From Anaerolineales bacterium (GTDB taxonomy: Bacteria; Chloroflexota; Anaerolineae; Anaerolineales; UBA4823), in assembly GCA_025057645.1 (NCBI GenBank), contig JANXBJ010000001.1:430357-494356 (forward strand): a stretch of DNA of 64,000 bases, read 5' to 3'. The notes beneath the pieces were generated by a model. That model was not told where the DNA came from. It saw only the letters and a program-made list of their open reading frames with translations, and did not search any database. Each line of letters starts with the position of its first letter. The first letter of the stretch is position 1. The position numbers and the translations under genes are program-made. Positions 1-64,000 of the stretch are shown piece by piece.

Positions 1-2756
1 GGCCGCATTACGTGATCCAGTCCGTTGATGCCCCCCCTCCAGAGGGGAGACTTCAGTTAATCTATCAGATGGACGGAACGGTCATCTATAAAGTTCTCGA
101 CAGCCTGCCTATAGCCTTTAAGGTTAATGAACAGACTCTTCTGGCGAATTCAGATGCGGAATTGAGCAAGGAGGAGGTTGAGCCCCTGACGCCCCTTTTT
201 GTGAAAACCGATGCTGTCGAAATCATCGCTCACGGCAGCGCAAAGGATGTCCTCGTTGTTCTGGTCACTCATTATCCCGGGTGGCAAGTCCAGGTTGATG
301 GGCGGAAGGCTAAATTGGAGAGCGTAAGCGGTTACTTGGCAGTGAGAATGCGAGAGGGCATTCATAAGTACCGCTTTGAGTTTCGGCCCACCGTATTCTA
401 CTTAGGGCTTTTAATCAGCCTGATGAGTTTTGGAATCGGTTTGTTTGTCATCCGCTCCGAGGTTGCGGCGTGGCTGTGGAAGGTAAAGAGCCTAATGTTT
501 GAACTGCGAGACTTCTGGGGTAGGATCAAGGATCAGGCTAACCGGTGGGGACAAACCCAATCCGTTTTCAATCCTGCGGTTTTTCACCGAGGGGCGTTCT
601 TGCTGAGAAGCAATGCGACCTTTGAGGAGGGATACGAAGCGGACTTGGTGGTCCTGCCAAAGCGGGATAACAAGACTCAGGTTCCTGTGTTATGGGCTGC
701 TTGGAAGCAGGTGACCTGGCTGTTGATCCGTAGCTCACTTAGCGAGGTCTCCTTACCCTCGATCCTTTTTGCCTTCGCTCTTCTAATTTACTTAGGCATG
801 CGGACAGTTCGCTTGGCAGACTTTCCCATCTACTTTTTCACCGACGAAGCGATCCAAACTGCCTCTGCAGCAGAACTGGTTCGAGATGGATTTTACGGGC
901 CTGGGAGAGTCTTCTTGCCCACTTATTTTCCCAATGGTTCATACTGGAATCTCAGTGTGAGTGTCTATGTGCAAGTTATCCCCTATCTGTTGTTTGGGAA
1001 ATCGGTGTTTGTAACGCGATTCACCTCGCTGTTGTTGTCGGGATTATTGATTTTGATTTTAGTTAGTGCTTTACGACAAACGATCTGCCCAAGGGCTTGG
1101 TGGAGCTTGCTCTTGTTCCTCGCGGTGACTCCAACTTGGTTCTTGCATTCGCGCACTGCGTTTGAGACGGTTTTGTTTTGCGGGTTTTACGCTGGGTTCT
1201 TAGGTGCATATTTGCTCTACATACAACGATCTCCGAAATATCTCTACCTGGCTATTCTCATGGCCGCCTTAGGGTTTTACACCTACAGCCCGGGTCAAGT
1301 GATCCTCGCTGTAACTGCAGTTGCTTTATTTGCTCTTGATTTTCGTTACCATTGGCAAAACCGCTCTTACTTGGGAAAAGGTTTTTGGCTGATTCTTCTT
1401 CTGGCGATCCCCTATTTCCGCTTTTTATCCTACCATCAAGAAGCTCCATTCCAACATCTGCGCAATCTGGATTCCTACTGGTTCTATGATCTCCCTCTAG
1501 TAGCCAAAATTTGGCGCTATGTTAGAGAGTATTTGATGGGCTTAAACCCCTATTATTGGTTCTGGCCGCATTCGATTGACCTGAATCGCCATACTATGAA
1601 GGGCTACGGACACCTAGGGCTGTGGAACTTGCCTCTTATTGTGTTAGGTTTGACTGTGGTGCTTCGCCAGCGGCGCAACCCACCCTATCGGGTCTTTCTG
1701 GTGGCTCTGCTTGCAGTCCCTAGCGGGGCCGCTCTGGTAGGGGTGGGGGTAACCCGCTTATTAGCAATGGCTATTCCTGCAGCGGTTCTGGCTGCTTTGG
1801 GCTGGGAGTGGGTACTTTCCGCTATTCAAGTGACGCGTTGGCAAAAACTGGCGCAGACGGTGTTGTTCGTTCTCCTGAGTGGTGTTTCCTTGACCATGAC
1901 AGTGGACAGTTTGCGCAACGGGCCGACTTGGTATCAGGATTATGGGTTGTATGGGATGCAGTATGGGGCTCGCCAGATTTTTGAGCAAAAAGTTCCTCAA
2001 CTCTTGGAGCAAGACCCGCAGGCGCGTCTCTTTGTGTCTTCCCTATGGGCCAATGGGGCGGATGTCTTTGTGCGTTATTTCCTAACCCCCGAACAAGCGC
2101 GCCGGGTGGAGTTAGGCTCGATTGACACCTACTTGTCGCGCAAGCAGTCCCTGGATGAAAACACGGTGTTTTTCCTGACGCCCGAAGAGTTCCGCGATGC
2201 CCTTGGCAGCCCCAAAATGCGTTTGGTCGGGATAGAAGGTGAGATTCCCTACCCGAATGGAAAGACGGGGTTCTACATTGTGCGTCTGGCATACGTAGAC
2301 AATGTGGATGAAATTTTTGCGCGCGAGATGGAACTGCGCCGACAGCTAGTGACTGCACATGTAGTTGTAGACGGAATTTCGGCCAAAGTGCGTTATTCCC
2401 AAATCGACGATGGGGAAATCGGAAACCTCTTTGATCAAAAGCCTGAGACGCTTATCCGGGGACGGGAAGCGAATCCGTTTATTTTGGAGTTTGAGTTTGT
2501 ATCCTCCCAGCCCCTGAAAGGCCTTCAAGCCCAGTTCGGTTCAATGGATTTTGAGTTGTCGGTGTTTCTTTTCGCAGAAGAGCAAGCAGAATCGGTGCAA
2601 CTGCGCCGGGAGTACCGCGGTCTGCCGCCCGATCCGTCTATTGAATTGATGTTTCCACAGAAGACGAGCCTGAAAAAGATGAGGATTGAAATTCGCGATC
2701 TTCGATACGGGGAGATCGCCAACATTCATATTCGGGAGCTTAGATTCTTGAAGTAA
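1..2756 (+). CDS. GT-C family membrane glycosyltransferase-like protein, 5'-truncated
   Basis: The reading frame is already open at the window edge (codons from base 3), so the true start lies upstream; the first in-frame GTG is at 12. Counting from there (914 residues), residues 1-125 are beta-rich and contain a HYPGWQVQVDG segment like the C-terminal domain of YfhO-type membrane proteins, followed by a membrane helix at about 128-148. A second hydrophobic core of about ten helices begins near 248 and carries FTDEA at 276-280, the acidic first-loop motif of GT39/ArnT-like GT-C enzymes. The last 130 residues look like a discoidin/F5-8C type carbohydrate-binding beta-sandwich (FDQKPETLIRG, NPFILEFEF). 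It probably transfers a sugar from a polyprenyl-phosphate carrier on the outer face of the membrane. The substrate cannot be told. Confidence 0.7.
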   Translation, partial: PHYVIQSVDAPPPEGRLQLIYQMDGTVIYKVLDSLPIAFKVNEQTLLANSDAELSKEEVEPLTPLFVKTDAVEIIAHGSAKDVLVVLVTHYPGWQVQVDGRKAKLESVSGYLAVRMREGIHKYRFEFRPTVFYLGLLISLMSFGIGLFVIRSEVAAWLWKVKSLMFELRDFWGRIKDQANRWGQTQSVFNPAVFHRGAFLLRSNATFEEGYEADLVVLPKRDNKTQVPVLWAAWKQVTWLLIRSSLSEVSLPSILFAFALLIYLGMRTVRLADFPIYFFTDEAIQTASAAELVRDGFYGPGRVFLPTYFPNGSYWNLSVSVYVQVIPYLLFGKSVFVTRFTSLLLSGLLILILVSALRQTICPRAWWSLLLFLAVTPTWFLHSRTAFETVLFCGFYAGFLGAYLLYIQRSPKYLYLAILMAALGFYTYSPGQVILAVTAVALFALDFRYHWQNRSYLGKGFWLILLLAIPYFRFLSYHQEAPFQHLRNLDSYWFYDLPLVAKIWRYVREYLMGLNPYYWFWPHSIDLNRHTMKGYGHLGLWNLPLIVLGLTVVLRQRRNPPYRVFLVALLAVPSGAALVGVGVTRLLAMAIPAAVLAALGWEWVLSAIQVTRWQKLAQTVLFVLLSGVSLTMTVDSLRNGPTWYQDYGLYGMQYGARQIFEQKVPQLLEQDPQARLFVSSLWANGADVFVRYFLTPEQARRVELGSIDTYLSRKQSLDENTVFFLTPEEFRDALGSPKMRLVGIEGEIPYPNGKTGFYIVRLAYVDNVDEIFAREMELRRQLVTAHVVVDGISAKVRYSQIDDGEIGNLFDQKPETLIRGREANPFILEFEFVSSQPLKGLQAQFGSMDFELSVFLFAEEQAESVQLRREYRGLPPDPSIELMFPQKTSLKKMRIEIRDLRYGEIANIHIRELRFLK

Positions 2757-2771
2757 GGTTGGGAGGTCCCG

Positions 2772-3800
2772 GTGAAAGCAGTCTTTTTCACTCAGCACGG
2801 CAATCTTGAGGTACTTCAGTATGGAGATTTACCTACCCCTGTGCCCAAAACAGGGGAAGTCCTCGTTCGATTGAAGGTAGCGGCTCTAAACCCGCTTGAC
2901 CTTTGGGTTCGGAGAGGATGGCCTGGCCTGAGGCTGGACTTGCCTCATATCCCCGGTGCTGATGGCGCGGGCTGGGTAGAAGCGATTGGCAATGGGGTGA
3001 CAGCAGTGAAAGAAGGAATGGCGGTCGTCATTAATCCCAACATTGGCTGTGGCAACTGTTTAGAATGCCTTGCCGGCCAGGATAATCGCTGTCGCAATTG
3101 GCACCTGCTGGGCGAAACACTTCCTGGCACATACGCTGAATATGTTGTTGTTCCTGAAAGAAATGTCTTACCGCTGCCTGACGCTTTTCCGATGGCAGAG
3201 GCGGCTGCTGCGGCTTTGGTTTTTCAGACTGCTTGGCATTCGCTGATCACGCGTGGGCAGCTCAGAGCCGGGGAAAGCGTTCTGATTGTCGGCGCCTCGG
3301 GTGGCGTGAATACGGCCTCCATTCAGATTGCAAAACTTGCAGGTGCTGTTGTGTTCGTAGTTGGTTCGAGTTCAGAAAAGTTGGAGTTGGCGAAATCCCT
3401 TGGCGCAGATTTTCTGATCGACCGTTCCCAGGAGGAGAATTGGGCAAAGGTAGTTTACCAATTGACTGATCGAGAGGGGGTTGACGTGGTGGTCGATAAT
3501 GTGGGAATAACTTTTTCGATGAGTTTCCGTGCAGCTCGCAAGGGAGGGCGGATCCTCACGGTGGGTAACACCGGAGGAGCGGTTTTTGAAATCGACAACC
3601 GATATGTCTTTGGGAAGCATTTAAGCCTGATAGGTTCGACTATGGGCAATCAGCGAGACTTTAGGCAAGTGATGAAGCTGATCTTTGAAGGAAAACTGCG
3701 AGCCGTGATCGATCGCATTTATCCTCTTCAGGAGGCTAGAATGGCACAAGAGCGTCTGGAAAGTGGTCGTCAAAAGGGAAAAATTCTCTTGGAAGTGTGA
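2772..3800 (+). CDS. MDR-superfamily zinc-binding dehydrogenase / quinone oxidoreductase-like
   Basis: This 342-residue protein is a medium-chain dehydrogenase/reductase with an N-terminal GroES-like domain and a C-terminal Rossmann domain (GASGGVNTASIQIAK at about 175-189). The structural zinc loop is intact as CX2CX2CX7C at about 94-108 (GCGNCLECLAG). The catalytic zinc ligands of alcohol dehydrogenases are not seen: the usual Cys is in an NPLD context and the usual GHE is GAD. That pattern is typical of NAD(P)H quinone oxidoreductases and enoyl reductases. The GTG start is preceded by GGGAGGT. It follows the previous gene by 15 bases and precedes a small membrane protein by 3 bases, so co-transcription is likely. 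The physiological substrate is unknown. Confidence 0.85.
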   Translation: MKAVFFTQHGNLEVLQYGDLPTPVPKTGEVLVRLKVAALNPLDLWVRRGWPGLRLDLPHIPGADGAGWVEAIGNGVTAVKEGMAVVINPNIGCGNCLECLAGQDNRCRNWHLLGETLPGTYAEYVVVPERNVLPLPDAFPMAEAAAAALVFQTAWHSLITRGQLRAGESVLIVGASGGVNTASIQIAKLAGAVVFVVGSSSEKLELAKSLGADFLIDRSQEENWAKVVYQLTDREGVDVVVDNVGITFSMSFRAARKGGRILTVGNTGGAVFEIDNRYVFGKHLSLIGSTMGNQRDFRQVMKLIFEGKLRAVIDRIYPLQEARMAQERLESGRQKGKILLEV

Positions 3801-3803
3801 GGC

Positions 3804-4208
3804 TTGAGACCCCCTCTTTTCGTAACTTTTGCTCTCTTTGGCGGGTTAATTACAGGGGTTGTTCATTTTATTGGTGTTGTCGAGGCCTTGCGCCGATGGG
3901 ATACCCTTCAAGAGTTGGTAGGACGAGTTATCTACTATATACTCTTTTCAAATTTTCTTCTGTGGCTGGCTGCGCTTAGTGTTCTGGTTGCGATTTGGCG
4001 GCGCCTTCGTGCGGCAAGATGGGTGATTACGGGATACGTGCTTTTGTTCGTCTTGATTTATTGGCTCGACCGATTGGTTTTCTTTCAGAGCATAGACTCC
4101 TATCGTTGGCCGTTCGGAGTTGCGTCTCAGATCGTGATTGGACTTTTATTGTGGATCGGGTTAACTCGAAAATCCGTACGAGCATACTTTGGAGAAGGCG
4201 ATGACTGA
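3804..4208 (+). CDS. Small integral membrane protein of unknown function
   Basis: A 134-residue protein with about four predicted membrane helices (roughly 5-25, 43-63, 73-92, 105-122) and short charged loops; the C-terminus is acidic (FGEGDD). No family is recognised. It begins with TTG three bases after the dehydrogenase stop, and its last eight bases overlap the start of the carboxyltransferase gene at 4201, so it appears to be translated as part of the same operon. The overlap and the long hydrophobic reading frame support a real gene, but no function can be assigned. Confidence 0.6.
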
Positions 4209-5763
4209 CGGGAAAACACTCAATCCGAAAATTCAGAAGTTACGCGAACTGCGTGCCCAAAGTTGTTTGGGGGGAGGAGAAGAGCGCATTCGCGCTCAAC
4301 ATGAACGCGGTAAACTCACCGCTCGCGAGCGCATCGATCTATTGCTTGATAAGGGGACTTTCCGTGAACTTGACGCATTTGTTGTCCATCGCACCTACGA
4401 CTTCGATTTGGATAAACAGCGTTACCTTGGGGATAGTGTGGTCACGGGATGGGGAAAGATCGATGGGCGCTTGGTCTATGTATTTTCGCAAGACTTTACC
4501 GTTTTCGGCGGCAGTTTGGGGGAGGTACACGCTGAAAAAATTTGTAAGATCATGGATATGGCCATGAAGAACGGTGCGCCAGTCATTGGCTTGAATGACT
4601 CGGGAGGGGCGCGCATCCAAGAAGGGGTGGTCTCGTTGGGGGGGTATGCCAATATTTTTTTACGAAATACTTTAGCATCGGGGGTGATCCCACAAATTAG
4701 TGTCATTATGGGCCCCTGCGCCGGGGGTGCGGTGTATTCTCCGGCACTGACCGATTTTATCATTATGGTGCGCAATTCTTCCTTTATGTTTATCACCGGT
4801 CCTGAAGTGGTTAAGGCGGTGACTCACGAAGACGTGACCTTCGAGGAATTAGGAGGCGCAGCGGTCCACTCGGAGATTTCGGGAGTATGTCACTTGGCGG
4901 CAGACAGTGAGGCGGATGCCCTTTACCTCGTGCGCAAGCTGCTCAGCTACATCCCTCAGAATAATCTGGAAGACCCGCCTTTTGTGCCTACCCCTGACGA
5001 TCCCTTGCGGATGGAGGAGGAACTGGACGAGATCGTCCCCGACGATCCTCAAAAGCCTTATGACATGCGCGAGATCATCCGCTTAATTGTGGACGAAGGT
5101 ATCTTTTTTGAGATCCAGGAGAACTACGCCCAAAATATTGTGATCGGCTTTGCACGGCTCGGTGGCCATAGTGTGGGAATTGTTGCTAACCAACCTGCAG
5201 TGTTAGCCGGGGTTTTGGATATCAAGTCTTCGGAGAAGGCAGCTCGATTTGTGCGCTTCTGTGACGCCTTCAATATTCCTCTGGTTACTTTTGTAGACGT
5301 ACCGGGGTTTATGCCCGGGGTGAGTCAGGAGCATGGGGGGATCATTCGCGCTGGTGCGAAACTCCTGTATGCCTACTGTGAGGCAACCGTGCCGAAGCTC
5401 ACGGTTGTTACTCGCAAAGCCTATGGAGGGGCGTACGACGTGATGAGCAGCAAGCACATTCGTGGGGATTTGAACTTGGCCTGGCCCTCGGCAGAAATTG
5501 CAGTGATGGGACCGGAGGGCGCCGTCAATATCATCTTTCGCAAAGAGATCGCTAAGGCGGAGGACCCGCAAAAGCGCAGGGAGGAGTTGGTCAGAGAATA
5601 CCGAGAGAAGTTTGCCAATCCTTATATTGCCGCAGGTAGAGGATATATCGATGACGTGATTGAACCACACGAAACTCGACCGCGGCTGATTAATGCTTTG
5701 GAAATGCTCGGTAACAAACGAGATACCAATCCGCCTAAGAAGCATGGCTGTATCCCCCTATAG
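4201..5763 (+). CDS. Acyl-CoA carboxylase carboxyltransferase subunit (propionyl-CoA carboxylase beta type)
   Basis: The 520-residue protein is a complete carboxyltransferase of the PccB/AccD5 family. It has two crotonase-like halves, the [12 protein letters not shown] and [11 protein letters not shown] motifs in the N half, and [21 protein letters not shown] and [11 protein letters not shown] in the C half. It moves the carboxyl group from carboxybiotin to an acyl-CoA. The Asp in GGAYDVM is the residue that, from work on actinobacterial PccB/AccD5, favours propionyl-CoA over acetyl-CoA. An in-frame TTG at 4189 exists, but the ATG at 4201 has GGAGAAGG just upstream and is preferred. Biotin carboxylase and carrier genes follow, so this is a three-polypeptide carboxylase, probably making methylmalonyl-CoA. 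No epimerase or mutase is nearby. Confidence 0.93.
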
Positions 5764-5789
5764 AGGGAAAGAATTTGGAGGACGATAAG

Positions 5790-5852
5790 TTGATAGGTTT
5801 TGATACCTATTTCGCTACAACTTGGACCATGTCAGACTCCACGGAGGACTAG
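5790..5852 (+). CDS. Possible 20-codon leader ORF between the carboxylase genes
   Basis: A GGAGG at 5777-5781 sits eight bases before a TTG at 5790 that opens a 20-codon frame (Met-Ile-Gly-Phe-Asp-Thr...) ending in TAG at 5850, 11 bases before the biotin carboxylase ATG. The same stretch holds the inverted repeat ATAGGT/ACCTAT at 5793-5798 and 5805-5810. The good ribosome site is the only support. It may be a short leader peptide that couples translation of the next gene, or chance. Confidence 0.2.
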   Translation: MIGFDTYFATTWTMSDSTED

Positions 5853-5863
5853 GTAAGGCTCGT

Positions 5864-7378
5864 ATGTTCAACAAAGTCTTGATAGCTAACCGAGGAGAGA
5901 TCGCAGTTCGGATTATCCGTGCCTGTCGCGAACTCGGCATCCAAACTGTAGCCGTATTTTCCGATGCCGATCGCCATGCTCTGCACGTTCGCTATGCTGA
6001 CGAAGCCTACCACATCGGTGCGTCTCCTTCCCGAGAATCCTATCTGAGGGGGGATAAGATCATTGAAGTAGCTTTGAAATCCGGAGCCGGTGCGATCCAC
6101 CCGGGCTATGGGTTTTTGGCAGAGCGGGCCGACTTTGCACAGGCTGTTTTGGATGCAGGCTTGGCGTTCATCGGGCCGAAACCTTCCTCAATAGCCGCAA
6201 TGGGTGACAAGGCGGTTGCTCGGGCGACAGTCTCTAAGGCTGGTGTGCCGGTTGTGCCCGGCACCGAGGGCGAAGGCTCTTTGAGCGATGAAGAGCTGCT
6301 AGCAATTGCTCCTCAAATCGGATTCCCCTTGTTGATTAAAGCCACTGCAGGAGGCGGGGGCAAAGGAATGCGCGAAGTGAAAAGTCTGGAGGAGATGCCC
6401 GCTTTGCTCAGAGTTGCTCGCCGTGAAGCCGAAGCCGCCTTCGGCGATGGCAACGTTTACCTCGAAAAGCTGATTGACGGCGCCAGACATATCGAGTTCC
6501 AAATTCTAGCTGATACCCACGGAAACGTCATTCACTTGGGGGAAAGAGAGTGCTCCTTGCAGAGAAGACATCAAAAGCTCTTGGAAGAAAGTCCCTCTCC
6601 TTTTATTGACGACGATGAGGAGCTGCGCCGCGCAATGGGCGAAGTAGCCGTGAGAGCGGCACAGGCTGTGGGATACGTCAATGCGGGGACGATTGAGTTT
6701 TTAGTGGACAAGGATAAAAAGTTTTACTTTTTGGAGATGAATACTCGTCTTCAGGTAGAACATCCTATCACCGAGCTGGTGACAGGGGTGGATATTGTCA
6801 AAGAACAGATCCGAATCGCCCGAGGTCGGCAACTCCGTTACAGACAAGAGGATATCCGCATGAAAGGTTGGGCGATTGAGTGTCGCATTAACGCCGAAGA
6901 CCCGTATAACGACTTTATGCCGTCCACCGGGGTCCTGACTCATATTACTCCACCAACGGGCCCAGGGGTTCGCGTGGACACCGGAGTTTATCCGGGATTC
7001 GAGATCACGCCCTATTACGATTCGCTCATTTCGAAGCTGATCGTGTGGGGAGAAACTCGGGCTGAAGCAATCCTGAGAATGCGACGTGCCCTCGAAGAAT
7101 ATCGTATTCTTGGTGTCCATACGAACATTCCGTTTCACCAGCGACTGATGGACTCGCATCGCTTCATGGCTGGTCAATTCGATACCCGTTTTGTCGAGGA
7201 GCGCTTTTCGTTGGGGAGTGCTCAAGAGAGTGTTGAGACTCATCCCGATGTGGCGGCGATCATCGCTGCGCTCGTTGCTCACCGTCAAACCCAACGGGCG
7301 GCTCAGTTCGTCCATCATAACGAGCGGGATGTTAGCAACTGGAAGTGGGTGGGGCGCTGGGAAAGGATGAGAAGATGA
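5864..7378 (+). CDS. accC: Biotin carboxylase subunit of acyl-CoA carboxylase
   Basis: The 504-residue protein has the full ATP-grasp biotin carboxylase layout: N-terminal MFNKVLIANRGEIAVR, the glycine-rich ATP loop ATAGGGGKGMRE, the catalytic/metal segment FLEMNTRLQVEHP with Glu and Arg, and the biotin carboxylase C-terminal domain (AIECRINAEDP). It carboxylates biotin on the carrier using ATP and bicarbonate. The frame extends upstream to a TTG at 5822, but MFNKVL is the conserved N-terminus and AAGG lies five bases before the ATG at 5864. The end overlaps the carrier gene by ATGA. In this context it serves the propionyl-CoA-type carboxylase rather than only acetyl-CoA carboxylase. Confidence 0.93.
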   Translation: MFNKVLIANRGEIAVRIIRACRELGIQTVAVFSDADRHALHVRYADEAYHIGASPSRESYLRGDKIIEVALKSGAGAIHPGYGFLAERADFAQAVLDAGLAFIGPKPSSIAAMGDKAVARATVSKAGVPVVPGTEGEGSLSDEELLAIAPQIGFPLLIKATAGGGGKGMREVKSLEEMPALLRVARREAEAAFGDGNVYLEKLIDGARHIEFQILADTHGNVIHLGERECSLQRRHQKLLEESPSPFIDDDEELRRAMGEVAVRAAQAVGYVNAGTIEFLVDKDKKFYFLEMNTRLQVEHPITELVTGVDIVKEQIRIARGRQLRYRQEDIRMKGWAIECRINAEDPYNDFMPSTGVLTHITPPTGPGVRVDTGVYPGFEITPYYDSLISKLIVWGETRAEAILRMRRALEEYRILGVHTNIPFHQRLMDSHRFMAGQFDTRFVEERFSLGSAQESVETHPDVAAIIAALVAHRQTQRAAQFVHHNERDVSNWKWVGRWERMRR

Positions 7379-7878
7379 ACGTAAGGTATGTAGCTACTAT
7401 CAACGGCACGGATTATCTCATAGAAATCGTTGATGATCGGCGCGTCCTTCTTAATGGGCAAATCTGTGAGGTTGATTTTGCAGCGGTCGGCGATCAACCG
7501 ATCTACTCCCTACTGCTCGACGGGAAATCCTACGAAGCATACGTCTATTCTCAGGAGGACGAGTGGCAAGTCTTGTTGTTAGGGAACTTATATTCGGTTC
7601 GCGTGGAAGATGAGCGCGAGAAACGGTTAAGGGCTGCTGCTGGGGGGAGAGTCATGCTGCGCAGTGAGTTTCATCTCAAGGCGCCTATGCCTGGGTTGGT
7701 CATTGCTGTGCCTGTCATAGAGGGTCAACGGGTGCAGAAAGGTGATGTTTTGGTGATCCTCGAGTCGATGAAGATGCAGAATGAACTCAAGTCTCCGCGT
7801 GAAGGGGTTGTCACCCGTATAAGAGTGGCTGCTGGGGATAGTGTAGAACAGTCCCAAACGATGCTCAGCATCGTCTGA
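7375..7878 (+). CDS. accB: Biotin carboxyl carrier protein / biotinyl-domain subunit
   Basis: This 167-residue protein ends in a biotinyl-lipoyl domain (about 95-167): KAPMPGLV, then VILESMKMQNEL with the biotinylated Lys in SMKM, and a closing glycine-rich turn. The N-terminal 90 residues form a beta-rich segment resembling the linker domain of propionyl-CoA or pyruvate carboxylase carriers. The ATG at 7375 overlaps the biotin carboxylase stop (ATGA) and is preceded by AAGGATGAGA, which decides against the upstream in-frame start at 7345. It carries carboxybiotin between the two preceding enzymes. Confidence 0.92.
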   Translation: MNVRYVATINGTDYLIEIVDDRRVLLNGQICEVDFAAVGDQPIYSLLLDGKSYEAYVYSQEDEWQVLLLGNLYSVRVEDEREKRLRAAAGGRVMLRSEFHLKAPMPGLVIAVPVIEGQRVQKGDVLVILESMKMQNELKSPREGVVTRIRVAAGDSVEQSQTMLSIV

Positions 7879-7900
7879 TTTCTCCCAAGGATAGCTGAAG

Positions 7901-8518
7901 ATGAAGGATCGGGAAATCGAAGCAAAATTTCTGGTTGCGGATTTGCACTCTGTTGAAAGAAAGCTTCAAGAAGTTGGGGCAGTGCTCTTGCAGCCAAGGA
8001 CATTCGAACAAAATCTGCGCTTTGACACTCCGGACCGGAGATTATCGCAAAGTGGAGAAGTGTTGCGTCTGCGAAGGGATGTTCACAATGTTTTGACCTA
8101 TAAGGGGGTGAGCGTTGATGATCGCGGAGCTCGTTCACGGCAAGAAATTCAAACTCAGGTGAGTGATTTCGAGGCGACTCGTAGGCTGCTAGAAGCTTTG
8201 GGCTTTTCCGTGATCATGACCTATGAGAAATATCGCAGTGAATACGAACTAAATGGAGGCAAAATTTCTTTAGATGAAATGCCCTATGGACATTTCGTTG
8301 AGATCGAAGCAGAGAGTTCAGAACGAGTCCAAGAGCTTTGCCGGTTTCTAAATTTAGATTGGAACCGAAGGGTGTTCTATAGCTATGCTGAACTTTTTTC
8401 CTTAGTAAAGGACCTGGACAAGCTTGAGACCGATGACCTATCCTTTGAAACTTTTAGGAATTGGAAAGGGAATCTTGCTCGCCTCGGTGTTCTTCCGGCG
8501 GAGGAGGGCACTAAGTAG
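7901..8518 (+). CDS. CYTH domain protein (class IV adenylate cyclase / triphosphatase fold)
   Basis: The 205-residue protein starts with the EIEAKF signature (ExExK) of the CYTH superfamily. It also has the RLR, LTYKG, and SRQEIQTQV beta-strand motifs and a late acidic FVEIEAE strand that completes the eight-stranded tunnel binding triphosphates. Family members are class IV adenylate cyclases, thiamine triphosphatases or inorganic triphosphatases, and the sequence alone does not separate these. It lies 22 bases after the biotin carrier gene on the same strand and converges on murI. Confidence 0.85.
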   Translation: MKDREIEAKFLVADLHSVERKLQEVGAVLLQPRTFEQNLRFDTPDRRLSQSGEVLRLRRDVHNVLTYKGVSVDDRGARSRQEIQTQVSDFEATRRLLEALGFSVIMTYEKYRSEYELNGGKISLDEMPYGHFVEIEAESSERVQELCRFLNLDWNRRVFYSYAELFSLVKDLDKLETDDLSFETFRNWKGNLARLGVLPAEEGTK

Positions 8519-8526
8519 TAGGGAGA

Positions 8527-9390
8527 CTAGACACAAGGGGCGTCCGTTAGTCGCTTCCCACTCCAAGAGAGGCAAAAGACCGAATTGCTAGGGAGGTTTA
8601 CGCGCTTAAGAAAATTTCTCAGGTGGCCGGGATCGCCGCTGGTTGCGAATCGCAATTGACCCGAAGTTGGGGAGGAGTTAAGCAGCTGCCTTTGCTCAAG
8701 CAGGCGGAAAGTCTGGCGTGCTACCGCTGGGGCTGGATCGATCACAGTCACTCTCTCGCCCACGATGGATTGGATTAGGGGGATGACAAACGGGTAGTGG
8801 GTGCAACCCAATACCACGGTATCAACTTTGGCGGAAAGCATAGGCGACAAGGCGTCTTCAAGGATGCGTCGTGTTACGGAGCTGTCTAAATCTCCCTGTT
8901 CGATCTGCTGGACTAGGCCCGGACAAGTATGTTGGTAGATGGTCACCCCCTGTCCGAAGCGTTCAACGAGTGAGTGATAAAGTGCGCCTTGAAAGGTGGC
9001 TGGAGTCGCAAGAACTCCGATTGCACCGCTCTTGGTCATTTCGACAGCCGGCTTAACTGCCGGTTCCATTCCAACAAAAGGCACATGGGGGTAGGATTGA
9101 CGGAGGTACTTTAGCGCAGCTGCTGAAGCTGTATTACACGCCAAGACGATGATTTTGGCTCGTTTTGAAAGCAAATATTCGGTGATTGCTACCGAATAGT
9201 TGCGAACCTCTTCGAGGGATCGAAGCCCATACGGAACATGGGCTTGATCTGCAATGTAGAGGACATCCTCATGAGGAAGTTGGCGGGTGATTTCCATTAG
9301 AACACTTAGCCCACCTACTCCTGAGTCAAAGATGCCTATGGGATCGGCGGGGGTTGCGTGGTGGCTTGGGTTATTATGGCCAGTGGACAA
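8527..9390 (-). CDS. murI: Glutamate racemase
   Basis: This enzyme converts L- to D-glutamate for peptidoglycan. The 287-residue protein has the substrate loop IFDSGVGGLSVL, the first catalytic Cys in LACNTASA and the second in LGCTHYPF, all correctly spaced. No ATG lies before the conserved core, so the TTG at 9390, two bases after the rplS stop, is the likely start and suggests translational coupling to rplS. The first 15 residues (His/Asn/Pro-rich) are outside the fold. It points to a cell wall with D-Glu. Confidence 0.92.
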   Translation of the reverse strand: MSTGHNNPSHHATPADPIGIFDSGVGGLSVLMEITRQLPHEDVLYIADQAHVPYGLRSLEEVRNYSVAITEYLLSKRAKIIVLACNTASAAALKYLRQSYPHVPFVGMEPAVKPAVEMTKSGAIGVLATPATFQGALYHSLVERFGQGVTIYQHTCPGLVQQIEQGDLDSSVTRRILEDALSPMLSAKVDTVVLGCTHYPFVIPLIQSIVGERVTVIDPAPAVARQTFRLLEQRQLLNSSPTSGQLRFATSGDPGHLRNFLKRVNLPSNSVFCLSWSGKRLTDAPCV

Positions 9391-9392
9391 CC

Positions 9393-9743
9393 CTAAGCAG
9401 TGAACTTCGTCTTGAGCCGAGAACGTTTACCCGTTCTGCCACGCAGATAATACAAGCGTGCTCGGCGCACGTGAGCGTGGCGTTCTACAATCACCTTTTC
9501 GATACGAGGGGATTTGAACAGAAACGTTCTCTCGACACCGATACCGTTGCTGGCAATCCGACGAACGGTAAAATTAGCGTTGTTACCGCCCTTGCCTACT
9601 CGGATAACCGTGCCGCGGAATTCCTGCGTTCTCTCGGAGTTGCCTTCTTTTATTCGGATAAAAACCCTTACCGAATCCCCAGGGCGGAGTTCGGGGATAT
9701 TGGGGTTGGCGGGTGCTTCGACGGCTTGGAACAACTCGCTCAT
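9393..9743 (-). CDS. rplS: 50S ribosomal protein L19
   Basis: The 116-residue protein has the L19 features [25 protein letters not shown] and the C-terminal [20 protein letters not shown]-like region, at normal length. It binds 23S rRNA at the subunit interface. AAGGA lies seven bases before the ATG at 9743. An extended -10 is seen at 9790-9798. murI follows immediately, so the two genes are one transcription unit. The usual neighbours trmD and rimM are not here. Confidence 0.96.
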
Positions 9744-9789
9744 AAGTCAATCCTTCAACGAAGAATATAAATCTTCAACGCGATTTTTG

Positions 9790-9798
9790 ATTATATCA
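9790..9798 (-). promoter_or_regulatory. Extended -10 promoter of rplS-murI
   Basis: On the minus strand the sequence reads TGA followed by TATAAT, an extended -10 element, about 45 bases upstream of the rplS start. No convincing -35 is seen 17 bases further up, which extended -10 promoters tolerate. Confidence 0.5.
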
Positions 9799-9978
9799 TG
9801 GTTAAGATGGATTTTGGGAGAATCTTCGGCGTTCTGGGATTAGGTCAGCGATGGTCGGCTTGGGGGCGAAGAAGTTAGTGCCCGCAAGGATTGCTAGGTG
9901 CATAAGCGCTGACTGATCTGAAAAAGACTGAATTTTCTCGAGAAATCTTAGGGAAAACGCTCGCAAAGCCGCACTCTG

Positions 9979-9987
9979 TGGTAAAAT
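9979..9987 (+). promoter_or_regulatory. Extended -10 promoter of tRNA-Glu
   Basis: TGG followed by TAAAAT ends ten bases before the first base of tRNA-Glu. No -35 match is visible at the usual distance. The same TGG-TAAAAT element at the same ten-base distance lies before tRNA-Arg on the other strand at 44882-44890. Confidence 0.5.
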
Positions 9988-9997
9988 ACCCTCGTTT

Positions 9998-10070
9998 GCC
10001 CCCATCGTCTAGGGGACTAGGACGCAGCCCTTTCAAGGCTAAAACGGGGGTTCGAATCCCCCTGGGGGCA
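9998..10070 (+). tRNA. tRNA-Glu (anticodon TTC)
   Basis: A complete 73-base cloverleaf: acceptor GCCCCCA pairs with TGGGGGC, D stem GTCT/GGAC, anticodon loop CTTTCAA with TTC in the centre, and T arm GGGGGTTCGAATCCCCC. The discriminator is A, and CCA is not encoded. It is followed directly by a rho-independent terminator. Confidence 0.95.
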
Positions 10071-10080
10071 CTAGCCTGGT

Positions 10081-10107
10081 CTGCAACCTCGTGGTTGCAG
10101 TTTTTTT
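10081..10107 (+). terminator. Rho-independent terminator after tRNA-Glu
   Basis: Perfect eight-base stem CTGCAACC / GGTTGCAG with a TCGT loop followed by seven T residues, ten bases after the tRNA. Confidence 0.93.
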
Positions 10108-10176
10108 ATTGCCTTACAAAAGTATTAGGAAGACTCCCGCAGATCAAAACGAGCTTACCGTTAGAATAAGGAGAGT

Positions 10177-10872
10177 ATGGATAGAGAAGATCGTCTTAAT
10201 GCTCTAGCCGAGCAGTTTGAACAATGCTCTCCCCAAGAGATCCTCGCCTGGGCGGTGTCTGAATACTCTCCGGACATTGCTATGTCAACCGGCTTTGGCC
10301 CGAGTGGGATTGTTCTTATGCACATTATGAGACAAATGGGTCTTGACATACCGGTTTTCTACATCGACACTGGATTCCTGTTTCCGGAGGTGCATCAATT
10401 GCGTGCCCTCTTGGAACAGACCCTCGGTGTGCGATTCGAGCGGGTTGTCCCTACCTTGGATTTGGAAGAGCAGGCCCAGCAGTTCGGTGAAAAATTATGG
10501 GAGCGCGACCCGGATACGTGCTGCTGGCTGAGAAAAGTGCTACCACTTCAGGCTTACCTGCGCGGTAAGCGGGCATGGGTCAGCGCAATTCGAGCAGATC
10601 AGACTCCCTATCGTTCTAGAGCAAAACTCATCGAGTGGGATGAGCGAAATCAGGTGGTCAAGATCAACCCCCTGCTTAGGTGGAGCAAAGATCGAATTTG
10701 GGAGTATATTCGTCATCATCGCCTCCCCTATAATCCATTACACGACCAGGGGTATCCCAGTGTTGGATGTATCCCTTGTACCACTCCCATTTGTGAGGGT
10801 GAAGATTTACGGGCCGGTCGATGGCGTGGCAAGGCAAAGTTTGAGTGCGGGATTCACTTTCAAAAGGGGTAG
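10177..10872 (+). CDS. cysH: Phosphoadenylyl/adenylyl-sulfate reductase
   Basis: The enzyme reduces activated sulfate (APS or PAPS) to sulfite in assimilatory sulfate reduction. The 231-residue protein has the STGFGPSGIVL nucleotide (PP-loop-like) motif and the paired cysteines DTCCWLRK plus GCIPC, which bind a 4Fe-4S cluster in the plant/bacterial APS-reducing branch; the C-terminal ECGIHF contains the catalytic Cys. Presence of all four cluster cysteines favours APS as substrate. AAGGAGAGT precedes the ATG at 10177. No other sulfate-assimilation gene is adjacent. Confidence 0.93.
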   Translation: MDREDRLNALAEQFEQCSPQEILAWAVSEYSPDIAMSTGFGPSGIVLMHIMRQMGLDIPVFYIDTGFLFPEVHQLRALLEQTLGVRFERVVPTLDLEEQAQQFGEKLWERDPDTCCWLRKVLPLQAYLRGKRAWVSAIRADQTPYRSRAKLIEWDERNQVVKINPLLRWSKDRIWEYIRHHRLPYNPLHDQGYPSVGCIPCTTPICEGEDLRAGRWRGKAKFECGIHFQKG

Positions 10873-11019
10873 CTCTGGAAATTGCTTCTTAGGGGGCTTA
10901 ATCTTGTTCTCATCAAAAATTTACAAATTTCTAAACAGAATACGTTTATACTAGCTCCAAGTGGTTCGGGAGCTATGCTAGCTTCACAAAAGAGCAGCGA
11001 GTCTGTAAGGAATGGTGAG

Positions 11020-12240
11020 ATGAAAACGCAGAGGATCAATCGGGTTCTTGTTGCTTGGATAGCGTTGGTTGTGTTCACAATTGGTTGTACGGTTTCGCTT
11101 CCGCTGAGCTTTTCGGTCCCTGAGGTTGCGCCGGCTGCTCGAACGCCCGAGCTCTCCCAGAGTGACCAGAGTGAGCGCCAGGTTGTCGTTCAGTCCCCAG
11201 TTCAACCGACCCCTACCCCTTTCCAGTTGCCGCCCCAGATTGAGGATGAGCAAGCGCTTTTGGTTGCTCTTTATGCTCGAGCCAATCCAGCAGTGGTAAA
11301 TGTTACGGAATACGCTAGACAAGGGGGGCGGGTAATGCCTATTGGTCAAGGTTCGGGTTTTGTTTACGATACTCTTGGACATATCGTTACGAATGCCCAT
11401 GTCATTCACGGCTCCGATCAAATCGAGGTAACTTTTTGGGATGGGACTATCGAATTAGCCGAGCTCGTAGGGGAAGACCTGCACAGTGATCTGGCAGTTA
11501 TAAAAGTGGAGAGAATGCCCGAAGGGATTATCCCTCTTCCTTTAGGGGATATGGAAAAGCTTGCGGTTGGTCAAACCGTGGTGGCAATCGGGAATCCATT
11601 CGGCTTGGAGGGGACTCTGACAAAAGGTGTCATTAGTGCTTTGGGGCGATCGATCCCGGCCTTAACCTCGTTTAGCATCCCTCAGGCGATTCAGACCGAT
11701 GCAGCGATTAATCCCGGTAACTCCGGCGGTCCGCTGTTGAACTTGCAAGGGGAGGTGATCGGGGTAAACGCTCAAATTGAGACCGGCGGGACAAGCCGGA
11801 CGAATAGCGGTGTAGGTTTTGCAATTCCGGTGAGCATCATCAAAGTGGTCGTGCCGGACTTAATCGAAAAAGGCAAACACGAGTGGGCTTGGCTGGGCGT
11901 GCGCGGGGGAAGCTTGTCTCCGCTGATGCGCGAAGCAATGAAGCTAGAAGTTGATAAAGGCGCCTATATTTCAGAAGTGGTCGCCGGTGGACCCGCTGCA
12001 AAGGCCGGTCTGCGTGGTTCTAGCAACACGGTTATTGTTCGAGGGCGTGAGGTAGAGATCGGCGGTGATGTGGTCACTGCCATCAATGGTGAGCCAGTGC
12101 GTTCTTTCGATGATTTGCTAATTTACGTTAGCCTAAAAGGAAAACCCGGAGACACTGTCGAACTCACGGTTGTAAGGGAGAACAGGGAAATCCCCATTCG
12201 GGTTAAGCTGGAAACCCGCCCGGCAACCCTCGAGCCGTAA
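11020..12240 (+). CDS. HtrA/DegP-like trypsin-family serine protease, lipoprotein, one PDZ domain
   Basis: The 406-residue protein has a lipoprotein-like signal (hydrophobic stretch ending FTIGC at about residues 19-23), a Pro/Gln-rich linker, then a trypsin-like domain with the triad His in TNAHVIHG, Asp in HSDLAVIKV and Ser in GNSGGPL. One C-terminal PDZ domain follows (about 300-400: GAYISEVVAGGPAAKAGL). It should act outside the cell membrane in protein quality control. The frame extends up to 10882, but the ATG at 11020 with AAGGA upstream places the signal sequence at the N-terminus. A strong terminator follows. Confidence 0.92.
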   Translation: MKTQRINRVLVAWIALVVFTIGCTVSLPLSFSVPEVAPAARTPELSQSDQSERQVVVQSPVQPTPTPFQLPPQIEDEQALLVALYARANPAVVNVTEYARQGGRVMPIGQGSGFVYDTLGHIVTNAHVIHGSDQIEVTFWDGTIELAELVGEDLHSDLAVIKVERMPEGIIPLPLGDMEKLAVGQTVVAIGNPFGLEGTLTKGVISALGRSIPALTSFSIPQAIQTDAAINPGNSGGPLLNLQGEVIGVNAQIETGGTSRTNSGVGFAIPVSIIKVVVPDLIEKGKHEWAWLGVRGGSLSPLMREAMKLEVDKGAYISEVVAGGPAAKAGLRGSSNTVIVRGREVEIGGDVVTAINGEPVRSFDDLLIYVSLKGKPGDTVELTVVRENREIPIRVKLETRPATLEP

Positions 12241-12267
12241 GACGCTTGTCGTACGATATTATGCTTA

Positions 12268-12298
12268 GCTCTGGCAACATTCCTTGCCAGAGCTTTTT
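12268..12298 (+). terminator. Rho-independent terminator after the HtrA-like gene
   Basis: Perfect stem GCTCTGGCAA / TTGCCAGAGC with a six-base loop and five T residues. It lies between the convergent protease and purH genes and has its T run only in the plus direction. Confidence 0.93.
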
Positions 12299-12316
12299 AT
12301 CTATAGCTCTGCGGCT

Positions 12317-13813
12317 TTAGTGTCGAAAGTGGCGCACCCCAGTGTAGACCATTGCCATGCCGGCCGCATCTACCACAGCCAATGACTCAGCGTCGCGCAC
12401 TGAACCGCCGGGATGGATGATCGCTGTGATGCCCGCCTGAGCAGCGAGTTCAACAGAGTCGGGGAAAGGAAAAAAGGCATCTGAAGCGAGGACAGCGCCG
12501 CGGGAGCGCTCTCCGGCCCGCTGGAGAGCGATGCGAACTGCATCCACGCGGTTCGGTTGACCACTGCCGATGCCCACCGTGGCCGTCCCTTTTGCTAGAA
12601 CGATGGCGTTGGACTTCACGTGTTGTACGGCTTTCCATGCGAAGCGCAGGGATTGCCATTCGGTTGAGGTAGGATCACGTTGCGAAACGACTTTCCAAGT
12701 TGCATAGGGTGGATCACCCCGATCAGCGGTTTGACGTAAAAAACCTCCGGCACAAGAACGATACTCATAAGTGCTCTCGAGTTGAGGCGGAGCCTCGATG
12801 ACCCGACACTTCTTTTTGGCCTTGAACACCTCGATGGCTGCTGCGGAAAAGCTAGGAGCAATTATGCATTCAATAAACAAATCCTGCATCGCTGAGGCGG
12901 CTGCGCCGGAAACGGGGCGATTACAGGCGATCACGCCGCCAAAGGCCGAGATCGGGTCGGAAGCCAGCGCGCCTTGATAGGCCTCTTCGAGGCTCTCAGC
13001 ACAGGCGATTCCGCAGGGAGATAGGTGCTTAACAATTACAACACAGGGATCAAGATAGCTCAACACGGCTCGCCAAGCGGCATCCAGATCGAGAAGATTA
13101 TTGTAAGAGAGCTCTTCGCCTTGTAATAGTCTGCCGTTGAAGGGGTGGAAAAAGGGATCTTCAGCTAAGAAGTCGGCCGCCTGATGAGGATTTTCGCCAT
13201 AGCGCAGCTTTTGAATGGGAAAAAGGCGAAGCGTTAAGGATTGTTGCTTGCTCAGGAAGGCTGCAATAAGGGAATCGTAGCGAGCGGTCAGGGCAAACGT
13301 TTTAGCAGCCATCTCGCGTCTTAGTAGAGCCGAGGTGCCCCCTTGAAGCAGCTCATCGAGGACGCGAGGGTAATCCTGAGGGTCACAACACACTGTCACC
13401 CTTTCCCAATTCTTGGCGGCAGCCCGCAACAGGGCCACTCCGCCGATATCAATGTTCTCAATTGCCTCTTCGAGAGTCACATTGGGTTGGGCAACACTTT
13501 GTTCAAAGGGATAGAGATTGACAACTACCAAGTCGATAGGCATCCATCCAAATTGGGATAATTCCCGGAGGTCCTCTTGGGTTGGCCTAGCGAGAATGCC
13601 GGCATGGATGGCAGGGTGGAGGGTTTTCACCCTTCCTCTTAGCACTTCGGGGGTGGCTGTGTATTGAGAGATTTCTAGGTGTGGAAGGTGGTGCTGAGAT
13701 AGAAACTGCGCCGTACCTCCACTAGCTAGGAGGGTCCAGTTCAGGTCTACAAGCGCTCGAGCGAACTCGGCTAAACCGCTCTTATCCCAGACAGACACCA
13801 AAGCTATAGGCAT
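12317..13813 (-). CDS. purH: Bifunctional AICAR formyltransferase / IMP cyclohydrolase
   Basis: It catalyses the last two steps of IMP synthesis. The 498-residue protein has the N-terminal MGS-like cyclohydrolase domain (ALVSVWDKSGLAEFA, TLLASGGTA, GRVKTLHPAIHAGIL) and the C-terminal AICAR transformylase domain (LRYGENPHQ, VIVKHLSPCG with the catalytic Lys-His, GSGQPNRVDAVR, HPGGSVRD). A further 21 in-frame codons lie upstream, but the ATG at 13813 has GAGGAGG seven bases before it and matches the family N-terminus. It is the last gene of a minus-strand run of four. Confidence 0.95.
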   Translation of the reverse strand: MPIALVSVWDKSGLAEFARALVDLNWTLLASGGTAQFLSQHHLPHLEISQYTATPEVLRGRVKTLHPAIHAGILARPTQEDLRELSQFGWMPIDLVVVNLYPFEQSVAQPNVTLEEAIENIDIGGVALLRAAAKNWERVTVCCDPQDYPRVLDELLQGGTSALLRREMAAKTFALTARYDSLIAAFLSKQQSLTLRLFPIQKLRYGENPHQAADFLAEDPFFHPFNGRLLQGEELSYNNLLDLDAAWRAVLSYLDPCVVIVKHLSPCGIACAESLEEAYQGALASDPISAFGGVIACNRPVSGAAASAMQDLFIECIIAPSFSAAAIEVFKAKKKCRVIEAPPQLESTYEYRSCAGGFLRQTADRGDPPYATWKVVSQRDPTSTEWQSLRFAWKAVQHVKSNAIVLAKGTATVGIGSGQPNRVDAVRIALQRAGERSRGAVLASDAFFPFPDSVELAAQAGITAIIHPGGSVRDAESLAVVDAAGMAMVYTGVRHFRH

Positions 13814-13889
13814 AGAGGTGCCTCCTCTTGGGCAAAGGTGGGTAATTCCATTGGGGAATGAGAGCACTTTCGGCACATTGATGGCTCAA

Positions 13890-15629
13890 TTACTTCTCCG
13901 AGGGAGGGTTAATTGGCTGAGAGCATCCGGCTTGTCCTTCAATTTCGGTTTTTACCCGGAGCTTAGCGTCGGCTAAGAATCCCAACTCAAACAACCGTTC
14001 GATTAGCTTCGTTTCTTCTCCCCTTTTGACCACTGCTGTTGTAGGATTGAGGATTTGCTGGAGGTGCTTTGCACAGGGGCTTTTTTGGATTCTTTTTAGG
14101 ATGTCTGCTGAACGAACGCGTAGGATGGGCAGTTCGATCACTTCAATCTCAGTCGCATGGAGCACCCATCGTCGGACGGCCTGAACGACGGAGGGAGGAA
14201 GCAAAGCATTGTCTCTTTGAAGGAGGCGGATCAACTGCTGTGGTTTGAGATTTTGTTGTTGGGCCTGTCGGAGTGACTCAGGCGTGATACGATAAAGATA
14301 ATGGGGAGCACGATAGTCCTCCCACTCGCAAAAGCGAGCGATCTGATACCGAACAGTTGGAGCGAAAAGGCGTGGAATTGCAATGGTTCCACCGCTGAGT
14401 ACCCGAACTTGCTCATCTGAGGGCGCTGCTAAGGGTTTAGCTTGCTTTTGGAGCAGCGAATTGCCTTGTTGGGTGATCCGAAAAGCATAGGAGGCAGGCT
14501 TTCCTTTTTTGACCCCAACTTCGACAAGGCCGAACCAGAGCAACGGCCCGAGGATTAGGTAGCGTAAAAGCTGTCCCTCAACTTCGAACCAGCTTTCAAA
14601 CCCTCGAAGGAATTGCTGATCGCTCCGGCGGCGGATCAGCCAGACTTCGTAATTCCCTCCCGGGCGTTGAAAGTCAGGGTAATGGTCGTGAATGTATTGA
14701 GCAAAGGGGGAGAGTTCATACCACTGCTCGATTTGCAAACTGCGGAGTTGGTTAGTTATAAAGAGACGGGGTATACGAGGGTCGTTTTCCCATTCGCCTA
14801 GCGGCTCAATATGTTCCAATTGTCTGAGCTCATTTAGAGAGGTGGACTTAAGCCACGCTTCATAAAGCCAAGCCAATCTCTGCCATCTCTCTAGAGACAA
14901 GAAGCGGCGCGCTGGCTCAGGTAAGGGCATGGAGGAGTTAATATCGAGGACCCCTGCATCCGACAGAATCGCTTGGAGAAATTCTGTCCGGAGCGGGATA
15001 GGAATTCCGGGGAGGTGTTCTTTGGAGAGCAAGAGATGTTTTTTAAGCTTAGTGTCGCTCGAGGAGGGGCGTTGGGTTTTGCGCAGCCACGCGAGGAAAG
15101 TACAAGTGTCGTCTACCAGGTAATCTTGCGTCGCACAGGCTAAGGAAACCTGTTCCGCAGAAAGCACAGCCTCGAATTGGGGCGGTTGCGTGTTTACCGG
15201 AAAAGGCAGGTGGGGGAAGAGGTCGGGAGGTAGATAGACAAATTCTTCAATTCCGGTTTCCCCCTCGAAAAAATCCAGGAAGATCAAACCGTAAAACCAT
15301 AAACTTTCTGCTGCATTCTGGGGGGATCGCCAGATAGCTTCTCGGTCCCTTTTGCCTGCTCCTACCCGGCGGAGCTCTCCATACTTACGCGCGAAAGCAG
15401 CCAGCGGAAGACGTCCTTGGTGGGCAGTTAGGTCTTCAAGAATCAGGCGGGCCTCGGGAGACAAGCGCTGGAGCATCGGCTGATTGTATTGAGGGTCGAG
15501 GATTCTGGCAGTGAGTTGCTCGATAATTGTTGTCTTCTTTTCGCCGGGGAGCTCAAGTCCCCATAAGCGGGCGAGATTGCGCAAAAAACTAAGGTCATAC
15601 TTGTGTAGGCTTTGCGAGAGCGTTGGCAT
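13890..15629 (-). CDS. XPB/Ssl2 N-terminal-like (helicase-associated) protein without helicase motor
   Basis: A 579-residue soluble protein whose N-terminal region (YDLSFLRNLARLWGLELPGEKK, TIIEQL) and winged-helix-like middle resemble the XPB/Ssl2 N-terminal helicase-associated family found in Actinobacteria and Chloroflexota. I find no Walker A or DExH motif, so it is not itself a helicase. The C-terminal 150 residues contain a QIARFCEWEDYRAP segment and repeated Leu/Arg helices. The ATG at 15629 has AGAGGT upstream and avoids overlap with the lipid kinase stop at 15637. Function is unknown; DNA-binding or repair is a guess from family association. Confidence 0.65.
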   Translation of the reverse strand: MPTLSQSLHKYDLSFLRNLARLWGLELPGEKKTTIIEQLTARILDPQYNQPMLQRLSPEARLILEDLTAHQGRLPLAAFARKYGELRRVGAGKRDREAIWRSPQNAAESLWFYGLIFLDFFEGETGIEEFVYLPPDLFPHLPFPVNTQPPQFEAVLSAEQVSLACATQDYLVDDTCTFLAWLRKTQRPSSSDTKLKKHLLLSKEHLPGIPIPLRTEFLQAILSDAGVLDINSSMPLPEPARRFLSLERWQRLAWLYEAWLKSTSLNELRQLEHIEPLGEWENDPRIPRLFITNQLRSLQIEQWYELSPFAQYIHDHYPDFQRPGGNYEVWLIRRRSDQQFLRGFESWFEVEGQLLRYLILGPLLWFGLVEVGVKKGKPASYAFRITQQGNSLLQKQAKPLAAPSDEQVRVLSGGTIAIPRLFAPTVRYQIARFCEWEDYRAPHYLYRITPESLRQAQQQNLKPQQLIRLLQRDNALLPPSVVQAVRRWVLHATEIEVIELPILRVRSADILKRIQKSPCAKHLQQILNPTTAVVKRGEETKLIERLFELGFLADAKLRVKTEIEGQAGCSQPINPPSEK

Positions 15630-15636
15630 ACCTCTC

Positions 15637-16554
15637 TCAGCAGACGACTTGAATAGCAGCAGGGATGAGATTAATCTTGAGGGAATGTACGTTGGTGTTA
15701 AAGCCGGCGAAAATTTCTCCGTCAGTATGGACAACCAGATTCTGGTCTGCTTCGATTTCCATTTCGGTAAATGTGCCGTGGCGGGTTAGATGAAAATTGA
15801 GGTGAGAACCACGCATCACTTCGATTAACAGACGTAGCATCGTGAAGCGGGAAACCTGGGGAATCCCTATGTAGTTGAAGATGCCATCGTTCACTTTTGC
15901 AGAGGGATAAACATGAAATCCGCCGCCTTCACGATTGCCGTTGCACAGAATGAACAGGAGAAGTCGGTCGGTCCACGAGCGATGATCGGTTCGGATGCGA
16001 TAGGAGGGGGCTTTGCTATTGAAGAGGATCGTTTGTAGCACCGCCAATAAGTAAATCAGGAAACCCCTAAACGCCGTAAAGCGGCGCGAACGAATGGTAA
16101 CAATGGCATCGAACCCGATTCCAAGAGCATTGTTCCAATATTCCACTCTGCCATTGTTATCCACTACTCTGCCAACGTCGACCAGCTTGGGGCTGCCGGT
16201 GAAGATTTGGCGCAGAGCGTATTCGGGTTCAGGATGCATTCCCACAGCAAAGGCGAAATCGTTGCCGGAGCCCAATGGGATAACACCGAGCTTGGGGCGT
16301 CGTTCCGGAGCAACTTGCATTAGGCCATTGACCACTTCGTGAGTGGTGCCGTCCCCGCCGGCTGCGATGACCAGCTCGTATCCGTCCGTGGCGGCCTGTT
16401 GGGCTAGTTCTGTAGCATGTGTGGGGTAGGCAGTTTTCACCCAGTCTACGCCACCGAATTCTTGGGTAATGGATTTGAGGCTTGAGGCTTTGTGCTCTGC
16501 ACGACCTAGATCCGCGTTGGGATTAACGATCAGTTTTACTTTTCGCTCATGCAT
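15637..16554 (-). CDS. Diacylglycerol/lipid kinase family protein (YegS/DgkB-like)
   Basis: The 305-residue protein has the catalytic-domain signature AAGGDGTTHEVVNG (GGDGT nucleotide loop), PLGSGNDFA and a C-terminal beta-sandwich with HTDGE, all typical of the YegS/DgkB/BmrU lipid kinases. It phosphorylates diacylglycerol or a related lipid alcohol at the membrane. GTG at 16566 is possible, but the ATG at 16554 has GGTGA eight bases upstream and is preferred. It starts 32 bases after the DUF429 gene and ends 7 bases before the next start. Confidence 0.88.
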   Translation of the reverse strand: MHERKVKLIVNPNADLGRAEHKASSLKSITQEFGGVDWVKTAYPTHATELAQQAATDGYELVIAAGGDGTTHEVVNGLMQVAPERRPKLGVIPLGSGNDFAFAVGMHPEPEYALRQIFTGSPKLVDVGRVVDNNGRVEYWNNALGIGFDAIVTIRSRRFTAFRGFLIYLLAVLQTILFNSKAPSYRIRTDHRSWTDRLLLFILCNGNREGGGFHVYPSAKVNDGIFNYIGIPQVSRFTMLRLLIEVMRGSHLNFHLTRHGTFTEMEIEADQNLVVHTDGEIFAGFNTNVHSLKINLIPAAIQVVC

Positions 16555-16586
16555 GCCTTTGATCACCGTGAATGGATTAGATTTGG

Positions 16587-17351
16587 TTAATAAAGAGGTT
16601 TCATTTTCCCTGTAGGAATGAGAATTTGACCCTCGACCGGATCGCCGATCAGCGAGACGGAGGAGGGCTCATATCTGGCGAGCCAGGCGCAATAGGCAGC
16701 AATCGTGGCATCTAATTCCGAGGGTAATAACACAAGATGGAGAGGAAAGTTTCCCTGCAGAACCCTATAACGGGTAATTTCCTCAAAGAAGCCCATAGGG
16801 TCAGGAAGCTGAACCTCTTTCTCATGGAGGGCGAGCTGCCTTTGTAATCGTCCTTCGAGGGTGTGTTTTGGGAGCGGAGAATAGCCAAGCAAAGCAGTGA
16901 AGGCTGAGTGGGGATGGACTTCTAGGAACTGATGTGTGGCCTGATCGGTTGGAAAGCGCTGAAATCCCAGGTGAACCAATTGGCGATAGAGTCGGAAGCC
17001 CTCTCGTATCCGGTGGGGACAGTCTCGTTCGCTCGCTGGGGTTGGCGTGACCCTAATCCGGTGATTTCTGAGAATGAATTCGCATAGACGGCAGTCTGCC
17101 CACTTTCTCGCTTTCCTACCGGGGGTGGGTGTGCTCTGTAAGTTTCCCTCCCTAACGATCCCTTGATTTGGCTGGTAAGGTGAACAAATGGCTATGATAC
17201 AACTGGCCTGGTTTAACACTAAGCTCAAGATATCAGACAAACTTCCCGTTCCTTTGTTTACTAGCGAAAGTCTGCGGTCTAAGGCGATGTAAACGAACGG
17301 CCTTCTGCCGGAGGTTAGATTCACTCCAAGGTAAAGTTCGTCTTCGAGCAT
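16587..17351 (-). CDS. DUF429 family protein (predicted RNase H-like fold)
   Basis: The 254-residue protein has the DUF429 outline: an opening strand GVNLTSGRRPFVYIALD, a second block AICSPYQPNQGI, a middle CRLCEFILRNHRI with conserved Arg, and HPHSAFTALLG then EGRLQRQ toward the C-terminus. The family is predicted to have an RNase H-like core, with the first strand usually GVDL or GIDL; here the Asp is Asn (residue 10). No biochemical role is established. The ATG at 17351 has AAGG six bases upstream. It heads the minus-strand operon with the lipid kinase, XPB-like protein and purH. Confidence 0.7.
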   Translation of the reverse strand: MLEDELYLGVNLTSGRRPFVYIALDRRLSLVNKGTGSLSDILSLVLNQASCIIAICSPYQPNQGIVREGNLQSTPTPGRKARKWADCRLCEFILRNHRIRVTPTPASERDCPHRIREGFRLYRQLVHLGFQRFPTDQATHQFLEVHPHSAFTALLGYSPLPKHTLEGRLQRQLALHEKEVQLPDPMGFFEEITRYRVLQGNFPLHLVLLPSELDATIAAYCAWLARYEPSSVSLIGDPVEGQILIPTGKMKPLY

Positions 17352-17398
17352 TCTTGCCTTCTAAGTCTGCAGAACGGGATACGAAGCTTGATAGACAG

Positions 17399-17427
17399 AG
17401 TTTAGCTGAAAAAATCGAAAAATGCAA
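17399..17427 (-). promoter_or_regulatory. Possible promoter of the DUF429-purH operon
   Basis: On the minus strand TTGCAT, a 17-base spacer and TAAACT lie about 48 bases before the DUF429 start. Each box matches four of six consensus bases, so support is moderate. Confidence 0.35.
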
Positions 17428-17461
17428 CTCTCCGCTTAGGCTTACGAGGGTCTGCCGGGTT

Positions 17462-17490
17462 TTGACGGATTAGGTAGGATGATTTATACT
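17462..17490 (+). promoter_or_regulatory. Promoter of the pyrroline-5-carboxylate dehydrogenase gene
   Basis: TTGACG, a 17-base spacer and TATACT form a good sigma-70 type promoter. It would give a leader of about 120 bases before the ATG at 17617, in which I recognise no known riboswitch. Confidence 0.7.
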
Positions 17491-17616
17491 TAGAACTGGG
17501 ATACCGGATTGGGGAGATGTCGAATGCTCGGGAAGTCGGGGTAGAAGCGGTGGGAGGAAAGCAAAGCCTTTGGGCATTGGTAAAAATTTTTTTCAAATTC
17601 TACAGGAGGACTCAAA

Positions 17617-19191
17617 ATGACAGAACAATTTAAGCTAACCTATGCCACCATGTTTAACCCTCCGGAAGAGTTACACACTCGTTTTGATGAGGCTCTGCAA
17701 AGGGTGAGAGCTAACTTGGGCAAAGAATATGGCTTGTTGATCGACAATCAAGACCGTTTCACCGGTGAGAAGGTTGAGGACCGCTCTCCAATTAACACCG
17801 AAATCGTCCTGGGGATTTTTCAGAAGGGGGGAATCGAGGAAGCAAAGGCAGCACTCGAAGCCGCCCGCAGAGCTTTTCCGAAATGGAGTCGGCTAAGATG
17901 GCAGGAGCGAGTAAATTACCTTCGCAAGGTTGCGGATTTGATCGATCAGAGGATTTTCGATATTGCGGCAGCGCTCTGTCTTGAGGTCGGCAAGAATCGC
18001 ATGGAGGCTCTGGGGGATGTGGCCGAAACGGCTGACCTGATCCGCTATGCGTGTGAGCAGATGGAGAAGAACAACGGATATGTAGCGCAGATGGGCAGTG
18101 ATCCCCTAGCAGGCTATAAGGTGACCAACATTTCTGTCTTGCGCCCATACGGTGTTTGGCTTGTGATCAGCCCCTTCAATTTTCCCAGTGCACTCAGCGG
18201 CGGTCCTATGGGGGCAGCACTTGTCACGGGGAATACTGTGGTCATCAAGCCCGCAACGGACACTCCCTGGACGGTTCGCCTCTTGGTGGAATGCTTTCGT
18301 GATGCTGGGCTGCCTGAGGGTGTATGTAATTACGTTACTGGGCCGGGCAGCACGTTGGGGCAAGCGTTGATTGAAAGTGAGTTGGTGGATGGAGTAACTT
18401 TTACCGGCTCCTATGATGTAGGGATGAGAATCTATCGCAGCTTTGCACAGGGGCGATATGTGCGCCCGATTATTTTGGAGCTAGGTGGAAAGAATCCGGC
18501 CATCGTCAGTCGCAATGCAGATTTGGAGCGGGCAGCCATCGGTATTATCCGCTCGGCGTTCGGATTGCAAGGACAGAAATGTTCAGCTTGCTCTCGAGTG
18601 TATATCGAGGAACCCCTCTATGAGGCTTTAGTCAATCGGCTGGTTGAACTCACGCAGAAGCTGACTATCGGGGATCCAACTGATCGGAATGTTTATCTAG
18701 GTCCAGTGATCAATCAAAAAGCCTATCAGGATTACCAGCATTACGCAGAAGAGCTTTCCCAAGCAGGCACGATCCTGACGGGTGGAAAGATCTTGACCGA
18801 GGGCGATTACGGAAAGGGCTATTTTTGCGCGCCTACTCTGGTAGCCGATCTCCCTCTGGAGCATCGACTTTGGAAACACGAGATGTTCTTGCCTATCACC
18901 ACCCTTGCCAAAGTGGCCGATTTGGAGCAAGCGATGCAATTGGCTAATGATGTCGACTATGGCCTGACGGCTGGGTTTTATGGTACTAAGGAGGAAGCCC
19001 AGTGGTTCTTTGAGAACATTCAGGCCGGTGTGACTTATGCCAACCGTCCTCAAGGTGCAACTACCGGCGCTTGGCCGGGCTATCAGCCGTTTGGAGGTTG
19101 GAAAGCCAGCGGTTCGACCGGGAAGAATGCCGGTGGGCTCTATTATCTGCCTCTTTACCTTCATGAACAGAGTCAGACTCTCGTAGAGTAA
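17617..19191 (+). CDS. pruA: 1-pyrroline-5-carboxylate dehydrogenase (aldehyde dehydrogenase family)
   Basis: It oxidises L-glutamate gamma-semialdehyde to glutamate in proline or arginine breakdown. The 524-residue protein has the aldehyde dehydrogenase motifs: SPFNFPSALSGGPMGAAL near the NAD site, ELGGKNPAIV with the general-base Glu, and GLQGQKCSACSRVYI with the catalytic Cys. The N-terminal 40 residues and the RPQGATTGAWPGYQPFGGWKAS-type C-terminal region match P5C dehydrogenases better than generic ALDHs (only part of that motif is quoted in the conserved family pattern). ACAGGAGGA precedes the ATG. proC, the reverse biosynthetic step partner, lies at 34480, but no proline dehydrogenase is visible in the window. 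Confidence 0.88.
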   Translation: MTEQFKLTYATMFNPPEELHTRFDEALQRVRANLGKEYGLLIDNQDRFTGEKVEDRSPINTEIVLGIFQKGGIEEAKAALEAARRAFPKWSRLRWQERVNYLRKVADLIDQRIFDIAAALCLEVGKNRMEALGDVAETADLIRYACEQMEKNNGYVAQMGSDPLAGYKVTNISVLRPYGVWLVISPFNFPSALSGGPMGAALVTGNTVVIKPATDTPWTVRLLVECFRDAGLPEGVCNYVTGPGSTLGQALIESELVDGVTFTGSYDVGMRIYRSFAQGRYVRPIILELGGKNPAIVSRNADLERAAIGIIRSAFGLQGQKCSACSRVYIEEPLYEALVNRLVELTQKLTIGDPTDRNVYLGPVINQKAYQDYQHYAEELSQAGTILTGGKILTEGDYGKGYFCAPTLVADLPLEHRLWKHEMFLPITTLAKVADLEQAMQLANDVDYGLTAGFYGTKEEAQWFFENIQAGVTYANRPQGATTGAWPGYQPFGGWKASGSTGKNAGGLYYLPLYLHEQSQTLVE

Positions 19192-19255
19192 GCCTGAAAG
19201 GTTGGCACCTCTTTGCTGAGATCGGATTTGTAGGAGTGACCAACAGGTAAACCTT

Positions 19256-19498
19256 ATGGAAGAGGAGCCATTAGGGTATCGCGTCGGGGTCTATCTCATT
19301 CTAGTCGGCCTCATGGCGCTGATACCCTTTTTGGCTTCGGAGCAGCTCAATCGACCAGATTATCGATATTTTTTTACGGCTCTCTTTCTAATGATAATCG
19401 GGGCGGCGTTGATGTGGAGAAACCGTCCGCCCAAGCGGCAGGACGTTCAACGTTTCCGGATTCTGAAACGGAAGTCTAAGGAGAAGAAGGAAGGGTGA
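19256..19498 (+). CDS. Small two-helix membrane protein
   Basis: An 80-residue protein with two predicted membrane helices (about 9-27 and 38-53) and a strongly basic C-terminal tail (RILKRKSKEKKEG). No family is recognised. It lies three bases before the CoA-transferase alpha gene, with which it probably shares a transcript, and its ATG at 19256 is preceded by a weak AGGTAA. Function unknown. Confidence 0.6.
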   Translation: MEEEPLGYRVGVYLILVGLMALIPFLASEQLNRPDYRYFFTALFLMIIGAALMWRNRPPKRQDVQRFRILKRKSKEKKEG

Positions 19499-19501
19499 CT
19501 G

Positions 19502-20404
19502 ATGAGTAAACTGATGCCCCTCTCCGAGGCGATTCGAAAATATGTGCACGACGGGGACTTAGTCTACGCGGCGGGGTTTACTCACCTGATTCCTTTTGCT
19601 GCTGGCCACGAGATCATTCGTCAGCACAAGAGAAATCTAGTCCTTGCGCGCGCCACCCCAGATCTGATTTACGATCAAATGGTGGCAGCCGGTTGCGTAA
19701 GAAAGGTAATATTCTCCTATATGGGCAACCCGGGAGTGGGATCGTTACGAGTTATGCGCGCCGAGATTGAGGCAGGGAGATTGGAGTGGGAGGAATATTC
19801 TCACTTCAGTATGATCTCTCGCTTACAGGCTGGGGCTAGTGGCTTACCGTTTATGCCGATGAATCCCACTGCGGCTGGTGACCTAGAGCGAGTGAACCCC
19901 AACTATCGTCAGGTGATCGACCCGTTTTCGGGGAGTCCTGTGGTGGTTGTGCCGCCGCTCAAGCCTGATGTTGCCATTGTGCACGTGCAACGCTGCGACG
20001 CAGAAGGGAATGCGCAGATTTGGGGCATCATCGGCGAGCAGAAAGAAGCGGCTTTTGCTGCTGAACGGGTCATTGTCACCGCAGAGGAGATCGTGGATGA
20101 AAGCATCATTCGATCCGATCCAAACCGCACTTTGATCCCTGCATTTATTGTGGATGCCGTGTGCCATGTGCCCTACTGTGCTCACCCCTCCTATACTCAG
20201 GGCTACTACGATCGGGACAATGAATTTTATCTGAGCTGGGATGAAATCAGCAAGAGCCGTCAGAAGGTGCAGGAATACTTAGATGAGTGGGTTTTTGGAG
20301 TTCCTGACCGTAGCGCCTATTGGGAGAAGCTCGGCCCAGAGGTGCACCGGCGACTTCGGGTGGGGGAGCGTCTCAGTGTCCCGGTGAACTTTGGCTCGTA
20401 CTGA
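19502..20404 (+). CDS. CoA-transferase family I, alpha subunit (glutaconate CoA-transferase-like)
   Basis: The 300-residue protein has the family I CoA-transferase alpha fold: DGDLVYAAGFTHLIPFAAGHEIIRQ at the N-terminus, LARATPDLIYDQMVAAG, and VVPPLKPDVAIVHVQRCDAEGNAQIWG. It pairs with the next gene to move CoA between carboxylic acids. The substrate is not determined by the sequence. The glutaconate/3-oxoadipate-like subgroup is the closest by eye. The gene begins at 19502 right after the small membrane protein and is followed 13 bases later by the beta subunit. Confidence 0.88.
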   Translation: MSKLMPLSEAIRKYVHDGDLVYAAGFTHLIPFAAGHEIIRQHKRNLVLARATPDLIYDQMVAAGCVRKVIFSYMGNPGVGSLRVMRAEIEAGRLEWEEYSHFSMISRLQAGASGLPFMPMNPTAAGDLERVNPNYRQVIDPFSGSPVVVVPPLKPDVAIVHVQRCDAEGNAQIWGIIGEQKEAAFAAERVIVTAEEIVDESIIRSDPNRTLIPAFIVDAVCHVPYCAHPSYTQGYYDRDNEFYLSWDEISKSRQKVQEYLDEWVFGVPDRSAYWEKLGPEVHRRLRVGERLSVPVNFGSY

Positions 20405-20417
20405 AGGGAGACAGCCA

Positions 20418-21188
20418 ATGGCAGACTATACTTCCGCTGAGCTGTTGACCATCAATGCCGCCCGGCTTCTAAGGGATGGCGATGTTGTTTTTGTTGGTGT
20501 AGGCTTACCAAATTTAGCTTGTAATTTGGCACGCCGCACTCATGCACCGAATTTAGTGATGATCTATGAGGCCGGAGTGATCGGAGCACAACCGACCAGA
20601 TTGCCGCTTTCTATCGGCGACCCCACTCTGGTTTCCGGGGCGATTTCGGTTTGTAGCATGTACGATATTTTTGCTCTCTACTTACAGCGGGGTAACATCG
20701 ATGTGGGATTTTTGGGCGGGGCTCAGATCGATCGGTATGGGAACATTAATGCCACGGTGATCGGCGACTATCTTCACCCCAAGGTCCGGCTGCCGGGCTC
20801 GGGTGGATCGATGGAAATTGCAGCTTGGGCAAATCGGTGCTACATCATCACGCCTCACCAGAAACGGCGTTTCCCCGAAAAAGTGGACTTTCGCACTTCT
20901 GCGGGTTTTTTGGGCCATCGAAGGGAGCGGGAGGCAGCCCGCCTAAGAGGAGGGGGGCCGCAGGCGGTGGTGACAGATATTGGTATCCTAGAGCCGGATG
21001 AAAGTGGGGAGTTGATCCTAAGCGCACTCCATCCCGGCCGGACGATTGATGAGGCGAAGGAAAACACCGGGTGGGATTTGAGAGTCTCGGCTTCTCTACG
21101 CTTTACCGACCCTCCGACAGAGACAGAGCTCAACATCCTTCGCAATGAACTGGACCCTGGTCGCATTTATTTGAGAGGCGGGGAGTAA
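20418..21188 (+). CDS. CoA-transferase family I, beta subunit
   Basis: The 256-residue protein carries the beta-subunit signature VGVGLPNLACNLARR and MIYEAGVIGAQP. The Glu of EAG is the expected active-site residue that forms the glutamyl-CoA thioester. GSGGSMEIAAWANR is the conserved CoA-binding stretch. The frame extends to 20391, but the ATG at 20418 has GGGAG upstream and leaves a 13-base gap after the alpha gene. A possible promoter for the permease gene overlaps its 3' end. Confidence 0.88.
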   Translation: MADYTSAELLTINAARLLRDGDVVFVGVGLPNLACNLARRTHAPNLVMIYEAGVIGAQPTRLPLSIGDPTLVSGAISVCSMYDIFALYLQRGNIDVGFLGGAQIDRYGNINATVIGDYLHPKVRLPGSGGSMEIAAWANRCYIITPHQKRRFPEKVDFRTSAGFLGHRREREAARLRGGGPQAVVTDIGILEPDESGELILSALHPGRTIDEAKENTGWDLRVSASLRFTDPPTETELNILRNELDPGRIYLRGGE

Positions 21189-21201
21189 AAGGGTTTATAA
21201 T
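21171..21201 (+). promoter_or_regulatory. Possible promoter of the lactate-permease-family gene
   Basis: TTGAGA and TATAAT are separated by 19 bases, the -35 lying in the end of the CoA-transferase beta gene. The -10 is a full match; the long spacer lowers confidence. Confidence 0.4.
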
Positions 21202-21254
21202 CAGTCGGAAGTTCGGGGCGGGAGCTCAAAATACAGAATGGGTAAGCGTTCCTA

Positions 21255-22808
21255 ATGACTTTGACTTTGTCTATTCTCCCTATGCTGCTGGTGCTGGTTC
21301 TGATGGCCGGTTTTAGGATGAGCGCCGAGAAGGCAGGGCTTTTTGGCTACTTGGCTTGCCTCATTGTCGGGACGACGTTTTTTGGTGTGAACCTGCCCAT
21401 TCTGTATTACGGGCACTTGAGGGGGGCATGGTTTGCTCTCGATGTTTTGCTGATTATTTGGGCTTCCTATCTCTTCTACTTGGTACTTGAGGAGGCCGAG
21501 ATCGTGACGATCTTGGAGACAAAATTGCCCCTTATCGCTCCGGATCAAGGGATGCAAGCCCTTACCTTAGGGTGGATTTTTGCGTCTTTCCTACAGGGCA
21601 TTGGGGGGTTCGGAGTGCCGGTGGCCGTGATTGCTCCAATGTTGATTAAGCTGGGCTTTACGCCGTTACAGGCGGTGCTCATTCCCTCGGTAGGTCATGG
21701 GTGGGGTGTAACTTTTGGCTCCTTGGGTTCTTCATTCCGAGCCCTATTAGCAATGAGTGGTCACCCGATATACCCCTTGAATGTCAGTGCGGCGTTTCTG
21801 CTCTTTTTCTCTTGTCTTCTGGGTGGGGGGATTTGTCTAATTTTGGTCGGCGGCTTGAGAGAATTGTTTCGCTATTTGGGATGGGTAATAAGTGGCGGGA
21901 TAGTGATGGGCGGAGGCATGTTTTTGAGTGTGTGGTTCGGGGTGTGGAATTTGGGGACTTTTTTAGGTGCGATTGCCGGATTCGTTTGGTTTTTGGTCTC
22001 GGCGCGGTTTGCTTACGGTCACCTTCGGATCGATCGGGAGACCTTGCGCGAGCTCGGGATTGCTTTTTCGGGTTTTGGGGTTCTGACCGGAGTGATCTTG
22101 GCGGCGAACTTTGTCCCTTGTCTTAGAGCACTGCTCCATCAAGCGGAATTGAGCCTGATAATCCCCACGTTAAGAACTGCTCCAGCGCGTTTGAGTGGGA
22201 TCACTCACACCGTGACCGGTGCTCAGATTGGACCGATTGCAATTTTTGGTCATCCGGGTATGGTGCTATTCTATGGGATTTTTTTGGTGGCTGCTTGGTT
22301 TTGGTCTTTGGGGCGTCTGAAACGGGATTCCGTGTGGCGAATTACTCGAAAGCTGATCGGGGGAGTAAAATCGACTACGGTTGGGGTGTGGGCAATGGTC
22401 ACTCTCTCGGTCTTGATGGAGATGAGTGGGATGACGGATGCCGTGGCCCGTGGGCTGGGCGAGGTCTTCTCGGGGATCTACCCGGTGGTTTCCTTGGGAA
22501 TAGGGGCCATTGGAGCCTTTTTGAGTGGCAGCAACACCAATTCGAATGTCTTGTTCGCACCTTTACAGATGCAGATTGCGCGACTCCTAGGTTATCCCAC
22601 GGCAGTGATTTTGGCAGCACAGACCGCTGCAGCATCAATCGCTTCAACCTTGGCCCCGGCAAAGATTATCGTCGGCACGAGCACAACTGGGCTAAAGGGG
22701 CAGGAGGGTTTAGTGCTTAGGAAGTTAATTCCTCTTGTATCGCTCCAACTGCTTATGCTGGCTGCTCTGGTCTACTTTCTCCTGTGGATCGAAAGGGTGT
22801 GGCAGTGA
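21255..22808 (+). CDS. L-lactate permease family (LctP/LldP) transporter
   Basis: The 517-residue protein has about 13 membrane helices and the motifs of the LctP family: the SFLQGIGGFGVPVAVIAPMLI block (only its core GIGGFGVPVAV is diagnostic), PSVGHGWGVTFGSLGSS, the late GAIGAFLSGSNTNSN and LAAQTAAASIASTLAPAKI. Members take up L- or D-lactate or glycolate with protons. Its place after a CoA-transferase and in a window with LutABC genes fits short-chain acid use. The ATG at 21255 follows a 66-base gap with a possible promoter. The stop overlaps the galactokinase start by GTGA. Confidence 0.88.
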   Translation: MTLTLSILPMLLVLVLMAGFRMSAEKAGLFGYLACLIVGTTFFGVNLPILYYGHLRGAWFALDVLLIIWASYLFYLVLEEAEIVTILETKLPLIAPDQGMQALTLGWIFASFLQGIGGFGVPVAVIAPMLIKLGFTPLQAVLIPSVGHGWGVTFGSLGSSFRALLAMSGHPIYPLNVSAAFLLFFSCLLGGGICLILVGGLRELFRYLGWVISGGIVMGGGMFLSVWFGVWNLGTFLGAIAGFVWFLVSARFAYGHLRIDRETLRELGIAFSGFGVLTGVILAANFVPCLRALLHQAELSLIIPTLRTAPARLSGITHTVTGAQIGPIAIFGHPGMVLFYGIFLVAAWFWSLGRLKRDSVWRITRKLIGGVKSTTVGVWAMVTLSVLMEMSGMTDAVARGLGEVFSGIYPVVSLGIGAIGAFLSGSNTNSNVLFAPLQMQIARLLGYPTAVILAAQTAAASIASTLAPAKIIVGTSTTGLKGQEGLVLRKLIPLVSLQLLMLAALVYFLLWIERVWQ

Positions 22809-23989
22809 CTTCGGCGATCGAGCTAACCCAGCGGTTTGTTGAACACTTTCAGGCTCGTCCTCAAATCCTTGCCCGCGCACCCGGGAGGGTGAATGTATTA
22901 GGCGAGCATGTGGACTATAACGAGGGAGTGGTCTTGCCCATGGCGATCGATCGCGAAGTTGGGGTTGTTGCCAGGGAAACTGCTTTGGGCGAGTTCCATA
23001 TAGTCGCCCTGGACTTGGGTGAGGAGGTGGTATTTACTGAACAAAGTATTTTAGAGAAAAGGGACAAGATGGGGAATCCATTGCCTCGCTGGGCTCTATA
23101 CCCTGCAGGTGTGGCTTGGATTCTCTCCCAACAGCAATTGAGGGTGAGCAGTATTCAGGCGGTCTTCTCCTCAAGCGTTCCCATAGGGGCTGGCTTGAGC
23201 TCCTCTGCGGCTGTCGAAGTAGCCTTCGCAATGGTGTGGAGCGGCTTAGGTGAATGGAAATTACCCCCTTTGGATCTAGCTCAGTTCTGCCAGCGAGCGG
23301 AAAACGAGTATGTTGGGGTTGCTTGTGGCTTGCTGGATCAGTTTTCAAGCGTTTGTGGGGTGGAGAAACATCTGTTGTTCTTCGACACGAGGAGTTTGGA
23401 ATGGCAACCTCTGCAGTTCTTCGAGGACTGCGTGATCGTCATTGCCGACTCTGGCATTAGAAGATCGTTGGCTTCTTCTGAATACAATCGACGCCGGGAG
23501 ACTTGTGAGGAGGCCGTGCGCTATTTGCAGAGGTATTTGCCTAATTTGAAGTCGCTCAGGGATATTTCCCCGGTTGAATTTGCTGCCTATCGAGAATTCT
23601 TACCCCTTGAAGCACAGCGTAGGGCAGAGCATGTGGTCAAGGAAATCGCACGGGTCTTCTCTGCCGTCAACGCGCTCAAAAACCGAGATCGACGCGCTTT
23701 CGGAGCCTTGATGTATGCAAGTCACTACAGCTTACGCGATGATTATGAAGTGAGCCACCCAAATCTGGATGCTCTGGTGGAAATTGCTAAGCAACTCCCC
23801 GGTTGCTACGGGGCGCGGTTGACCGGGGCTGGCTTTGGCGGTTGTACGGTGAACATGGTTGCGGTTGACGCAGTTGAGCAATTTGTGGAGCAGCTTGATC
23901 GCCTGTACTTTGAACACACAGGGATTCGCGGCAAGTTCTTTGCGGTTAAGGCGAGTCAAGGGGCAAGCTTTGCTCGGATCACCGGGTGA
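22805..23989 (+). CDS. galK: Galactokinase (GHMP kinase family)
   Basis: It phosphorylates galactose at C1 as the entry to the Leloir pathway. The 394-residue protein has the galactokinase signature ARAPGRVNVLGEHVDYNEG, the ATP loop PIGAGLSSSAAVEVA and the closing GHMP motif TGAGFGGCTVNMV. The frame begins at 22784, but the GTG at 22805 overlaps the permease TGA and has GAAAGGG at 22791-22797, so translational coupling is likely. No galT or galE partner is adjacent, although an SDR epimerase sits at 59057. Substrate preference within the family is inferred from the signature. Confidence 0.88.
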   Translation: MTSAIELTQRFVEHFQARPQILARAPGRVNVLGEHVDYNEGVVLPMAIDREVGVVARETALGEFHIVALDLGEEVVFTEQSILEKRDKMGNPLPRWALYPAGVAWILSQQQLRVSSIQAVFSSSVPIGAGLSSSAAVEVAFAMVWSGLGEWKLPPLDLAQFCQRAENEYVGVACGLLDQFSSVCGVEKHLLFFDTRSLEWQPLQFFEDCVIVIADSGIRRSLASSEYNRRRETCEEAVRYLQRYLPNLKSLRDISPVEFAAYREFLPLEAQRRAEHVVKEIARVFSAVNALKNRDRRAFGALMYASHYSLRDDYEVSHPNLDALVEIAKQLPGCYGARLTGAGFGGCTVNMVAVDAVEQFVEQLDRLYFEHTGIRGKFFAVKASQGASFARITG

Positions 23990-24125
23990 CTCTACTGTCA
24001 AAGCCACAGAGTTAGGATGAGGTTTATTCTCGGTACCCCAATTTCTTCCTGGCTCTAGTTGGGGGGCAAGCAGCGAGAGAGCATCGTTTGAAAGGCAGAA
24101 TCTGTCTCTTCTCCCTGTAGGTGAC

Positions 24126-25325
24126 TCAAGGGCGGATGCCCCATAGTCGAATCGTACCGTCATAGGATGCAGAAGCAAGGAGCTGCCCATTGGCTGCAAA
24201 TGCTAGAAAGTTGACTCCGCGGGGATGCCCCTCCAGGTCGCGCAGTCTCTCGCCGCTTTCAACAGACCAAATTTGGATCAGAGCAGATTGATAGGTGGTC
24301 CCCGAAGCCAAGGTTTGTCCATCGGGATGAAAGGCTAGGCTTCCTATTGCACCCTTAGCCTCCATTGACCGAAGGCGTTCCCCTCGGGCTAAGTCCCATA
24401 GGATAACGGAACGGTCGTAATGACCAGTGACGAACAAAGAACCATCGGGGGAGATTGCCAAACAATTCGCAGCCCCGCTAAAGGAGGTGGGCAAAGTATA
24501 GCGCACTTCTTTTTTCTCTAAGTCCCAAACCTTGATGGAGTAGCGGTCTGGAATGGTGATCAAGGTTGTTGCATCAGGAGAAATTCCCATCGAAACCAAA
24601 TTGCCTGTTTTGATCGAGGAAAGGAGTTCCCAGGTGATTGCATCTCGGAATTGAATTGTGCTTTCTGAGTCAGAAATGTTGCTATAGGCAATTGCCAACG
24701 TCTTTCCATCTCGGCTGAATTGGACATCCGTCACTGCTCGATTATCCCCAAAGAAGGCAGCGCGGAGATAGTCGGGTGCAACCCAGAGCTGCACCTTCCC
24801 GTAGAAGCTCTCTAAGTTATTCCCAAGGCGATGCCCTGTGACCAACCAGCGACCATCGGGGCTGAAATCGAAGGAGGTTATTCCCTCATCGAGGGAGATG
24901 ACGGAGATGTTTTGGGCTTGGAATGGATCAATCAAATACATCGAATCGGTGGTTGCAGCCGCAAGGAGAAAGCGTGTAGGATGCCACTTGAAGTCCACTA
25001 ACGGAGGGGTTTTATACTCAGCGATTCCTGATAAGAGGTCTGCACTCGAAGGGGCAATGGCCGGAAAAGCCGACGGGATCGGTGTCCCCTCACTCACGAG
25101 AAGTGATGAGGTCGGGGTTGGAGTGGGCAGTTCGGTTGAGGTAGGTGTGCGAGTGAGGGTAGGAAATAGGGTAGGCGTTGCTGAGGGGGAGAAGACGGTT
25201 GTTATGGTGGGCGTTGAGGAGAGCGGAGCGGTGGAGGAACGACAGCAGGTTGGAGTCCATCCGAGCGCGGTCATAAGGAGAAGAAGCCGAGGCACCCGGG
25301 AAAGAAGGCCCTGACGAGTCTTCAC
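24126..25325 (-). CDS. WD40-repeat lipoprotein with Thr/Pro-rich linker
   Basis: The 399-residue protein starts with a basic, hydrophobic signal region (VPRLLLLMTALGW) followed by Cys-Cys, suggesting a lipoprotein or secreted protein. Residues about 35-75 are rich in Thr, Pro and Ser (TPT repeats), a flexible wall-spanning linker. The rest is a beta-propeller of WD40 repeats with recurring SPDG/SRDG and WD or LWD endings (for example ISPDGSLFVTGHYDRSVILW). It is likely a protein-binding scaffold outside the cell. The frame begins at a TTG (25346), but the GTG at 25325 with AGGGAGGGGAAG upstream is the better start. Confidence 0.8.
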   Translation of the reverse strand: MKTRQGLLSRVPRLLLLMTALGWTPTCCRSSTAPLSSTPTITTVFSPSATPTLFPTLTRTPTSTELPTPTPTSSLLVSEGTPIPSAFPAIAPSSADLLSGIAEYKTPPLVDFKWHPTRFLLAAATTDSMYLIDPFQAQNISVISLDEGITSFDFSPDGRWLVTGHRLGNNLESFYGKVQLWVAPDYLRAAFFGDNRAVTDVQFSRDGKTLAIAYSNISDSESTIQFRDAITWELLSSIKTGNLVSMGISPDATTLITIPDRYSIKVWDLEKKEVRYTLPTSFSGAANCLAISPDGSLFVTGHYDRSVILWDLARGERLRSMEAKGAIGSLAFHPDGQTLASGTTYQSALIQIWSVESGERLRDLEGHPRGVNFLAFAANGQLLASASYDGTIRLWGIRP

Positions 25326-25511
25326 CTTCCCCTCCCTATTGCACAACCAACGATGTTCCTCGATAGGGGAGGACGCTCACAGGCTGCTGTTGGGTCAAGG
25401 CGACCTGCTGTAGAGTCGGGAGTGAGCTGAAGCGGTTTGATCCTTCTCATTGAGACATAAAACGCAGGCAAAAGCAGGGTAAGTTCAGAGAAATCTTGTT
25501 TTGAGGCCTAT

Positions 25512-27917
25512 TCAGCTCAGCTTGACAATAGTCACTCCTTCGCCGCCTTCCTGCTCTTCGCCAGCCTCGAAGGAAAGAATATGGGGATGGTTACGTAAGT
25601 GAGCGCGGATGGCTTGACGTAGGCGTCCACTTCCCTTGCCATGGATGAGACGTACGAAGGGTAAACCGGCGAACAGAGCAGAATCCAAGTATCGATCGAT
25701 AGTTTCGAGAGCTTCTTCTACCCGCAAGCCGCGTAAGTCGAGTTCCCAGGAAGGAGTCTCTTTAGGTTTGGGGAAGTGAGTTGAGGGTAATTCTTCTCGA
25801 GACAATTGGGTCTCTTTTTCTTCATCTGAGAGAAGATCGTAGAGGTTGGATTGTATTCTAAGGGCACCGACCTGAACCTCAACTTGTTCGCCGTTAATGC
25901 GTGTGAGAGTCCCTCTAACTCCTAAGGAACGCAACCGAACTCTGTCACCCGGCTTCAGCAGTTGAGCTTTGGGAATCACCCGCTTTTTTCTCTTCTCTTC
26001 GAGGGTCTGTTTTTTGACCCACTGGTCGAGTTCTTCAAGCCTATCGGCTACCCTCTGAAGAGTTTCGCTCGGTTGATCTGAGCGTATATACTCTTTGCGC
26101 AATTTGCGAATCTCATCCTTGACCTCACTTAGGAGCTGCTCGGCTTCCTTTTGGGTGTTTTCTAGGATCTGCATTCGTTGGCTTTCGATCTTTTCTAGAT
26201 GGGCATTGAGTTCTTGGTGTAGCTTTTCAGCTTCCTGGCGGTGCAGCTCTGCTTGCTGATATGCCTGTCGAGTGAGCTCTCGATAGCGTTGAATCTCTTC
26301 TAGGAGATCTTGGCTTTCCAATTCGTTGGCAGTGAGATTGTTCCGCGCTTTCTGGATGATCTCTTCGGGCAGCCCCAGGCGCTGGGCAATAGCAATAGCG
26401 TTTGACCGTCCCGGTAGCCCAATTAGCAAATGATAGGTGGGCTGCAATGTTTCGATGTCGAACTCCACGCTGGCATTCATTGTGCCAGGGGTCACGTGAG
26501 CAAACACCTTGAGTTCTGGATGATGGGTAGTAATAAGACAAGGGATTCTCCTTTCCACCAGATAAGAAAGAATCGCCCGAGCTAGAGCTGAGCCTTCTTG
26601 GGGGTCGGTGCCGGCTCCGAGTTCGTCCAAAAGAACTAAGGACTTGGGGGTAGCACATTGTAAAATCCGGATGATGTTGCGAATATGTCCTGAGAATGTC
26701 GATAAGGACTGTTCGATCGATTGCTCGTCTCCAATGTCGGCGAAGATATTTTCGAAGATCGAAAGCGTTGCAGATTTGACCGGGATTGGCAAGCCGGTCT
26801 GTGCCATTAGGCAAAGGAGACCTACGGTCTTGAGGGTGACTGTCTTGCCCCCCGTATTTGGTCCGGTGATGACCAGTGCAAAAGCTTCATGGGTTAACTC
26901 GACATCGATGGGCACCACTTTTTGAGGATCTAATAGGGGGTGACGGGCTTGGATTAACTGGAAAATATAAGGAGAGCGGTTGGGTTGTTCGTTGGAACTA
27001 AAGGGGAGCATCCGGGGTTGAACGGCGTTTAACTTAAGGGCGTATTTAGCACAGGACAATACTAAGTCGAATTGAGCTAAAACTGAGAGACAATTTTTGA
27101 GGATCGGAGCATTAGCGGCTATCATTTTAGATAACCTGAATAGCACACGTCGCTCCTCGTCTCTTTCTTCTAGCTGTAGCTGGCGGTGTTGATTGTTTAG
27201 CTCGACCACGTTTAGAGGTTCGACAAATAAGGTGGCTCCGGAGGCGGACTGGTCGTGAACAATGGCGGGGATACGGCCCTTGCATTCTGTCCGAATAGGT
27301 ATGACATACCGGCCTTCTCTTTGGGTAATGAGCGGTTCTTGCAGAAGAGAAAGGATAGCCGGATCGGAGATCATTTGTTGTAATCTGGAGAGCAAACGCT
27401 CGCGAACCATCCTGAGCTCGCTGCGGATGGCCCCTAGGGCGGGCGAGGCGCTGTCCAGAATTTCCCCATGATCGGAAAGGGCGAGCGAAATGGTTTCGAT
27501 TAAGTCGGTAGGGACTTCAATGGTTGAGACTAATTCACTGAGGTTGGGATAATCGAGATGGAGGCGGCCGAAGGCTCGCAAGAGTGACCGTGCGGCAACG
27601 AGGGTTTTCTTGACGTCCAAAAGTTCTAAGGGGGTAGCTGTTCCTTCGTGTTCGGCCAAGTCGATGACCGAGTAAATGTCGTGCGCTTCGCCAATCCCTG
27701 CCTGGGGAACTTTGCTCAAATAGCGCATTCCCTCCTGAATTAGAGCGTGGCGACGAAGGATTTCGGCGGAGTCGGTCAGAGGCCTAAGCGAGAGAGCTAA
27801 CTCAGCGGCGGGTCGGAAGGTGGTAAAACTCGCAATCTGCTCTAAAATCTTGGGAAAATCGAGCGTCTTAAGCGTTTTCTCATCCATAGTTTTCTTGTCC
27901 AGCTTGCAGTTTACCAT
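25512..27917 (-). CDS. mutS2: Endonuclease MutS2
   Basis: The 801-residue protein has the MutS2 layout: core/lever domains without the mismatch-binding N-terminal domain of MutS, a Walker A ATPase loop TGPNTGGKTVTLKT, STFSGHIRNI and LLDELGAGTDPQEG (Walker B), a long coiled coil (about 500-640), a KOW-like segment PGDRVRLRSLG, and a C-terminal Smr nuclease domain with LDLRGLRVEEAL and HGKGSGRLR. MutS2 suppresses recombination and, in Bacillus, rescues collided ribosomes. The open frame reaches 28145, but the ATG at 27917 has GGAG seven bases upstream; a further ATG at 27887 is the alternative. Confidence 0.94.
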   Translation of the reverse strand: MVNCKLDKKTMDEKTLKTLDFPKILEQIASFTTFRPAAELALSLRPLTDSAEILRRHALIQEGMRYLSKVPQAGIGEAHDIYSVIDLAEHEGTATPLELLDVKKTLVAARSLLRAFGRLHLDYPNLSELVSTIEVPTDLIETISLALSDHGEILDSASPALGAIRSELRMVRERLLSRLQQMISDPAILSLLQEPLITQREGRYVIPIRTECKGRIPAIVHDQSASGATLFVEPLNVVELNNQHRQLQLEERDEERRVLFRLSKMIAANAPILKNCLSVLAQFDLVLSCAKYALKLNAVQPRMLPFSSNEQPNRSPYIFQLIQARHPLLDPQKVVPIDVELTHEAFALVITGPNTGGKTVTLKTVGLLCLMAQTGLPIPVKSATLSIFENIFADIGDEQSIEQSLSTFSGHIRNIIRILQCATPKSLVLLDELGAGTDPQEGSALARAILSYLVERRIPCLITTHHPELKVFAHVTPGTMNASVEFDIETLQPTYHLLIGLPGRSNAIAIAQRLGLPEEIIQKARNNLTANELESQDLLEEIQRYRELTRQAYQQAELHRQEAEKLHQELNAHLEKIESQRMQILENTQKEAEQLLSEVKDEIRKLRKEYIRSDQPSETLQRVADRLEELDQWVKKQTLEEKRKKRVIPKAQLLKPGDRVRLRSLGVRGTLTRINGEQVEVQVGALRIQSNLYDLLSDEEKETQLSREELPSTHFPKPKETPSWELDLRGLRVEEALETIDRYLDSALFAGLPFVRLIHGKGSGRLRQAIRAHLRNHPHILSFEAGEEQEGGEGVTIVKLS

Positions 27918-28033
27918 AGACGAACTCCGGAGGGGAAGAGGAGAAGACGAGACCTTGTAAATGTGGTAATATTTTCGGAAAGAGTAAGACCTGCTCTTTG
28001 GCCGGGTGTGAGTTGTTATGGAGGGATGTTCGG

Positions 28034-28183
28034 ATGATTTCCTCGAGCTCTTTTGAAAAGGGTCAGGGTTTTGTTGAGTACGGCATGATCTTGATTTTAG
28101 TGGCTGTGATTGTGATTGTAGTTGCGTTTCTCTTAGGGCCGGCAATCGGAAATATGTATAGCCAGATTGCCTCAGGAATTTAG
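28034..28183 (+). CDS. Flp/type IVb pilin-like small protein
   Basis: A 49-residue protein with the class III prepilin signature: a short leader MISSSSFEKG, then QGFVEY (G-x4-E-Y pattern, cleavage expected after the first Gly), then one hydrophobic helix ILILVAVIVIVVAFLL and the GPAIGNMYSQIASGI end common in Flp pilins. GGAGGG precedes the ATG at 28034, which I prefer over an in-frame upstream start at 27998. No tad/cpa assembly gene or prepilin peptidase is in the window, so its assembly machinery would be encoded elsewhere. Confidence 0.8.
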   Translation: MISSSSFEKGQGFVEYGMILILVAVIVIVVAFLLGPAIGNMYSQIASGI

Positions 28184-28194
28184 GCAGTCACCTC

Positions 28195-28223
28195 TTGTCT
28201 AACTGATTAGTATTGAGTATAAT
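28195..28223 (+). promoter_or_regulatory. Promoter of tRNA-Val
   Basis: TTGTCT, a 17-base spacer and a perfect TATAAT, ending nine bases before the mature tRNA 5' end. Confidence 0.8.
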
Positions 28224-28232
28224 TAGAGAAGT

Positions 28233-28307
28233 GGGCGCATAGCTCAGTCGGTCAGAGCGCACGGTTCACATCCGTGAGGTTCGGGGGTTCGAGGCCCTCT
28301 GCGCCCA
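28233..28307 (+). tRNA. tRNA-Val (anticodon CAC)
   Basis: A 75-base cloverleaf: acceptor GGGCGCA/TGCGCCC, D stem GCTC/GAGC, anticodon stem CACGG/CCGTG with loop TTCACAT, and a T arm with one G-U pair. The discriminator is A and CCA is not encoded. It has its own promoter. Confidence 0.94.
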
Positions 28308-28352
28308 TGTTTTCGTTAAGATTGAGAAGGTCGGGGTAAAGCTTGATCTGAA

Positions 28353-28380
28353 GAGTCCCGTTAGTGGGCTCGCGTTTTTT
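28353..28380 (+). terminator. Possible terminator after tRNA-Val
   Basis: GAG-CCC pairs with GGG-CTC across a bulged T, followed by GCG and six T residues, between tRNA-Val and the convergent Lut gene. The stem is short and imperfect. Confidence 0.4.
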
Positions 28381-28412
28381 GTGAGTTTGGCGCTTTAAGG
28401 GGGAAAGCCCGG

Positions 28413-30443
28413 TTAGGCATCCATCAAGCAGAACACAATCACGCGTTTGGGTCCGTGAACACCGATAGTCAGACTCATTTCGATATCGGCTGTGCGCGAA
28501 GGGCCGCTGATTAATACCGTGACAGGGGTTTTGAGTCTTTCTTGTCGGTGCAGCGCTTCGGGCAAGCGGGGGAGGATATCCGATTTTCTTAGTATAGCTA
28601 GGTGAATGTCGGGTAACAGGGAAGTGGTCAGAGGACGTTTTAGATCGCCCGGAATGACCAGAGTTCCGCTTTCGGCAATGGCACATTCCGCTGAGGTGAT
28701 ACCTGCCAGCAAATCCGGATGTGGCTGAGAGGTAACCTGAATGCCGCTCTCTTGGAGCAAGGCTAATAGCCCGGCGGGTAAAAACTCCTGGCTCCAAGCC
28801 TGGACAGCGGAGATGTTTTCCTCTTTTAGAAAACTTAGCACCTTCACCGTAACATCTGTAGAGCTGCAAGGAACAAATTTCCCCCCTAAACTGGTCAATT
28901 CACTTTCAAACTGCTCAACAAAACTTTGGGGAGAGGAGGGCTGCTTTGAGTGAAGGGGGGGCTTGGTGTTTGGGTAAACGGAGTGAAGGTCGATAGGGCT
29001 AGAAGTCACTTCCTGCCGAATCTCCCGCCAGGTGGCGCGGAATGGTTTGTGGGCCGGGGTAGGAAAGTCCTTCGAATATCCCCAACCGGTCAGAGAGGGC
29101 AAGCGCAGCCATCTTCTCGAGGGTGAGATGATTCGGCTGAGAATTCCGGCTGTTTGTTGAGCGAAGCGAAAGAGAGTTGGGGAGGTGGCAATCAGGGTGA
29201 AGAAATTGATTCCCCATTTCAAGAGAGAAGGTGTGTTGGGCTTTCTTGGAGAGAATTTTGAAGCAGTGGATAAGTTTCCCGATCGAACCCGCAGAAGCAA
29301 TTTTGGTAAATCGATGTCCACGGGGCAGGCCTCCCGGCAGGCTCCGCATAGACTAGAAGCACGCGCAAGATGACCAAACTCTCGGTAGCCGAATAGGGCA
29401 GGGGAGATCACCGAACCGATCGGCCCACCGTACGGAGTATGTTTGCCCGAACTTCCTATATAGCTGTGACCCCCAATTTCACGAAAAACCGGACAAGCGT
29501 TGAAACAAGCGCCGCAGCGGATACAATACAGTGCCTCTTCGAGGGGCGAACCCCGGAGTGCCGAACGTCCGTTATCCACTAGGATTAAGTGCCTTTCACG
29601 GCATCCATCTCCTCCCTCTCGAAAGGGAGAGCGGATAAGGCTGGTATAGACAGTCAGCTTTTGTCCGGTGGCTGAACGGGGTAGTAGATAGAGCATAAGG
29701 GCAAGGTCATCTACTGTTGGGACCAGACGCTCGATGCCCATCAAGGCAATGTGAACCGGAGGCAACGTAGTGACCATGCGTCCATTGCCTTCGTTAGTGA
29801 CGATACAGATTACCCCATTCTCTACGACGCCAAAATTAACCCCAGACAAGCCGATCTCTGCGGTCAGAAAAACTTCACGCAAAGCTCGACGGACAGTTTC
29901 GGTCATGGTCGGCACATCATCGGTTAAAGGAGCCCCAAGTTTTTCGTGAAAGAGTTGCCCCACTTGTTGACGGGTTAAGTGGACGGCAGGAGTGATGATA
30001 TGAGCGGGTGGTTCTTGGCGCAATTGGACAATATATTCTCCTAGATCAGTCTCCACGACCTCGATTCCCGCTTTTTGGAGCGCAGAGTTTAGCTCGATTT
30101 CTTCGCTGACCATGCTCTTGGATTTAGCAATGCGTTTAGCATGGTGGCTTTGAGCGATTCTAAGGATGGTTTCAACCGCTTGATGAGCGGTGTCGGCGCG
30201 ATGCACCATCCATCCGTTGTGTTGGACGTTTGTGATAAATTCTGCTAAGTAGCGGTCTAGATGCCTGATAACTTCTGCTCTTACTGCATGCGCCCTTTGA
30301 CGCAGGGTCTGGAGGTCTTGGGGCAGAGACTGGTATATAGTCCGCCGAGCGGTGTTGCGTCGTTCAGCGTTGTTATCGAGTGCGGCTTGGAGGATCGGGT
30401 CTGCTAGGGCGTGGCGAATTCTTTGGTGAAAGTTTGAGGGCAT
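28413..30443 (-). CDS. LutB-LutC fusion: lactate-utilisation iron-sulfur protein with C-terminal LUD domain
   Basis: The first ~470 of 676 residues match LutB: an LUD domain (AKSKSMVSEEIELN, TEIGLSGVNFGVVENG-like region) followed by two 4Fe-4S clusters, CIRCGACFNACPVF and CGACREACPVDID. The last ~200 residues (from about 485) form a second LUD domain like LutC, with SAECAIAESGTLVIPGD and a C-terminal SRTADIEMSLTIGVHGP. In Bacillus LutA, LutB and LutC are separate proteins that oxidise L-lactate to pyruvate. Here B and C are one chain, and LutA lies 16 bases upstream. The Pro/Ser-rich stretch around 480-520 is the linker. Confidence 0.88.
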   Translation of the reverse strand: MPSNFHQRIRHALADPILQAALDNNAERRNTARRTIYQSLPQDLQTLRQRAHAVRAEVIRHLDRYLAEFITNVQHNGWMVHRADTAHQAVETILRIAQSHHAKRIAKSKSMVSEEIELNSALQKAGIEVVETDLGEYIVQLRQEPPAHIITPAVHLTRQQVGQLFHEKLGAPLTDDVPTMTETVRRALREVFLTAEIGLSGVNFGVVENGVICIVTNEGNGRMVTTLPPVHIALMGIERLVPTVDDLALMLYLLPRSATGQKLTVYTSLIRSPFREGGDGCRERHLILVDNGRSALRGSPLEEALYCIRCGACFNACPVFREIGGHSYIGSSGKHTPYGGPIGSVISPALFGYREFGHLARASSLCGACREACPVDIDLPKLLLRVRSGNLSTASKFSPRKPNTPSLLKWGINFFTLIATSPTLFRFAQQTAGILSRIISPSRRWLRLPSLTGWGYSKDFPTPAHKPFRATWREIRQEVTSSPIDLHSVYPNTKPPLHSKQPSSPQSFVEQFESELTSLGGKFVPCSSTDVTVKVLSFLKEENISAVQAWSQEFLPAGLLALLQESGIQVTSQPHPDLLAGITSAECAIAESGTLVIPGDLKRPLTTSLLPDIHLAILRKSDILPRLPEALHRQERLKTPVTVLISGPSRTADIEMSLTIGVHGPKRVIVFCLMDA

Positions 30444-30459
30444 GATGCGTAACTTCAGA

Positions 30460-31188
30460 CTAAGTGCCTGCTAAAACTTGGGCAATGTGCAACGCACGTT
30501 GGGGCTTCTTCTGCCGCCGAAGCCCACCGTTGATGTTAGTCATGCAGCCGGCATCACAAGTGATTACGTAGGGCGCACCGGACGCTTCAATGTTAGTGAT
30601 TTTCCGTTCTAACATGGCTGCCGAGATTTCGGGGTGTTCAATCGAGAACACTCCACCGAACCCGCAACACTCGGCCGTATTAGGCAGTTCAACAAGTTCG
30701 GCACCGCGCACTTGAGCGAGCAAAGCCCGTGGTTGGCGGTCAACCCCCAACTCGCGCAAGAGGTGGCATGAGCTATGGTAGGTGATTTTCTGAGGAAAGC
30801 GAGCGCCAACATCGGTAATTCCGAGTCGATCGACCAAGTACTCAGAAAGCTCATAAACTCGATTGGCGAAGGCCCTGGCTCTTTTTAGCCAGGCGGGGTC
30901 GTTTGCGAATAATTCGGGGTAATGATAACGTATCATCGAGGTGCAAGACCCCGAAGGGATAACGATATCGCCTCGGGTCTTCTCAAAGGTCTTAAGGGTA
31001 TGGATGGCAATTGAGCGGGCTTGATCCCACAGGCCGGCATTGAAGGCGGGTTGACCACAACAAGTTTGCTCAGGAGGGAACTCGACAATTCTACCCACCC
31101 GATTAAGGACTTGAACAACCGCTCTGCCAATTTCAGGGTAGAAGGTGTCAATAATGCAGGTAACGAAGAGTTGAACAGTTTGGGGCAT
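30460..31188 (-). CDS. lutA: LutA-like (Fe-S)-binding lactate oxidation protein
   Basis: The 242-residue protein has two CCG (cysteine-rich) domains: LFVTCIIDTFYPEIG with EQTCCGQPAFNAG, and HSSCHLLRELG with AECCGFGG. These are the hallmarks of LutA and of the glycolate oxidase/heterodisulfide reductase D-like Fe-S subunits. With the fusion gene directly downstream it should form the lactate-to-pyruvate oxidising complex. The ATG at 31188 has AGGTG six bases upstream, and a GTG at 31197 is the alternative. It lies 47 bases downstream of tRNA-Pro on the same strand and may share its promoter. Confidence 0.87.
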   Translation of the reverse strand: MPQTVQLFVTCIIDTFYPEIGRAVVQVLNRVGRIVEFPPEQTCCGQPAFNAGLWDQARSIAIHTLKTFEKTRGDIVIPSGSCTSMIRYHYPELFANDPAWLKRARAFANRVYELSEYLVDRLGITDVGARFPQKITYHSSCHLLRELGVDRQPRALLAQVRGAELVELPNTAECCGFGGVFSIEHPEISAAMLERKITNIEASGAPYVITCDAGCMTNINGGLRRQKKPQRALHIAQVLAGT

Positions 31189-31235
31189 GTGAAACACCTG
31201 AATCGCTCTTATAATTCACCCCTCATGAAAGCCAG

Positions 31236-31310
31236 TCGGGGCGGGCGGATTTGAACCGCCGACCTCACGGTCCCGAACCGTGTGCTCTAACCGGGCTGAG
31301 CCACGCCCCG
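31236..31310 (-). tRNA. tRNA-Pro (anticodon CGG)
   Basis: On the minus strand a 75-base cloverleaf: acceptor CGGGGCG/CGCCCCG, D stem GCTC/GAGC, anticodon stem CACGG/CCGTG with loop TTCGGGA, and T arm GGCGG/CCGCC. The discriminator is A, CCA not encoded. Confidence 0.95.
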
Positions 31311-31330
31311 GTGCCTTGCTTTATTGTTGG

Positions 31331-31359
31331 ATTATAACCTCATTGGACACCTTTGACAA
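31331..31359 (-). promoter_or_regulatory. Promoter of tRNA-Pro (and possibly lutA-lutBC)
   Basis: On the minus strand TTGTCA, 17 bases and TATAAT, about 20 bases before the tRNA 5' end. Its -35 box occupies almost the same bases as the -35 box of the divergent ino1 promoter. Confidence 0.85.
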
Positions 31360-31381
31360 GGAAAGCGGCTAATCGTATAAT
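31353..31381 (+). promoter_or_regulatory. Consensus promoter of ino1
   Basis: Perfect TTGACA, 17-base spacer, perfect TATAAT, 40 bases before the ino1 ATG. The -35 box overlaps that of the tRNA-Pro promoter on the other strand. Confidence 0.88.
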
Positions 31382-31421
31382 CACACGGATCATAAACCTA
31401 GTTTTCTTCGAGGAGCGAGAA

Positions 31422-32504
31422 ATGAGTGCAGATCATAAAGTGCGCGTAGCCATCATTGGGGTAGGAAACTGCGCTTCTTCGCTTGTGCAGGGGGTTTTCT
31501 ACTACCGGAATGCATCGGAGGAGGATTTTGTTCCGGGATTGATGCATGTCAACTTGGGTGGGTATCATGTGCGGGATATCGAGTTTACGGCTGCTTTTGA
31601 TGTGGTGGATACCAAGGTCGGAAAGGACCTCTCCGAGGCGATCTTCGCTTACCCCAACAACACGATTAAGTTCGCCGAGGTTCCCTACCTCAATGTCCCT
31701 GTCTCGCGCGGGATGACCCATGATGGGCTGGGAAAATATCTCGCTCAGATCGTCAAGAAGGCCCCAGGGCCAACAGCGGATATTGTGGGAATTCTGAAAC
31801 AGACAAAAACAGACGTGGTGGTTAATTTCTTGCCCGTCGGCTCTGAGATGGCTACAAAATGGTATGTGGAGCAAGTGCTCGATGCAGGGTGTGCTTTTGT
31901 CAACGGAATACCGGTCTTTATCGCCAGTCAAGAATACTGGGCTCGCCGCTTTCGCGAGCGCAATTTACCAGTCATCGGGGATGATATAAAAAGTCAGGTC
32001 GGTGCCACTATCTTGCATCGTGTGCTCACACGCCTGTTTGTCGATCGCGGCGTTCGTGTTGATCGCACATATCAACTGAACTTTGGCGGTAATACTGACT
32101 TCCTAAATATGCTCGAGCGTGAACGGCTTGAGTCGAAGAAAATTTCTAAAACGGGTGCTGTGACCAGCATGTTGCCATATTCTCTGGATGAAGAGAACAT
32201 CCATGTCGGTCCAAGCGATTACGTGCCGTGGCTGACCGACCGTAAGTGGTGTTATGTGCGCATAGAGGGCACGACCTTCGGAGATGTGCCTTTGAGCCTC
32301 GAAGCCAAGCTCGAGGTCTGGGACTCTCCAAATTCGGCGGGCGTAATGATTGATGCGATTCGCTGTGCGAAGATCGCTTTAGATCGTGGATTAAGCGGTC
32401 CGCTTATTGGGCCTTCGGCATATTTTATGAAAACGCCGCCGAAGCAGTTTCGCGATGAAGTGGCGCGAGAAATGACGGAGGCGTTTATCCGCGGCGAGAT
32501 TTGA
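31422..32504 (+). CDS. ino1: Inositol-3-phosphate synthase
   Basis: It converts glucose 6-phosphate to 1L-myo-inositol 1-phosphate with NAD, the first step to inositol lipids or compatible solutes. The 360-residue protein is of the short bacterial/archaeal type with the NAD loop [39 protein letters not shown] and the [12 protein letters not shown] motif with catalytic-region lysines (SKKISKT). The frame extends back to 31353, but that would lie inside the promoter; the ATG at 31422 with GAGGAG upstream fits. Confidence 0.93.
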
Positions 32505-32512
32505 GAGAGTAA

Positions 32513-32521
32513 TGGTATAAT
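32513..32521 (+). promoter_or_regulatory. Extended -10 promoter of the yebC-ruvC-ruvA run
   Basis: TGG followed by TATAAT lies nine bases after the ino1 stop; no -35 is evident. The same ATGGTATAAT string precedes obg at 42851-42860. Confidence 0.5.
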
Positions 32522-32607
32522 GACAATTAGATCAAAGTCTTGGAAGCGCACGGGTTCAGGCTCGATCTTATTCGTGGTGTCGATCTGTTCTTTTTGAGGA
32601 GTAGGGT

Positions 32608-33363
32608 ATGTCTGGGCATTCGCATTGGGCAACCATACGGAGGAAGAAGGGTGCGGCTGATGCCAAGAAGGGGCAATTGTTTACCCGTTTGACGAGGGAA
32701 ATTGTCTTGGCTGCTCGGGATGGGGGCGGTGACCCAAGTGCCAATGCGCGCCTTCAGCTAGCTATCGAGCGAGCTCGGGCAAACAACATGCCCAAAGAGA
32801 ATATCGAGAGAGCGATCAAGCGTGGCACCGGTGAGCTCAAAGAAGGAGGGGCTCTAGAGGAGATCTACTATGAGGGATATGCCCCCAATGGCATTGCCTT
32901 GTTGATTTTGGCCGTGACAGATAATCGCAACCGCGCTGTAGCTGAGATCCGCCATGTGTTGAATCGTCATGGGGGCAGCATGGCGGAGGCCGGTTCGGTG
33001 GCATGGCAGTTTAAAAAATCGGCTTATTTCTCGATGCCTCGAGCCGGGGTGGATGCTGAAAAGGTGTTTGAGGTTGCCGTTGAAGCCGGTGCTAGTGACG
33101 TGAACATCGAGGACGAGCTGATTGAGGTGATCGGGCCGGTGGAGGCGTTTAACGAGATCAGCACTGCCCTCAGGCAAGCGGGTTTCCACCCTGAAGAGGC
33201 GGAATTGCGGATGATCCCTAATAATGAAGTTGAACTTCCACCCGATGAGACTATTCAGGTTCTCAAAGTGATTGAGGCCCTTGAAGATTTGGATGACGTC
33301 CAAACTGTTTACTCGACCTTGGCTATTAGCGACGAAGCGATGGCGCAGTTGGAGGCAGCGTAA
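32608..33363 (+). CDS. yebC: YebC/PmpR family protein
   Basis: The 251-residue protein begins MSGHSHWATIRRKKGAADAK, and contains RLTREIVLAARDGGGDP and NMPKENIERAIKRG, all diagnostic for the YebC/TACO1 family. Older work calls it a transcription regulator; recent work on YebC/TACO1 homologues supports a role in translation of proline-rich stretches. GAGGAGTAGGGT lies before the ATG. It heads yebC-ruvC-ruvA, a classic gene order. Confidence 0.95.
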   Translation: MSGHSHWATIRRKKGAADAKKGQLFTRLTREIVLAARDGGGDPSANARLQLAIERARANNMPKENIERAIKRGTGELKEGGALEEIYYEGYAPNGIALLILAVTDNRNRAVAEIRHVLNRHGGSMAEAGSVAWQFKKSAYFSMPRAGVDAEKVFEVAVEAGASDVNIEDELIEVIGPVEAFNEISTALRQAGFHPEEAELRMIPNNEVELPPDETIQVLKVIEALEDLDDVQTVYSTLAISDEAMAQLEAA

Positions 33364-33371
33364 ATTAGCAC

Positions 33372-33872
33372 ATGGTTGTCATCGGCCTCGACCCTGGCCT
33401 TGCGATCACCGGGTACGGGATCATCTGCCAAGAGGAAAGCGGTCAGTTATCTGTTATAGATTGCGGTGCTATTACTACTACAGGCTCTAAGTCCGGTGAG
33501 AGTGAAAGGCTCTTGCTAATTTATCGGCGTATAGTTGAGCTCCTAGCTCTCCACCAGCCAGAAGCCGGGGCGGTGGAGAGATTGTTTTTCCATAAAAATT
33601 CTCGCAGTGCTATGGCTGTAGGACAGGCGCGAGGGGTAATTCTGCTGGCCTTGGCTCAACAGGCAATCCCGGTCTACGAATACGCTCCGGTCGAGGTCAA
33701 GCAAGCTCTCACGGGTTATGGGGACTCGGATAAGCGCCAGATGCAAGAGATGATCAGGCTGCGTTTAGGGTTGGACGACCTCCCCAGGCCGGATGACGTG
33801 GCCGATGCATTAGCAGTTGCGATTTGTCATTTTCAATCCTATCGCATCCGAGGGTTGGCAAGACGTCCATGA
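33372..33872 (+). CDS. ruvC: Holliday junction endonuclease RuvC
   Basis: The 166-residue protein has the RuvC RNase H-like fold: first catalytic Asp in VIGLDPGLAITGYG, Glu in GAVERLFF, and the final acidic pair in RPDDVADALAVAICH. It resolves Holliday junctions. The gene starts eight bases after yebC and its stop overlaps the ruvA start (ATGA). Confidence 0.96.
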   Translation: MVVIGLDPGLAITGYGIICQEESGQLSVIDCGAITTTGSKSGESERLLLIYRRIVELLALHQPEAGAVERLFFHKNSRSAMAVGQARGVILLALAQQAIPVYEYAPVEVKQALTGYGDSDKRQMQEMIRLRLGLDDLPRPDDVADALAVAICHFQSYRIRGLARRP

Positions 33873-34453
33873 TCGCTTCGTTGAGTGGAGTGATCCGTGA
33901 AGTGAATGAAGATAGTGTAGTCGTGGAAAATCAGGGAGTTGGGTATCTTGTCTATGTGCCCAAACCACTTTGCAATCGCCTCACGGTCGGGGATCAAGCG
34001 TTTTTCTACACCCAGCTCCTCGTTCGAGAAGATTCGTTAACTCTCGTGGGCTTTGAGACCGCTGAGGCGCGCCGGCTGTTTAACCTACTGATCGGCGTGA
34101 ACGGAATAGGTTTTCGGTTGGCCTTGTCGATCTTATCCAGTCTAGATGTCGGTACGTTGCGCAGAGCGATTGTTCACAGTCAAGCAGAGGTTCTAGAACG
34201 GGTTCCCGGTTTGGGCAGGAAAACAGCCCAAAAGATTCTCCTCTCTCTGCAGGACAAAATCCAAGATGAGATGGAGTGGGGACAGCTTGTTCCTTTCAGC
34301 GACGTAGACGAAGAAGTGTTATCGGCACTGACCTCCCTTGGTTATAGTGTTGTGGAAGCTCAAGCGGCGATCCAGGCGATCCCAAAAGACACCCCCAAAG
34401 AACTAGAAATCCGCTTGCGGGTCGCTTTGGGCTACTTTAGCAGGAATCTGTGA
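33869..34453 (+). CDS. ruvA: Holliday junction branch migration protein RuvA
   Basis: The 194-residue protein has the three RuvA domains: an N-terminal OB fold (MIASLSGVIREVNEDSVVVE), helix-hairpin-helix motifs (LIGVNGIGFRLAL, RVPGLGRKTAQKIL) and a C-terminal UBA-like domain (EEVLSALTSLGYSVVEAQAAI) that binds RuvB. The ATG at 33869 overlaps the ruvC stop, which rules out the in-frame upstream start at 33824. ruvB does not follow; proC does. Confidence 0.95.
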   Translation: MIASLSGVIREVNEDSVVVENQGVGYLVYVPKPLCNRLTVGDQAFFYTQLLVREDSLTLVGFETAEARRLFNLLIGVNGIGFRLALSILSSLDVGTLRRAIVHSQAEVLERVPGLGRKTAQKILLSLQDKIQDEMEWGQLVPFSDVDEEVLSALTSLGYSVVEAQAAIQAIPKDTPKELEIRLRVALGYFSRNL

Positions 34454-34479
34454 ACAACAGGCTCGGAGGAAGGAGTTCG

Positions 34480-35334
34480 ATGAGTGCAAAAATTGCCTTT
34501 ATCGGCCCCGGTGTGATGGCGGAAGCGATGATCGGTGGGCTAATCCGCCAAAAATTAGAAGAACCCCAAAACCTGATTGCAGCCGGTCCTCGTCAGGAGC
34601 GCTTGAGCGAGCTGCAGAAAAAATACGGTATTCAGGTGGAAACGGACAACGCCAAGGCCGCCAAGTGCGCCGATATCGTAGTTTTGTCCGTTAAGCCGCA
34701 GAAACTTGACCAAGTGTTGTCCGGTCTGCGTGGTTCGATTAATCCCGAGGCACTGGTGGTATCCATCGTAGCCGGCGCCCCGATTGAAAAATTGGTTCGG
34801 GGGCTTGCCCATCCCTATGTCGTCCGGTCGATGCCTAACACTCCCGCCCAGATCGGGGAAGGGATTACGGTTTGGACTGTTTCCTCTGCTGTCTCCGAAG
34901 AGCAGAAGGAGGCTGCCAGGCGCCTGCTTTCTGCTTTAGGAGATGAAATTTTTGTCGAAGAGGAAAATTACTTGGACATGGCCACCGCTCTATCTGGTAC
35001 GGGGCCAGCCTATGTATTCCTGTTCATGGAGGCCATGGTAGATGCCGGTGTGCATTTGGGTTTTCCGAGACGAATTGCCGAGCGGTTAGTTGCCAAGACG
35101 GTTAGAGGCTCTGTTGACTACTACCTGAGGCGCGAGGATCAGGTCCATCTGGCGCGCTTGCGTAATGAAGTGACCTCACCGGGGGGTACCAGTGCGGCTG
35201 CCTTGTATTACCTCGAGAAGGCGGGCTTCCGCACTGCCCTTTCGAGAGCGATATGGGCGGCGTACGAGAGATCGCGGGAGTTGGGGAGGGACGCAAAAGC
35301 AAGGCCGCCTGAGAACGGTGTGCGAGAGGAGTGA
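34480..35334 (+). CDS. proC: Pyrroline-5-carboxylate reductase
   Basis: It reduces pyrroline-5-carboxylate to proline with NAD(P)H. The 284-residue protein has the Rossmann start AKIAFIGPGVMAEAMIGG, VLSVKPQKLDQVL, VRSMPNTPAQIGEG, and the family signature GTGPAYVFLFMEAMVDAGVH (only its core GPAYVF is needed), with EVTSPGGTSAAAL in the C-terminal dimer helices. A GTG at 34450 overlaps the ruvA end, but the ATG at 34480 with GGAGGAAGGAG upstream is clearly better. Confidence 0.94.
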   Translation: MSAKIAFIGPGVMAEAMIGGLIRQKLEEPQNLIAAGPRQERLSELQKKYGIQVETDNAKAAKCADIVVLSVKPQKLDQVLSGLRGSINPEALVVSIVAGAPIEKLVRGLAHPYVVRSMPNTPAQIGEGITVWTVSSAVSEEQKEAARRLLSALGDEIFVEEENYLDMATALSGTGPAYVFLFMEAMVDAGVHLGFPRRIAERLVAKTVRGSVDYYLRREDQVHLARLRNEVTSPGGTSAAALYYLEKAGFRTALSRAIWAAYERSRELGRDAKARPPENGVREE

Positions 35335-35433
35335 GTAGTGGTTGGTGCGATTATGTTTTCTTCAAACCTTGCTGCAGCCTTTTTGAACTGTTCTCGACAA
35401 AGAGCTGGAGCTGCTGAGCGACTTGGGATTGGC

Positions 35434-35462
35434 TTTACAAGTGGAGTGGTTTCGAGTATGAT
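35434..35462 (+). promoter_or_regulatory. Promoter of the M42 peptidase-atp operon
   Basis: TTTACA, 17-base spacer, TATGAT: five of six matches in each box, 66 bases before the M42 peptidase start. It is the only good promoter seen upstream of the ATP synthase genes. Confidence 0.65.
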
Positions 35463-35528
35463 TTAGCCGTTTTGAGACAGTTGAGTTGCCGATCGACCCC
35501 GAAGGGTAAGGAAGGGTAGAAAGAAGCG

Positions 35529-36599
35529 ATGGATGAAACGGCCAAGTTGCTCAAAGACTTAACCGAGGCGCATGGAGTACCGGGCTTCGAAAGCCCGGTA
35601 CGGTCAGTTATTAGAGGATATTTTCAGGGGCTAGGGGAGCTTAGCCAGGATAAACTGGGTAGCGTTATATGTAGAAAGCAGGGGACAGCCGAAGAGCCTC
35701 GTGTGATGATTGCCGGCCACATGGATGAAATTGGCTTTTTGGTTAAGTACGTCACCGATGAAGGTTTCATTAAGTTCTTGCCCTTGGGGGGGTGGTTTGA
35801 TCAAGTCTTACTGGGTCAGCGGGTCATTATTAAAACCCATAAAGGAGATGTTGTCGGAGTGATCGGGGCAAAACCACCCCACTTGCTCAGTCCCGAAGAT
35901 CGGAAGAAGGTGATCGAAAAGCAGGATATGTATATCGACATTGGGGCAACCAGCAAAGCGGAAGTGGAGGAAGCTGGTGTAAGGACCGGGGATCCGGTTG
36001 TCCCCAGAGCTGACTTTGTTGAACTTGCGAACGGCAGAACCTATTTGTCTAAGGCCTTCGATGACCGGGTGGGGGTTGCCCTGGCTGTTTCGGTTCTGAA
36101 GCAACTTCAGGAGAGACAACACCCGAACACGGTATACGGAGTGGCGACCGTCCAGGAAGAAGTGGGGGTGCGGGGAGCGACGACCAGTGTCCGAGCTGTC
36201 GATCCTCATGTAGCAATTGTGCTGGAGTCTGACATTGCCGGCGATGTACCTGGCATTAAGCCTGAGGAGTCAGGGATCAAATTGGGCAAGGGTCCGACCA
36301 TAGTGATTTTTGATGCCCGCATGATCCCGAATCAACGATTGCGCGATCTTGCCCTAAAGGTTGCGGAGGAAAAATCGATTCCGGTTCAGCTTTCATATAT
36401 CGAAGGGGGAGCGACAGACGGCGCCGCAATTCATCTCCATCATACCGGTGTTCCCACTTTGGTCATCGGTGTTCCTGCCCGACATATTCATTCCCACAGC
36501 TCGATCATCCATCGCGGCGATTATGATCACGCTGTGTCTTTGGTGAGCGAGTTGATCCTACGCTTGGATGCTCAAACGGTAACTGACCTAACTGCATAA
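35529..36599 (+). CDS. M42 family metallopeptidase (glutamyl aminopeptidase/endoglucanase-like)
   Basis: The 356-residue protein is an M42 aminopeptidase: metal ligands His and Asp in AGHMDEIGF, Asp in [10 protein letters not shown], the catalytic/metal Glu pair in [12 protein letters not shown], Asp in LESDIAGD, and His in [10 protein letters not shown]42 enzymes form large tetrahedral complexes that trim N-terminal residues from peptides. It is one base short of touching the in-frame TTG upstream of atpA, with 25 bases to the atpA ATG, so it is the first gene of the ATP synthase transcript. Confidence 0.93.
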
Positions 36600-36624
36600 A
36601 TTGAACATTGAGGACGGAAGGACT

Positions 36625-38292
36625 ATGGCGGATTACATAAACATAAAACAGATCTCCGAGGAATTGCTCAAGCAGATTGAGGTTTTTCAACCCGAATATC
36701 AATTTAAGGATATCGGTACGGTAATCGAAGCTGGAGACGGAATCGCTCGTGTCAGTGGCTTGAGCAACGTTCGTTCTCAGGAGTTGGTCGAATTTGCTAA
36801 TGGGGTGATGGGAATAGCCTTCAACCTCGAGAAGGATAATGTGGGGATTATTGTGATCGGTGACTACTCTGGTATTGAGGAAGGGATGCAGGTTCGCTCG
36901 ACAGGGCGGATTGCGTCTGTTCCGGTCGGGGATGGCTTGATTGGGCGGGTGGTCAATGCTCTGGGGCAACCTATTGACGGTAAAGGGCCGATCCGTTTCA
37001 ATCGCTACCGCCCAATTGAGCGCATTGCACCAGGGGTTGTCTTGAGGAAAGACGTGGACACACCCGTCCAAACTGGCATAAAGGCAATTGACTCGATGAT
37101 CCCGATTGGTCGGGGGCAGCGGGAACTGATCATTGGCGATCGCCAAACCGGAAAGACTGCTTTGGCCATCGACACAATCATCAACCAAAAAGGTAAGGAC
37201 CTATACTGCATCTACGTAGCAATCGGCCAGAAGAAGGCGGCCATTGCCCGAACTGTGGCAACGCTTGAAAAATACGGGGCGATGGACTACACCATTGTGG
37301 TAGTGGCATCAGCAGATGATCCGGCTGCGATGCAGTATATCGCTCCATATGCGGGGTGTGCCATGGGGGAAGAATTTATGGAGAGCGGCAGAGATGCTTT
37401 GATCGTATATGATGACCTGTCGAAACATGCTTGGGCCTATCGTCAGGTCAGTTTATTGCTGCGTCGTCCGCCGGGCCGTGAGGCTTACCCGGGAGATGTG
37501 TTTTATCTTCACTCGCGCTTACTCGAACGAGCAGCCCGCCTGGCCGACGAGTACGTCATAGTGCCTCAAAGCTTCGAGGGTGCGCTAGCGGAGCCCGAAG
37601 ACAGCGTCGATGGGAAAGTTTATGGTGGCCCTCGCGCGCTACACGAGGCTCGAGAGGCTTTGAAGGCTATGCCGAATGCTCACGAGTATAAAGTGGTGAA
37701 GCGGCGCGGATCAGGGGGGTCGTTGACAGCTTTACCCATTATCGAGACCTTACTTGGAGATGTCTCGGCTTACATTCCAACAAACGTGATTTCGATCACC
37801 GATGGTCAGATTTATTTGGAGAATAACCTGTTTTATGCTGGCATTCGTCCGGCAGTTAACGTGGGAATTTCGGTGTCCCGGGTAGGGGGCGATGCCCAAA
37901 CTAAGGCTATGAAACAGGTTGCGGGCCGCTTGCGGCTGGAGATGGCAGCTTTTCGGGAACTGGCAGCCTTCGCTCAGTTTGGTTCGGATTTAGATAAAGC
38001 AACTCAGGCCCAGTTGAATCGAGGATTGCATTTGCAAGAAATTCTCAAACAGCCGCAATATGAACCGATGCCGCTCGAACAGCAGGTGATCGTCCTGTTT
38101 GCCGGAACTCAAGGATATGCCGATAAAGTCCCTCTTGAGGATATGCGCCGCTGGGAAACCTCTCTGCTCCGCTACATCGAAACTTCCTATCCGGAGATCG
38201 GAAAGGATATCGCCGAAAAGAAAGAAATTACAGAGGAAACGCGTGAGAAGCTGATCGCGGCCTTAGAGAGCTTTATGGCCTCTTGGCAGTGA
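36625..38292 (+). CDS. atpA: ATP synthase F1 subunit alpha, with an internal insertion
   Basis: The 555-residue protein is a complete alpha subunit with Walker [11 protein letters not shown], the [13 protein letters not shown] domain, [20 protein letters not shown] and [17 protein letters not shown]. It is about 45 residues longer than most bacterial alpha subunits. The extra length is a charged insertion of roughly 40 residues between [12 protein letters not shown] and [10 protein letters not shown] (37551-37720). The ATG at 36625 with GGAAGGAC upstream is preferred over a TTG at 36601. No atpB, atpE, atpF or atpH gene is adjacent. Confidence 0.96.
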
Positions 38293-38320
38293 TCCTTGGC
38301 GAGCAAAGGATAGAGGGACC

Positions 38321-40638
<2,318 letters not shown>

Positions 40639-40646
40639 GAGCGGAA

Positions 40647-41090
40647 ATGCCAATTTGGTGTGAGATTATTTCTCAGGATCGAGTTGTGTTTGAAGGGGAA
40701 GCGGATATTGTGATTCTGCCGGGCAGCGAGGGAGAAATGGGTATCCTCCCCAATCACGCTCCGTTGCTTTCAACGTTGAATTACGGGGTAATGAAAGTGC
40801 GCCGACACGGGAAAGAACAGTTTTTCACCGTTGCGGGAGGGATTGTCGAGGTCCGGCCAGATCGAGTGGTGGTGCTGACGGATGCCGCTGAAAACATTGA
40901 AGAGATCGATGTTCAGCGGGCAGAAGAAGCGAAGCGACGTGCTGAGGAATATCTCAAGGCTGGACCTCCGCCGGATACCGATGAGTATCTCGCCATGGAA
41001 GCAGCTCTCAGGCGTTCGAATTTGCGGTTAGAAGCGGCTAGAAAATATCGCGGTCCCTCCATGCCATCCTACCGCAGGGAGGGGTCTTGA
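40647..41090 (+). CDS. atpC: ATP synthase F1 subunit epsilon
   Basis: The 147-residue protein has the N-terminal beta-sandwich of epsilon (VILPGSEGEMGILPNHAPLL, core GEMGILPNHAPLL, and VAGGIVEV) and a C-terminal helical hairpin rich in Arg, Glu and Ala. It couples gamma to the c-ring and can inhibit ATP hydrolysis. It is 8 bases after atpD and 6 bases before the MreB-like gene, so all are probably co-transcribed. Confidence 0.94.
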   Translation: MPIWCEIISQDRVVFEGEADIVILPGSEGEMGILPNHAPLLSTLNYGVMKVRRHGKEQFFTVAGGIVEVRPDRVVVLTDAAENIEEIDVQRAEEAKRRAEEYLKAGPPPDTDEYLAMEAALRRSNLRLEAARKYRGPSMPSYRREGS

Positions 41091-41096
41091 GAGAGT

Positions 41097-42107
41097 ATGG
41101 CCTTATTCTCCCGTGAACTAGGCATTGACCTAGGGACAATGTACATTCGGGTGGTTGAAGGGCGCCAGCTCCTATTTGAAGAACCTACCATTGCTGCAAT
41201 TGTCGTGGACGAGCAGAAAATGGTGGCGTGGGGGCAGGAAGCGCTGGATATGTTCGGTAAGGTGCCGGACACGATCGAAGTGACCCGACCTTTACAAAAC
41301 GGGGTAGTGGCTGATTATGAAGTCACTGAGAATATGCTCCGCTGGCTGCTAAGAAAACTGAGTGGCCCGTTTCGAATTGTTCCACCTAAGGTGATGATTA
41401 CCATTCCCTACGGGATCACCAGTGTTGAGAGCCGGGCAGTACATGAGGCAATTCTCGAGGCTGGAACGCGAGAAGCTTACCTGATTCACCAACCTTTGGC
41501 GGCGGCGATTGGAGCGGATATGCCGATTGGGACTCCCAGTGGCAACATGGTCTTGTGTCTTGGAGGAGGTGTGACTCAAGCTGCGGTCATTGCCATGTAC
41601 GGAATTGTGGCCGCAGAAACCACTCGAATGGGGGGCATGGCGCTGGATGAAGCGATTATCTCCTACGTGCGGAAAAAGTACGGCTTGATTATCGGTCCTC
41701 TTACTGCAGAACAGCTTAAGATCAACATCGGGGCGGCGATTCCTCTCCCCCAGGAAGACCGGATGGATGTTCAGGGGCAGGATCAAGTGAGCGGGCTTCC
41801 GCGCGGAGTCACTTTGACGACAGGAGAAATCGTAGAAGCTATTCAAGCACCCCTCAAGGAAGTCATCGAGACTGCGCGACGCGTGTTGGAGAAAACTCCT
41901 CCAGAGTTGGTAGCCGATATCCTCGATCGAGGAATCGCAATGACCGGAGGGCTGGCTCTTTTGCGGGGCTTGGACCGGTTGTTGACAAAAGAATTGGGGG
42001 TGCCGACATATCTAGTGGATAACCCAAAGACAGCGGTGGCTGAGGGCGCTGCTCGAGGGATTAAAATGGTGCCCGTCTTGCGAAGAAGCCTTCCCTCTCT
42101 CATCTAG
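41097..42107 (+). CDS. Divergent MreB/Mbl-like actin homologue with altered ATPase residues
   Basis: The 336-residue protein is MreB-like over its full length: GIDLGT (phosphate 1) at 9-14, RPLQNGVVADYE, VMITIPYGITSVE, and the adenosine motif ITGG-like MTGGLALLRGLD. Two key places differ from typical MreB. The EEP of LIEEPMAAAIG is HQP (residues 131-133), and the phosphate 2 motif DIGGGTTE is CLGGGVTQ (about 154-161), losing the acidic residues linked to hydrolysis. The fold should still bind nucleotide or polymerise, but hydrolysis may be weak. No mreC, mreD or rodA follows; the gene ends 5 bases from the convergent rex stop. Confidence 0.85.
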   Translation: MALFSRELGIDLGTMYIRVVEGRQLLFEEPTIAAIVVDEQKMVAWGQEALDMFGKVPDTIEVTRPLQNGVVADYEVTENMLRWLLRKLSGPFRIVPPKVMITIPYGITSVESRAVHEAILEAGTREAYLIHQPLAAAIGADMPIGTPSGNMVLCLGGGVTQAAVIAMYGIVAAETTRMGGMALDEAIISYVRKKYGLIIGPLTAEQLKINIGAAIPLPQEDRMDVQGQDQVSGLPRGVTLTTGEIVEAIQAPLKEVIETARRVLEKTPPELVADILDRGIAMTGGLALLRGLDRLLTKELGVPTYLVDNPKTAVAEGAARGIKMVPVLRRSLPSLI

Positions 42108-42112
42108 CTGTT

Positions 42113-42733
42113 CTAGTCTAGGTAATAGGTCATTCGCTGCAGGTGAATTACCGGATCGATGTATTGCACGCGTACGTAAGGAGGTACGTTCAGGCTAATT
42201 GGTGCATAATTTAGAATGGCTCTGACACCCCCCTTTATCAGCTGTTCGGCTACCGATTGAGCCTCTGAAGAGGGAACAGTGATCATCCCGATTTTGATCC
42301 CCGCTCGCTGCACAGCCTCAACGAGGTTGCGGCTGTCTTGGACGATGAAATTGCCGACCTGAGTGCCGATTTTAACCGGATCCTTGTCGAAAAGCATGGC
42401 TACTCGAAAGCCGCGATTGGTAAACCCTTGATATCGAGCTATCGCACTTCCGATGTCCCCTACACCAACGACTACGATATCCCATACTCGATCGACCTTC
42501 AGGATGGAACGCAACTTTTCGATCAAAAAGTGGATATCATAGCCGGTGCCCTGTTTGCCGAATTCTCCAAACAGTGAAAGGTCTTTGCGAATTTGGGCAG
42601 CAGAGATGCCTAAGCGTTCTGCCAGCTCCTGAGAGGAAGTGATGATTCGATTCTCATCGGCCATCCTTTGTAGGGTGCGGAGATATTGAGGCAAACGTCC
42701 GATAACAATGTCGGGAACGGTTCGGCTCGACAT
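42113..42733 (-). CDS. rex: Redox-sensing transcriptional repressor Rex
   Basis: Rex represses fermentative or respiratory genes and leaves DNA when NADH rises. The 206-residue protein has the N-terminal winged helix (RLPQYLRTLQRM, ISAAQIRKDLSLFGEFGKQG) and the Rossmann NADH domain (VVVGVGDIGSAIARY, AMLFDKDPVKIG). The frame begins at 42802, but the ATG at 42733 has GGAGGAGAGA upstream and matches the family start. A Rex-type operator lies at 42789-42806, so autoregulation is likely. Confidence 0.95.
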   Translation of the reverse strand: MSSRTVPDIVIGRLPQYLRTLQRMADENRIITSSQELAERLGISAAQIRKDLSLFGEFGKQGTGYDIHFLIEKLRSILKVDRVWDIVVVGVGDIGSAIARYQGFTNRGFRVAMLFDKDPVKIGTQVGNFIVQDSRNLVEAVQRAGIKIGMITVPSSEAQSVAEQLIKGGVRAILNYAPISLNVPPYVRVQYIDPVIHLQRMTYYLD

Positions 42734-42788
42734 GTTTTCTCTCTCCTCCGAAATAAATTTTTGATAAATTCTATCATAGAAATTCACT

Positions 42789-42806
42789 TTGTGCTTTTTC
42801 ACACAA
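42789..42806. promoter_or_regulatory. Rex operator upstream of rex
   Basis: TTGTG, eight bases, CACAA: an 18-base inverted repeat with the length and outer bases of the Gram-positive Rex consensus (TTGTGAA-N4-TTCACAA). It lies 56 bases upstream of the rex ATG, over the likely rex promoter, and 46 bases upstream of the obg -10. Confidence 0.75.
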
Positions 42807-42851
42807 TGATTTCACGAGAATAGTGCAATCAAAATTTCCACTTGAACGCAA

Positions 42852-42860
42852 TGGTATAAT
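42852..42860 (+). promoter_or_regulatory. Extended -10 promoter of obg-nadD
   Basis: TGG followed by a perfect TATAAT, 45 bases before the obg ATG. No good -35 is seen. Confidence 0.55.
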
Positions 42861-42905
42861 CGACTTGCAGGAATGAATGCGCAATAAAAGAGCAGTCGAG
42901 TGCTG

Positions 42906-44174
42906 ATGTTCGTTGACGAGGCGATCATCCATGTAAAAGCCGGAAAAGGTGGTGATGGCATCGTCCACTTTCGCCGTGAGAAATTTGTGCCTTTTGGGGG
43001 CCCGGATGGCGGGGACGGAGGCAAAGGAGGAGACGTCATTTTAGAAGTTAACCCCTCGCTCAACACCTTGTATCATTTACATCGGAAGAGAAACTACAAA
43101 GCCCAGGACGGAGCACCGGGGGGCAAGCAAAACATGACAGGGAAATCGGGAGAAGATTTGATCATCCAGGTCCCGCCGGGGACACTGGTCTATAACGCAG
43201 AGAGCGGAGAGCTTCTAGGCGATCTGACGGAGAAGGGACAAAGGTTGGTCGTCGCGAGAGGCGGCCGCGGTGGACGCGGGAACGCTCGTTTTGCCACACC
43301 CGTGCATCAGTCGCCTCGAGTGGCCGAGAAGGGCGAACCGGCTGAGGAGGTGCGTCTGAGACTGGAGCTAAGGCTGATCGCCGATGTAGGAATTATAGGG
43401 GTTCCTAATGCCGGCAAGTCTACTCTGCTTGCCAAAGTGACCAATGCGAAGCCGAAAATTGCTCCTTACCCTTTTACAACCTTGGAGCCAAATTTGGGCG
43501 TTGCTGTCCTAGACGATGAGCTGACAATAACCATCGCTGATGTCCCGGGGTTGATCGAGGGAGCTCACCGAGGAGTGGGGTTGGGTATTGAATTTCTTAA
43601 GCATGTCCAGAGGACAAAGGTTCTTATCCATCTTCTAGATGGGACTTCAGAGGACCCTGTTGCTGACTTTCATCAGATCAACGCCGAGATGGCGCTTTTC
43701 GATCTAAACCTAAGAAAAAAGCCCCAGGTCGTAGCACTCAACAAGATCGATCTTCCAGAAGTACGACGTAAGGCGGAGGAAATTTGTCGAGTCCTGTATG
43801 ATCAGAGTGAGATCGAAAAAGTATGGCTGATTTCAGCGCTCACGGGTGAAAATGTGCAGGAGCTTTTATACCAAGTGGTGAAGCTGCTGCAATCGCTACC
43901 CCGAGAAGAGACCTTGTGTGAGGAGCTTCCCGTTTACCGGGTGCCGAAGGATCCGCGTGAGTTTGAAATCATAGAAACTCCCGAGGGCTGGCGGGTGAAA
44001 GGAGAGGCGATCGAGCGAGCCGCTGCCATGACCTACTGGGAGTATCCGCAGTCCGTAAGGAGGTTTCAAAAAATTCTTCAAGCCTTAGGAGTTGAAGAAG
44101 CGTTGAGGAAGGCTGGGGTTCAGGAAGGGGATACGGTTTTTATCGGGGAATATGAGCTAGAATGGGTGGAGTGA
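42906..44174 (+). CDS. obg: GTPase Obg/CgtA
   Basis: The 422-residue protein has all three Obg domains: the glycine-rich N-terminal fold (KGGDGIVHFRREKFVPFGGP core, GGRGGRGNARF), the G domain with P-loop GVPNAGKSTLL, switch region FTTLEPNLG, DVPGLIEGAH and NKIDLP, and the OCT C-terminal domain (from about residue 340: EFEIIETPEGWRVKG). It works in 50S assembly and stress control. The ATG at 42906 is chosen over GTG at 42900 because MFVDEA is the conserved start. Its end overlaps nadD. Confidence 0.95.
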   Translation: MFVDEAIIHVKAGKGGDGIVHFRREKFVPFGGPDGGDGGKGGDVILEVNPSLNTLYHLHRKRNYKAQDGAPGGKQNMTGKSGEDLIIQVPPGTLVYNAESGELLGDLTEKGQRLVVARGGRGGRGNARFATPVHQSPRVAEKGEPAEEVRLRLELRLIADVGIIGVPNAGKSTLLAKVTNAKPKIAPYPFTTLEPNLGVAVLDDELTITIADVPGLIEGAHRGVGLGIEFLKHVQRTKVLIHLLDGTSEDPVADFHQINAEMALFDLNLRKKPQVVALNKIDLPEVRRKAEEICRVLYDQSEIEKVWLISALTGENVQELLYQVVKLLQSLPREETLCEELPVYRVPKDPREFEIIETPEGWRVKGEAIERAAAMTYWEYPQSVRRFQKILQALGVEEALRKAGVQEGDTVFIGEYELEWVE

Positions 44175-44797
44175 GAACCACACATAGACGAGTTGGCGTG
44201 CTAGGGGGCACTTTTGATCCTATTCACTTCGGACATCTCATTCTAGCTGAAGAAGCGCTTTTTCAATTCGAGTTAGACTGCGTTTTGTTTCTGCTAACGC
44301 CATTTCCTCCTCATAAAGCTGAGCAAACCTTGACCTCCCCTGCACACCGGCTGAAAATGGTAGAGCTTGCAGTTCAGGATCACCCCTCTTTTGAGATTTC
44401 TCGTGTGGATTTAGACCGACCTCCCCCGCACTATGCGGTTGACTCTGTTCGGATAATAAGAGAATCGCTTTGCCCGGCTGAGGTCTTCTACTTAATGGGC
44501 GGCGATTCTTTGCGCGATTTACCCAAGTGGCATGAACCCCAGAAGTTTCTTCAAGAGTGTGATGGCCTTGCGGTAATGCACCGCTCAATTGAAGATGAGT
44601 CGGTTCTAGATTTAGAGGCCCAGTTACCCGGGATCGCTGGGAAAGTGAATTTCCTTACCGCCCCTCGGTTTGACATTTCTTCGCGCGAGATTCGTCACCG
44701 AGTTGCTTATGGACTGCCCTTTCGATATTTTTTGCCGACCCCCGTGTATCGCTATATCCTCGATAACGGTTTATATCGCCGGGTAGTTGAACGGTGA
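44162..44797 (+). CDS. nadD: Nicotinate-nucleotide adenylyltransferase
   Basis: The 211-residue protein has the nucleotidyltransferase signature VGVLGGTFDPIHFGHL (GGTFDP-x-HxGH), TPFPPHK, and the C-terminal DISSREIRHRV (ISSTxIR-like) motif. It makes deamido-NAD from nicotinate mononucleotide. The ATG at 44162 overlaps the obg end by 13 bases; a GTG at 44171 is the alternative. obg-nadD is a common gene pair. Only two bases separate its stop from the 3' end of the tRNA-Arg on the other strand. Confidence 0.93.
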   Translation: MGGVRTTHRRVGVLGGTFDPIHFGHLILAEEALFQFELDCVLFLLTPFPPHKAEQTLTSPAHRLKMVELAVQDHPSFEISRVDLDRPPPHYAVDSVRIIRESLCPAEVFYLMGGDSLRDLPKWHEPQKFLQECDGLAVMHRSIEDESVLDLEAQLPGIAGKVNFLTAPRFDISSREIRHRVAYGLPFRYFLPTPVYRYILDNGLYRRVVER

Positions 44798-44799
44798 AA

Positions 44800-44871
44800 T
44801 GCCCCCACCGCGACTCGAACGCGGGTCTCTGCCTCCGGAGGGCAACGCTCTATCCACTGAGCTATGGGGGC
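44800..44871 (-). tRNA. tRNA-Arg (anticodon CCG)
   Basis: On the minus strand a 72-base cloverleaf: acceptor GCCCCCA/TGGGGGC, D stem GCTC/GAGC, anticodon loop CTCCGGA, T arm CCGCG/CGCGG. CCA is not encoded. It lies five bases after the PrsW stop on the same strand. Confidence 0.94.
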
Positions 44872-44876
44872 TCGCC

Positions 44877-45875
44877 TCAAGATTTTACCACTTTTTCATT
44901 GAATAACAAGCGGGAAATCTGAGAGAGTTCGGCGCGATAAGCTTTGATCTGTGGCTCTGCGTTCTCGCGGAGTCGAGCTGCTTGAGCCTTTTTGTGGGCT
45001 AGTTCTCCACAAAGTTGATAAAAACGAGAAGTGAGGAAGTATTGGCCGCGAAATAGGTTCAAGAGCGGGTCAAATGTGCGATGGTAAAATGAAAGTGTGC
45101 GGTAGTACTGTGCAGCAGTTATTGTCTTCAGGGCCACTTCGTCTTGCAAATACGTCTCCAGCAAGCGACGTTCTCTGGTTATCGTGTAGATCACAAAGAA
45201 GAAGAGAGCAATCCAACCAGACCAGTCTATGAGAGTCCCTAGAAGACAAGTTTGGATACTAGGACTAATAGAGGCAAGCGCGTTGTGGAACGCGTGGGTA
45301 AGGACAGCTGCCAGAAAACCCAGGACTGGGGCGATGACCCCCTTGTACGATCGGGATAGGCGAAAGATTGCTAAACCTATTCCAAAGAAGGAAGTGTAAA
45401 AAGGATGCTGCCATCCGACTAGGAAAACGCGGACCAAGGTTACGAAGAACAAACCTTCATAACCTCCAACTAAGTATCCTTTATCGTAAATGTAAAGAGT
45501 GTTTTCGGCAGCAGCAAATCCTAACGCAACCACTGTTGCGTAGACGATGCCATCTAAGATGGAGTCAAATTCTTGTCGATAAAATCGAAAAACGATCAAA
45601 ACCGCTAGGCCTTTTAGGGTTTCTTCGACAAGCGGTGCTGCAAGGATGGATGTTGAAAGGGCTGAGAAGCTTTCTGAGTTGGTCAGGAGATAAAATCCGG
45701 TCTGCCAAAGGGTGTTGAAGATAAGTGCCCCGCCTGCAGCAATAAATGCTCCCCAGAAGAACACGAATCCAAGTAGACGCTTTGGCTCTTGTTCGTACCG
45801 GTCGAGCCAATAGACCCAGCCAGCGTTGACTAACATAGGAAAGAAGCCAAAGAGGAGGGCGAGTAGGAAGGGCAT
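44877..45875 (-). CDS. PrsW family intramembrane metalloprotease
   Basis: The 332-residue protein has about eight membrane helices and the PrsW motifs: APLVEETLKG (Glu-Glu), LGFAAAENTLYIY, HPFYTSFFGIGLA and LTHAFHNALAS, giving the Glu and His residues proposed as the metal site. PrsW cleaves anti-sigma factors in Bacillus; related proteins have other targets, and no anti-sigma factor is adjacent here. The C-terminal 90 residues are a charged helical cytoplasmic tail. It follows the DUF2344 gene by 19 bases. The ATG at 45875 has only a weak ribosome site. Confidence 0.88.
   Translation of the reverse strand: MPFLLALLFGFFPMLVNAGWVYWLDRYEQEPKRLLGFVFFWGAFIAAGGALIFNTLWQTGFYLLTNSESFSALSTSILAAPLVEETLKGLAVLIVFRFYRQEFDSILDGIVYATVVALGFAAAENTLYIYDKGYLVGGYEGLFFVTLVRVFLVGWQHPFYTSFFGIGLAIFRLSRSYKGVIAPVLGFLAAVLTHAFHNALASISPSIQTCLLGTLIDWSGWIALFFFVIYTITRERRLLETYLQDEVALKTITAAQYYRTLSFYHRTFDPLLNLFRGQYFLTSRFYQLCGELAHKKAQAARLRENAEPQIKAYRAELSQISRLLFNEKVVKS
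44882..44909 (-). promoter_or_regulatory. Promoter of tRNA-Arg inside the end of the PrsW gene
   Basis: On the minus strand TTGTTA, 16 bases ending in TGG, then TAAAAT, ten bases before the tRNA 5' end. The TGG-TAAAAT and the ten-base distance are the same as at tRNA-Glu. Confidence 0.6.
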
Positions 45876-45894
45876 CTTTCTGGAATTCGCTGCC

Positions 45895-46527
45895 TTACGG
45901 CGTCGGACCGAAGTGTAACTTCATGCGATGAAAGAGGGCTTTTTCGGGCGGGATTCCAAGAGCGCGCATAAGCTCATCGGGGCGGGCGTAGAGCGAGGGC
46001 TCGGTCCTGAGAAGGGCGTAAATGCGTTGTAAGCCGCTCGAGTTTGGTGGCAGTAGCTCGATGGAAAGAAGAAGAGGCCGAAGGTTATAAGGCTTCCCTC
46101 TGCGTTCCAATAGTATTTCTGGCCGTTGACTTAACTCTTGAATACGATTAGCTAGATCGGGAACTGTTTCTAGGAGCGTGATCTGATATTCGGAGGCTCT
46201 GAGCAGGGATTGAAGGGCAGGTTGGCCTAGAGGGACTTGAGCGATCGAGTTTATGCGCAACCCGGGGGGTAAGGCTGGTTGAAGACGGGCTTGAATCTCA
46301 GACAAAGGGAGTGGTTCTTCTAACCAGATGTCGATCAAGTCGTTGGAGCTGGTGAAGCCCAGCGGCAGGGCTGCTGCGATCTGAATGCGGGGGTGCGGTT
46401 TAAACCCCTGGGAATAAGCGAGGGGCAAGCTGGCCCGGCGAAAAGTTCGCTCCCAAGTTCTGTAGAGATCAAGGTGACCCGTGAAGCGCATTGCTTCCGT
46501 TTTGTCGAAGTTGATTCGAACGCGCAT
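45895..46527 (-). CDS. TIGR03936/DUF2344 family radical SAM-associated protein
   Basis: The 210-residue protein matches DUF2344: RINFDKTEAMRFTGHLDLYRTWERTFRRA at the start (core MRFTGHLDL), SQGFKPHPRIQIAAALPLG, and a Leu-rich second half. In most bacteria this domain is fused to, or lies just after, the TIGR03960 radical SAM protein, as here (the partner ends at 46535). Its role is not settled. Two tandem ATG codons (46530, 46527) follow an AGG. The longer open frame upstream overlaps the partner gene and is not used. Confidence 0.9.
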   Translation of the reverse strand: MRVRINFDKTEAMRFTGHLDLYRTWERTFRRASLPLAYSQGFKPHPRIQIAAALPLGFTSSNDLIDIWLEEPLPLSEIQARLQPALPPGLRINSIAQVPLGQPALQSLLRASEYQITLLETVPDLANRIQELSQRPEILLERRGKPYNLRPLLLSIELLPPNSSGLQRIYALLRTEPSLYARPDELMRALGIPPEKALFHRMKLHFGPTP

Positions 46528-46534
46528 CATTAGC

Positions 46535-48433
46535 CTAAGCGGATACATGCACCTTGAGAGGAGGGCATTTCCACGTGATCCCTTTCTCCCTAAGAGCTTT
46601 GTATTTTGGCATAATGCCGCAAGCGTAGCACCCTTGACGGCAATCCGCACGAGTTTGTTGCCTTAGACTCAATAAGTAGTCCTGAAGTAAGAATTCTTTG
46701 CGCACTCCGGTGTCAATGTGATCCCACGGAAAAGCCTCGTCTATCGGACGAGGCCGATGAGTGTAGAATTCGGGAGATAGTCCGCAGTCCCTGAAGGCCC
46801 TGAGCCATGCATCTATTCTGCGCTGATCGTTCCATGCGTCAAATTTTGCTCCATACTTCCAAGCTAGATAAATTACCTGTGCAAGCCTTCGATCCCCACG
46901 GGAGAGCCACGCTTCTAGAAAGGTTGCTTCGGGCGGATTCCAAGTTAATTTGAGATTTTTTCCGCGCAAACTATTCTGCAAGAGACTTAGCTTTTGTTGT
47001 ATATTTTCCGGAGTATCACAGGGAACCCATTGGAAGGGCGTGTGAGGCTTAGGAATGAAGGTTGAAACGCTGACATGAATTTGGGCGCGATGCCCTATGA
47101 TTTTCTTGCCAAGGCTGAGGATTTGCTTCGATAAATCCACGATTGCTTGGACATCCTCCAAGGTCTCTTGAGGATGGCCGATCATGAAGTAAAGCTTAAT
47201 TGTCGACCAACCGTTCTCAAAGATGGCCCGGGCAGTTTCCAGAAGACTCTGGGTAGAGATGGGCTTGTTGATGATGTTGCGCATTCGCTCTGTGGCAGCT
47301 TCGGGAGCAAGAGTAAAACCATCGCGTCGTGTTATCCCCAACTCCTGCATCAACTGGACGGAGAAAGTCTCAATGCGTAGAGAGGGTAAAGAGATCGAGA
47401 GGTGGGAGGTGGAAAAGTTTTTCCGAACTTCCCGGACCAATTCTGAGATGTGAGTATAGTCCGAGGAGGAAAGGGAGAGTAAACCCACCTCATTGTACCC
47501 GGTGGCTTGAACGGCCTTTCGGATGGTTTCAATGATTTCAGAAACAGGGCGCTCGCGAATGGGACGTGTGACCATCCCGGCCTGGCAGAAACGACAACCC
47601 CGGGTGCAGCCACGCATGATTTCGATCGGGATTCTTTCGTGGACTGTTTCGACATAGGGGACGATAAAGCGATGGGGAGGGGGAGGTAAGTGAGCTACTA
47701 GACGCTTAGACACAGTTGATGAAGCAGCAGCCTCGCTCTTTTCTAGATGGGAGAAAGTTCCATCTGGCTTGTAGTGGTCTATATAAAACGAAGGCACGTA
47801 TACCCCCTCAATCTTGGCTAGGTTTTTCAGTAAGCTTGTTCGATCCGTTGAGGTGCTGCGCCATGCTTTGTAAGCTTCGAGGATTTCGTGAATAACCTCT
47901 TCGCCTTCTCCAATTACAAAGGCGTCAATGAACGCAGCCATTGGCTCCGGATTAAAGGCTGCGTGCCCGCCGGCAAGAATTAGGGGATGCTGGGGTGTGC
48001 GCTTTTCGGCCCAAATCTCTAGTCCTGCTAAGTCGAGAATATTTAGGAGGTTTGTATAGAGGGACTCGTAGGGAAGAGAAAAGCCGAGGATATCAAAAGC
48101 AGCTAATGGATGCTTGGTTTCAAGTGAATACAGAGGGATCTGGTTTTCTCGGAGCTTGTTCTCCATGTCTACCCATGGAGCAAAAGCCCGCTCGGCTAAT
48201 GCATCCTCACGCTGATTAATCAGGTCGTAAAGAATGGCTAGCCCTAAATTGGACATCCCGATGTCGTAGATGTCGGGAAAGATCAGGCAAACTCGCACTG
48301 CTATCCTTTGCCAGTCTTTTACGATCTGGTTTAGTTCTCCCCCGGTATAGCGGGCAGGTTTTTGGACCAGAGGCAAAATGGAGAGCAGTTTTTCCTGTAT
48401 CGTTTGAGGCAGAGTGAGGTTACCCTGGTTCAT
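46535..48433 (-). CDS. TIGR03960 family B12-binding-domain radical SAM protein
   Basis: The 632-residue protein has an N-terminal cobalamin-binding-like domain (VCLIFPDIYDIGMSNLG core, GGHAAFNPEPMAAFIDAFVIGEGE core), then the radical SAM cluster CTRGCRFCQAGM (CxxxCxxC), and TLAPEAATERMRNIINKP. It is expected to modify RNA or protein, but its substrate is not known. A TTG at 48466 begins the frame; the ATG at 48433 lacks a clear ribosome site, so the start is uncertain. It is followed four bases later by its DUF2344 partner. Confidence 0.88.
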   Translation of the reverse strand: MNQGNLTLPQTIQEKLLSILPLVQKPARYTGGELNQIVKDWQRIAVRVCLIFPDIYDIGMSNLGLAILYDLINQREDALAERAFAPWVDMENKLRENQIPLYSLETKHPLAAFDILGFSLPYESLYTNLLNILDLAGLEIWAEKRTPQHPLILAGGHAAFNPEPMAAFIDAFVIGEGEEVIHEILEAYKAWRSTSTDRTSLLKNLAKIEGVYVPSFYIDHYKPDGTFSHLEKSEAAASSTVSKRLVAHLPPPPHRFIVPYVETVHERIPIEIMRGCTRGCRFCQAGMVTRPIRERPVSEIIETIRKAVQATGYNEVGLLSLSSSDYTHISELVREVRKNFSTSHLSISLPSLRIETFSVQLMQELGITRRDGFTLAPEAATERMRNIINKPISTQSLLETARAIFENGWSTIKLYFMIGHPQETLEDVQAIVDLSKQILSLGKKIIGHRAQIHVSVSTFIPKPHTPFQWVPCDTPENIQQKLSLLQNSLRGKNLKLTWNPPEATFLEAWLSRGDRRLAQVIYLAWKYGAKFDAWNDQRRIDAWLRAFRDCGLSPEFYTHRPRPIDEAFPWDHIDTGVRKEFLLQDYLLSLRQQTRADCRQGCYACGIMPKYKALREKGITWKCPPLKVHVSA

Positions 48434-48511
48434 GGCTTTGCAGTTCGGTGGAGCAGTAATAGACAAATCTGCTAAATTATATCAAGATTTAGCAGAAAAC
48501 CTCTACGAGAG

Positions 48512-48544
48512 AACAAAATTATGGCTGCCGGAAACCTGACAGCC
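48512..48544 (-). terminator. Possible terminator after ndk
   Basis: On the minus strand a GGCTG/CAGCC stem with a long loop is followed by a short T-rich stretch, 33 bases after the ndk stop. The stem is weak. Confidence 0.3.
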
Positions 48545-48576
48545 ACTCTTGCCGAACTCTTCAAGGTGATCGAAGG

Positions 48577-49026
48577 TTACTCGAAGATCCAGCGGTCGAG
48601 GTCTCTATCCCAGGAGAGAATTTCTTCCGGTTTGAACCAAAGACGAATCTCAGCTTCCGCATTTTCGGCTGAGTCAGAGGCATGGGTGAGATTGCGGCCG
48701 ACATCTAGCCCGAAGTCATGCCTTATCGACCCAGGGGCGGCTTCGCGAGGGCGGGTTGCACCCATCGTTTGGCGCACGGCTGCTACCGCCTCAGGCCCTT
48801 CCCAAACCATGGCCAGGACCGGGGAAGAAGTGATGTAATCGATCAGTTTGGGATAGAAGGGTTGATTCTTATGCACTGCGTAATGGGCTTCTGCTAGTTC
48901 TCTGCTCACCCACATAAGTTTTGCTGCAACCAGCTTAAGCCCACGATCTTCTAGACGAGAGAGAATGCGGCCGATCAACCCGCGTTGAACACCGTCTGGC
49001 TTGATCATGACGAAAGTCCGCTGCAC
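48577..49026 (-). CDS. ndk: Nucleoside diphosphate kinase
   Basis: It equalises nucleoside triphosphate pools by phosphoryl transfer through a phospho-His. The 149-residue protein has RTFVMIKPDGVQRGLIG, the nucleotide-site GATRPREAAPGSIRHDFG (core GATRP) and the active-site NLTHASDS with the catalytic His. The frame starts at 49041, but the GTG at 49026 follows GGAGG by five bases and places QRTFVMIKPD correctly. It lies 27 bases after the TPR gene, suggesting one transcript. Confidence 0.95.
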   Translation of the reverse strand: MQRTFVMIKPDGVQRGLIGRILSRLEDRGLKLVAAKLMWVSRELAEAHYAVHKNQPFYPKLIDYITSSPVLAMVWEGPEAVAAVRQTMGATRPREAAPGSIRHDFGLDVGRNLTHASDSAENAEAEIRLWFKPEEILSWDRDLDRWIFE

Positions 49027-49053
49027 AAAAACCTCCAACAAGCGAGTTCGATT

Positions 49054-51648
49054 TTATCGGAGGAGTTCTTCGGCTTTATTATAAGCGTCTAGGGCTTCAG
49101 CAAGAAGGTCTTTTCGAAGGTAGGCATCGCCAAGAAGCATCCACACCTTGACTTCCATAGGGTATTGGTAGAGAGCATTCGAAAGATCTTGAATGATGCG
49201 GTCAAGCTCCACCCTTTCCCGGATAAGCGCTTGATATTTGTCCACCGCTTGATCAATATAGCCTCTGGATAAAGCAAGCCAAGCTTCCTCTATTATCTGG
49301 GTGCGGGACTGGGGAAGCTCCTTGGTTTCAAGCAATGTTTCCTCAGACCGAAATGCCCCAAGTTGTGGCTCTGGAGGCGAGACCTCAGTTGGTCGATGTT
49401 CTACATCGGTTACAAAAGGTTGAGCGAAAGTTCGAGCGGCGGGGACAGTGAGATCTGGTGTGTCGGTGGCTTCCTGAAGTGGGGCAGGAGTCTCAGACGG
49501 AGCGGGTTCAGAGACAGACACTTCTTGGGACGGCGTCTGTTCGATGGTTGCTGGTGAGTACTCCTGAAACCATTCTGTGGCTTCTGTTGCCGAGGTTGCT
49601 CTCAGCCATTCGGGAATTTCTGGTTCAGGATGAACTGTAGCCTCGGGTTGCTCCTCTTTTTCTAGTTCCACTCGCAACCACTCAGGAAGCTCTTCTTGGG
49701 CGGAGGGGGCTGGAGCAGAGGTGGAATCCGCTGAGGGGCTTTTGGCTTTTTCGAATAGCTCTAGGGGTTGTTCAGCAAGCGGAGACTCTTTTGCGGTTTC
49801 AACATCTTGGTGGGCTTCGAGGTACTCGCGGATCCAGTTGGGTGGTTCTTCTTTACGTTGGTCTGGCGAGAGCAACAGAGCTTCCTCAACGCCCTGTTTG
49901 GCGGCGAGGCTCTCTAGCCATGCGAAAGCTTCATCCTCGGCTGTGGGCGAGGGGGGTTTTTCCGGTGGAGGTGAGGGGAATTCTGACGCTGGTTCGTTTT
50001 GAGGTTGGACTTGGACGGGTTTTGTATCTTCCTCGGCCGGGGGTGGCTCGGTTGAAAAGGCGAATTTCTCGCCTTCAAGGTCTGAAGGGGCTTGTAGCCA
50101 ATCTGGAAGCGGTTCGAAGTCAGAGGAAGAGGTTTCCTGCCTGAGCCATTCGGGCAAATCTAAATCGGGTGCTGTCTCTGAGGGGGGGGCGTGGGGAGAA
50201 GAAGGCTCAGGAGGAATTGACTCTGCAGCGAATGGTTCGGACGTGCTCGTTTCATCCCATAGAGTTTGTTCAATGAAACCCTCTGTGGTTAGGGTGGACT
50301 TACGATCTAATTCCCTTAGCCAATCCGGAATTTCCTCTTGCTCAAGCGATAAACTTTCCTCGGCTTGTGGTTGCTCTCTCTCAAGCTCGGCGAGCCAAGA
50401 GGGAATGCCCTCTGTGCCTTCTGCATCGGGTATGCTTTCGTAGAGGATCGGAGTAGCTTTCGCAAATCCTGCGTCGGTGGAAGTAAGGTCGGCTTCTGCA
50501 GGTGAGATCTCTCTTAGCCAGTCGGGGATTTCACCTGCCTCCAGTTCTTCCAGTGTGGTTTCCTCGCTGAACAGAGGCATAGAAAGTGTTTCCTCGGAAT
50601 CGGGTTGCTCCCTTAGTTCACTTTCTTGCCAACCGAGTTCTCTCATCCAATCGGGTATGTCATGGGTTGGAGTTTCCTGAGGCAAGGCTTTCGATGACTG
50701 GAGAGTCTCTGAAGGTTGTTCCTGAATTTGTGGTCTCCCTTGCTGCTCAGGGAGAATCGCTTCGGTAATCCAATCGGGAGCAGAGATTTCGGGCTGCGTC
50801 TTCTCTTGGATTTGCACCCCTAGCGAAGCTGCCCATTCAGGTTGTTGGGAAAGAGGTGAAGAGGGGATAGATGGGGTAGCTTCCTCTGGCTTGGCTAAGA
50901 TCACTGCTGTATCCGGCACCAACTCAACGAGGGGTTGGTCTATACTCAGGAAAGCGGCATAGGGGTCTAACTCTATCAGTTTCGCCAAGTAGCGCTGGGC
51001 TTCTTTTTCTCTGTTTTCAAGAAGAGAGATTTGCCAAAGGATAAAGAGGGCTTCGTAACAGTAGGGCAATTTTGCGAGCAATTGGTGGGCACTTGCCTTC
51101 GCTTCGGGGTACTGTCGGGTTTCATAATATGCCTTGGCAAGCAAGGCCTCTAAATCGGGACGTTGTGGATCTTCGGCTAGGGCCATACGGATTTCGGCAA
51201 TGGCTTGTGAGTGAAGATTGCCTTTCAAATACATTCGGGCTAGTGCGCCACGATTTAGGTTAACCTTCAGCGGCTCAAAGCCATCCCTCCTCCCATATAG
51301 CCGCCGTAATTCACCTTGAATGGCATTGTTTGAAGGCTGCACCTCAAAAGCTCTTTCCATGTGCCAGATGGCTGCGTTCAAATTGCCTTCGTCTTCTCGG
51401 ATAATGCTTAGACCGACATGAGAGATGAAATCATCCGGTAGGCTGGAAAGCACACGTTGAAAGATATCACTGGCATCTCCAAATCTGCGGTTCTCGAGCA
51501 GCGCCTTGCCGAGCAGGCGATAAGTGCTGACGCACTTGGGGTAAATAGTAAGGATATGACGACAATGGAAGATTGCCCGATCGTAAAGCGCTTGGTCGAT
51601 CTGTTCTTCGATTTGACGGTGATAGGCCCTTAGAGGTATAGAAGCCAT
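49054..51648 (-). CDS. TPR protein with about twelve [IL]P[DE]WLRE-like motifs
   Basis: The 864-residue acidic protein has TPR-like helical repeats at about 10-240 and again at 785-864. Between them lies a Glu/Ser/Pro-rich, probably disordered region carrying short repeats: PEWAAS (270), PDWITE (291), IPDWMREL (331), IPDWLRE (374), IPSWLAEL (415), IPDWLREL (440), LPEWLRQ (498), LPDWLQA (514), FAWLESL (575), PPNWIRE (602), LPEWLRV (654) and IPEWLRA (678). No signal peptide is seen, so it is probably cytoplasmic. The function is unknown; a multivalent scaffold binding one partner many times is my inference. The ATG at 51648 is preceded by an AAGGGAG. Confidence 0.8.
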   Translation of the reverse strand: MASIPLRAYHRQIEEQIDQALYDRAIFHCRHILTIYPKCVSTYRLLGKALLENRRFGDASDIFQRVLSSLPDDFISHVGLSIIREDEGNLNAAIWHMERAFEVQPSNNAIQGELRRLYGRRDGFEPLKVNLNRGALARMYLKGNLHSQAIAEIRMALAEDPQRPDLEALLAKAYYETRQYPEAKASAHQLLAKLPYCYEALFILWQISLLENREKEAQRYLAKLIELDPYAAFLSIDQPLVELVPDTAVILAKPEEATPSIPSSPLSQQPEWAASLGVQIQEKTQPEISAPDWITEAILPEQQGRPQIQEQPSETLQSSKALPQETPTHDIPDWMRELGWQESELREQPDSEETLSMPLFSEETTLEELEAGEIPDWLREISPAEADLTSTDAGFAKATPILYESIPDAEGTEGIPSWLAELEREQPQAEESLSLEQEEIPDWLRELDRKSTLTTEGFIEQTLWDETSTSEPFAAESIPPEPSSPHAPPSETAPDLDLPEWLRQETSSSDFEPLPDWLQAPSDLEGEKFAFSTEPPPAEEDTKPVQVQPQNEPASEFPSPPPEKPPSPTAEDEAFAWLESLAAKQGVEEALLLSPDQRKEEPPNWIREYLEAHQDVETAKESPLAEQPLELFEKAKSPSADSTSAPAPSAQEELPEWLRVELEKEEQPEATVHPEPEIPEWLRATSATEATEWFQEYSPATIEQTPSQEVSVSEPAPSETPAPLQEATDTPDLTVPAARTFAQPFVTDVEHRPTEVSPPEPQLGAFRSEETLLETKELPQSRTQIIEEAWLALSRGYIDQAVDKYQALIRERVELDRIIQDLSNALYQYPMEVKVWMLLGDAYLRKDLLAEALDAYNKAEELLR

Positions 51649-51786
51649 GAAAAGAACTCCCTTCCTATCCTAAAAAGTCCATTTCTTGCCTGGGGACGGA
51701 GATAGGTCGATGAGCTGCCCGATCAAGCTTAGCATAATGGAAACACCTTCGACTGTCAAGTACTTGTTAAGTTAGGCGAACCGAAG

Positions 51787-51821
51787 TAAAAATTCTCCCG
51801 GCCAGAGCAGTGCCGGGAGAA
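51787..51821 (-). terminator. Rho-independent terminator after hppA
   Basis: On the minus strand a perfect ten-base stem TTCTCCCGGC / GCCGGGAGAA with a nine-base loop is followed by a T run, 34 bases after the hppA stop. It separates hppA from the TPR gene. Confidence 0.92.
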
Positions 51822-51854
51822 AAACGCGAGAGAGTAAGAATAGAGTAGTTAGGG

Positions 51855-54233
51855 CTAGGCTGGGATGATTTCCTTCTGGGTGGAAGCCGCCTTAGCTTTT
51901 GAGCGCAAGATAGCCCACCCGACAAACGCTAAGAGAACCAAAGAGATGAGCCAAATTCCGATGAGAGTGCCACCTGTGGCACCGGAGTATTTGACAATGA
52001 TCGGAGCGGCAATCAAGGATACCAAGTTGACTACTTTAATCATGGGGTTTAAGGCCGGCCCTGCAGTGTCTTTGAGGGGATCGCCCACCGTGTCTCCAAC
52101 AACGCTCGCTTTGTGGCGCTCCGATCCCTTGCCAGTATTCGCTAGGACGTTGCGCGGTTCATCTTCGATCGCTTTCTTTGCGTTGTCCCAGGCTCCTCCG
52201 GCGTTGGCCATAAAGACGGCAAGGAGTTGTCCGCTGAGAATAATTCCGGCACAGAAACTGGCCAAGGCCTCGACCCCAAGCATTAGCCCGAGGGCGATTG
52301 GGGTGAGGACCGAGATGACTGCTAGGGGGATTAGTTCTTTCTGAGCAGCTTGGGTAGAGATGCCGACCACACGAGCGTAATCAGGCTTTACGGTCCCCTC
52401 CATAATCCCCGGGATCCTAAATTGACGCCGCACTTCGATGACGATCAAGCTCGCTGCTCGGCTAACAGCTTTTATGGAAAGGGAGCTGAACAACCAGGGC
52501 AAGGCGCCGCCCAGTAACAATCCAATAAATACACTGACCTCGGACACGCGGATCCCGGTCTCGCTCAAGAGCTGTGGGAAGGGAATCGGTTGACCGGCGG
52601 CCCGTGCAGCTTGGTTAGCTGCTTCCTGGACGCGGCCGACATCAATAAAGAAGGAGGCGAATAGACTGACTGCAGCGATCACTGCCGAGGCTATAGCAAT
52701 GCCCTTGGTAATAGCTTTAGTGGTGTTGCCTACAGCATCTAGGTCAGCCATGATTTGGCGGGCTTTTTTGGTCTCTTCGTCGTCCAAGCCATGCCAGGCC
52801 ATTTCGCCGATTCCATTGGCGTTGTCGGAAATCGGACCATAGGAGTCCATAGCAACATTATTGCCTGTATGGCTCAGCATCCCGATGCCGATCATAGAAA
52901 CGGCATATAATACATAAGCCGGACCGTCGCTGCTATAGAGCAAAATAGCGAAAATAAAGCTAATGACAATGACGACTAGTGCCCACACACTGGACTCCAT
53001 TCCTACGGAAAGGCCCGATAAGATAGTGGTGGCGGGGCCAGCATTGGTCGCTTCGACAATCTCCTTTACCGGAGCTCGCTTGGTTGAAGTAAAGTAAGAC
53101 GTTAGCGGATTGAAAGCAACTGCCAAGCCGACCCCGATGGTCGTCAGCATTGCCATTCGCCAGTCATGGGCGTAGAAAATGGCCAGCAAAAAGGCCCACA
53201 GAATTGTGTTTATGCTGGAGACCTCGTAGGAACGGAACATCGCTTCTTCAGCGTCCTCGGCGTGAAGAAAGCCAAAAATGCCGCTCTTCGGTATTCTTTG
53301 CCAGATGGGTACAGCGAAAGTTCCGAGGATAGACGAGATCACACCAATGGCGCGGATAGCCAAGGGGTAGACGATCCACATTAAGTCGCCGGTTATGGCC
53401 ACTAAGGCCAGGCCTAGGATGAGCGCAGAGACAATGGTCACCTCGTAAGATTCGAAGATATCTGCGGCCATTCCTGCGCAGTCGCCCACATTATCCCCCA
53501 CGAGGTCTGCGACAACAGCAGCGTTGCGGGGGTCGTCCTCAGGGATATCCTTTTCGACCTTACCGACTAGGTCCGCTCCGACATCGGCTGCTTTGGTGTA
53601 GATTCCTCCACCAACCCGCATGAATAAGGCAATTAGCGTACCCCCGAAGCCGAAACCCAAGAGGGCGTCTGGAGCAGCCTTGCCAAACACGATAAAAATC
53701 AGCGTGCCTCCGAGCAAGCCCAAACCATCGGTCAGCATCCCGGTAATGGTGCCGGCATAATACGCTATGGTTAGAGCTTCGTTCAGACTGCGTCTGGAGG
53801 CAGAGGCTACTCGAACACTGGCTTGGATTGCCATTCGCATGCCTAACTGACCTACAAGGAGAGAAAAAGTCGCCCCCATGATAAAGGCGACCGTCCGTCC
53901 AACCGAAATGGCGATCTGGGCTTGGTCCCCAAACTCTTCAACAGCCTCGGGAGTTGGTGGTACGATATAAACGCTCAAAAATAGGGCAATGGTTAGGAGG
54001 GCGATGAGGGGAAGGATCGTCTTGAGCTGACGATTTAGGTAGCTATCGGCACCAATTCGGATTGCCTCCCATACCTCTTGCATGAGTGGAGAGCCTTTGT
54101 CCTTGTTGAGGACGTTGCCGCGCAATAACCATGCGTAGATTAGACTAACGAAAGCAGTAACTAAAACTCCGAGCACCACGATTTGTTCAAAGGGATCTAG
54201 CCCATGGCGACTGCCTAGCCAGAGAATATCCAT
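51855..54233 (-). CDS. hppA: Membrane proton-pumping pyrophosphatase, K+-independent type
   Basis: The 792-residue protein has about 16 membrane helices and the pyrophosphate-binding motifs KAADVGADLVGKVEKDIPEDD (core DVGADLVGKVE), DNVGDCAGMAADIFESY (core DNVGDCAG) and DNAKKAIE. It pumps protons with pyrophosphate hydrolysis. The sequence GNTTKA in the middle has Lys at the position that, in studied enzymes, makes the pump independent of potassium (K+-dependent ones have GNTTAA). GGAGG is eight bases before the ATG. A consensus promoter lies at 54297-54325. Confidence 0.95.
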   Translation of the reverse strand: MDILWLGSRHGLDPFEQIVVLGVLVTAFVSLIYAWLLRGNVLNKDKGSPLMQEVWEAIRIGADSYLNRQLKTILPLIALLTIALFLSVYIVPPTPEAVEEFGDQAQIAISVGRTVAFIMGATFSLLVGQLGMRMAIQASVRVASASRRSLNEALTIAYYAGTITGMLTDGLGLLGGTLIFIVFGKAAPDALLGFGFGGTLIALFMRVGGGIYTKAADVGADLVGKVEKDIPEDDPRNAAVVADLVGDNVGDCAGMAADIFESYEVTIVSALILGLALVAITGDLMWIVYPLAIRAIGVISSILGTFAVPIWQRIPKSGIFGFLHAEDAEEAMFRSYEVSSINTILWAFLLAIFYAHDWRMAMLTTIGVGLAVAFNPLTSYFTSTKRAPVKEIVEATNAGPATTILSGLSVGMESSVWALVVIVISFIFAILLYSSDGPAYVLYAVSMIGIGMLSHTGNNVAMDSYGPISDNANGIGEMAWHGLDDEETKKARQIMADLDAVGNTTKAITKGIAIASAVIAAVSLFASFFIDVGRVQEAANQAARAAGQPIPFPQLLSETGIRVSEVSVFIGLLLGGALPWLFSSLSIKAVSRAASLIVIEVRRQFRIPGIMEGTVKPDYARVVGISTQAAQKELIPLAVISVLTPIALGLMLGVEALASFCAGIILSGQLLAVFMANAGGAWDNAKKAIEDEPRNVLANTGKGSERHKASVVGDTVGDPLKDTAGPALNPMIKVVNLVSLIAAPIIVKYSGATGGTLIGIWLISLVLLAFVGWAILRSKAKAASTQKEIIPA

Positions 54234-54296
54234 ACTCTTGCCTCCGGGAAGTTAGGATGATCTGCCCTTGGGGCGAGTTTGACGGCGAACGGGTGG

Positions 54297-54325
54297 ATTA
54301 TACTCAACCCCCTATCAAGTGTCAA
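54297..54325 (-). promoter_or_regulatory. Consensus promoter of hppA
   Basis: On the minus strand a perfect TTGACA, a 17-base spacer and a perfect TATAAT, 64 bases before the ATG. Confidence 0.9.
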
Positions 54326-54445
54326 TGAGAGTATCGTTTGCGAAGGAATAACTTCAGTTTATCAGACGCGCTTTGGGTGTTCCAAGCTGGCTGGAGAATT
54401 TTTTAGCAGAGAATATTAGTTTTTTATTAATTTCTCGTCAAATAC

Positions 54446-54475
54446 TTGACTTTGCCCCTGCTTTTAATGTATAAA
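54446..54475 (+). promoter_or_regulatory. Promoter of rpoD
   Basis: TTGACT, 18-base spacer, TATAAA. It gives an untranslated leader of about 155 bases before rpoD. Confidence 0.65.
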
Positions 54476-54638
54476 CTTTTGGAGCGAAAAAATAGCTGGT
54501 AGCGGTGGTTAGCGCAACTTGGCTATAAAAGGGGCACTGCTTCCGGTTGGATGCCGTGCTTTTTATATTATCCTGATAAGGCGTACGAACTTTAGGTCAA
54601 AATCGTTTAGCTTTAGTGAAAGGCTTGTTAGGTGAGAT
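54476..54638 (+). other. Untranslated leader of rpoD; non-coding interval 54234-54638
   Basis: The 405 bases between hppA and rpoD hold no credible gene. The left part has the hppA promoter, the AT-rich middle (54400-54480) the rpoD promoter, and the rest is an rpoD leader. A GCAC/GTGC pairing with a long loop (54534-54559) is followed by TTTTTA, but the stem is too short to call a terminator. I recognise no known leader RNA. Confidence 0.4.
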
Positions 54639-55865
54639 ATGGGCGCTATGCTAGATGAAAACCTGTTGAACCAACTCAGCGAAAGAGAAGATGAAGAGAG
54701 CAGTCCTATCGCGCGCTTAATCGAGTTGGGTCGACAGAAATCCTATGTCACGTTTGATGACATTCTCAGCTTCTTCCCAGAAGCCGAACAGGATGTCGAT
54801 CAACTCGAGGAAGCGTTCGCTGCGCTTTTGAGCGCAGGCATCCCCTACGTGGATGATGTCAGTTCAGTCGGGCCGACTGACGAAGAACTGGCCGAAGAAG
54901 AGAGCGCAGGGGATCTTAACTCGCACCTTGCACTCGAGGACGACTACCTAGCGAATATTGACACTGACGATACGATCGGTCTTTACCTAAAGGAGGTCGG
55001 TCGTGTGCCCTTGTTGACCGCCGAAGAGGAAGTAGAGTTGTCGCAGCGGATCGAGCGCGGTCGGCTTGCTCGTGAGGAGTTAGCGCGTGGAAATGTAAGC
55101 CCGAAGCGAAAAAAGGAATTGCAAGCCCTAATTGAGGATGGATGGGCTGCACGTGAGCACTTAATCACGGCAAATTCTCGCCTGGTAATTAGCGTGGCAA
55201 AGAAGTATATGGGGCGCGGAGTGCCGTTCCTCGACTTGATCCAGGAAGGGAACATCGGCTTGATCCGTGCTGCAAAGAAGTTCGACTACCGCCGTGGACA
55301 TAAATTCAGCACCTATGCGACTTGGTGGATCCGTCAAGCTGTTACGCGGGCAATTGCCGACCAAGGGCGTACGATCCGTGTGCCGGTTCATATGGGCGAT
55401 CAGATCAACAAACTGTTGCGGGTGCAACACCAGTTAACTCAGCGCTTAGGGCGCGAACCGACGGTGGAGGAATTAGCCGAAGCGCTTGACGTTCCACCGC
55501 AAAAGGTCGAAAATATGATCCAGGTAGCCCGGAGGCCGTTATCCTTGGAGACGCCGACTGACGATGAAGAGGACTCAGTTCTAGGCGATTTTATCCAGGA
55601 TGAGGAAGTCTCGGCACCCGATGAGACAGCCACCCATAACCTTTTGCGGGAGCACTTAGAGGAAATCTTGAACACACTCCCACCGCGCGAGGTGCGCATC
55701 CTACAATTGCGCTACGGCTTGTTGGATGGTCAAGCCTATACTCTAGAAGAGGTGGGCAGAAAAATGGGGGTTACCCGGGAACGGGTGCGTCAGATCGAGG
55801 CTCAAGCTCTGAGCCGCCTGCGTCATCCTTCGATCCGGCGGAAATTAAGAGAGTACTTGAGCTAA
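54639..55865 (+). CDS. rpoD: Primary RNA polymerase sigma factor (sigma-70, RpoD/SigA)
   Basis: The 408-residue protein has region 1.1 (residues about 1-75), then [21 protein letters not shown] (region 1.2, core [11 protein letters not shown]), region 2 with [26 protein letters not shown] (core [13 protein letters not shown]) and [13 protein letters not shown], region 3, and region 4 with [20 protein letters not shown] (core [11 protein letters not shown]). It directs general transcription, matching the TTGACA/TATAAT promoters in this window. It is shorter than the E. coli protein, lacking the large insert between regions 1 and 2. AGGTGA lies just before the ATG at 54639; a second ATG at 54648 is possible. 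Confidence 0.95.
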
Positions 55866-55871
55866 GTGGAG

Positions 55872-55896
55872 GGCCGGCGAATCAAGCCGGCCTTTT
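55872..55896 (+). terminator. Rho-independent terminator after rpoD
   Basis: Perfect seven-base stem GGCCGGC / GCCGGCC, seven-base loop and four T residues, seven bases after the rpoD stop. Confidence 0.92.
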
Positions 55897-57476
55897 CATG
55901 GGGAGCTTTTCGCAAAGATCATCAAGCCATTGCTGCCGTAGATATCTGTGTCGATTGTCCGTAGTAGGTGATAGCGTTCGTGAAAATCTCTACTCTGAAG
56001 CAAGGTTTTTCTGCCATATACCTCAAGGATAACCACATAGTCGGGCAGGTAATCCAAGATAAGCTGGGTTGGAACAGCGTAATTGATCACATAGCTTTCC
56101 CTTTCCAATGGAAGGTAGCGCAAAGTGACTGGGGAATTCAGGCCAACGGTATCCAGGATGTTTGCGCCTGTTAGGTAGCCCAGCACGCCTACATCTCCGG
56201 CAGCAACCCAAAGTTCTGAAGATGGTCTCTTGAAGTGAGACCTTAAGAACAGCGCTGCTTCTTCGTAGTGGAGCTCGAGCTGGATGTAAGCCATCTCTGG
56301 GGCCGGTCGGTCAGGGCCGTGGGAAGGATGGAGTTTCCAAGCCGGGAGTATGAGCAGTGAAGGGATCACTAACGTGGGTAGGAATAAGGAGTGCGAAAGG
56401 TGTTGGGAGAAGTGGGGGAATTTTGAGCGGATCGAATAGGAAAGCCGCTGCCAAAGCGTAATGATCCCCATGAAAATGCACAGAAAGTAAAATGGGATTG
56501 GCGGTGTGAGATACCAGCGGAAAATCAAAGGATTCGCTACAGCAAACGCAATAAAGTAGAGCCAGGGAAACAGCGCTAATCCCAGAGCTCTTTTTGTGAG
56601 CCGTATCAATTGAATGCCTCCGAACAGGGCTAGAGAAGGGTAGAGAAATAATCCCACCCCGATTCCCCATTTGTCGAAGGTTCTATCCTCATGAAATGGG
56701 GTTGCGTAGTGTTGTAGCAGGCGAATTAGGGCGCTGTTGGGAGGTAAATGGTAGGCAAGTGCCTTCGCAGCAATGGAGTTCGGCAAGAAAGTGCCGAAGT
56801 AGAAGTGTGCGAAGGTCAACCATGCTATGGAGGGAAGAGCGAAGGTAAGCGCCGTGCGCGCAAAGCTCCCAAGAACTCTCGGTTGATTGTCACTTGCTTT
56901 GAGTGCATTCCAAGTGTTAAGGGCAAAATCGAGCATCAACGGAAGGAGGAGCAGCAAAGCATCGGGGCGGGTAAGGAAGGCCAGCGCCGCCAAAAGAGCA
57001 GCCACTTCAAACCATTCATTAACATAAGTGTAGCAGGTGGAGAGCAACAGAAGGACGTAGAGGCTGGTCTCCAAGCCGCCGATGGAAAATGTAACGCTAA
57101 AGGGTGCAAGAGCGAAGGCTAGAGCAGAAGAGAGCCCTAGAGTGTTGCAACCGAGCTTCTTCCCAAGCTGGTATAAAATGCCACAGCTAAGACTATCGAG
57201 AAGCGCGTTCAAACTATATGAAAGGAGAGGAAAATCTGCGTTGAGGCCACCGAAGGGCAAGGAGAGGAGGACAAGCAATAAAGTATAGAGAGGCGTGGTG
57301 GTCCCCAACACGCGTTCACCAGGGTTGAACACAAAGCCATTCCCCGCTAAAATATTCCTCGAGTAACGGTAGGTAATGTAGGCGTCGTCAATGATCCTCG
57401 GGCCGGCATTAATTCTTAAGAAAAATGCTAGCAGCGCAATTGCTAATGGCAAGGTCTTCAACGCTAATCTACGCAT
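55896..57476 (-). CDS. GT-C family membrane glycosyltransferase-like protein
   Basis: The 526-residue protein has about ten membrane helices. The first loop carries IIDDAYITYRYSRN with the acidic pair expected of GT-C enzymes using polyprenyl-phosphate sugars, followed by NPGERVLGTTTPLYT. The last 120 residues form an extracytoplasmic domain (LWVAAGDVGVLGYLTGANILD core GDVGVLGYL). The acceptor is unknown. It points away from the following gene; the 99-base gap to it at 57576 could hold divergent promoters, though I see no strong one. It converges on rpoD. Confidence 0.75.
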   Translation of the reverse strand: MRRLALKTLPLAIALLAFFLRINAGPRIIDDAYITYRYSRNILAGNGFVFNPGERVLGTTTPLYTLLLVLLSLPFGGLNADFPLLSYSLNALLDSLSCGILYQLGKKLGCNTLGLSSALAFALAPFSVTFSIGGLETSLYVLLLLSTCYTYVNEWFEVAALLAALAFLTRPDALLLLLPLMLDFALNTWNALKASDNQPRVLGSFARTALTFALPSIAWLTFAHFYFGTFLPNSIAAKALAYHLPPNSALIRLLQHYATPFHEDRTFDKWGIGVGLFLYPSLALFGGIQLIRLTKRALGLALFPWLYFIAFAVANPLIFRWYLTPPIPFYFLCIFMGIITLWQRLSYSIRSKFPHFSQHLSHSLFLPTLVIPSLLILPAWKLHPSHGPDRPAPEMAYIQLELHYEEAALFLRSHFKRPSSELWVAAGDVGVLGYLTGANILDTVGLNSPVTLRYLPLERESYVINYAVPTQLILDYLPDYVVILEVYGRKTLLQSRDFHERYHLLRTIDTDIYGSNGLMIFAKSSP

Positions 57477-57575
57477 GGCGGAGTCATTCCCAGTGTTGTT
57501 CGTCTCTCATTATAAGCTAAGTGGATTGGGGTTCCTGGAAACAAGATCACAGGCTATTACCCAAACGGGGGTGGG

Positions 57576-59066
57576 ATGAGTTACAAGCGGATGGTTGCGT
57601 GGGTAAGTATACTGCTTGTTTACATGATGGCGGCTCGGAACGCTCTCGATGCAGACACGTGGTGGCACTTGAGAGCCGGCCGTTGGATGATCGAAAACCG
57701 AGCGATCTTGACCAAAGACCTTTTCTCGTACACCCGATATGGAGCCGAGTGGCGCTACCCTGGCTGGTTGATTGAAATCCCAATGGCCTTGGTTGAAGCA
57801 AAGACCGGCTTGGGGGGAGTAAACCTTTTTAGTGGGTTGATTATTACAATTACTTTTGCCTTCGTCTATGCGACCATTCGCGGTACTAGTTTGGGGCGAG
57901 CTTTTCTAACCATTCTTGCTGCCATAGTAAGCGCAATCTACTGGTCGGCGCGCCCTCATTTGGTCACGCTTCTTTTTACTGCAGTGTTTTTATATGTGTT
58001 TGAAAGGGCTGTCGAAAAAAGCTTTTTTGGAGTTAGAAAGTTCCTTTGGGGGATTTTGCCGGTCTTGATGTTCTGTTGGGTCAATATGCATGGTGGCTTT
58101 ATTGTAGGGTTTCTTCTCTGGGGCATTTATTTCCTTGAGGCATTCATCAACCGTCTCGTTAGGCTATGGAGGAACTCCTGGCAGGAGACAGGGATGCGCC
58201 GTGACGCAGATTTGTTGAGCCTCTTCGTTTGCGGAATGTTCATGGGGCTAGTTGCTCTCTTTAGCCCATTGGGTTGGCGAGTCTTTCTTTACCCCTTCCA
58301 AACCGTTTCAATTCGGATACTCGGAGAGTATATCCAAGAATGGCAATCTCCAGATTTTCATTCTCTCTCTGCGCAACCCTTCATTTGGTTATTAGTGCTG
58401 GTGATCGGCTCCGCTGCGTTTTCGCGTAAGCCGTGGCTGTTCCGGCATACTGTAATGATAGTAGTGTTTCTTTACATGGCATTGTTGGCTGGCAGGAATT
58501 TGGCGCTATTCGCTCTGGTAGCTCCTTTGCCGATTGCAAGGGCATTTGAAGGACTTCATATTAGGGAAACTCTTGCAGCGTATTTTCCCAAGAGCTTAGG
58601 GAAACCACTCGAAAAACCTGCCCAAGATCGTCCGGTGCTCAATTGGTTAATAGTGAGCTTGGTTTTTTTAGGGTGTACTTATCGATCCTTTCTGGCTTGG
58701 TCTCCGCAAACTGTGGCAACGGACATGAAGGGGTTTTACCCCTTAGGTGCTGTAGAGCACCTAAAGGAAACTCGGCCTCAAGGGCGGTTGTTTAACAGTT
58801 ACAATTGGGGAGCTTATCTATTGTGGGCGCTTCCGGAATATCCGGTTTTCGTAGATGGGCGGACGGATTTGTATGGAGATCAGATTCTTGAGCAGTGGCT
58901 GCAGCTGGTTCAATTGAGAGAGGGATGGGAGCAGGTTATAGAACGATGGCAAATTCGTGTTATCCTAATGGAGAGAGAGTGGGTGGCGGCAAAGTATCTG
59001 ACGCAAACCGGCTGGTGTCTGAGTTATCAAGATGAGGTGGCGTTAGTCTTGGAAAAATGTCCATAG
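57576..59066 (+). CDS. Multi-pass membrane protein, GT-C-like (DADTWWHL type)
   Basis: The 496-residue protein has about eleven membrane helices. Its first loop has ALDADTWWHLRAGRWM, an acidic motif in the place typical of GT-C transferases, and the C-terminal soluble domain has LFNSYNWGAYLLWALPEYPVF (core NSYNWGAYLLW) and VDGRTDLYGD, a pattern of a known but uncharacterised bacterial membrane-protein family. Function is inferred only from topology and from neighbours. The end overlaps the SDR epimerase gene by ten bases. Confidence 0.7.
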   Translation: MSYKRMVAWVSILLVYMMAARNALDADTWWHLRAGRWMIENRAILTKDLFSYTRYGAEWRYPGWLIEIPMALVEAKTGLGGVNLFSGLIITITFAFVYATIRGTSLGRAFLTILAAIVSAIYWSARPHLVTLLFTAVFLYVFERAVEKSFFGVRKFLWGILPVLMFCWVNMHGGFIVGFLLWGIYFLEAFINRLVRLWRNSWQETGMRRDADLLSLFVCGMFMGLVALFSPLGWRVFLYPFQTVSIRILGEYIQEWQSPDFHSLSAQPFIWLLVLVIGSAAFSRKPWLFRHTVMIVVFLYMALLAGRNLALFALVAPLPIARAFEGLHIRETLAAYFPKSLGKPLEKPAQDRPVLNWLIVSLVFLGCTYRSFLAWSPQTVATDMKGFYPLGAVEHLKETRPQGRLFNSYNWGAYLLWALPEYPVFVDGRTDLYGDQILEQWLQLVQLREGWEQVIERWQIRVILMEREWVAAKYLTQTGWCLSYQDEVALVLEKCP

Positions 59067-60109
59067 CCGCACCTGTTCTTTACCCCAATGCTAATCCCAG
59101 GCGCATCTTGATCACGGGAGGGGCAGGGTTCATTGGCTCCCACTTAGCTGAAGCGCTTCTGGATCGGGGTCACTCCGTGGTTGTCATCGATGACCTCTCG
59201 ACAGGAAAGTTTGAAAATATCGCTCACCTCTGCCAACACCCACGGTTTCGCTTTACGATGGACTCGATCATGAACGAAATGGTGTTGGATCGGTTGGTCA
59301 GCGAATGCGATGTGATCTTTCATCTAGCTGCGGCTGTCGGTGTGAAGTTAATTGTCGATCAGCCGGTGAGGACTATTGAGACGAATGTGAACGGCACTAT
59401 TGCGGTTTTGCGAGCCGCCGTGCGCTATCGGGCGAAAGTGCTAATTGCCTCAACCTCTGAGGTTTATGGCAAAGGAAACCGGGTGCCGTTTTCGGAGGAG
59501 GACGAGTTAGTGCTTGGCCCTACCTCTCGCAGCCGCTGGTCTTACGCCGCATCGAAAATAATTGCCGAGTTTTTGGCCCTAGCTTACCATCGAGAGAAGG
59601 GTTTGCCGGTTGTTGTTATGCGACTATTCAATACCATAGGACCACGCCAGAGCGGCGAGTACGGAATGGTGGTTCCTCGATTTATTCGGCAGGCTTTAGC
59701 CGGCGAGCCTATTACAGTGTATGGGAATGGTAACCAGACGCGCTGTTTTTTACACGTCAAGGATGCAATCGGCGCTATGATTGCTCTGGCGGATTCCTCC
59801 GAAGCCTTGGGAAACGTTTATAATATCGGCTCCCAGGAGGAAATCTCCATCAAGGGGCTAGCCGAATTAATCTTAAGCGTCATTGATGAACTGAGAGAGC
59901 AGGGCAGACTTGCACCTCCCTCTACGAAGCAGGAACAAAGGATAATTTTTATCCCTTATGACCAAGCATATGCTCTGGGTTTTGAAGACTTGATGCGTCG
60001 AGTGCCGGATATCACTAGGATTCAGAAGACCATTGGCTGGTCTCCACAGACCTGTCTGAGAGATACGATCCTAGATATTGTTACCCAAGAGTTCCTTTCT
60101 CAGCGCTAA
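59057..60109 (+). CDS. NAD-dependent sugar epimerase/dehydratase (extended SDR family)
   Basis: The 350-residue protein has the NAD loop RILITGGAGFIGSHL, DDLSTGK, HLAAAVGV, the catalytic Ser-Thr-Ser-Glu region STSEVYGKG, and YAASK with the catalytic Tyr and Lys, then NTIGPRQSG. It is in the UDP-glucuronate decarboxylase / UDP-glucose epimerase / dTDP-sugar dehydratase group; the precise nucleotide sugar cannot be read from the sequence. GGAAAA precedes the ATG, which overlaps the previous gene, so it likely supplies a sugar to the surrounding GT-C proteins. Confidence 0.85.
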   Translation: MSIAAPVLYPNANPRRILITGGAGFIGSHLAEALLDRGHSVVVIDDLSTGKFENIAHLCQHPRFRFTMDSIMNEMVLDRLVSECDVIFHLAAAVGVKLIVDQPVRTIETNVNGTIAVLRAAVRYRAKVLIASTSEVYGKGNRVPFSEEDELVLGPTSRSRWSYAASKIIAEFLALAYHREKGLPVVVMRLFNTIGPRQSGEYGMVVPRFIRQALAGEPITVYGNGNQTRCFLHVKDAIGAMIALADSSEALGNVYNIGSQEEISIKGLAELILSVIDELREQGRLAPPSTKQEQRIIFIPYDQAYALGFEDLMRRVPDITRIQKTIGWSPQTCLRDTILDIVTQEFLSQR

Positions 60110-60127
60110 GCGGAGAAGAACGTCAAC

Positions 60128-61372
60128 TTGAAGCGACACACACGGTTACTCTTTGAGATTCTAATCCTTGGCTTTGTTTTAGCTGCAATTGGGGGACTGT
60201 ATTGGATCAATTTAGTATATTCTCGACAGCAACCTGGAGGAAATGATTTCCTAGCGCGGTGGATGGGGGCAAGGTATTGGTTGATTGAGGGGATTAGTCC
60301 CTATGACGAACAAGTCAGTCTGGCTACGCAAATTGCCATTTACGGCAGACCAGCAGATAGGACAAAGGGAGAGGACATTGCTCATTTCGTCTACCCCCTG
60401 CCGGTGATGATTTTTATTGCTCCATTTGCTTTCTTCGAATATACTGTCGCCCGTGCCTTGTGGATGACTTTTCTCGAGCTATGCGTTATTGGGTTAGCCT
60501 TTCTCAGCTTCCGTTTATCAGCGTGGCAACCGTCTCCTCTGAAGTTAGGTCTGTTTGTTTTGGTTTTCACACTTGGCTACTACAGCGTGCGGGCGATTAT
60601 TCTTGGGCAATATGCTGTTGTCAACGCACTTCTGATCCTTTTTTCCTTACTCGCTATTAGGCGGAAAAGCGACTTCGTAGCCGGCTTCTTGATTGCCCTA
60701 AGTCTGTGCAAACCCCAGATGGTCTTTCTCTTCGTGCCCTTTGTCCTCATCTGGGCGTGGTCGCAGAGAAGATGGGACATCTTTGGGGGGTTTTTTGGCG
60801 GAGGGGGTCTTATTCTAGCAATCTCATTGATGTTTCTTCCTGATTGGCCTATTCAAATGTTGCGTCAGGTTATGGACTACCCAGCCTATACACGAGAGAG
60901 CTCTCCAATTTCGATCTTGGCCAGCTTGACCCCGGGCGTAAAACGTCAGATTGAATGGATTCTCTATAGTGGACTCTTGGGCTATTTATTGCTTGAGTGG
61001 GGGCTGGCGTGGAAGAAGGAGTATGCTCATTTTCTATGGGTTGCTTTGCTAACACTGCTCGTTAGCAACCTTGTTGCATATCGCACAGCAACAACCCACT
61101 ATCTTGTGCTTTACCCAGCCCTAGCACTCATCTTTCGTGTGCTCGAAGAAAGGTGGCGTGATCTGGGTCGAGGGTTAGTTTGGATCGTGATGCTAGTGTG
61201 GTTCATTGGTTCTTGGCTTTTGTTCTTTAGTACGGTGCAGGGCAATCAGGAGAGCGATGTAATGTTTTTACCTTTTCCCTTTTTGACTTTACTTGGGCTG
61301 TGGTGGATCCGCTGGTGGCAAGTGCGCCCGCCAGTTACAGAGTTGCAGGTGATTCGCAATAAAGTGGATTAA
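60128..61372 (+). CDS. GT87-like (DUF2029) membrane mannosyltransferase-type protein
   Basis: The 414-residue protein has about ten membrane helices. GGNDFLARWMGARYWLIEGISPYDE (core GGNDFLARW, GISPYD) after the first helix is the DUF2029/GT87 signature; in mycobacteria GT87 enzymes add mannose from polyprenyl-phosphate mannose to lipoglycans. ALSLCKPQM in the middle helices is also typical. The start is TTG at 60128 with GGAGAAGAA upstream. It lies 18 bases after the epimerase gene. Confidence 0.78.
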   Translation: MKRHTRLLFEILILGFVLAAIGGLYWINLVYSRQQPGGNDFLARWMGARYWLIEGISPYDEQVSLATQIAIYGRPADRTKGEDIAHFVYPLPVMIFIAPFAFFEYTVARALWMTFLELCVIGLAFLSFRLSAWQPSPLKLGLFVLVFTLGYYSVRAIILGQYAVVNALLILFSLLAIRRKSDFVAGFLIALSLCKPQMVFLFVPFVLIWAWSQRRWDIFGGFFGGGGLILAISLMFLPDWPIQMLRQVMDYPAYTRESSPISILASLTPGVKRQIEWILYSGLLGYLLLEWGLAWKKEYAHFLWVALLTLLVSNLVAYRTATTHYLVLYPALALIFRVLEERWRDLGRGLVWIVMLVWFIGSWLLFFSTVQGNQESDVMFLPFPFLTLLGLWWIRWWQVRPPVTELQVIRNKVD

Positions 61373-61397
61373 ACCTCGGGAAAGGCTTGCGTAGTAG

Positions 61398-63425
61398 ATG
61401 GCGAGATACCCGATAAAGAGCTCCCTAGTGGTGATTGCGTTACTGGCCTGGATAGCATTTGTTCTCGGGGGCTACTACCTATACCACAAACCGTTTGCCC
61501 TTGAGCAATTATTGGTCTGGACTAGAGCTGCTTACCAAACGGTTGTTTGTGCGGCGATCCTCCTCAGCGCCGGAGGGCTTGGAGTAGAAATTCTCTCTCG
61601 CCTCGGTTTCGGGGAAAAGCTTTCAATCACCAAATCCACAGGGCTTGGCTTGGGAGTACTAGCCACAGTTTTTCTGGGTCTTGGCTCGATCTTAGGAGTG
61701 CGCTGGTTCTTCTCAATTTTTCTGCTTGGAGCTGTGTGGATTGCGTGCCGGCGTTCAATTCGACGTTGGTTAGAAGGACTTGGCCAAGTGATCTTAGAGA
61801 TCGCTCCTCAAAATCGTTATGCGTCTATTCTCGCTGCCTTGCTTCTCCTCCTCTTGCTGTGCAGTTGGCTAGTGGCTCTCTCTCCGCCGATTGCATTTGA
61901 TGCCCTTGTTTATCATCTTTCTTTGCCGCTCCAATATTTGGAACAGAGTAGGTTTCACTATATCCCTTCAAATGTCTTTTGGGGGATGCCTCAACTCGGG
62001 GAGATGCTCTACACTTTTGCGATGAGCCTGGCCGGACTAGAAGCTGGAGCTGCGTTGGGATGGTTTTTGGGATGTTTTGCGCTCTTGGGGCTTGCCGAGA
62101 TATTGCGAAGTCATCTTTCTCGTCCGGAGCTTTGGGTCACATTATCGACATCCCTTAGTGGATTTACCTTTGTTGAGAGTTTAGCCTGGGCTTATGTGGA
62201 TTGGATCACCTTCTTCTGGGGGGTGTGTGTCCTTTTTGCTTTGAAAGAGGCCTTTGTAGAAAGGCCGCATCAAAATGTTCTTCTCGCCGGGGTATTTTCT
62301 GGGTTTGCGCTGGGAACGAAGTATACCGCAGGGGTAATCGCAGTCGCTGCAGCGTTTGCCATTGTATTTTTGCTTCCTCAAACAGTGAAGCCGACTGGCG
62401 AAGCGCAACAACCTTTGAGCGCAACCTGGTCTTCTAAGGTAGGAACTCTACTTCTATTCATTTTTGCCCTACTCACCGTTTCTTTTCCGTGGTGGCTCAA
62501 GAATCTTCTGGCTGTTGGGCAGCCTTTTTATCCTCTTTTGTTCCCCGCAGGGGAGATGAGTGCCCTGCGGATCGGTTTCTATGCCGGGCTACAACCTTGG
62601 GGAAGCTGGTGGACTTCTCTCCTGTTGCCGTTTTCCGCCACTTTTTTAGGCGTGGAGGGCAAAGAGGGATTTAGTGCGAGCATTGGGCCGTTGTTTTTAT
62701 TACTGGTGCCGTTCTCCTTTCTTCCTGCCGAGGCGGGAGATCTCGACCGGAAATTGATTCGTTTGAGCGCCCTCTTTGGGTTGGTGGGTTGGTTATTTTG
62801 GGGAATTGGGGCACGTCTTGCAGGATATCTGATCCAGACGCGGTTGTATTGGTCGATCATGCCCAGTTTAGCCATCCTCTCCGGCTTTGGGTATCGGAAG
62901 CTTCATGCGCTTGACTTTAAGCCTGTGCGTATCTGGTTTGTGGCGAACGGCGTTGTGCTAATGGTTATAGTCTTGACCACTGTCGAAGTTTTGACCTCAA
63001 CAGTGCAGAAAAGGGTCCTTGAATACATTGCTGGCCGAATTGATGCTCAAGCCTACCTAACTCACAACCTAGGGTGGCACATTGTCGCCGCCCAGTGGGT
63101 CAGGCAATTGGGAGGAGCGGGCTCGACCCTGCTCCTTTTCGAGCCACGCAGTCTCTATTGCTTGCCAAATTGTGAAAGTGATGAGCTTCTCGATGAGTGG
63201 TTTGTTGTCGCTCAAGATCCCTCCAATGCTCCTGAAAAGGTTATTCGAGCTTGGAAAGAACGTGGGTTTCAGCGCGTTTTGATCTTTCGCCAAGGCGCAG
63301 AGTTTTTGCAAAAGAGCGATCAGCGTTATCCGGCCGCTCAGTGGAAGCTTTTTGAGCGAGTGGTTGCACAACTCCCTAAGGAACAAGATTTTGGTGGCGC
63401 CTATTCGTTGTATACACTCCCATGA
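61398..63425 (+). CDS. Large GT-C-like membrane protein
   Basis: The 675-residue protein has about thirteen membrane helices. After the first five, a loop has APPI-like LSPPIAFDALVYHLSLPLQYLE (core FDALVYHL), a GT-C type acidic loop with a following YIPSNVFWGMPQLGEMLY. The C-terminal ~150 residues are an extracytoplasmic domain. This architecture is seen in uncharacterised glycosyltransferases of Chloroflexota. The start at 61398 is 25 bases after the previous stop; the stop overlaps the next ATG (ATGA). Confidence 0.7.
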   Translation: MARYPIKSSLVVIALLAWIAFVLGGYYLYHKPFALEQLLVWTRAAYQTVVCAAILLSAGGLGVEILSRLGFGEKLSITKSTGLGLGVLATVFLGLGSILGVRWFFSIFLLGAVWIACRRSIRRWLEGLGQVILEIAPQNRYASILAALLLLLLLCSWLVALSPPIAFDALVYHLSLPLQYLEQSRFHYIPSNVFWGMPQLGEMLYTFAMSLAGLEAGAALGWFLGCFALLGLAEILRSHLSRPELWVTLSTSLSGFTFVESLAWAYVDWITFFWGVCVLFALKEAFVERPHQNVLLAGVFSGFALGTKYTAGVIAVAAAFAIVFLLPQTVKPTGEAQQPLSATWSSKVGTLLLFIFALLTVSFPWWLKNLLAVGQPFYPLLFPAGEMSALRIGFYAGLQPWGSWWTSLLLPFSATFLGVEGKEGFSASIGPLFLLLVPFSFLPAEAGDLDRKLIRLSALFGLVGWLFWGIGARLAGYLIQTRLYWSIMPSLAILSGFGYRKLHALDFKPVRIWFVANGVVLMVIVLTTVEVLTSTVQKRVLEYIAGRIDAQAYLTHNLGWHIVAAQWVRQLGGAGSTLLLFEPRSLYCLPNCESDELLDEWFVVAQDPSNAPEKVIRAWKERGFQRVLIFRQGAEFLQKSDQRYPAAQWKLFERVVAQLPKEQDFGGAYSLYTLP

Positions 63426-64000
63426 TTAAGCTCAAGGAACTGTTGTGGGTTTGGCTCGGATGCTTGACAGTTGTAGGGTTGGCAGCTGCTTTTCAGTCTT
63501 CGCCGGGCTATATGGACGCAGAATATTATTACGCCGGGGGAAAGCTCTTGTGGCAGGGGCATGGGTTTGAAGAGCCATATCTATGGAATTACCTTACCGA
63601 CCCGCGCGAATTACCTGTTCCTTCCCATACTTACTGGATGCCCCTCGCGTCGCTATGGGCTTGGTTGGGGATGTCGCTTGTGGGTTCTGATGCTTTTCAA
63701 GCCGCGCGTTGGCCTTTTATCCTGCTCGGTTCGTTGGTTTCTCCTCTGACTTATTGGTTGGGTTGGAAAATTTCTCAACAGCGCTTTACCTCTCTGTTGG
63801 CTGCACTCTTCGCCTGGTTTCCGATGTTCTATTTAGCCTATCTGCCGACAACCGATACTTTTGCGATGTACATGATCCTAGGCACTCTCTGGTTGGTCTT
63901 GGCAGCAAGAGTGGCTCAGCTAAAGGACAAAAGTGTCTTTCTGGCGGGTTTAATTTGCGGTGCGATGCATTTGGCTAGGGCAGATGGGTTCTTCTGGATG
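63422..64000 (+). CDS. GT-C/GT39-like membrane glycosyltransferase, 3'-truncated
   Basis: An open frame of 193 codons runs off the window end. It begins with ATG at 63422 overlapping the preceding stop. After the first helix it has YMDAEYYYAGGKLLWQGHGF (core MDAEYYYAGG), YLWNYLTDP and PSHTYWMPLASLWAWLG (core SHTYWMPL), a pattern of GT39-like enzymes with an acidic first loop. Several more hydrophobic helices follow. It continues the same operon. Confidence 0.75.
   Translation, partial: MIKLKELLWVWLGCLTVVGLAAAFQSSPGYMDAEYYYAGGKLLWQGHGFEEPYLWNYLTDPRELPVPSHTYWMPLASLWAWLGMSLVGSDAFQAARWPFILLGSLVSPLTYWLGWKISQQRFTSLLAALFAWFPMFYLAYLPTTDTFAMYMILGTLWLVLAARVAQLKDKSVFLAGLICGAMHLARADGFFWM

Follow-up and report, generated by a model that had tools for sequence, protein, structure and literature searches.

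A putative multivalent docking scaffold with a tryptophan-motif array between two TPR domains, encoded beside ndk in Anaerolineales

Results

A protein with TPR domains at both ends lies directly upstream of ndk

Within the window, the 64,000-nucleotide stretch of Anaerolineales DNA analysed here, a minus-strand open reading frame (49054..51648) encodes a protein of 864 residues, which we refer to as the scaffold in anticipation of the interpretation given below. The gene is directly upstream of ndk (nucleoside diphosphate kinase; 48577..49041, minus strand) with a 12 bp gap between the two, and sigA is located 3 kb from it (54639-55865, plus strand). Based on the reading frame, Pfam matches and AlphaFold models, the protein divides into an N-terminal TPR domain (residues 1-252; 50893..51648), a linker predicted to be disordered (residues 253-781, or about 236-780; 49306..50892) and a C-terminal TPR (residues 782-864; 49057..49305), all on the minus strand. 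TPR_16, TPR_19, TPR_2 and TPR_14 score above the Pfam cut-off, placing the protein in the TPR superfamily, and these matches are confined to the two ends (residues about 16-225 and 787-862). The AlphaFold models, built with 44 and 46 sequences, have TPR helix pairs at both ends and pLDDT values greater than 90 in both TPR domains, while most of the linker stays under 50, rising to 60-79 at the motifs described below. The disordered segment between TPR domains proposed in the first-pass annotation is thus borne out. Fold matches to the TPR parts were to consensus TPRs, OGT, APC/C subunits, PEX5 and PilF. The named NCBIfam TPR equivalogs all fall far below their curated cut-offs (PrsT 59 versus 312 bits, MamA 45 versus 200, PilW 39 versus 154) and, although TPR segments weakly match PrsT, PilW/PilF and MamA, none of these models covers the linker.

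The linker carries ten tryptophan-centred motifs and a second, longer element

The linker is acidic and rich in Pro, Ser and Glu (117 D/E versus 29 K/R in the 529 residues analysed). It contains ten P[DESN]W[LIM] motifs, with tryptophans at residues 293, 334, 377, 418, 443, 501, 517, 605, 657 and 681. In order, and all on the minus strand, these are APDWITEA (50758..50781), IPDWMREL, which is followed by GW340 (50635..50658), IPDWLREI (50506..50529), IPSWLAEL (50383..50406), IPDWLREL (50308..50331), LPEWLRQE (50134..50157), LPDWLQAP (50086..50109), PPNWIREY (49822..49845), LPEWLRVE (49666..49689) and IPEWLRAT (49594..49617). With their flanks, single motifs read as EIPDWLRELD or AFAWLESLAAKQGVEEALLL. 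Three looser versions, namely a degenerate first motif QPEWAASLG (W272; 50818..50844, minus strand), AFAWLESL (W577) and TEWF (W693), make the earlier count of about twelve a fair one. In 20,000 shuffles of the linker segment the mean number of P[DESN]W[LIM] motifs was 0.09 and the maximum was 4, so that the observed ten represent an approximately 100-fold enrichment.

Codon usage varies amongst the motif copies and, in this genome, DNA similarity between copies is limited to 18-25 nt around the motif. This indicates that the peptide is under selection and that no recent tandem DNA repeat is present here; a recent tandem duplication was rejected for this genome, and tandem copies do occur in some relatives. 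We likewise rejected the possibility that the motifs are ordinary TPR helix fragments, one of the outcomes that would have undone the earlier proposal, since the Pfam TPRs end at the termini and the linker is predicted to be disordered. A DNA pattern search of this genome returned 23 matches, six of which are in the scaffold gene and the remaining 17 of which are isolated or out of frame; it revealed no second W-motif array elsewhere in this genome, and the idea of a signal common to many of its proteins was rejected.

The first-pass annotation had described the spacers as unconserved. This is true of most of the linker but not of residues about 570-612 (the EDEAFAWLESLAAKQGVEEALLLSPDQRKEEPPNWIREYLEA region; 49813..49941, minus strand), where we found a second conserved element, AFAWLESLAAKQG...PPNW, that had been missed. 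The element is about 40 residues long, with the consensus DxAxAWLESLAAKQGAxEExLxxxPExRxExPPxW (also DxAxAWLESLAAKQGAxEEELLTxPEERxExPPxW), and its C-terminal end is a W motif, in this protein the eighth. There are zero to five copies per orthologue. No Pfam family matched the segment in the window protein, and no relatives of the 40-residue element were found amongst solved structures.

In the AlphaFold models the linker forms short helices at the motifs (residues 333-337, 376-381, 442-446, 604-612 and 656-663), and the long element is also helical at residues 571-584. Block pLDDT reaches 76-79 around motif 2 and 67-78 around motif 3. Short helices appearing at the motifs only are what would be expected of pre-helical docking peptides in a predicted model, and these helices may dock on the TPR domains. 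A different function for such helices would be association with membrane or lipid, as described for some WxxxF regions of PEX5 that use short amphipathic helices in this manner (PMC8086558). The predicted linker helices are indeed amphipathic with tryptophans that could act as anchors, but they are only one or two turns long, and their surroundings are strongly acidic and poor in basic residues. Short helices in acidic contexts bind anionic bacterial membranes poorly, and we regard membrane association as very improbable.

The motifs are better conserved in orthologues than the rest of the linker

A match to the 864-residue protein was found in 36 of 41 genomes (its own and 40 relatives), a few of these being weak, TPR-only matches, and the array was retained at every examined locus that spans the linker, with at least three motifs each. 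The N-terminal TPR domain is single copy in relatives. The linkers of 44 full-length orthologues from the order contain 445 motifs, compared to 8.3 in shuffled sequences. When 18 orthologues from the order were aligned to the window protein, identity to it was 54% in the motif cores and 24% in the rest of the linker, compared to 61% in the N-terminal and 48% in the C-terminal TPR domain. Both the conservation in orthologues and the selective conservation of the tryptophan motif anticipated earlier therefore hold. Alignment of 785 distinct linker tryptophan sites gives the consensus [ED]-[ED]-[LIA]-P-[DE]-W-L-x-[ESD]-[LAI], in which position +1 is L, I, V or M in about 80% of the sites and E in 3%, and position +4 is L, A, E or I rather than F or Y.

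Each of the 44 orthologues has between 4 and 21 motifs at irregular spacing (median 43 residues), and motif number correlates with linker length (r = 0.61), the pattern expected of an avidity array. The first motifs (W272, W293, P332-W340 and W377) are conserved in position across the order, a second exception to the earlier description of the spacers as unconserved. W377 is invariant in the 44 orthologues and W272, G277, W293, P332, G339 and W340 are nearly so across the order. The linker thus has the sequence features of a multivalent short linear motif array, with a short motif that recurs and is conserved through a disordered region whose spacers are poorly conserved.

The array could in principle have spread by recombination of linker DNA without any binding function. 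Near-identical tandem copies in some relatives (one, at locus L016, has seven copies of GLPDWLDELA, counting those that differ in one residue), an insertion specific to one paralogue (described below) and the existence of lineages without motifs are all consistent with such neutral expansion. However, in this genome both codons and spacers differ between copies while the tryptophan context is kept, and this, together with motif positions that are invariant across the order, points to purifying selection. Neutral expansion is already disfavoured by the contrast between motif and spacer sequences, and we give it very little weight.

The consensus also bears a resemblance to the C-terminal peptide of FtsZ, and a motif that imitates it might bind FtsA. 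The FtsZ tail in this genome, DLDIPTFLR, is canonical, and two ftsZ genes are present (G000:C11:58797-59738, with FtsA adjoining, and G000:C44:118168-119112). The common pattern [DE][IL]Px[FW]L, along with the FtsA-linked FtsZ, the second FtsZ and the lack of a detectable SepF, makes mimicry attractive by eye, but it is not supported once scored: against the array profile, in the correct register, the per-window p value of FtsZ tails is only about 1e-3, a level that hundreds of unrelated sequence windows in the sample also attain, and the resemblance is therefore not specific. Moreover, the array has D or E at −1 and lacks a fixed R at +2, and the scaffold locus showed no division genes. We consider FtsZ mimicry to be highly unlikely. 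SepF as a receptor was rejected, since it was not found in 21 genomes including this one.

The ndk linkage recurs throughout the phylum and the linker peptides are lineage-specific

A profile of the N-terminal TPR domain matched 83 of 150 genomes of the class and 119 of 301 genomes of the phylum at E <= 1e-20, a threshold at which the weakest matches could be other TPR proteins. Most sampled genomes of the order have the scaffold, as do many elsewhere in the phylum. Proximity to ndk, first noted as a local feature, proved more significant than could be known from one locus, for the adjacency is conserved phylum-wide: ndk lies downstream in 104 of 139 examined loci, always on the same strand, a count in which about two dozen of the remaining loci stop at a contig edge and some genomes, present in two collections, appear twice. 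Amongst 75 loci from the order, hppA is nearby in 56 and sigA is within the flank examined in 31.

Not all members carry the array. The N-terminal TPR domain occurs without any W motif in families f50 and f32 and in loci outside the class, and some motif-less members consist of the N-terminal TPR, a short linker and the C-terminal TPR. These members also keep ndk as a neighbour, so that motif presence is not merely due to ndk; the linkage is strong but independent of the motif, and the array is dispensable in some lineages. Three families (f34, f60 and f62) divide the protein between two neighbouring genes, the first encoding the N-terminal TPR and part of the array and the second encoding further array and the C-terminal TPR. 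In one split-gene lineage (L216:6300-10778, minus strand) proline-less DWLSEL repeats in a very acidic linker replace PDWL. In family f49 (L271) an array-like protein is located between hppA and ndk, and TPRs are not detectable in it.

At seven loci (L278-L282, L292 and L294), taken to be Chloroflexia by inferred class, the linker has 8-31 motifs of a different type in place of W motifs (PFSLEDLGLSPEEIA; consensus [LM]xPFSLEDLGLSPEEIA). The GLSxEEI part of these repeats in L280 and L281 gave summed matches to DUF1127 (E 8e-14 and 3e-9), built from pieces of about 11 residues, and the similarity may be due to chance. Additional domains were also observed in linkers: a sigma-70 region 1.1-like domain (PF03979) above the gathering score in L279, L280, L281 and L282, and a helix-hairpin-helix domain (HHH_3) in 10 of the 44 orthologues, which in L060 occupies residues 1218-1278, after the W linker and ahead of the C-terminal TPR. 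Taken together, the family comparison indicates that the TPR/linker/TPR arrangement beside ndk is conserved while each lineage has its own set of linker peptides.

Replacement of whole arrays bears on two other readings. In the first, the Trp/Leu helices would be stickers that weakly self-associate, so that the protein condenses with no specific receptor. Aromatic and aliphatic residues placed irregularly among acidic spacers of Pro, Ser and Glu, with a net charge of −0.21 per residue, suit such a model, and the exchange of entire arrays for another amphipathic motif in Chloroflexia, or for DWLSEL repeats, favours it since swapping would be easier without a fixed receptor. On the other hand, the fixed context at −3, −2, −1 and +1 and the order-wide invariance of the first motif positions exceed what stickers need, and the constraint on the 40-residue element goes far beyond that expected of one. 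We judge this reading to be unlikely. In the second, the protein would bind its own W peptides in the concave groove of either the N-terminal or the C-terminal TPR, intramolecularly (autoinhibition) or intermolecularly (a homotypic network), much as TPRs take up the kinesin light chain linker or W-acidic cargo peptides. In the main family the array is in the same protein as the TPRs, or adjoins one in the split lineages; motif type and N-terminal TPR sequence change together between Anaerolineae and Chloroflexia, with Y9, H28, Y43, D73 and W95 conserved in owners of W arrays and lost in the PFSL-type and motif-less groups; and the motif helices closest to the N-terminal TPR reach a block pLDDT of 78-79. 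These differences are, however, confounded by phylogeny, and several of the positions are structural or on helix B (standard TPR numbering) and not clearly groove-lining. Both TPRs are kept in motif-less members, and neither the f49 proteins nor the W-module protein described next has a detectable TPR. As an explanation of the whole array, self-docking appears to us rather doubtful.

Both linker elements also occur in an unrelated protein of one relative

Genome G014 encodes a protein of 1588 residues that is unrelated to the scaffold (L231:4262-9025, minus strand) but whose linker contains a complete long element together with two PDWL motifs, all most similar to those of the scaffold of the same genome. 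By eye the protein is kinase-like, although without a Pfam match; it has a C-terminal hydrophobic segment, a putative membrane anchor, and its gene is within a cluster of large ORFs. An adjoining paralogue, 47% identical, lacks both W motifs and long element. This one genome supports the W motifs and long element being a portable, autonomous module.

Discussion

Our preferred reading, to which we assign a probability of roughly 55%, is that the protein is a putative multivalent docking scaffold whose architecture resembles that of PEX5, although it is no PEX5. The gene product would be a soluble scaffold of two TPR domains and a long acidic disordered linker, the latter an array of short docking peptides with the consensus [ED][ED][LI]P[DE]WLx[ES]L. 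Each peptide would form a Pro-capped amphipathic helix of one to two turns exposing W, L(+1) and L(+4), and one or more longer helical elements would each end in a W peptide. Many weak, identical contacts would provide avidity and clustering, leaving the TPR domains to hold other ligands; since motif-less members keep both TPRs, these domains must do more than bind the W motif. We infer from the array that its motifs bind protein, that the binding is multivalent and that a receptor reads them. If docking is correct, an external partner would account for about half of the probability, the protein's own or sister TPRs for about a third and motif-motif contacts for the remainder. Exchange of the array for 8-31 P-led motifs in the sister class was counted in favour of the docking scaffold. 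Against it, the genome yielded no further array, some lineages do without the motifs while keeping the N-terminal TPR and ndk, the confidence of the motifs in the AlphaFold models is only 60-79, Trp/Leu stickers in acidic spacers would also suit nonspecific self-association, and the case for a portable module comes from a single genome.

The closest working analogue is PEX5, of which the scaffold is not a member. PEX5 combines a disordered region carrying several Trp-centred, partly helical WxxxF/Y peptides with a TPR domain (PMC8086558). In both proteins a disordered array of Trp peptides is joined to TPRs, and PEX5 TPR structures are amongst the fold matches of the scaffold. In contrast, the PEX5 motif is WxxxF/Y rather than PDWLxxL, and a PEX5-like peptide scores at background with the array profile. 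PEX5 is eukaryotic and has one C-terminal TPR rather than two flanking ones, its array binds PEX14/PEX13, and there is no homology beyond the TPRs. A second comparison is with kinesin light chain, whose TPRs read acid-flanked, Trp-centred peptides and which is autoinhibited by linear peptides (PMC5450233, PMC6224480). These W-acidic peptides share with the scaffold motif a tryptophan and acidic residues, but they lack P(−2) and L(+1) and usually occur once or twice rather than ten or more times. The scaffold sites do not fit the kinesin light chain motif [LM]x[DE]W[DE], given their hydrophobic +1 position, and the SKIP W-acidic peptide obtained no score against the array profile in the one register used. 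A third comparison is with EPYC1 and CsoS2, whose partner is Rubisco; in these disordered proteins short binding motifs recur in varying numbers, separated by spacers of low conservation. Such linker scaffolds show little conservation between species (PMC11570498). The likeness lies in repeated short motifs in a disordered protein and in variable copy number, whereas EPYC1 and CsoS2 have no TPR ends, other motifs, an unrelated locus and a known partner.

No published description of this scaffold family was found in the open-access literature searched. New here are the long element, the two-gene split, the phylum-wide ndk linkage, the swapping and loss of motifs and the portable module. Across the family the linker vocabulary differs: Anaerolineae use PDWLxxL together with the AWLESLAAKQG element, Chloroflexia use PFSLEDLGLSPEEIA, and others have no such motif. 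We tentatively suggest, as a possibility we hold well short of even odds, that this is an ndk-linked Chloroflexota family in which a co-evolving receptor, possibly the protein's own TPRs, reads a class-specific vocabulary of docking peptides and which serves as a bacterial multivalent interaction hub. Because linkers also host HHH_3 or sigma-1.1-like domains, such a hub might be connected with transcription or the nucleoid.

Multivalent docking-peptide arrays are well known from eukaryotes, whereas few bacterial examples have been described. The present family keeps a fixed position next to a housekeeping kinase gene, and its relatives that lack the motif, have it swapped or are split over two genes offer a set of natural experiments. 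Both the peptide reader and the evolutionary replacement of the motif vocabulary are approachable using two soluble domains and synthetic versions of the short peptides.
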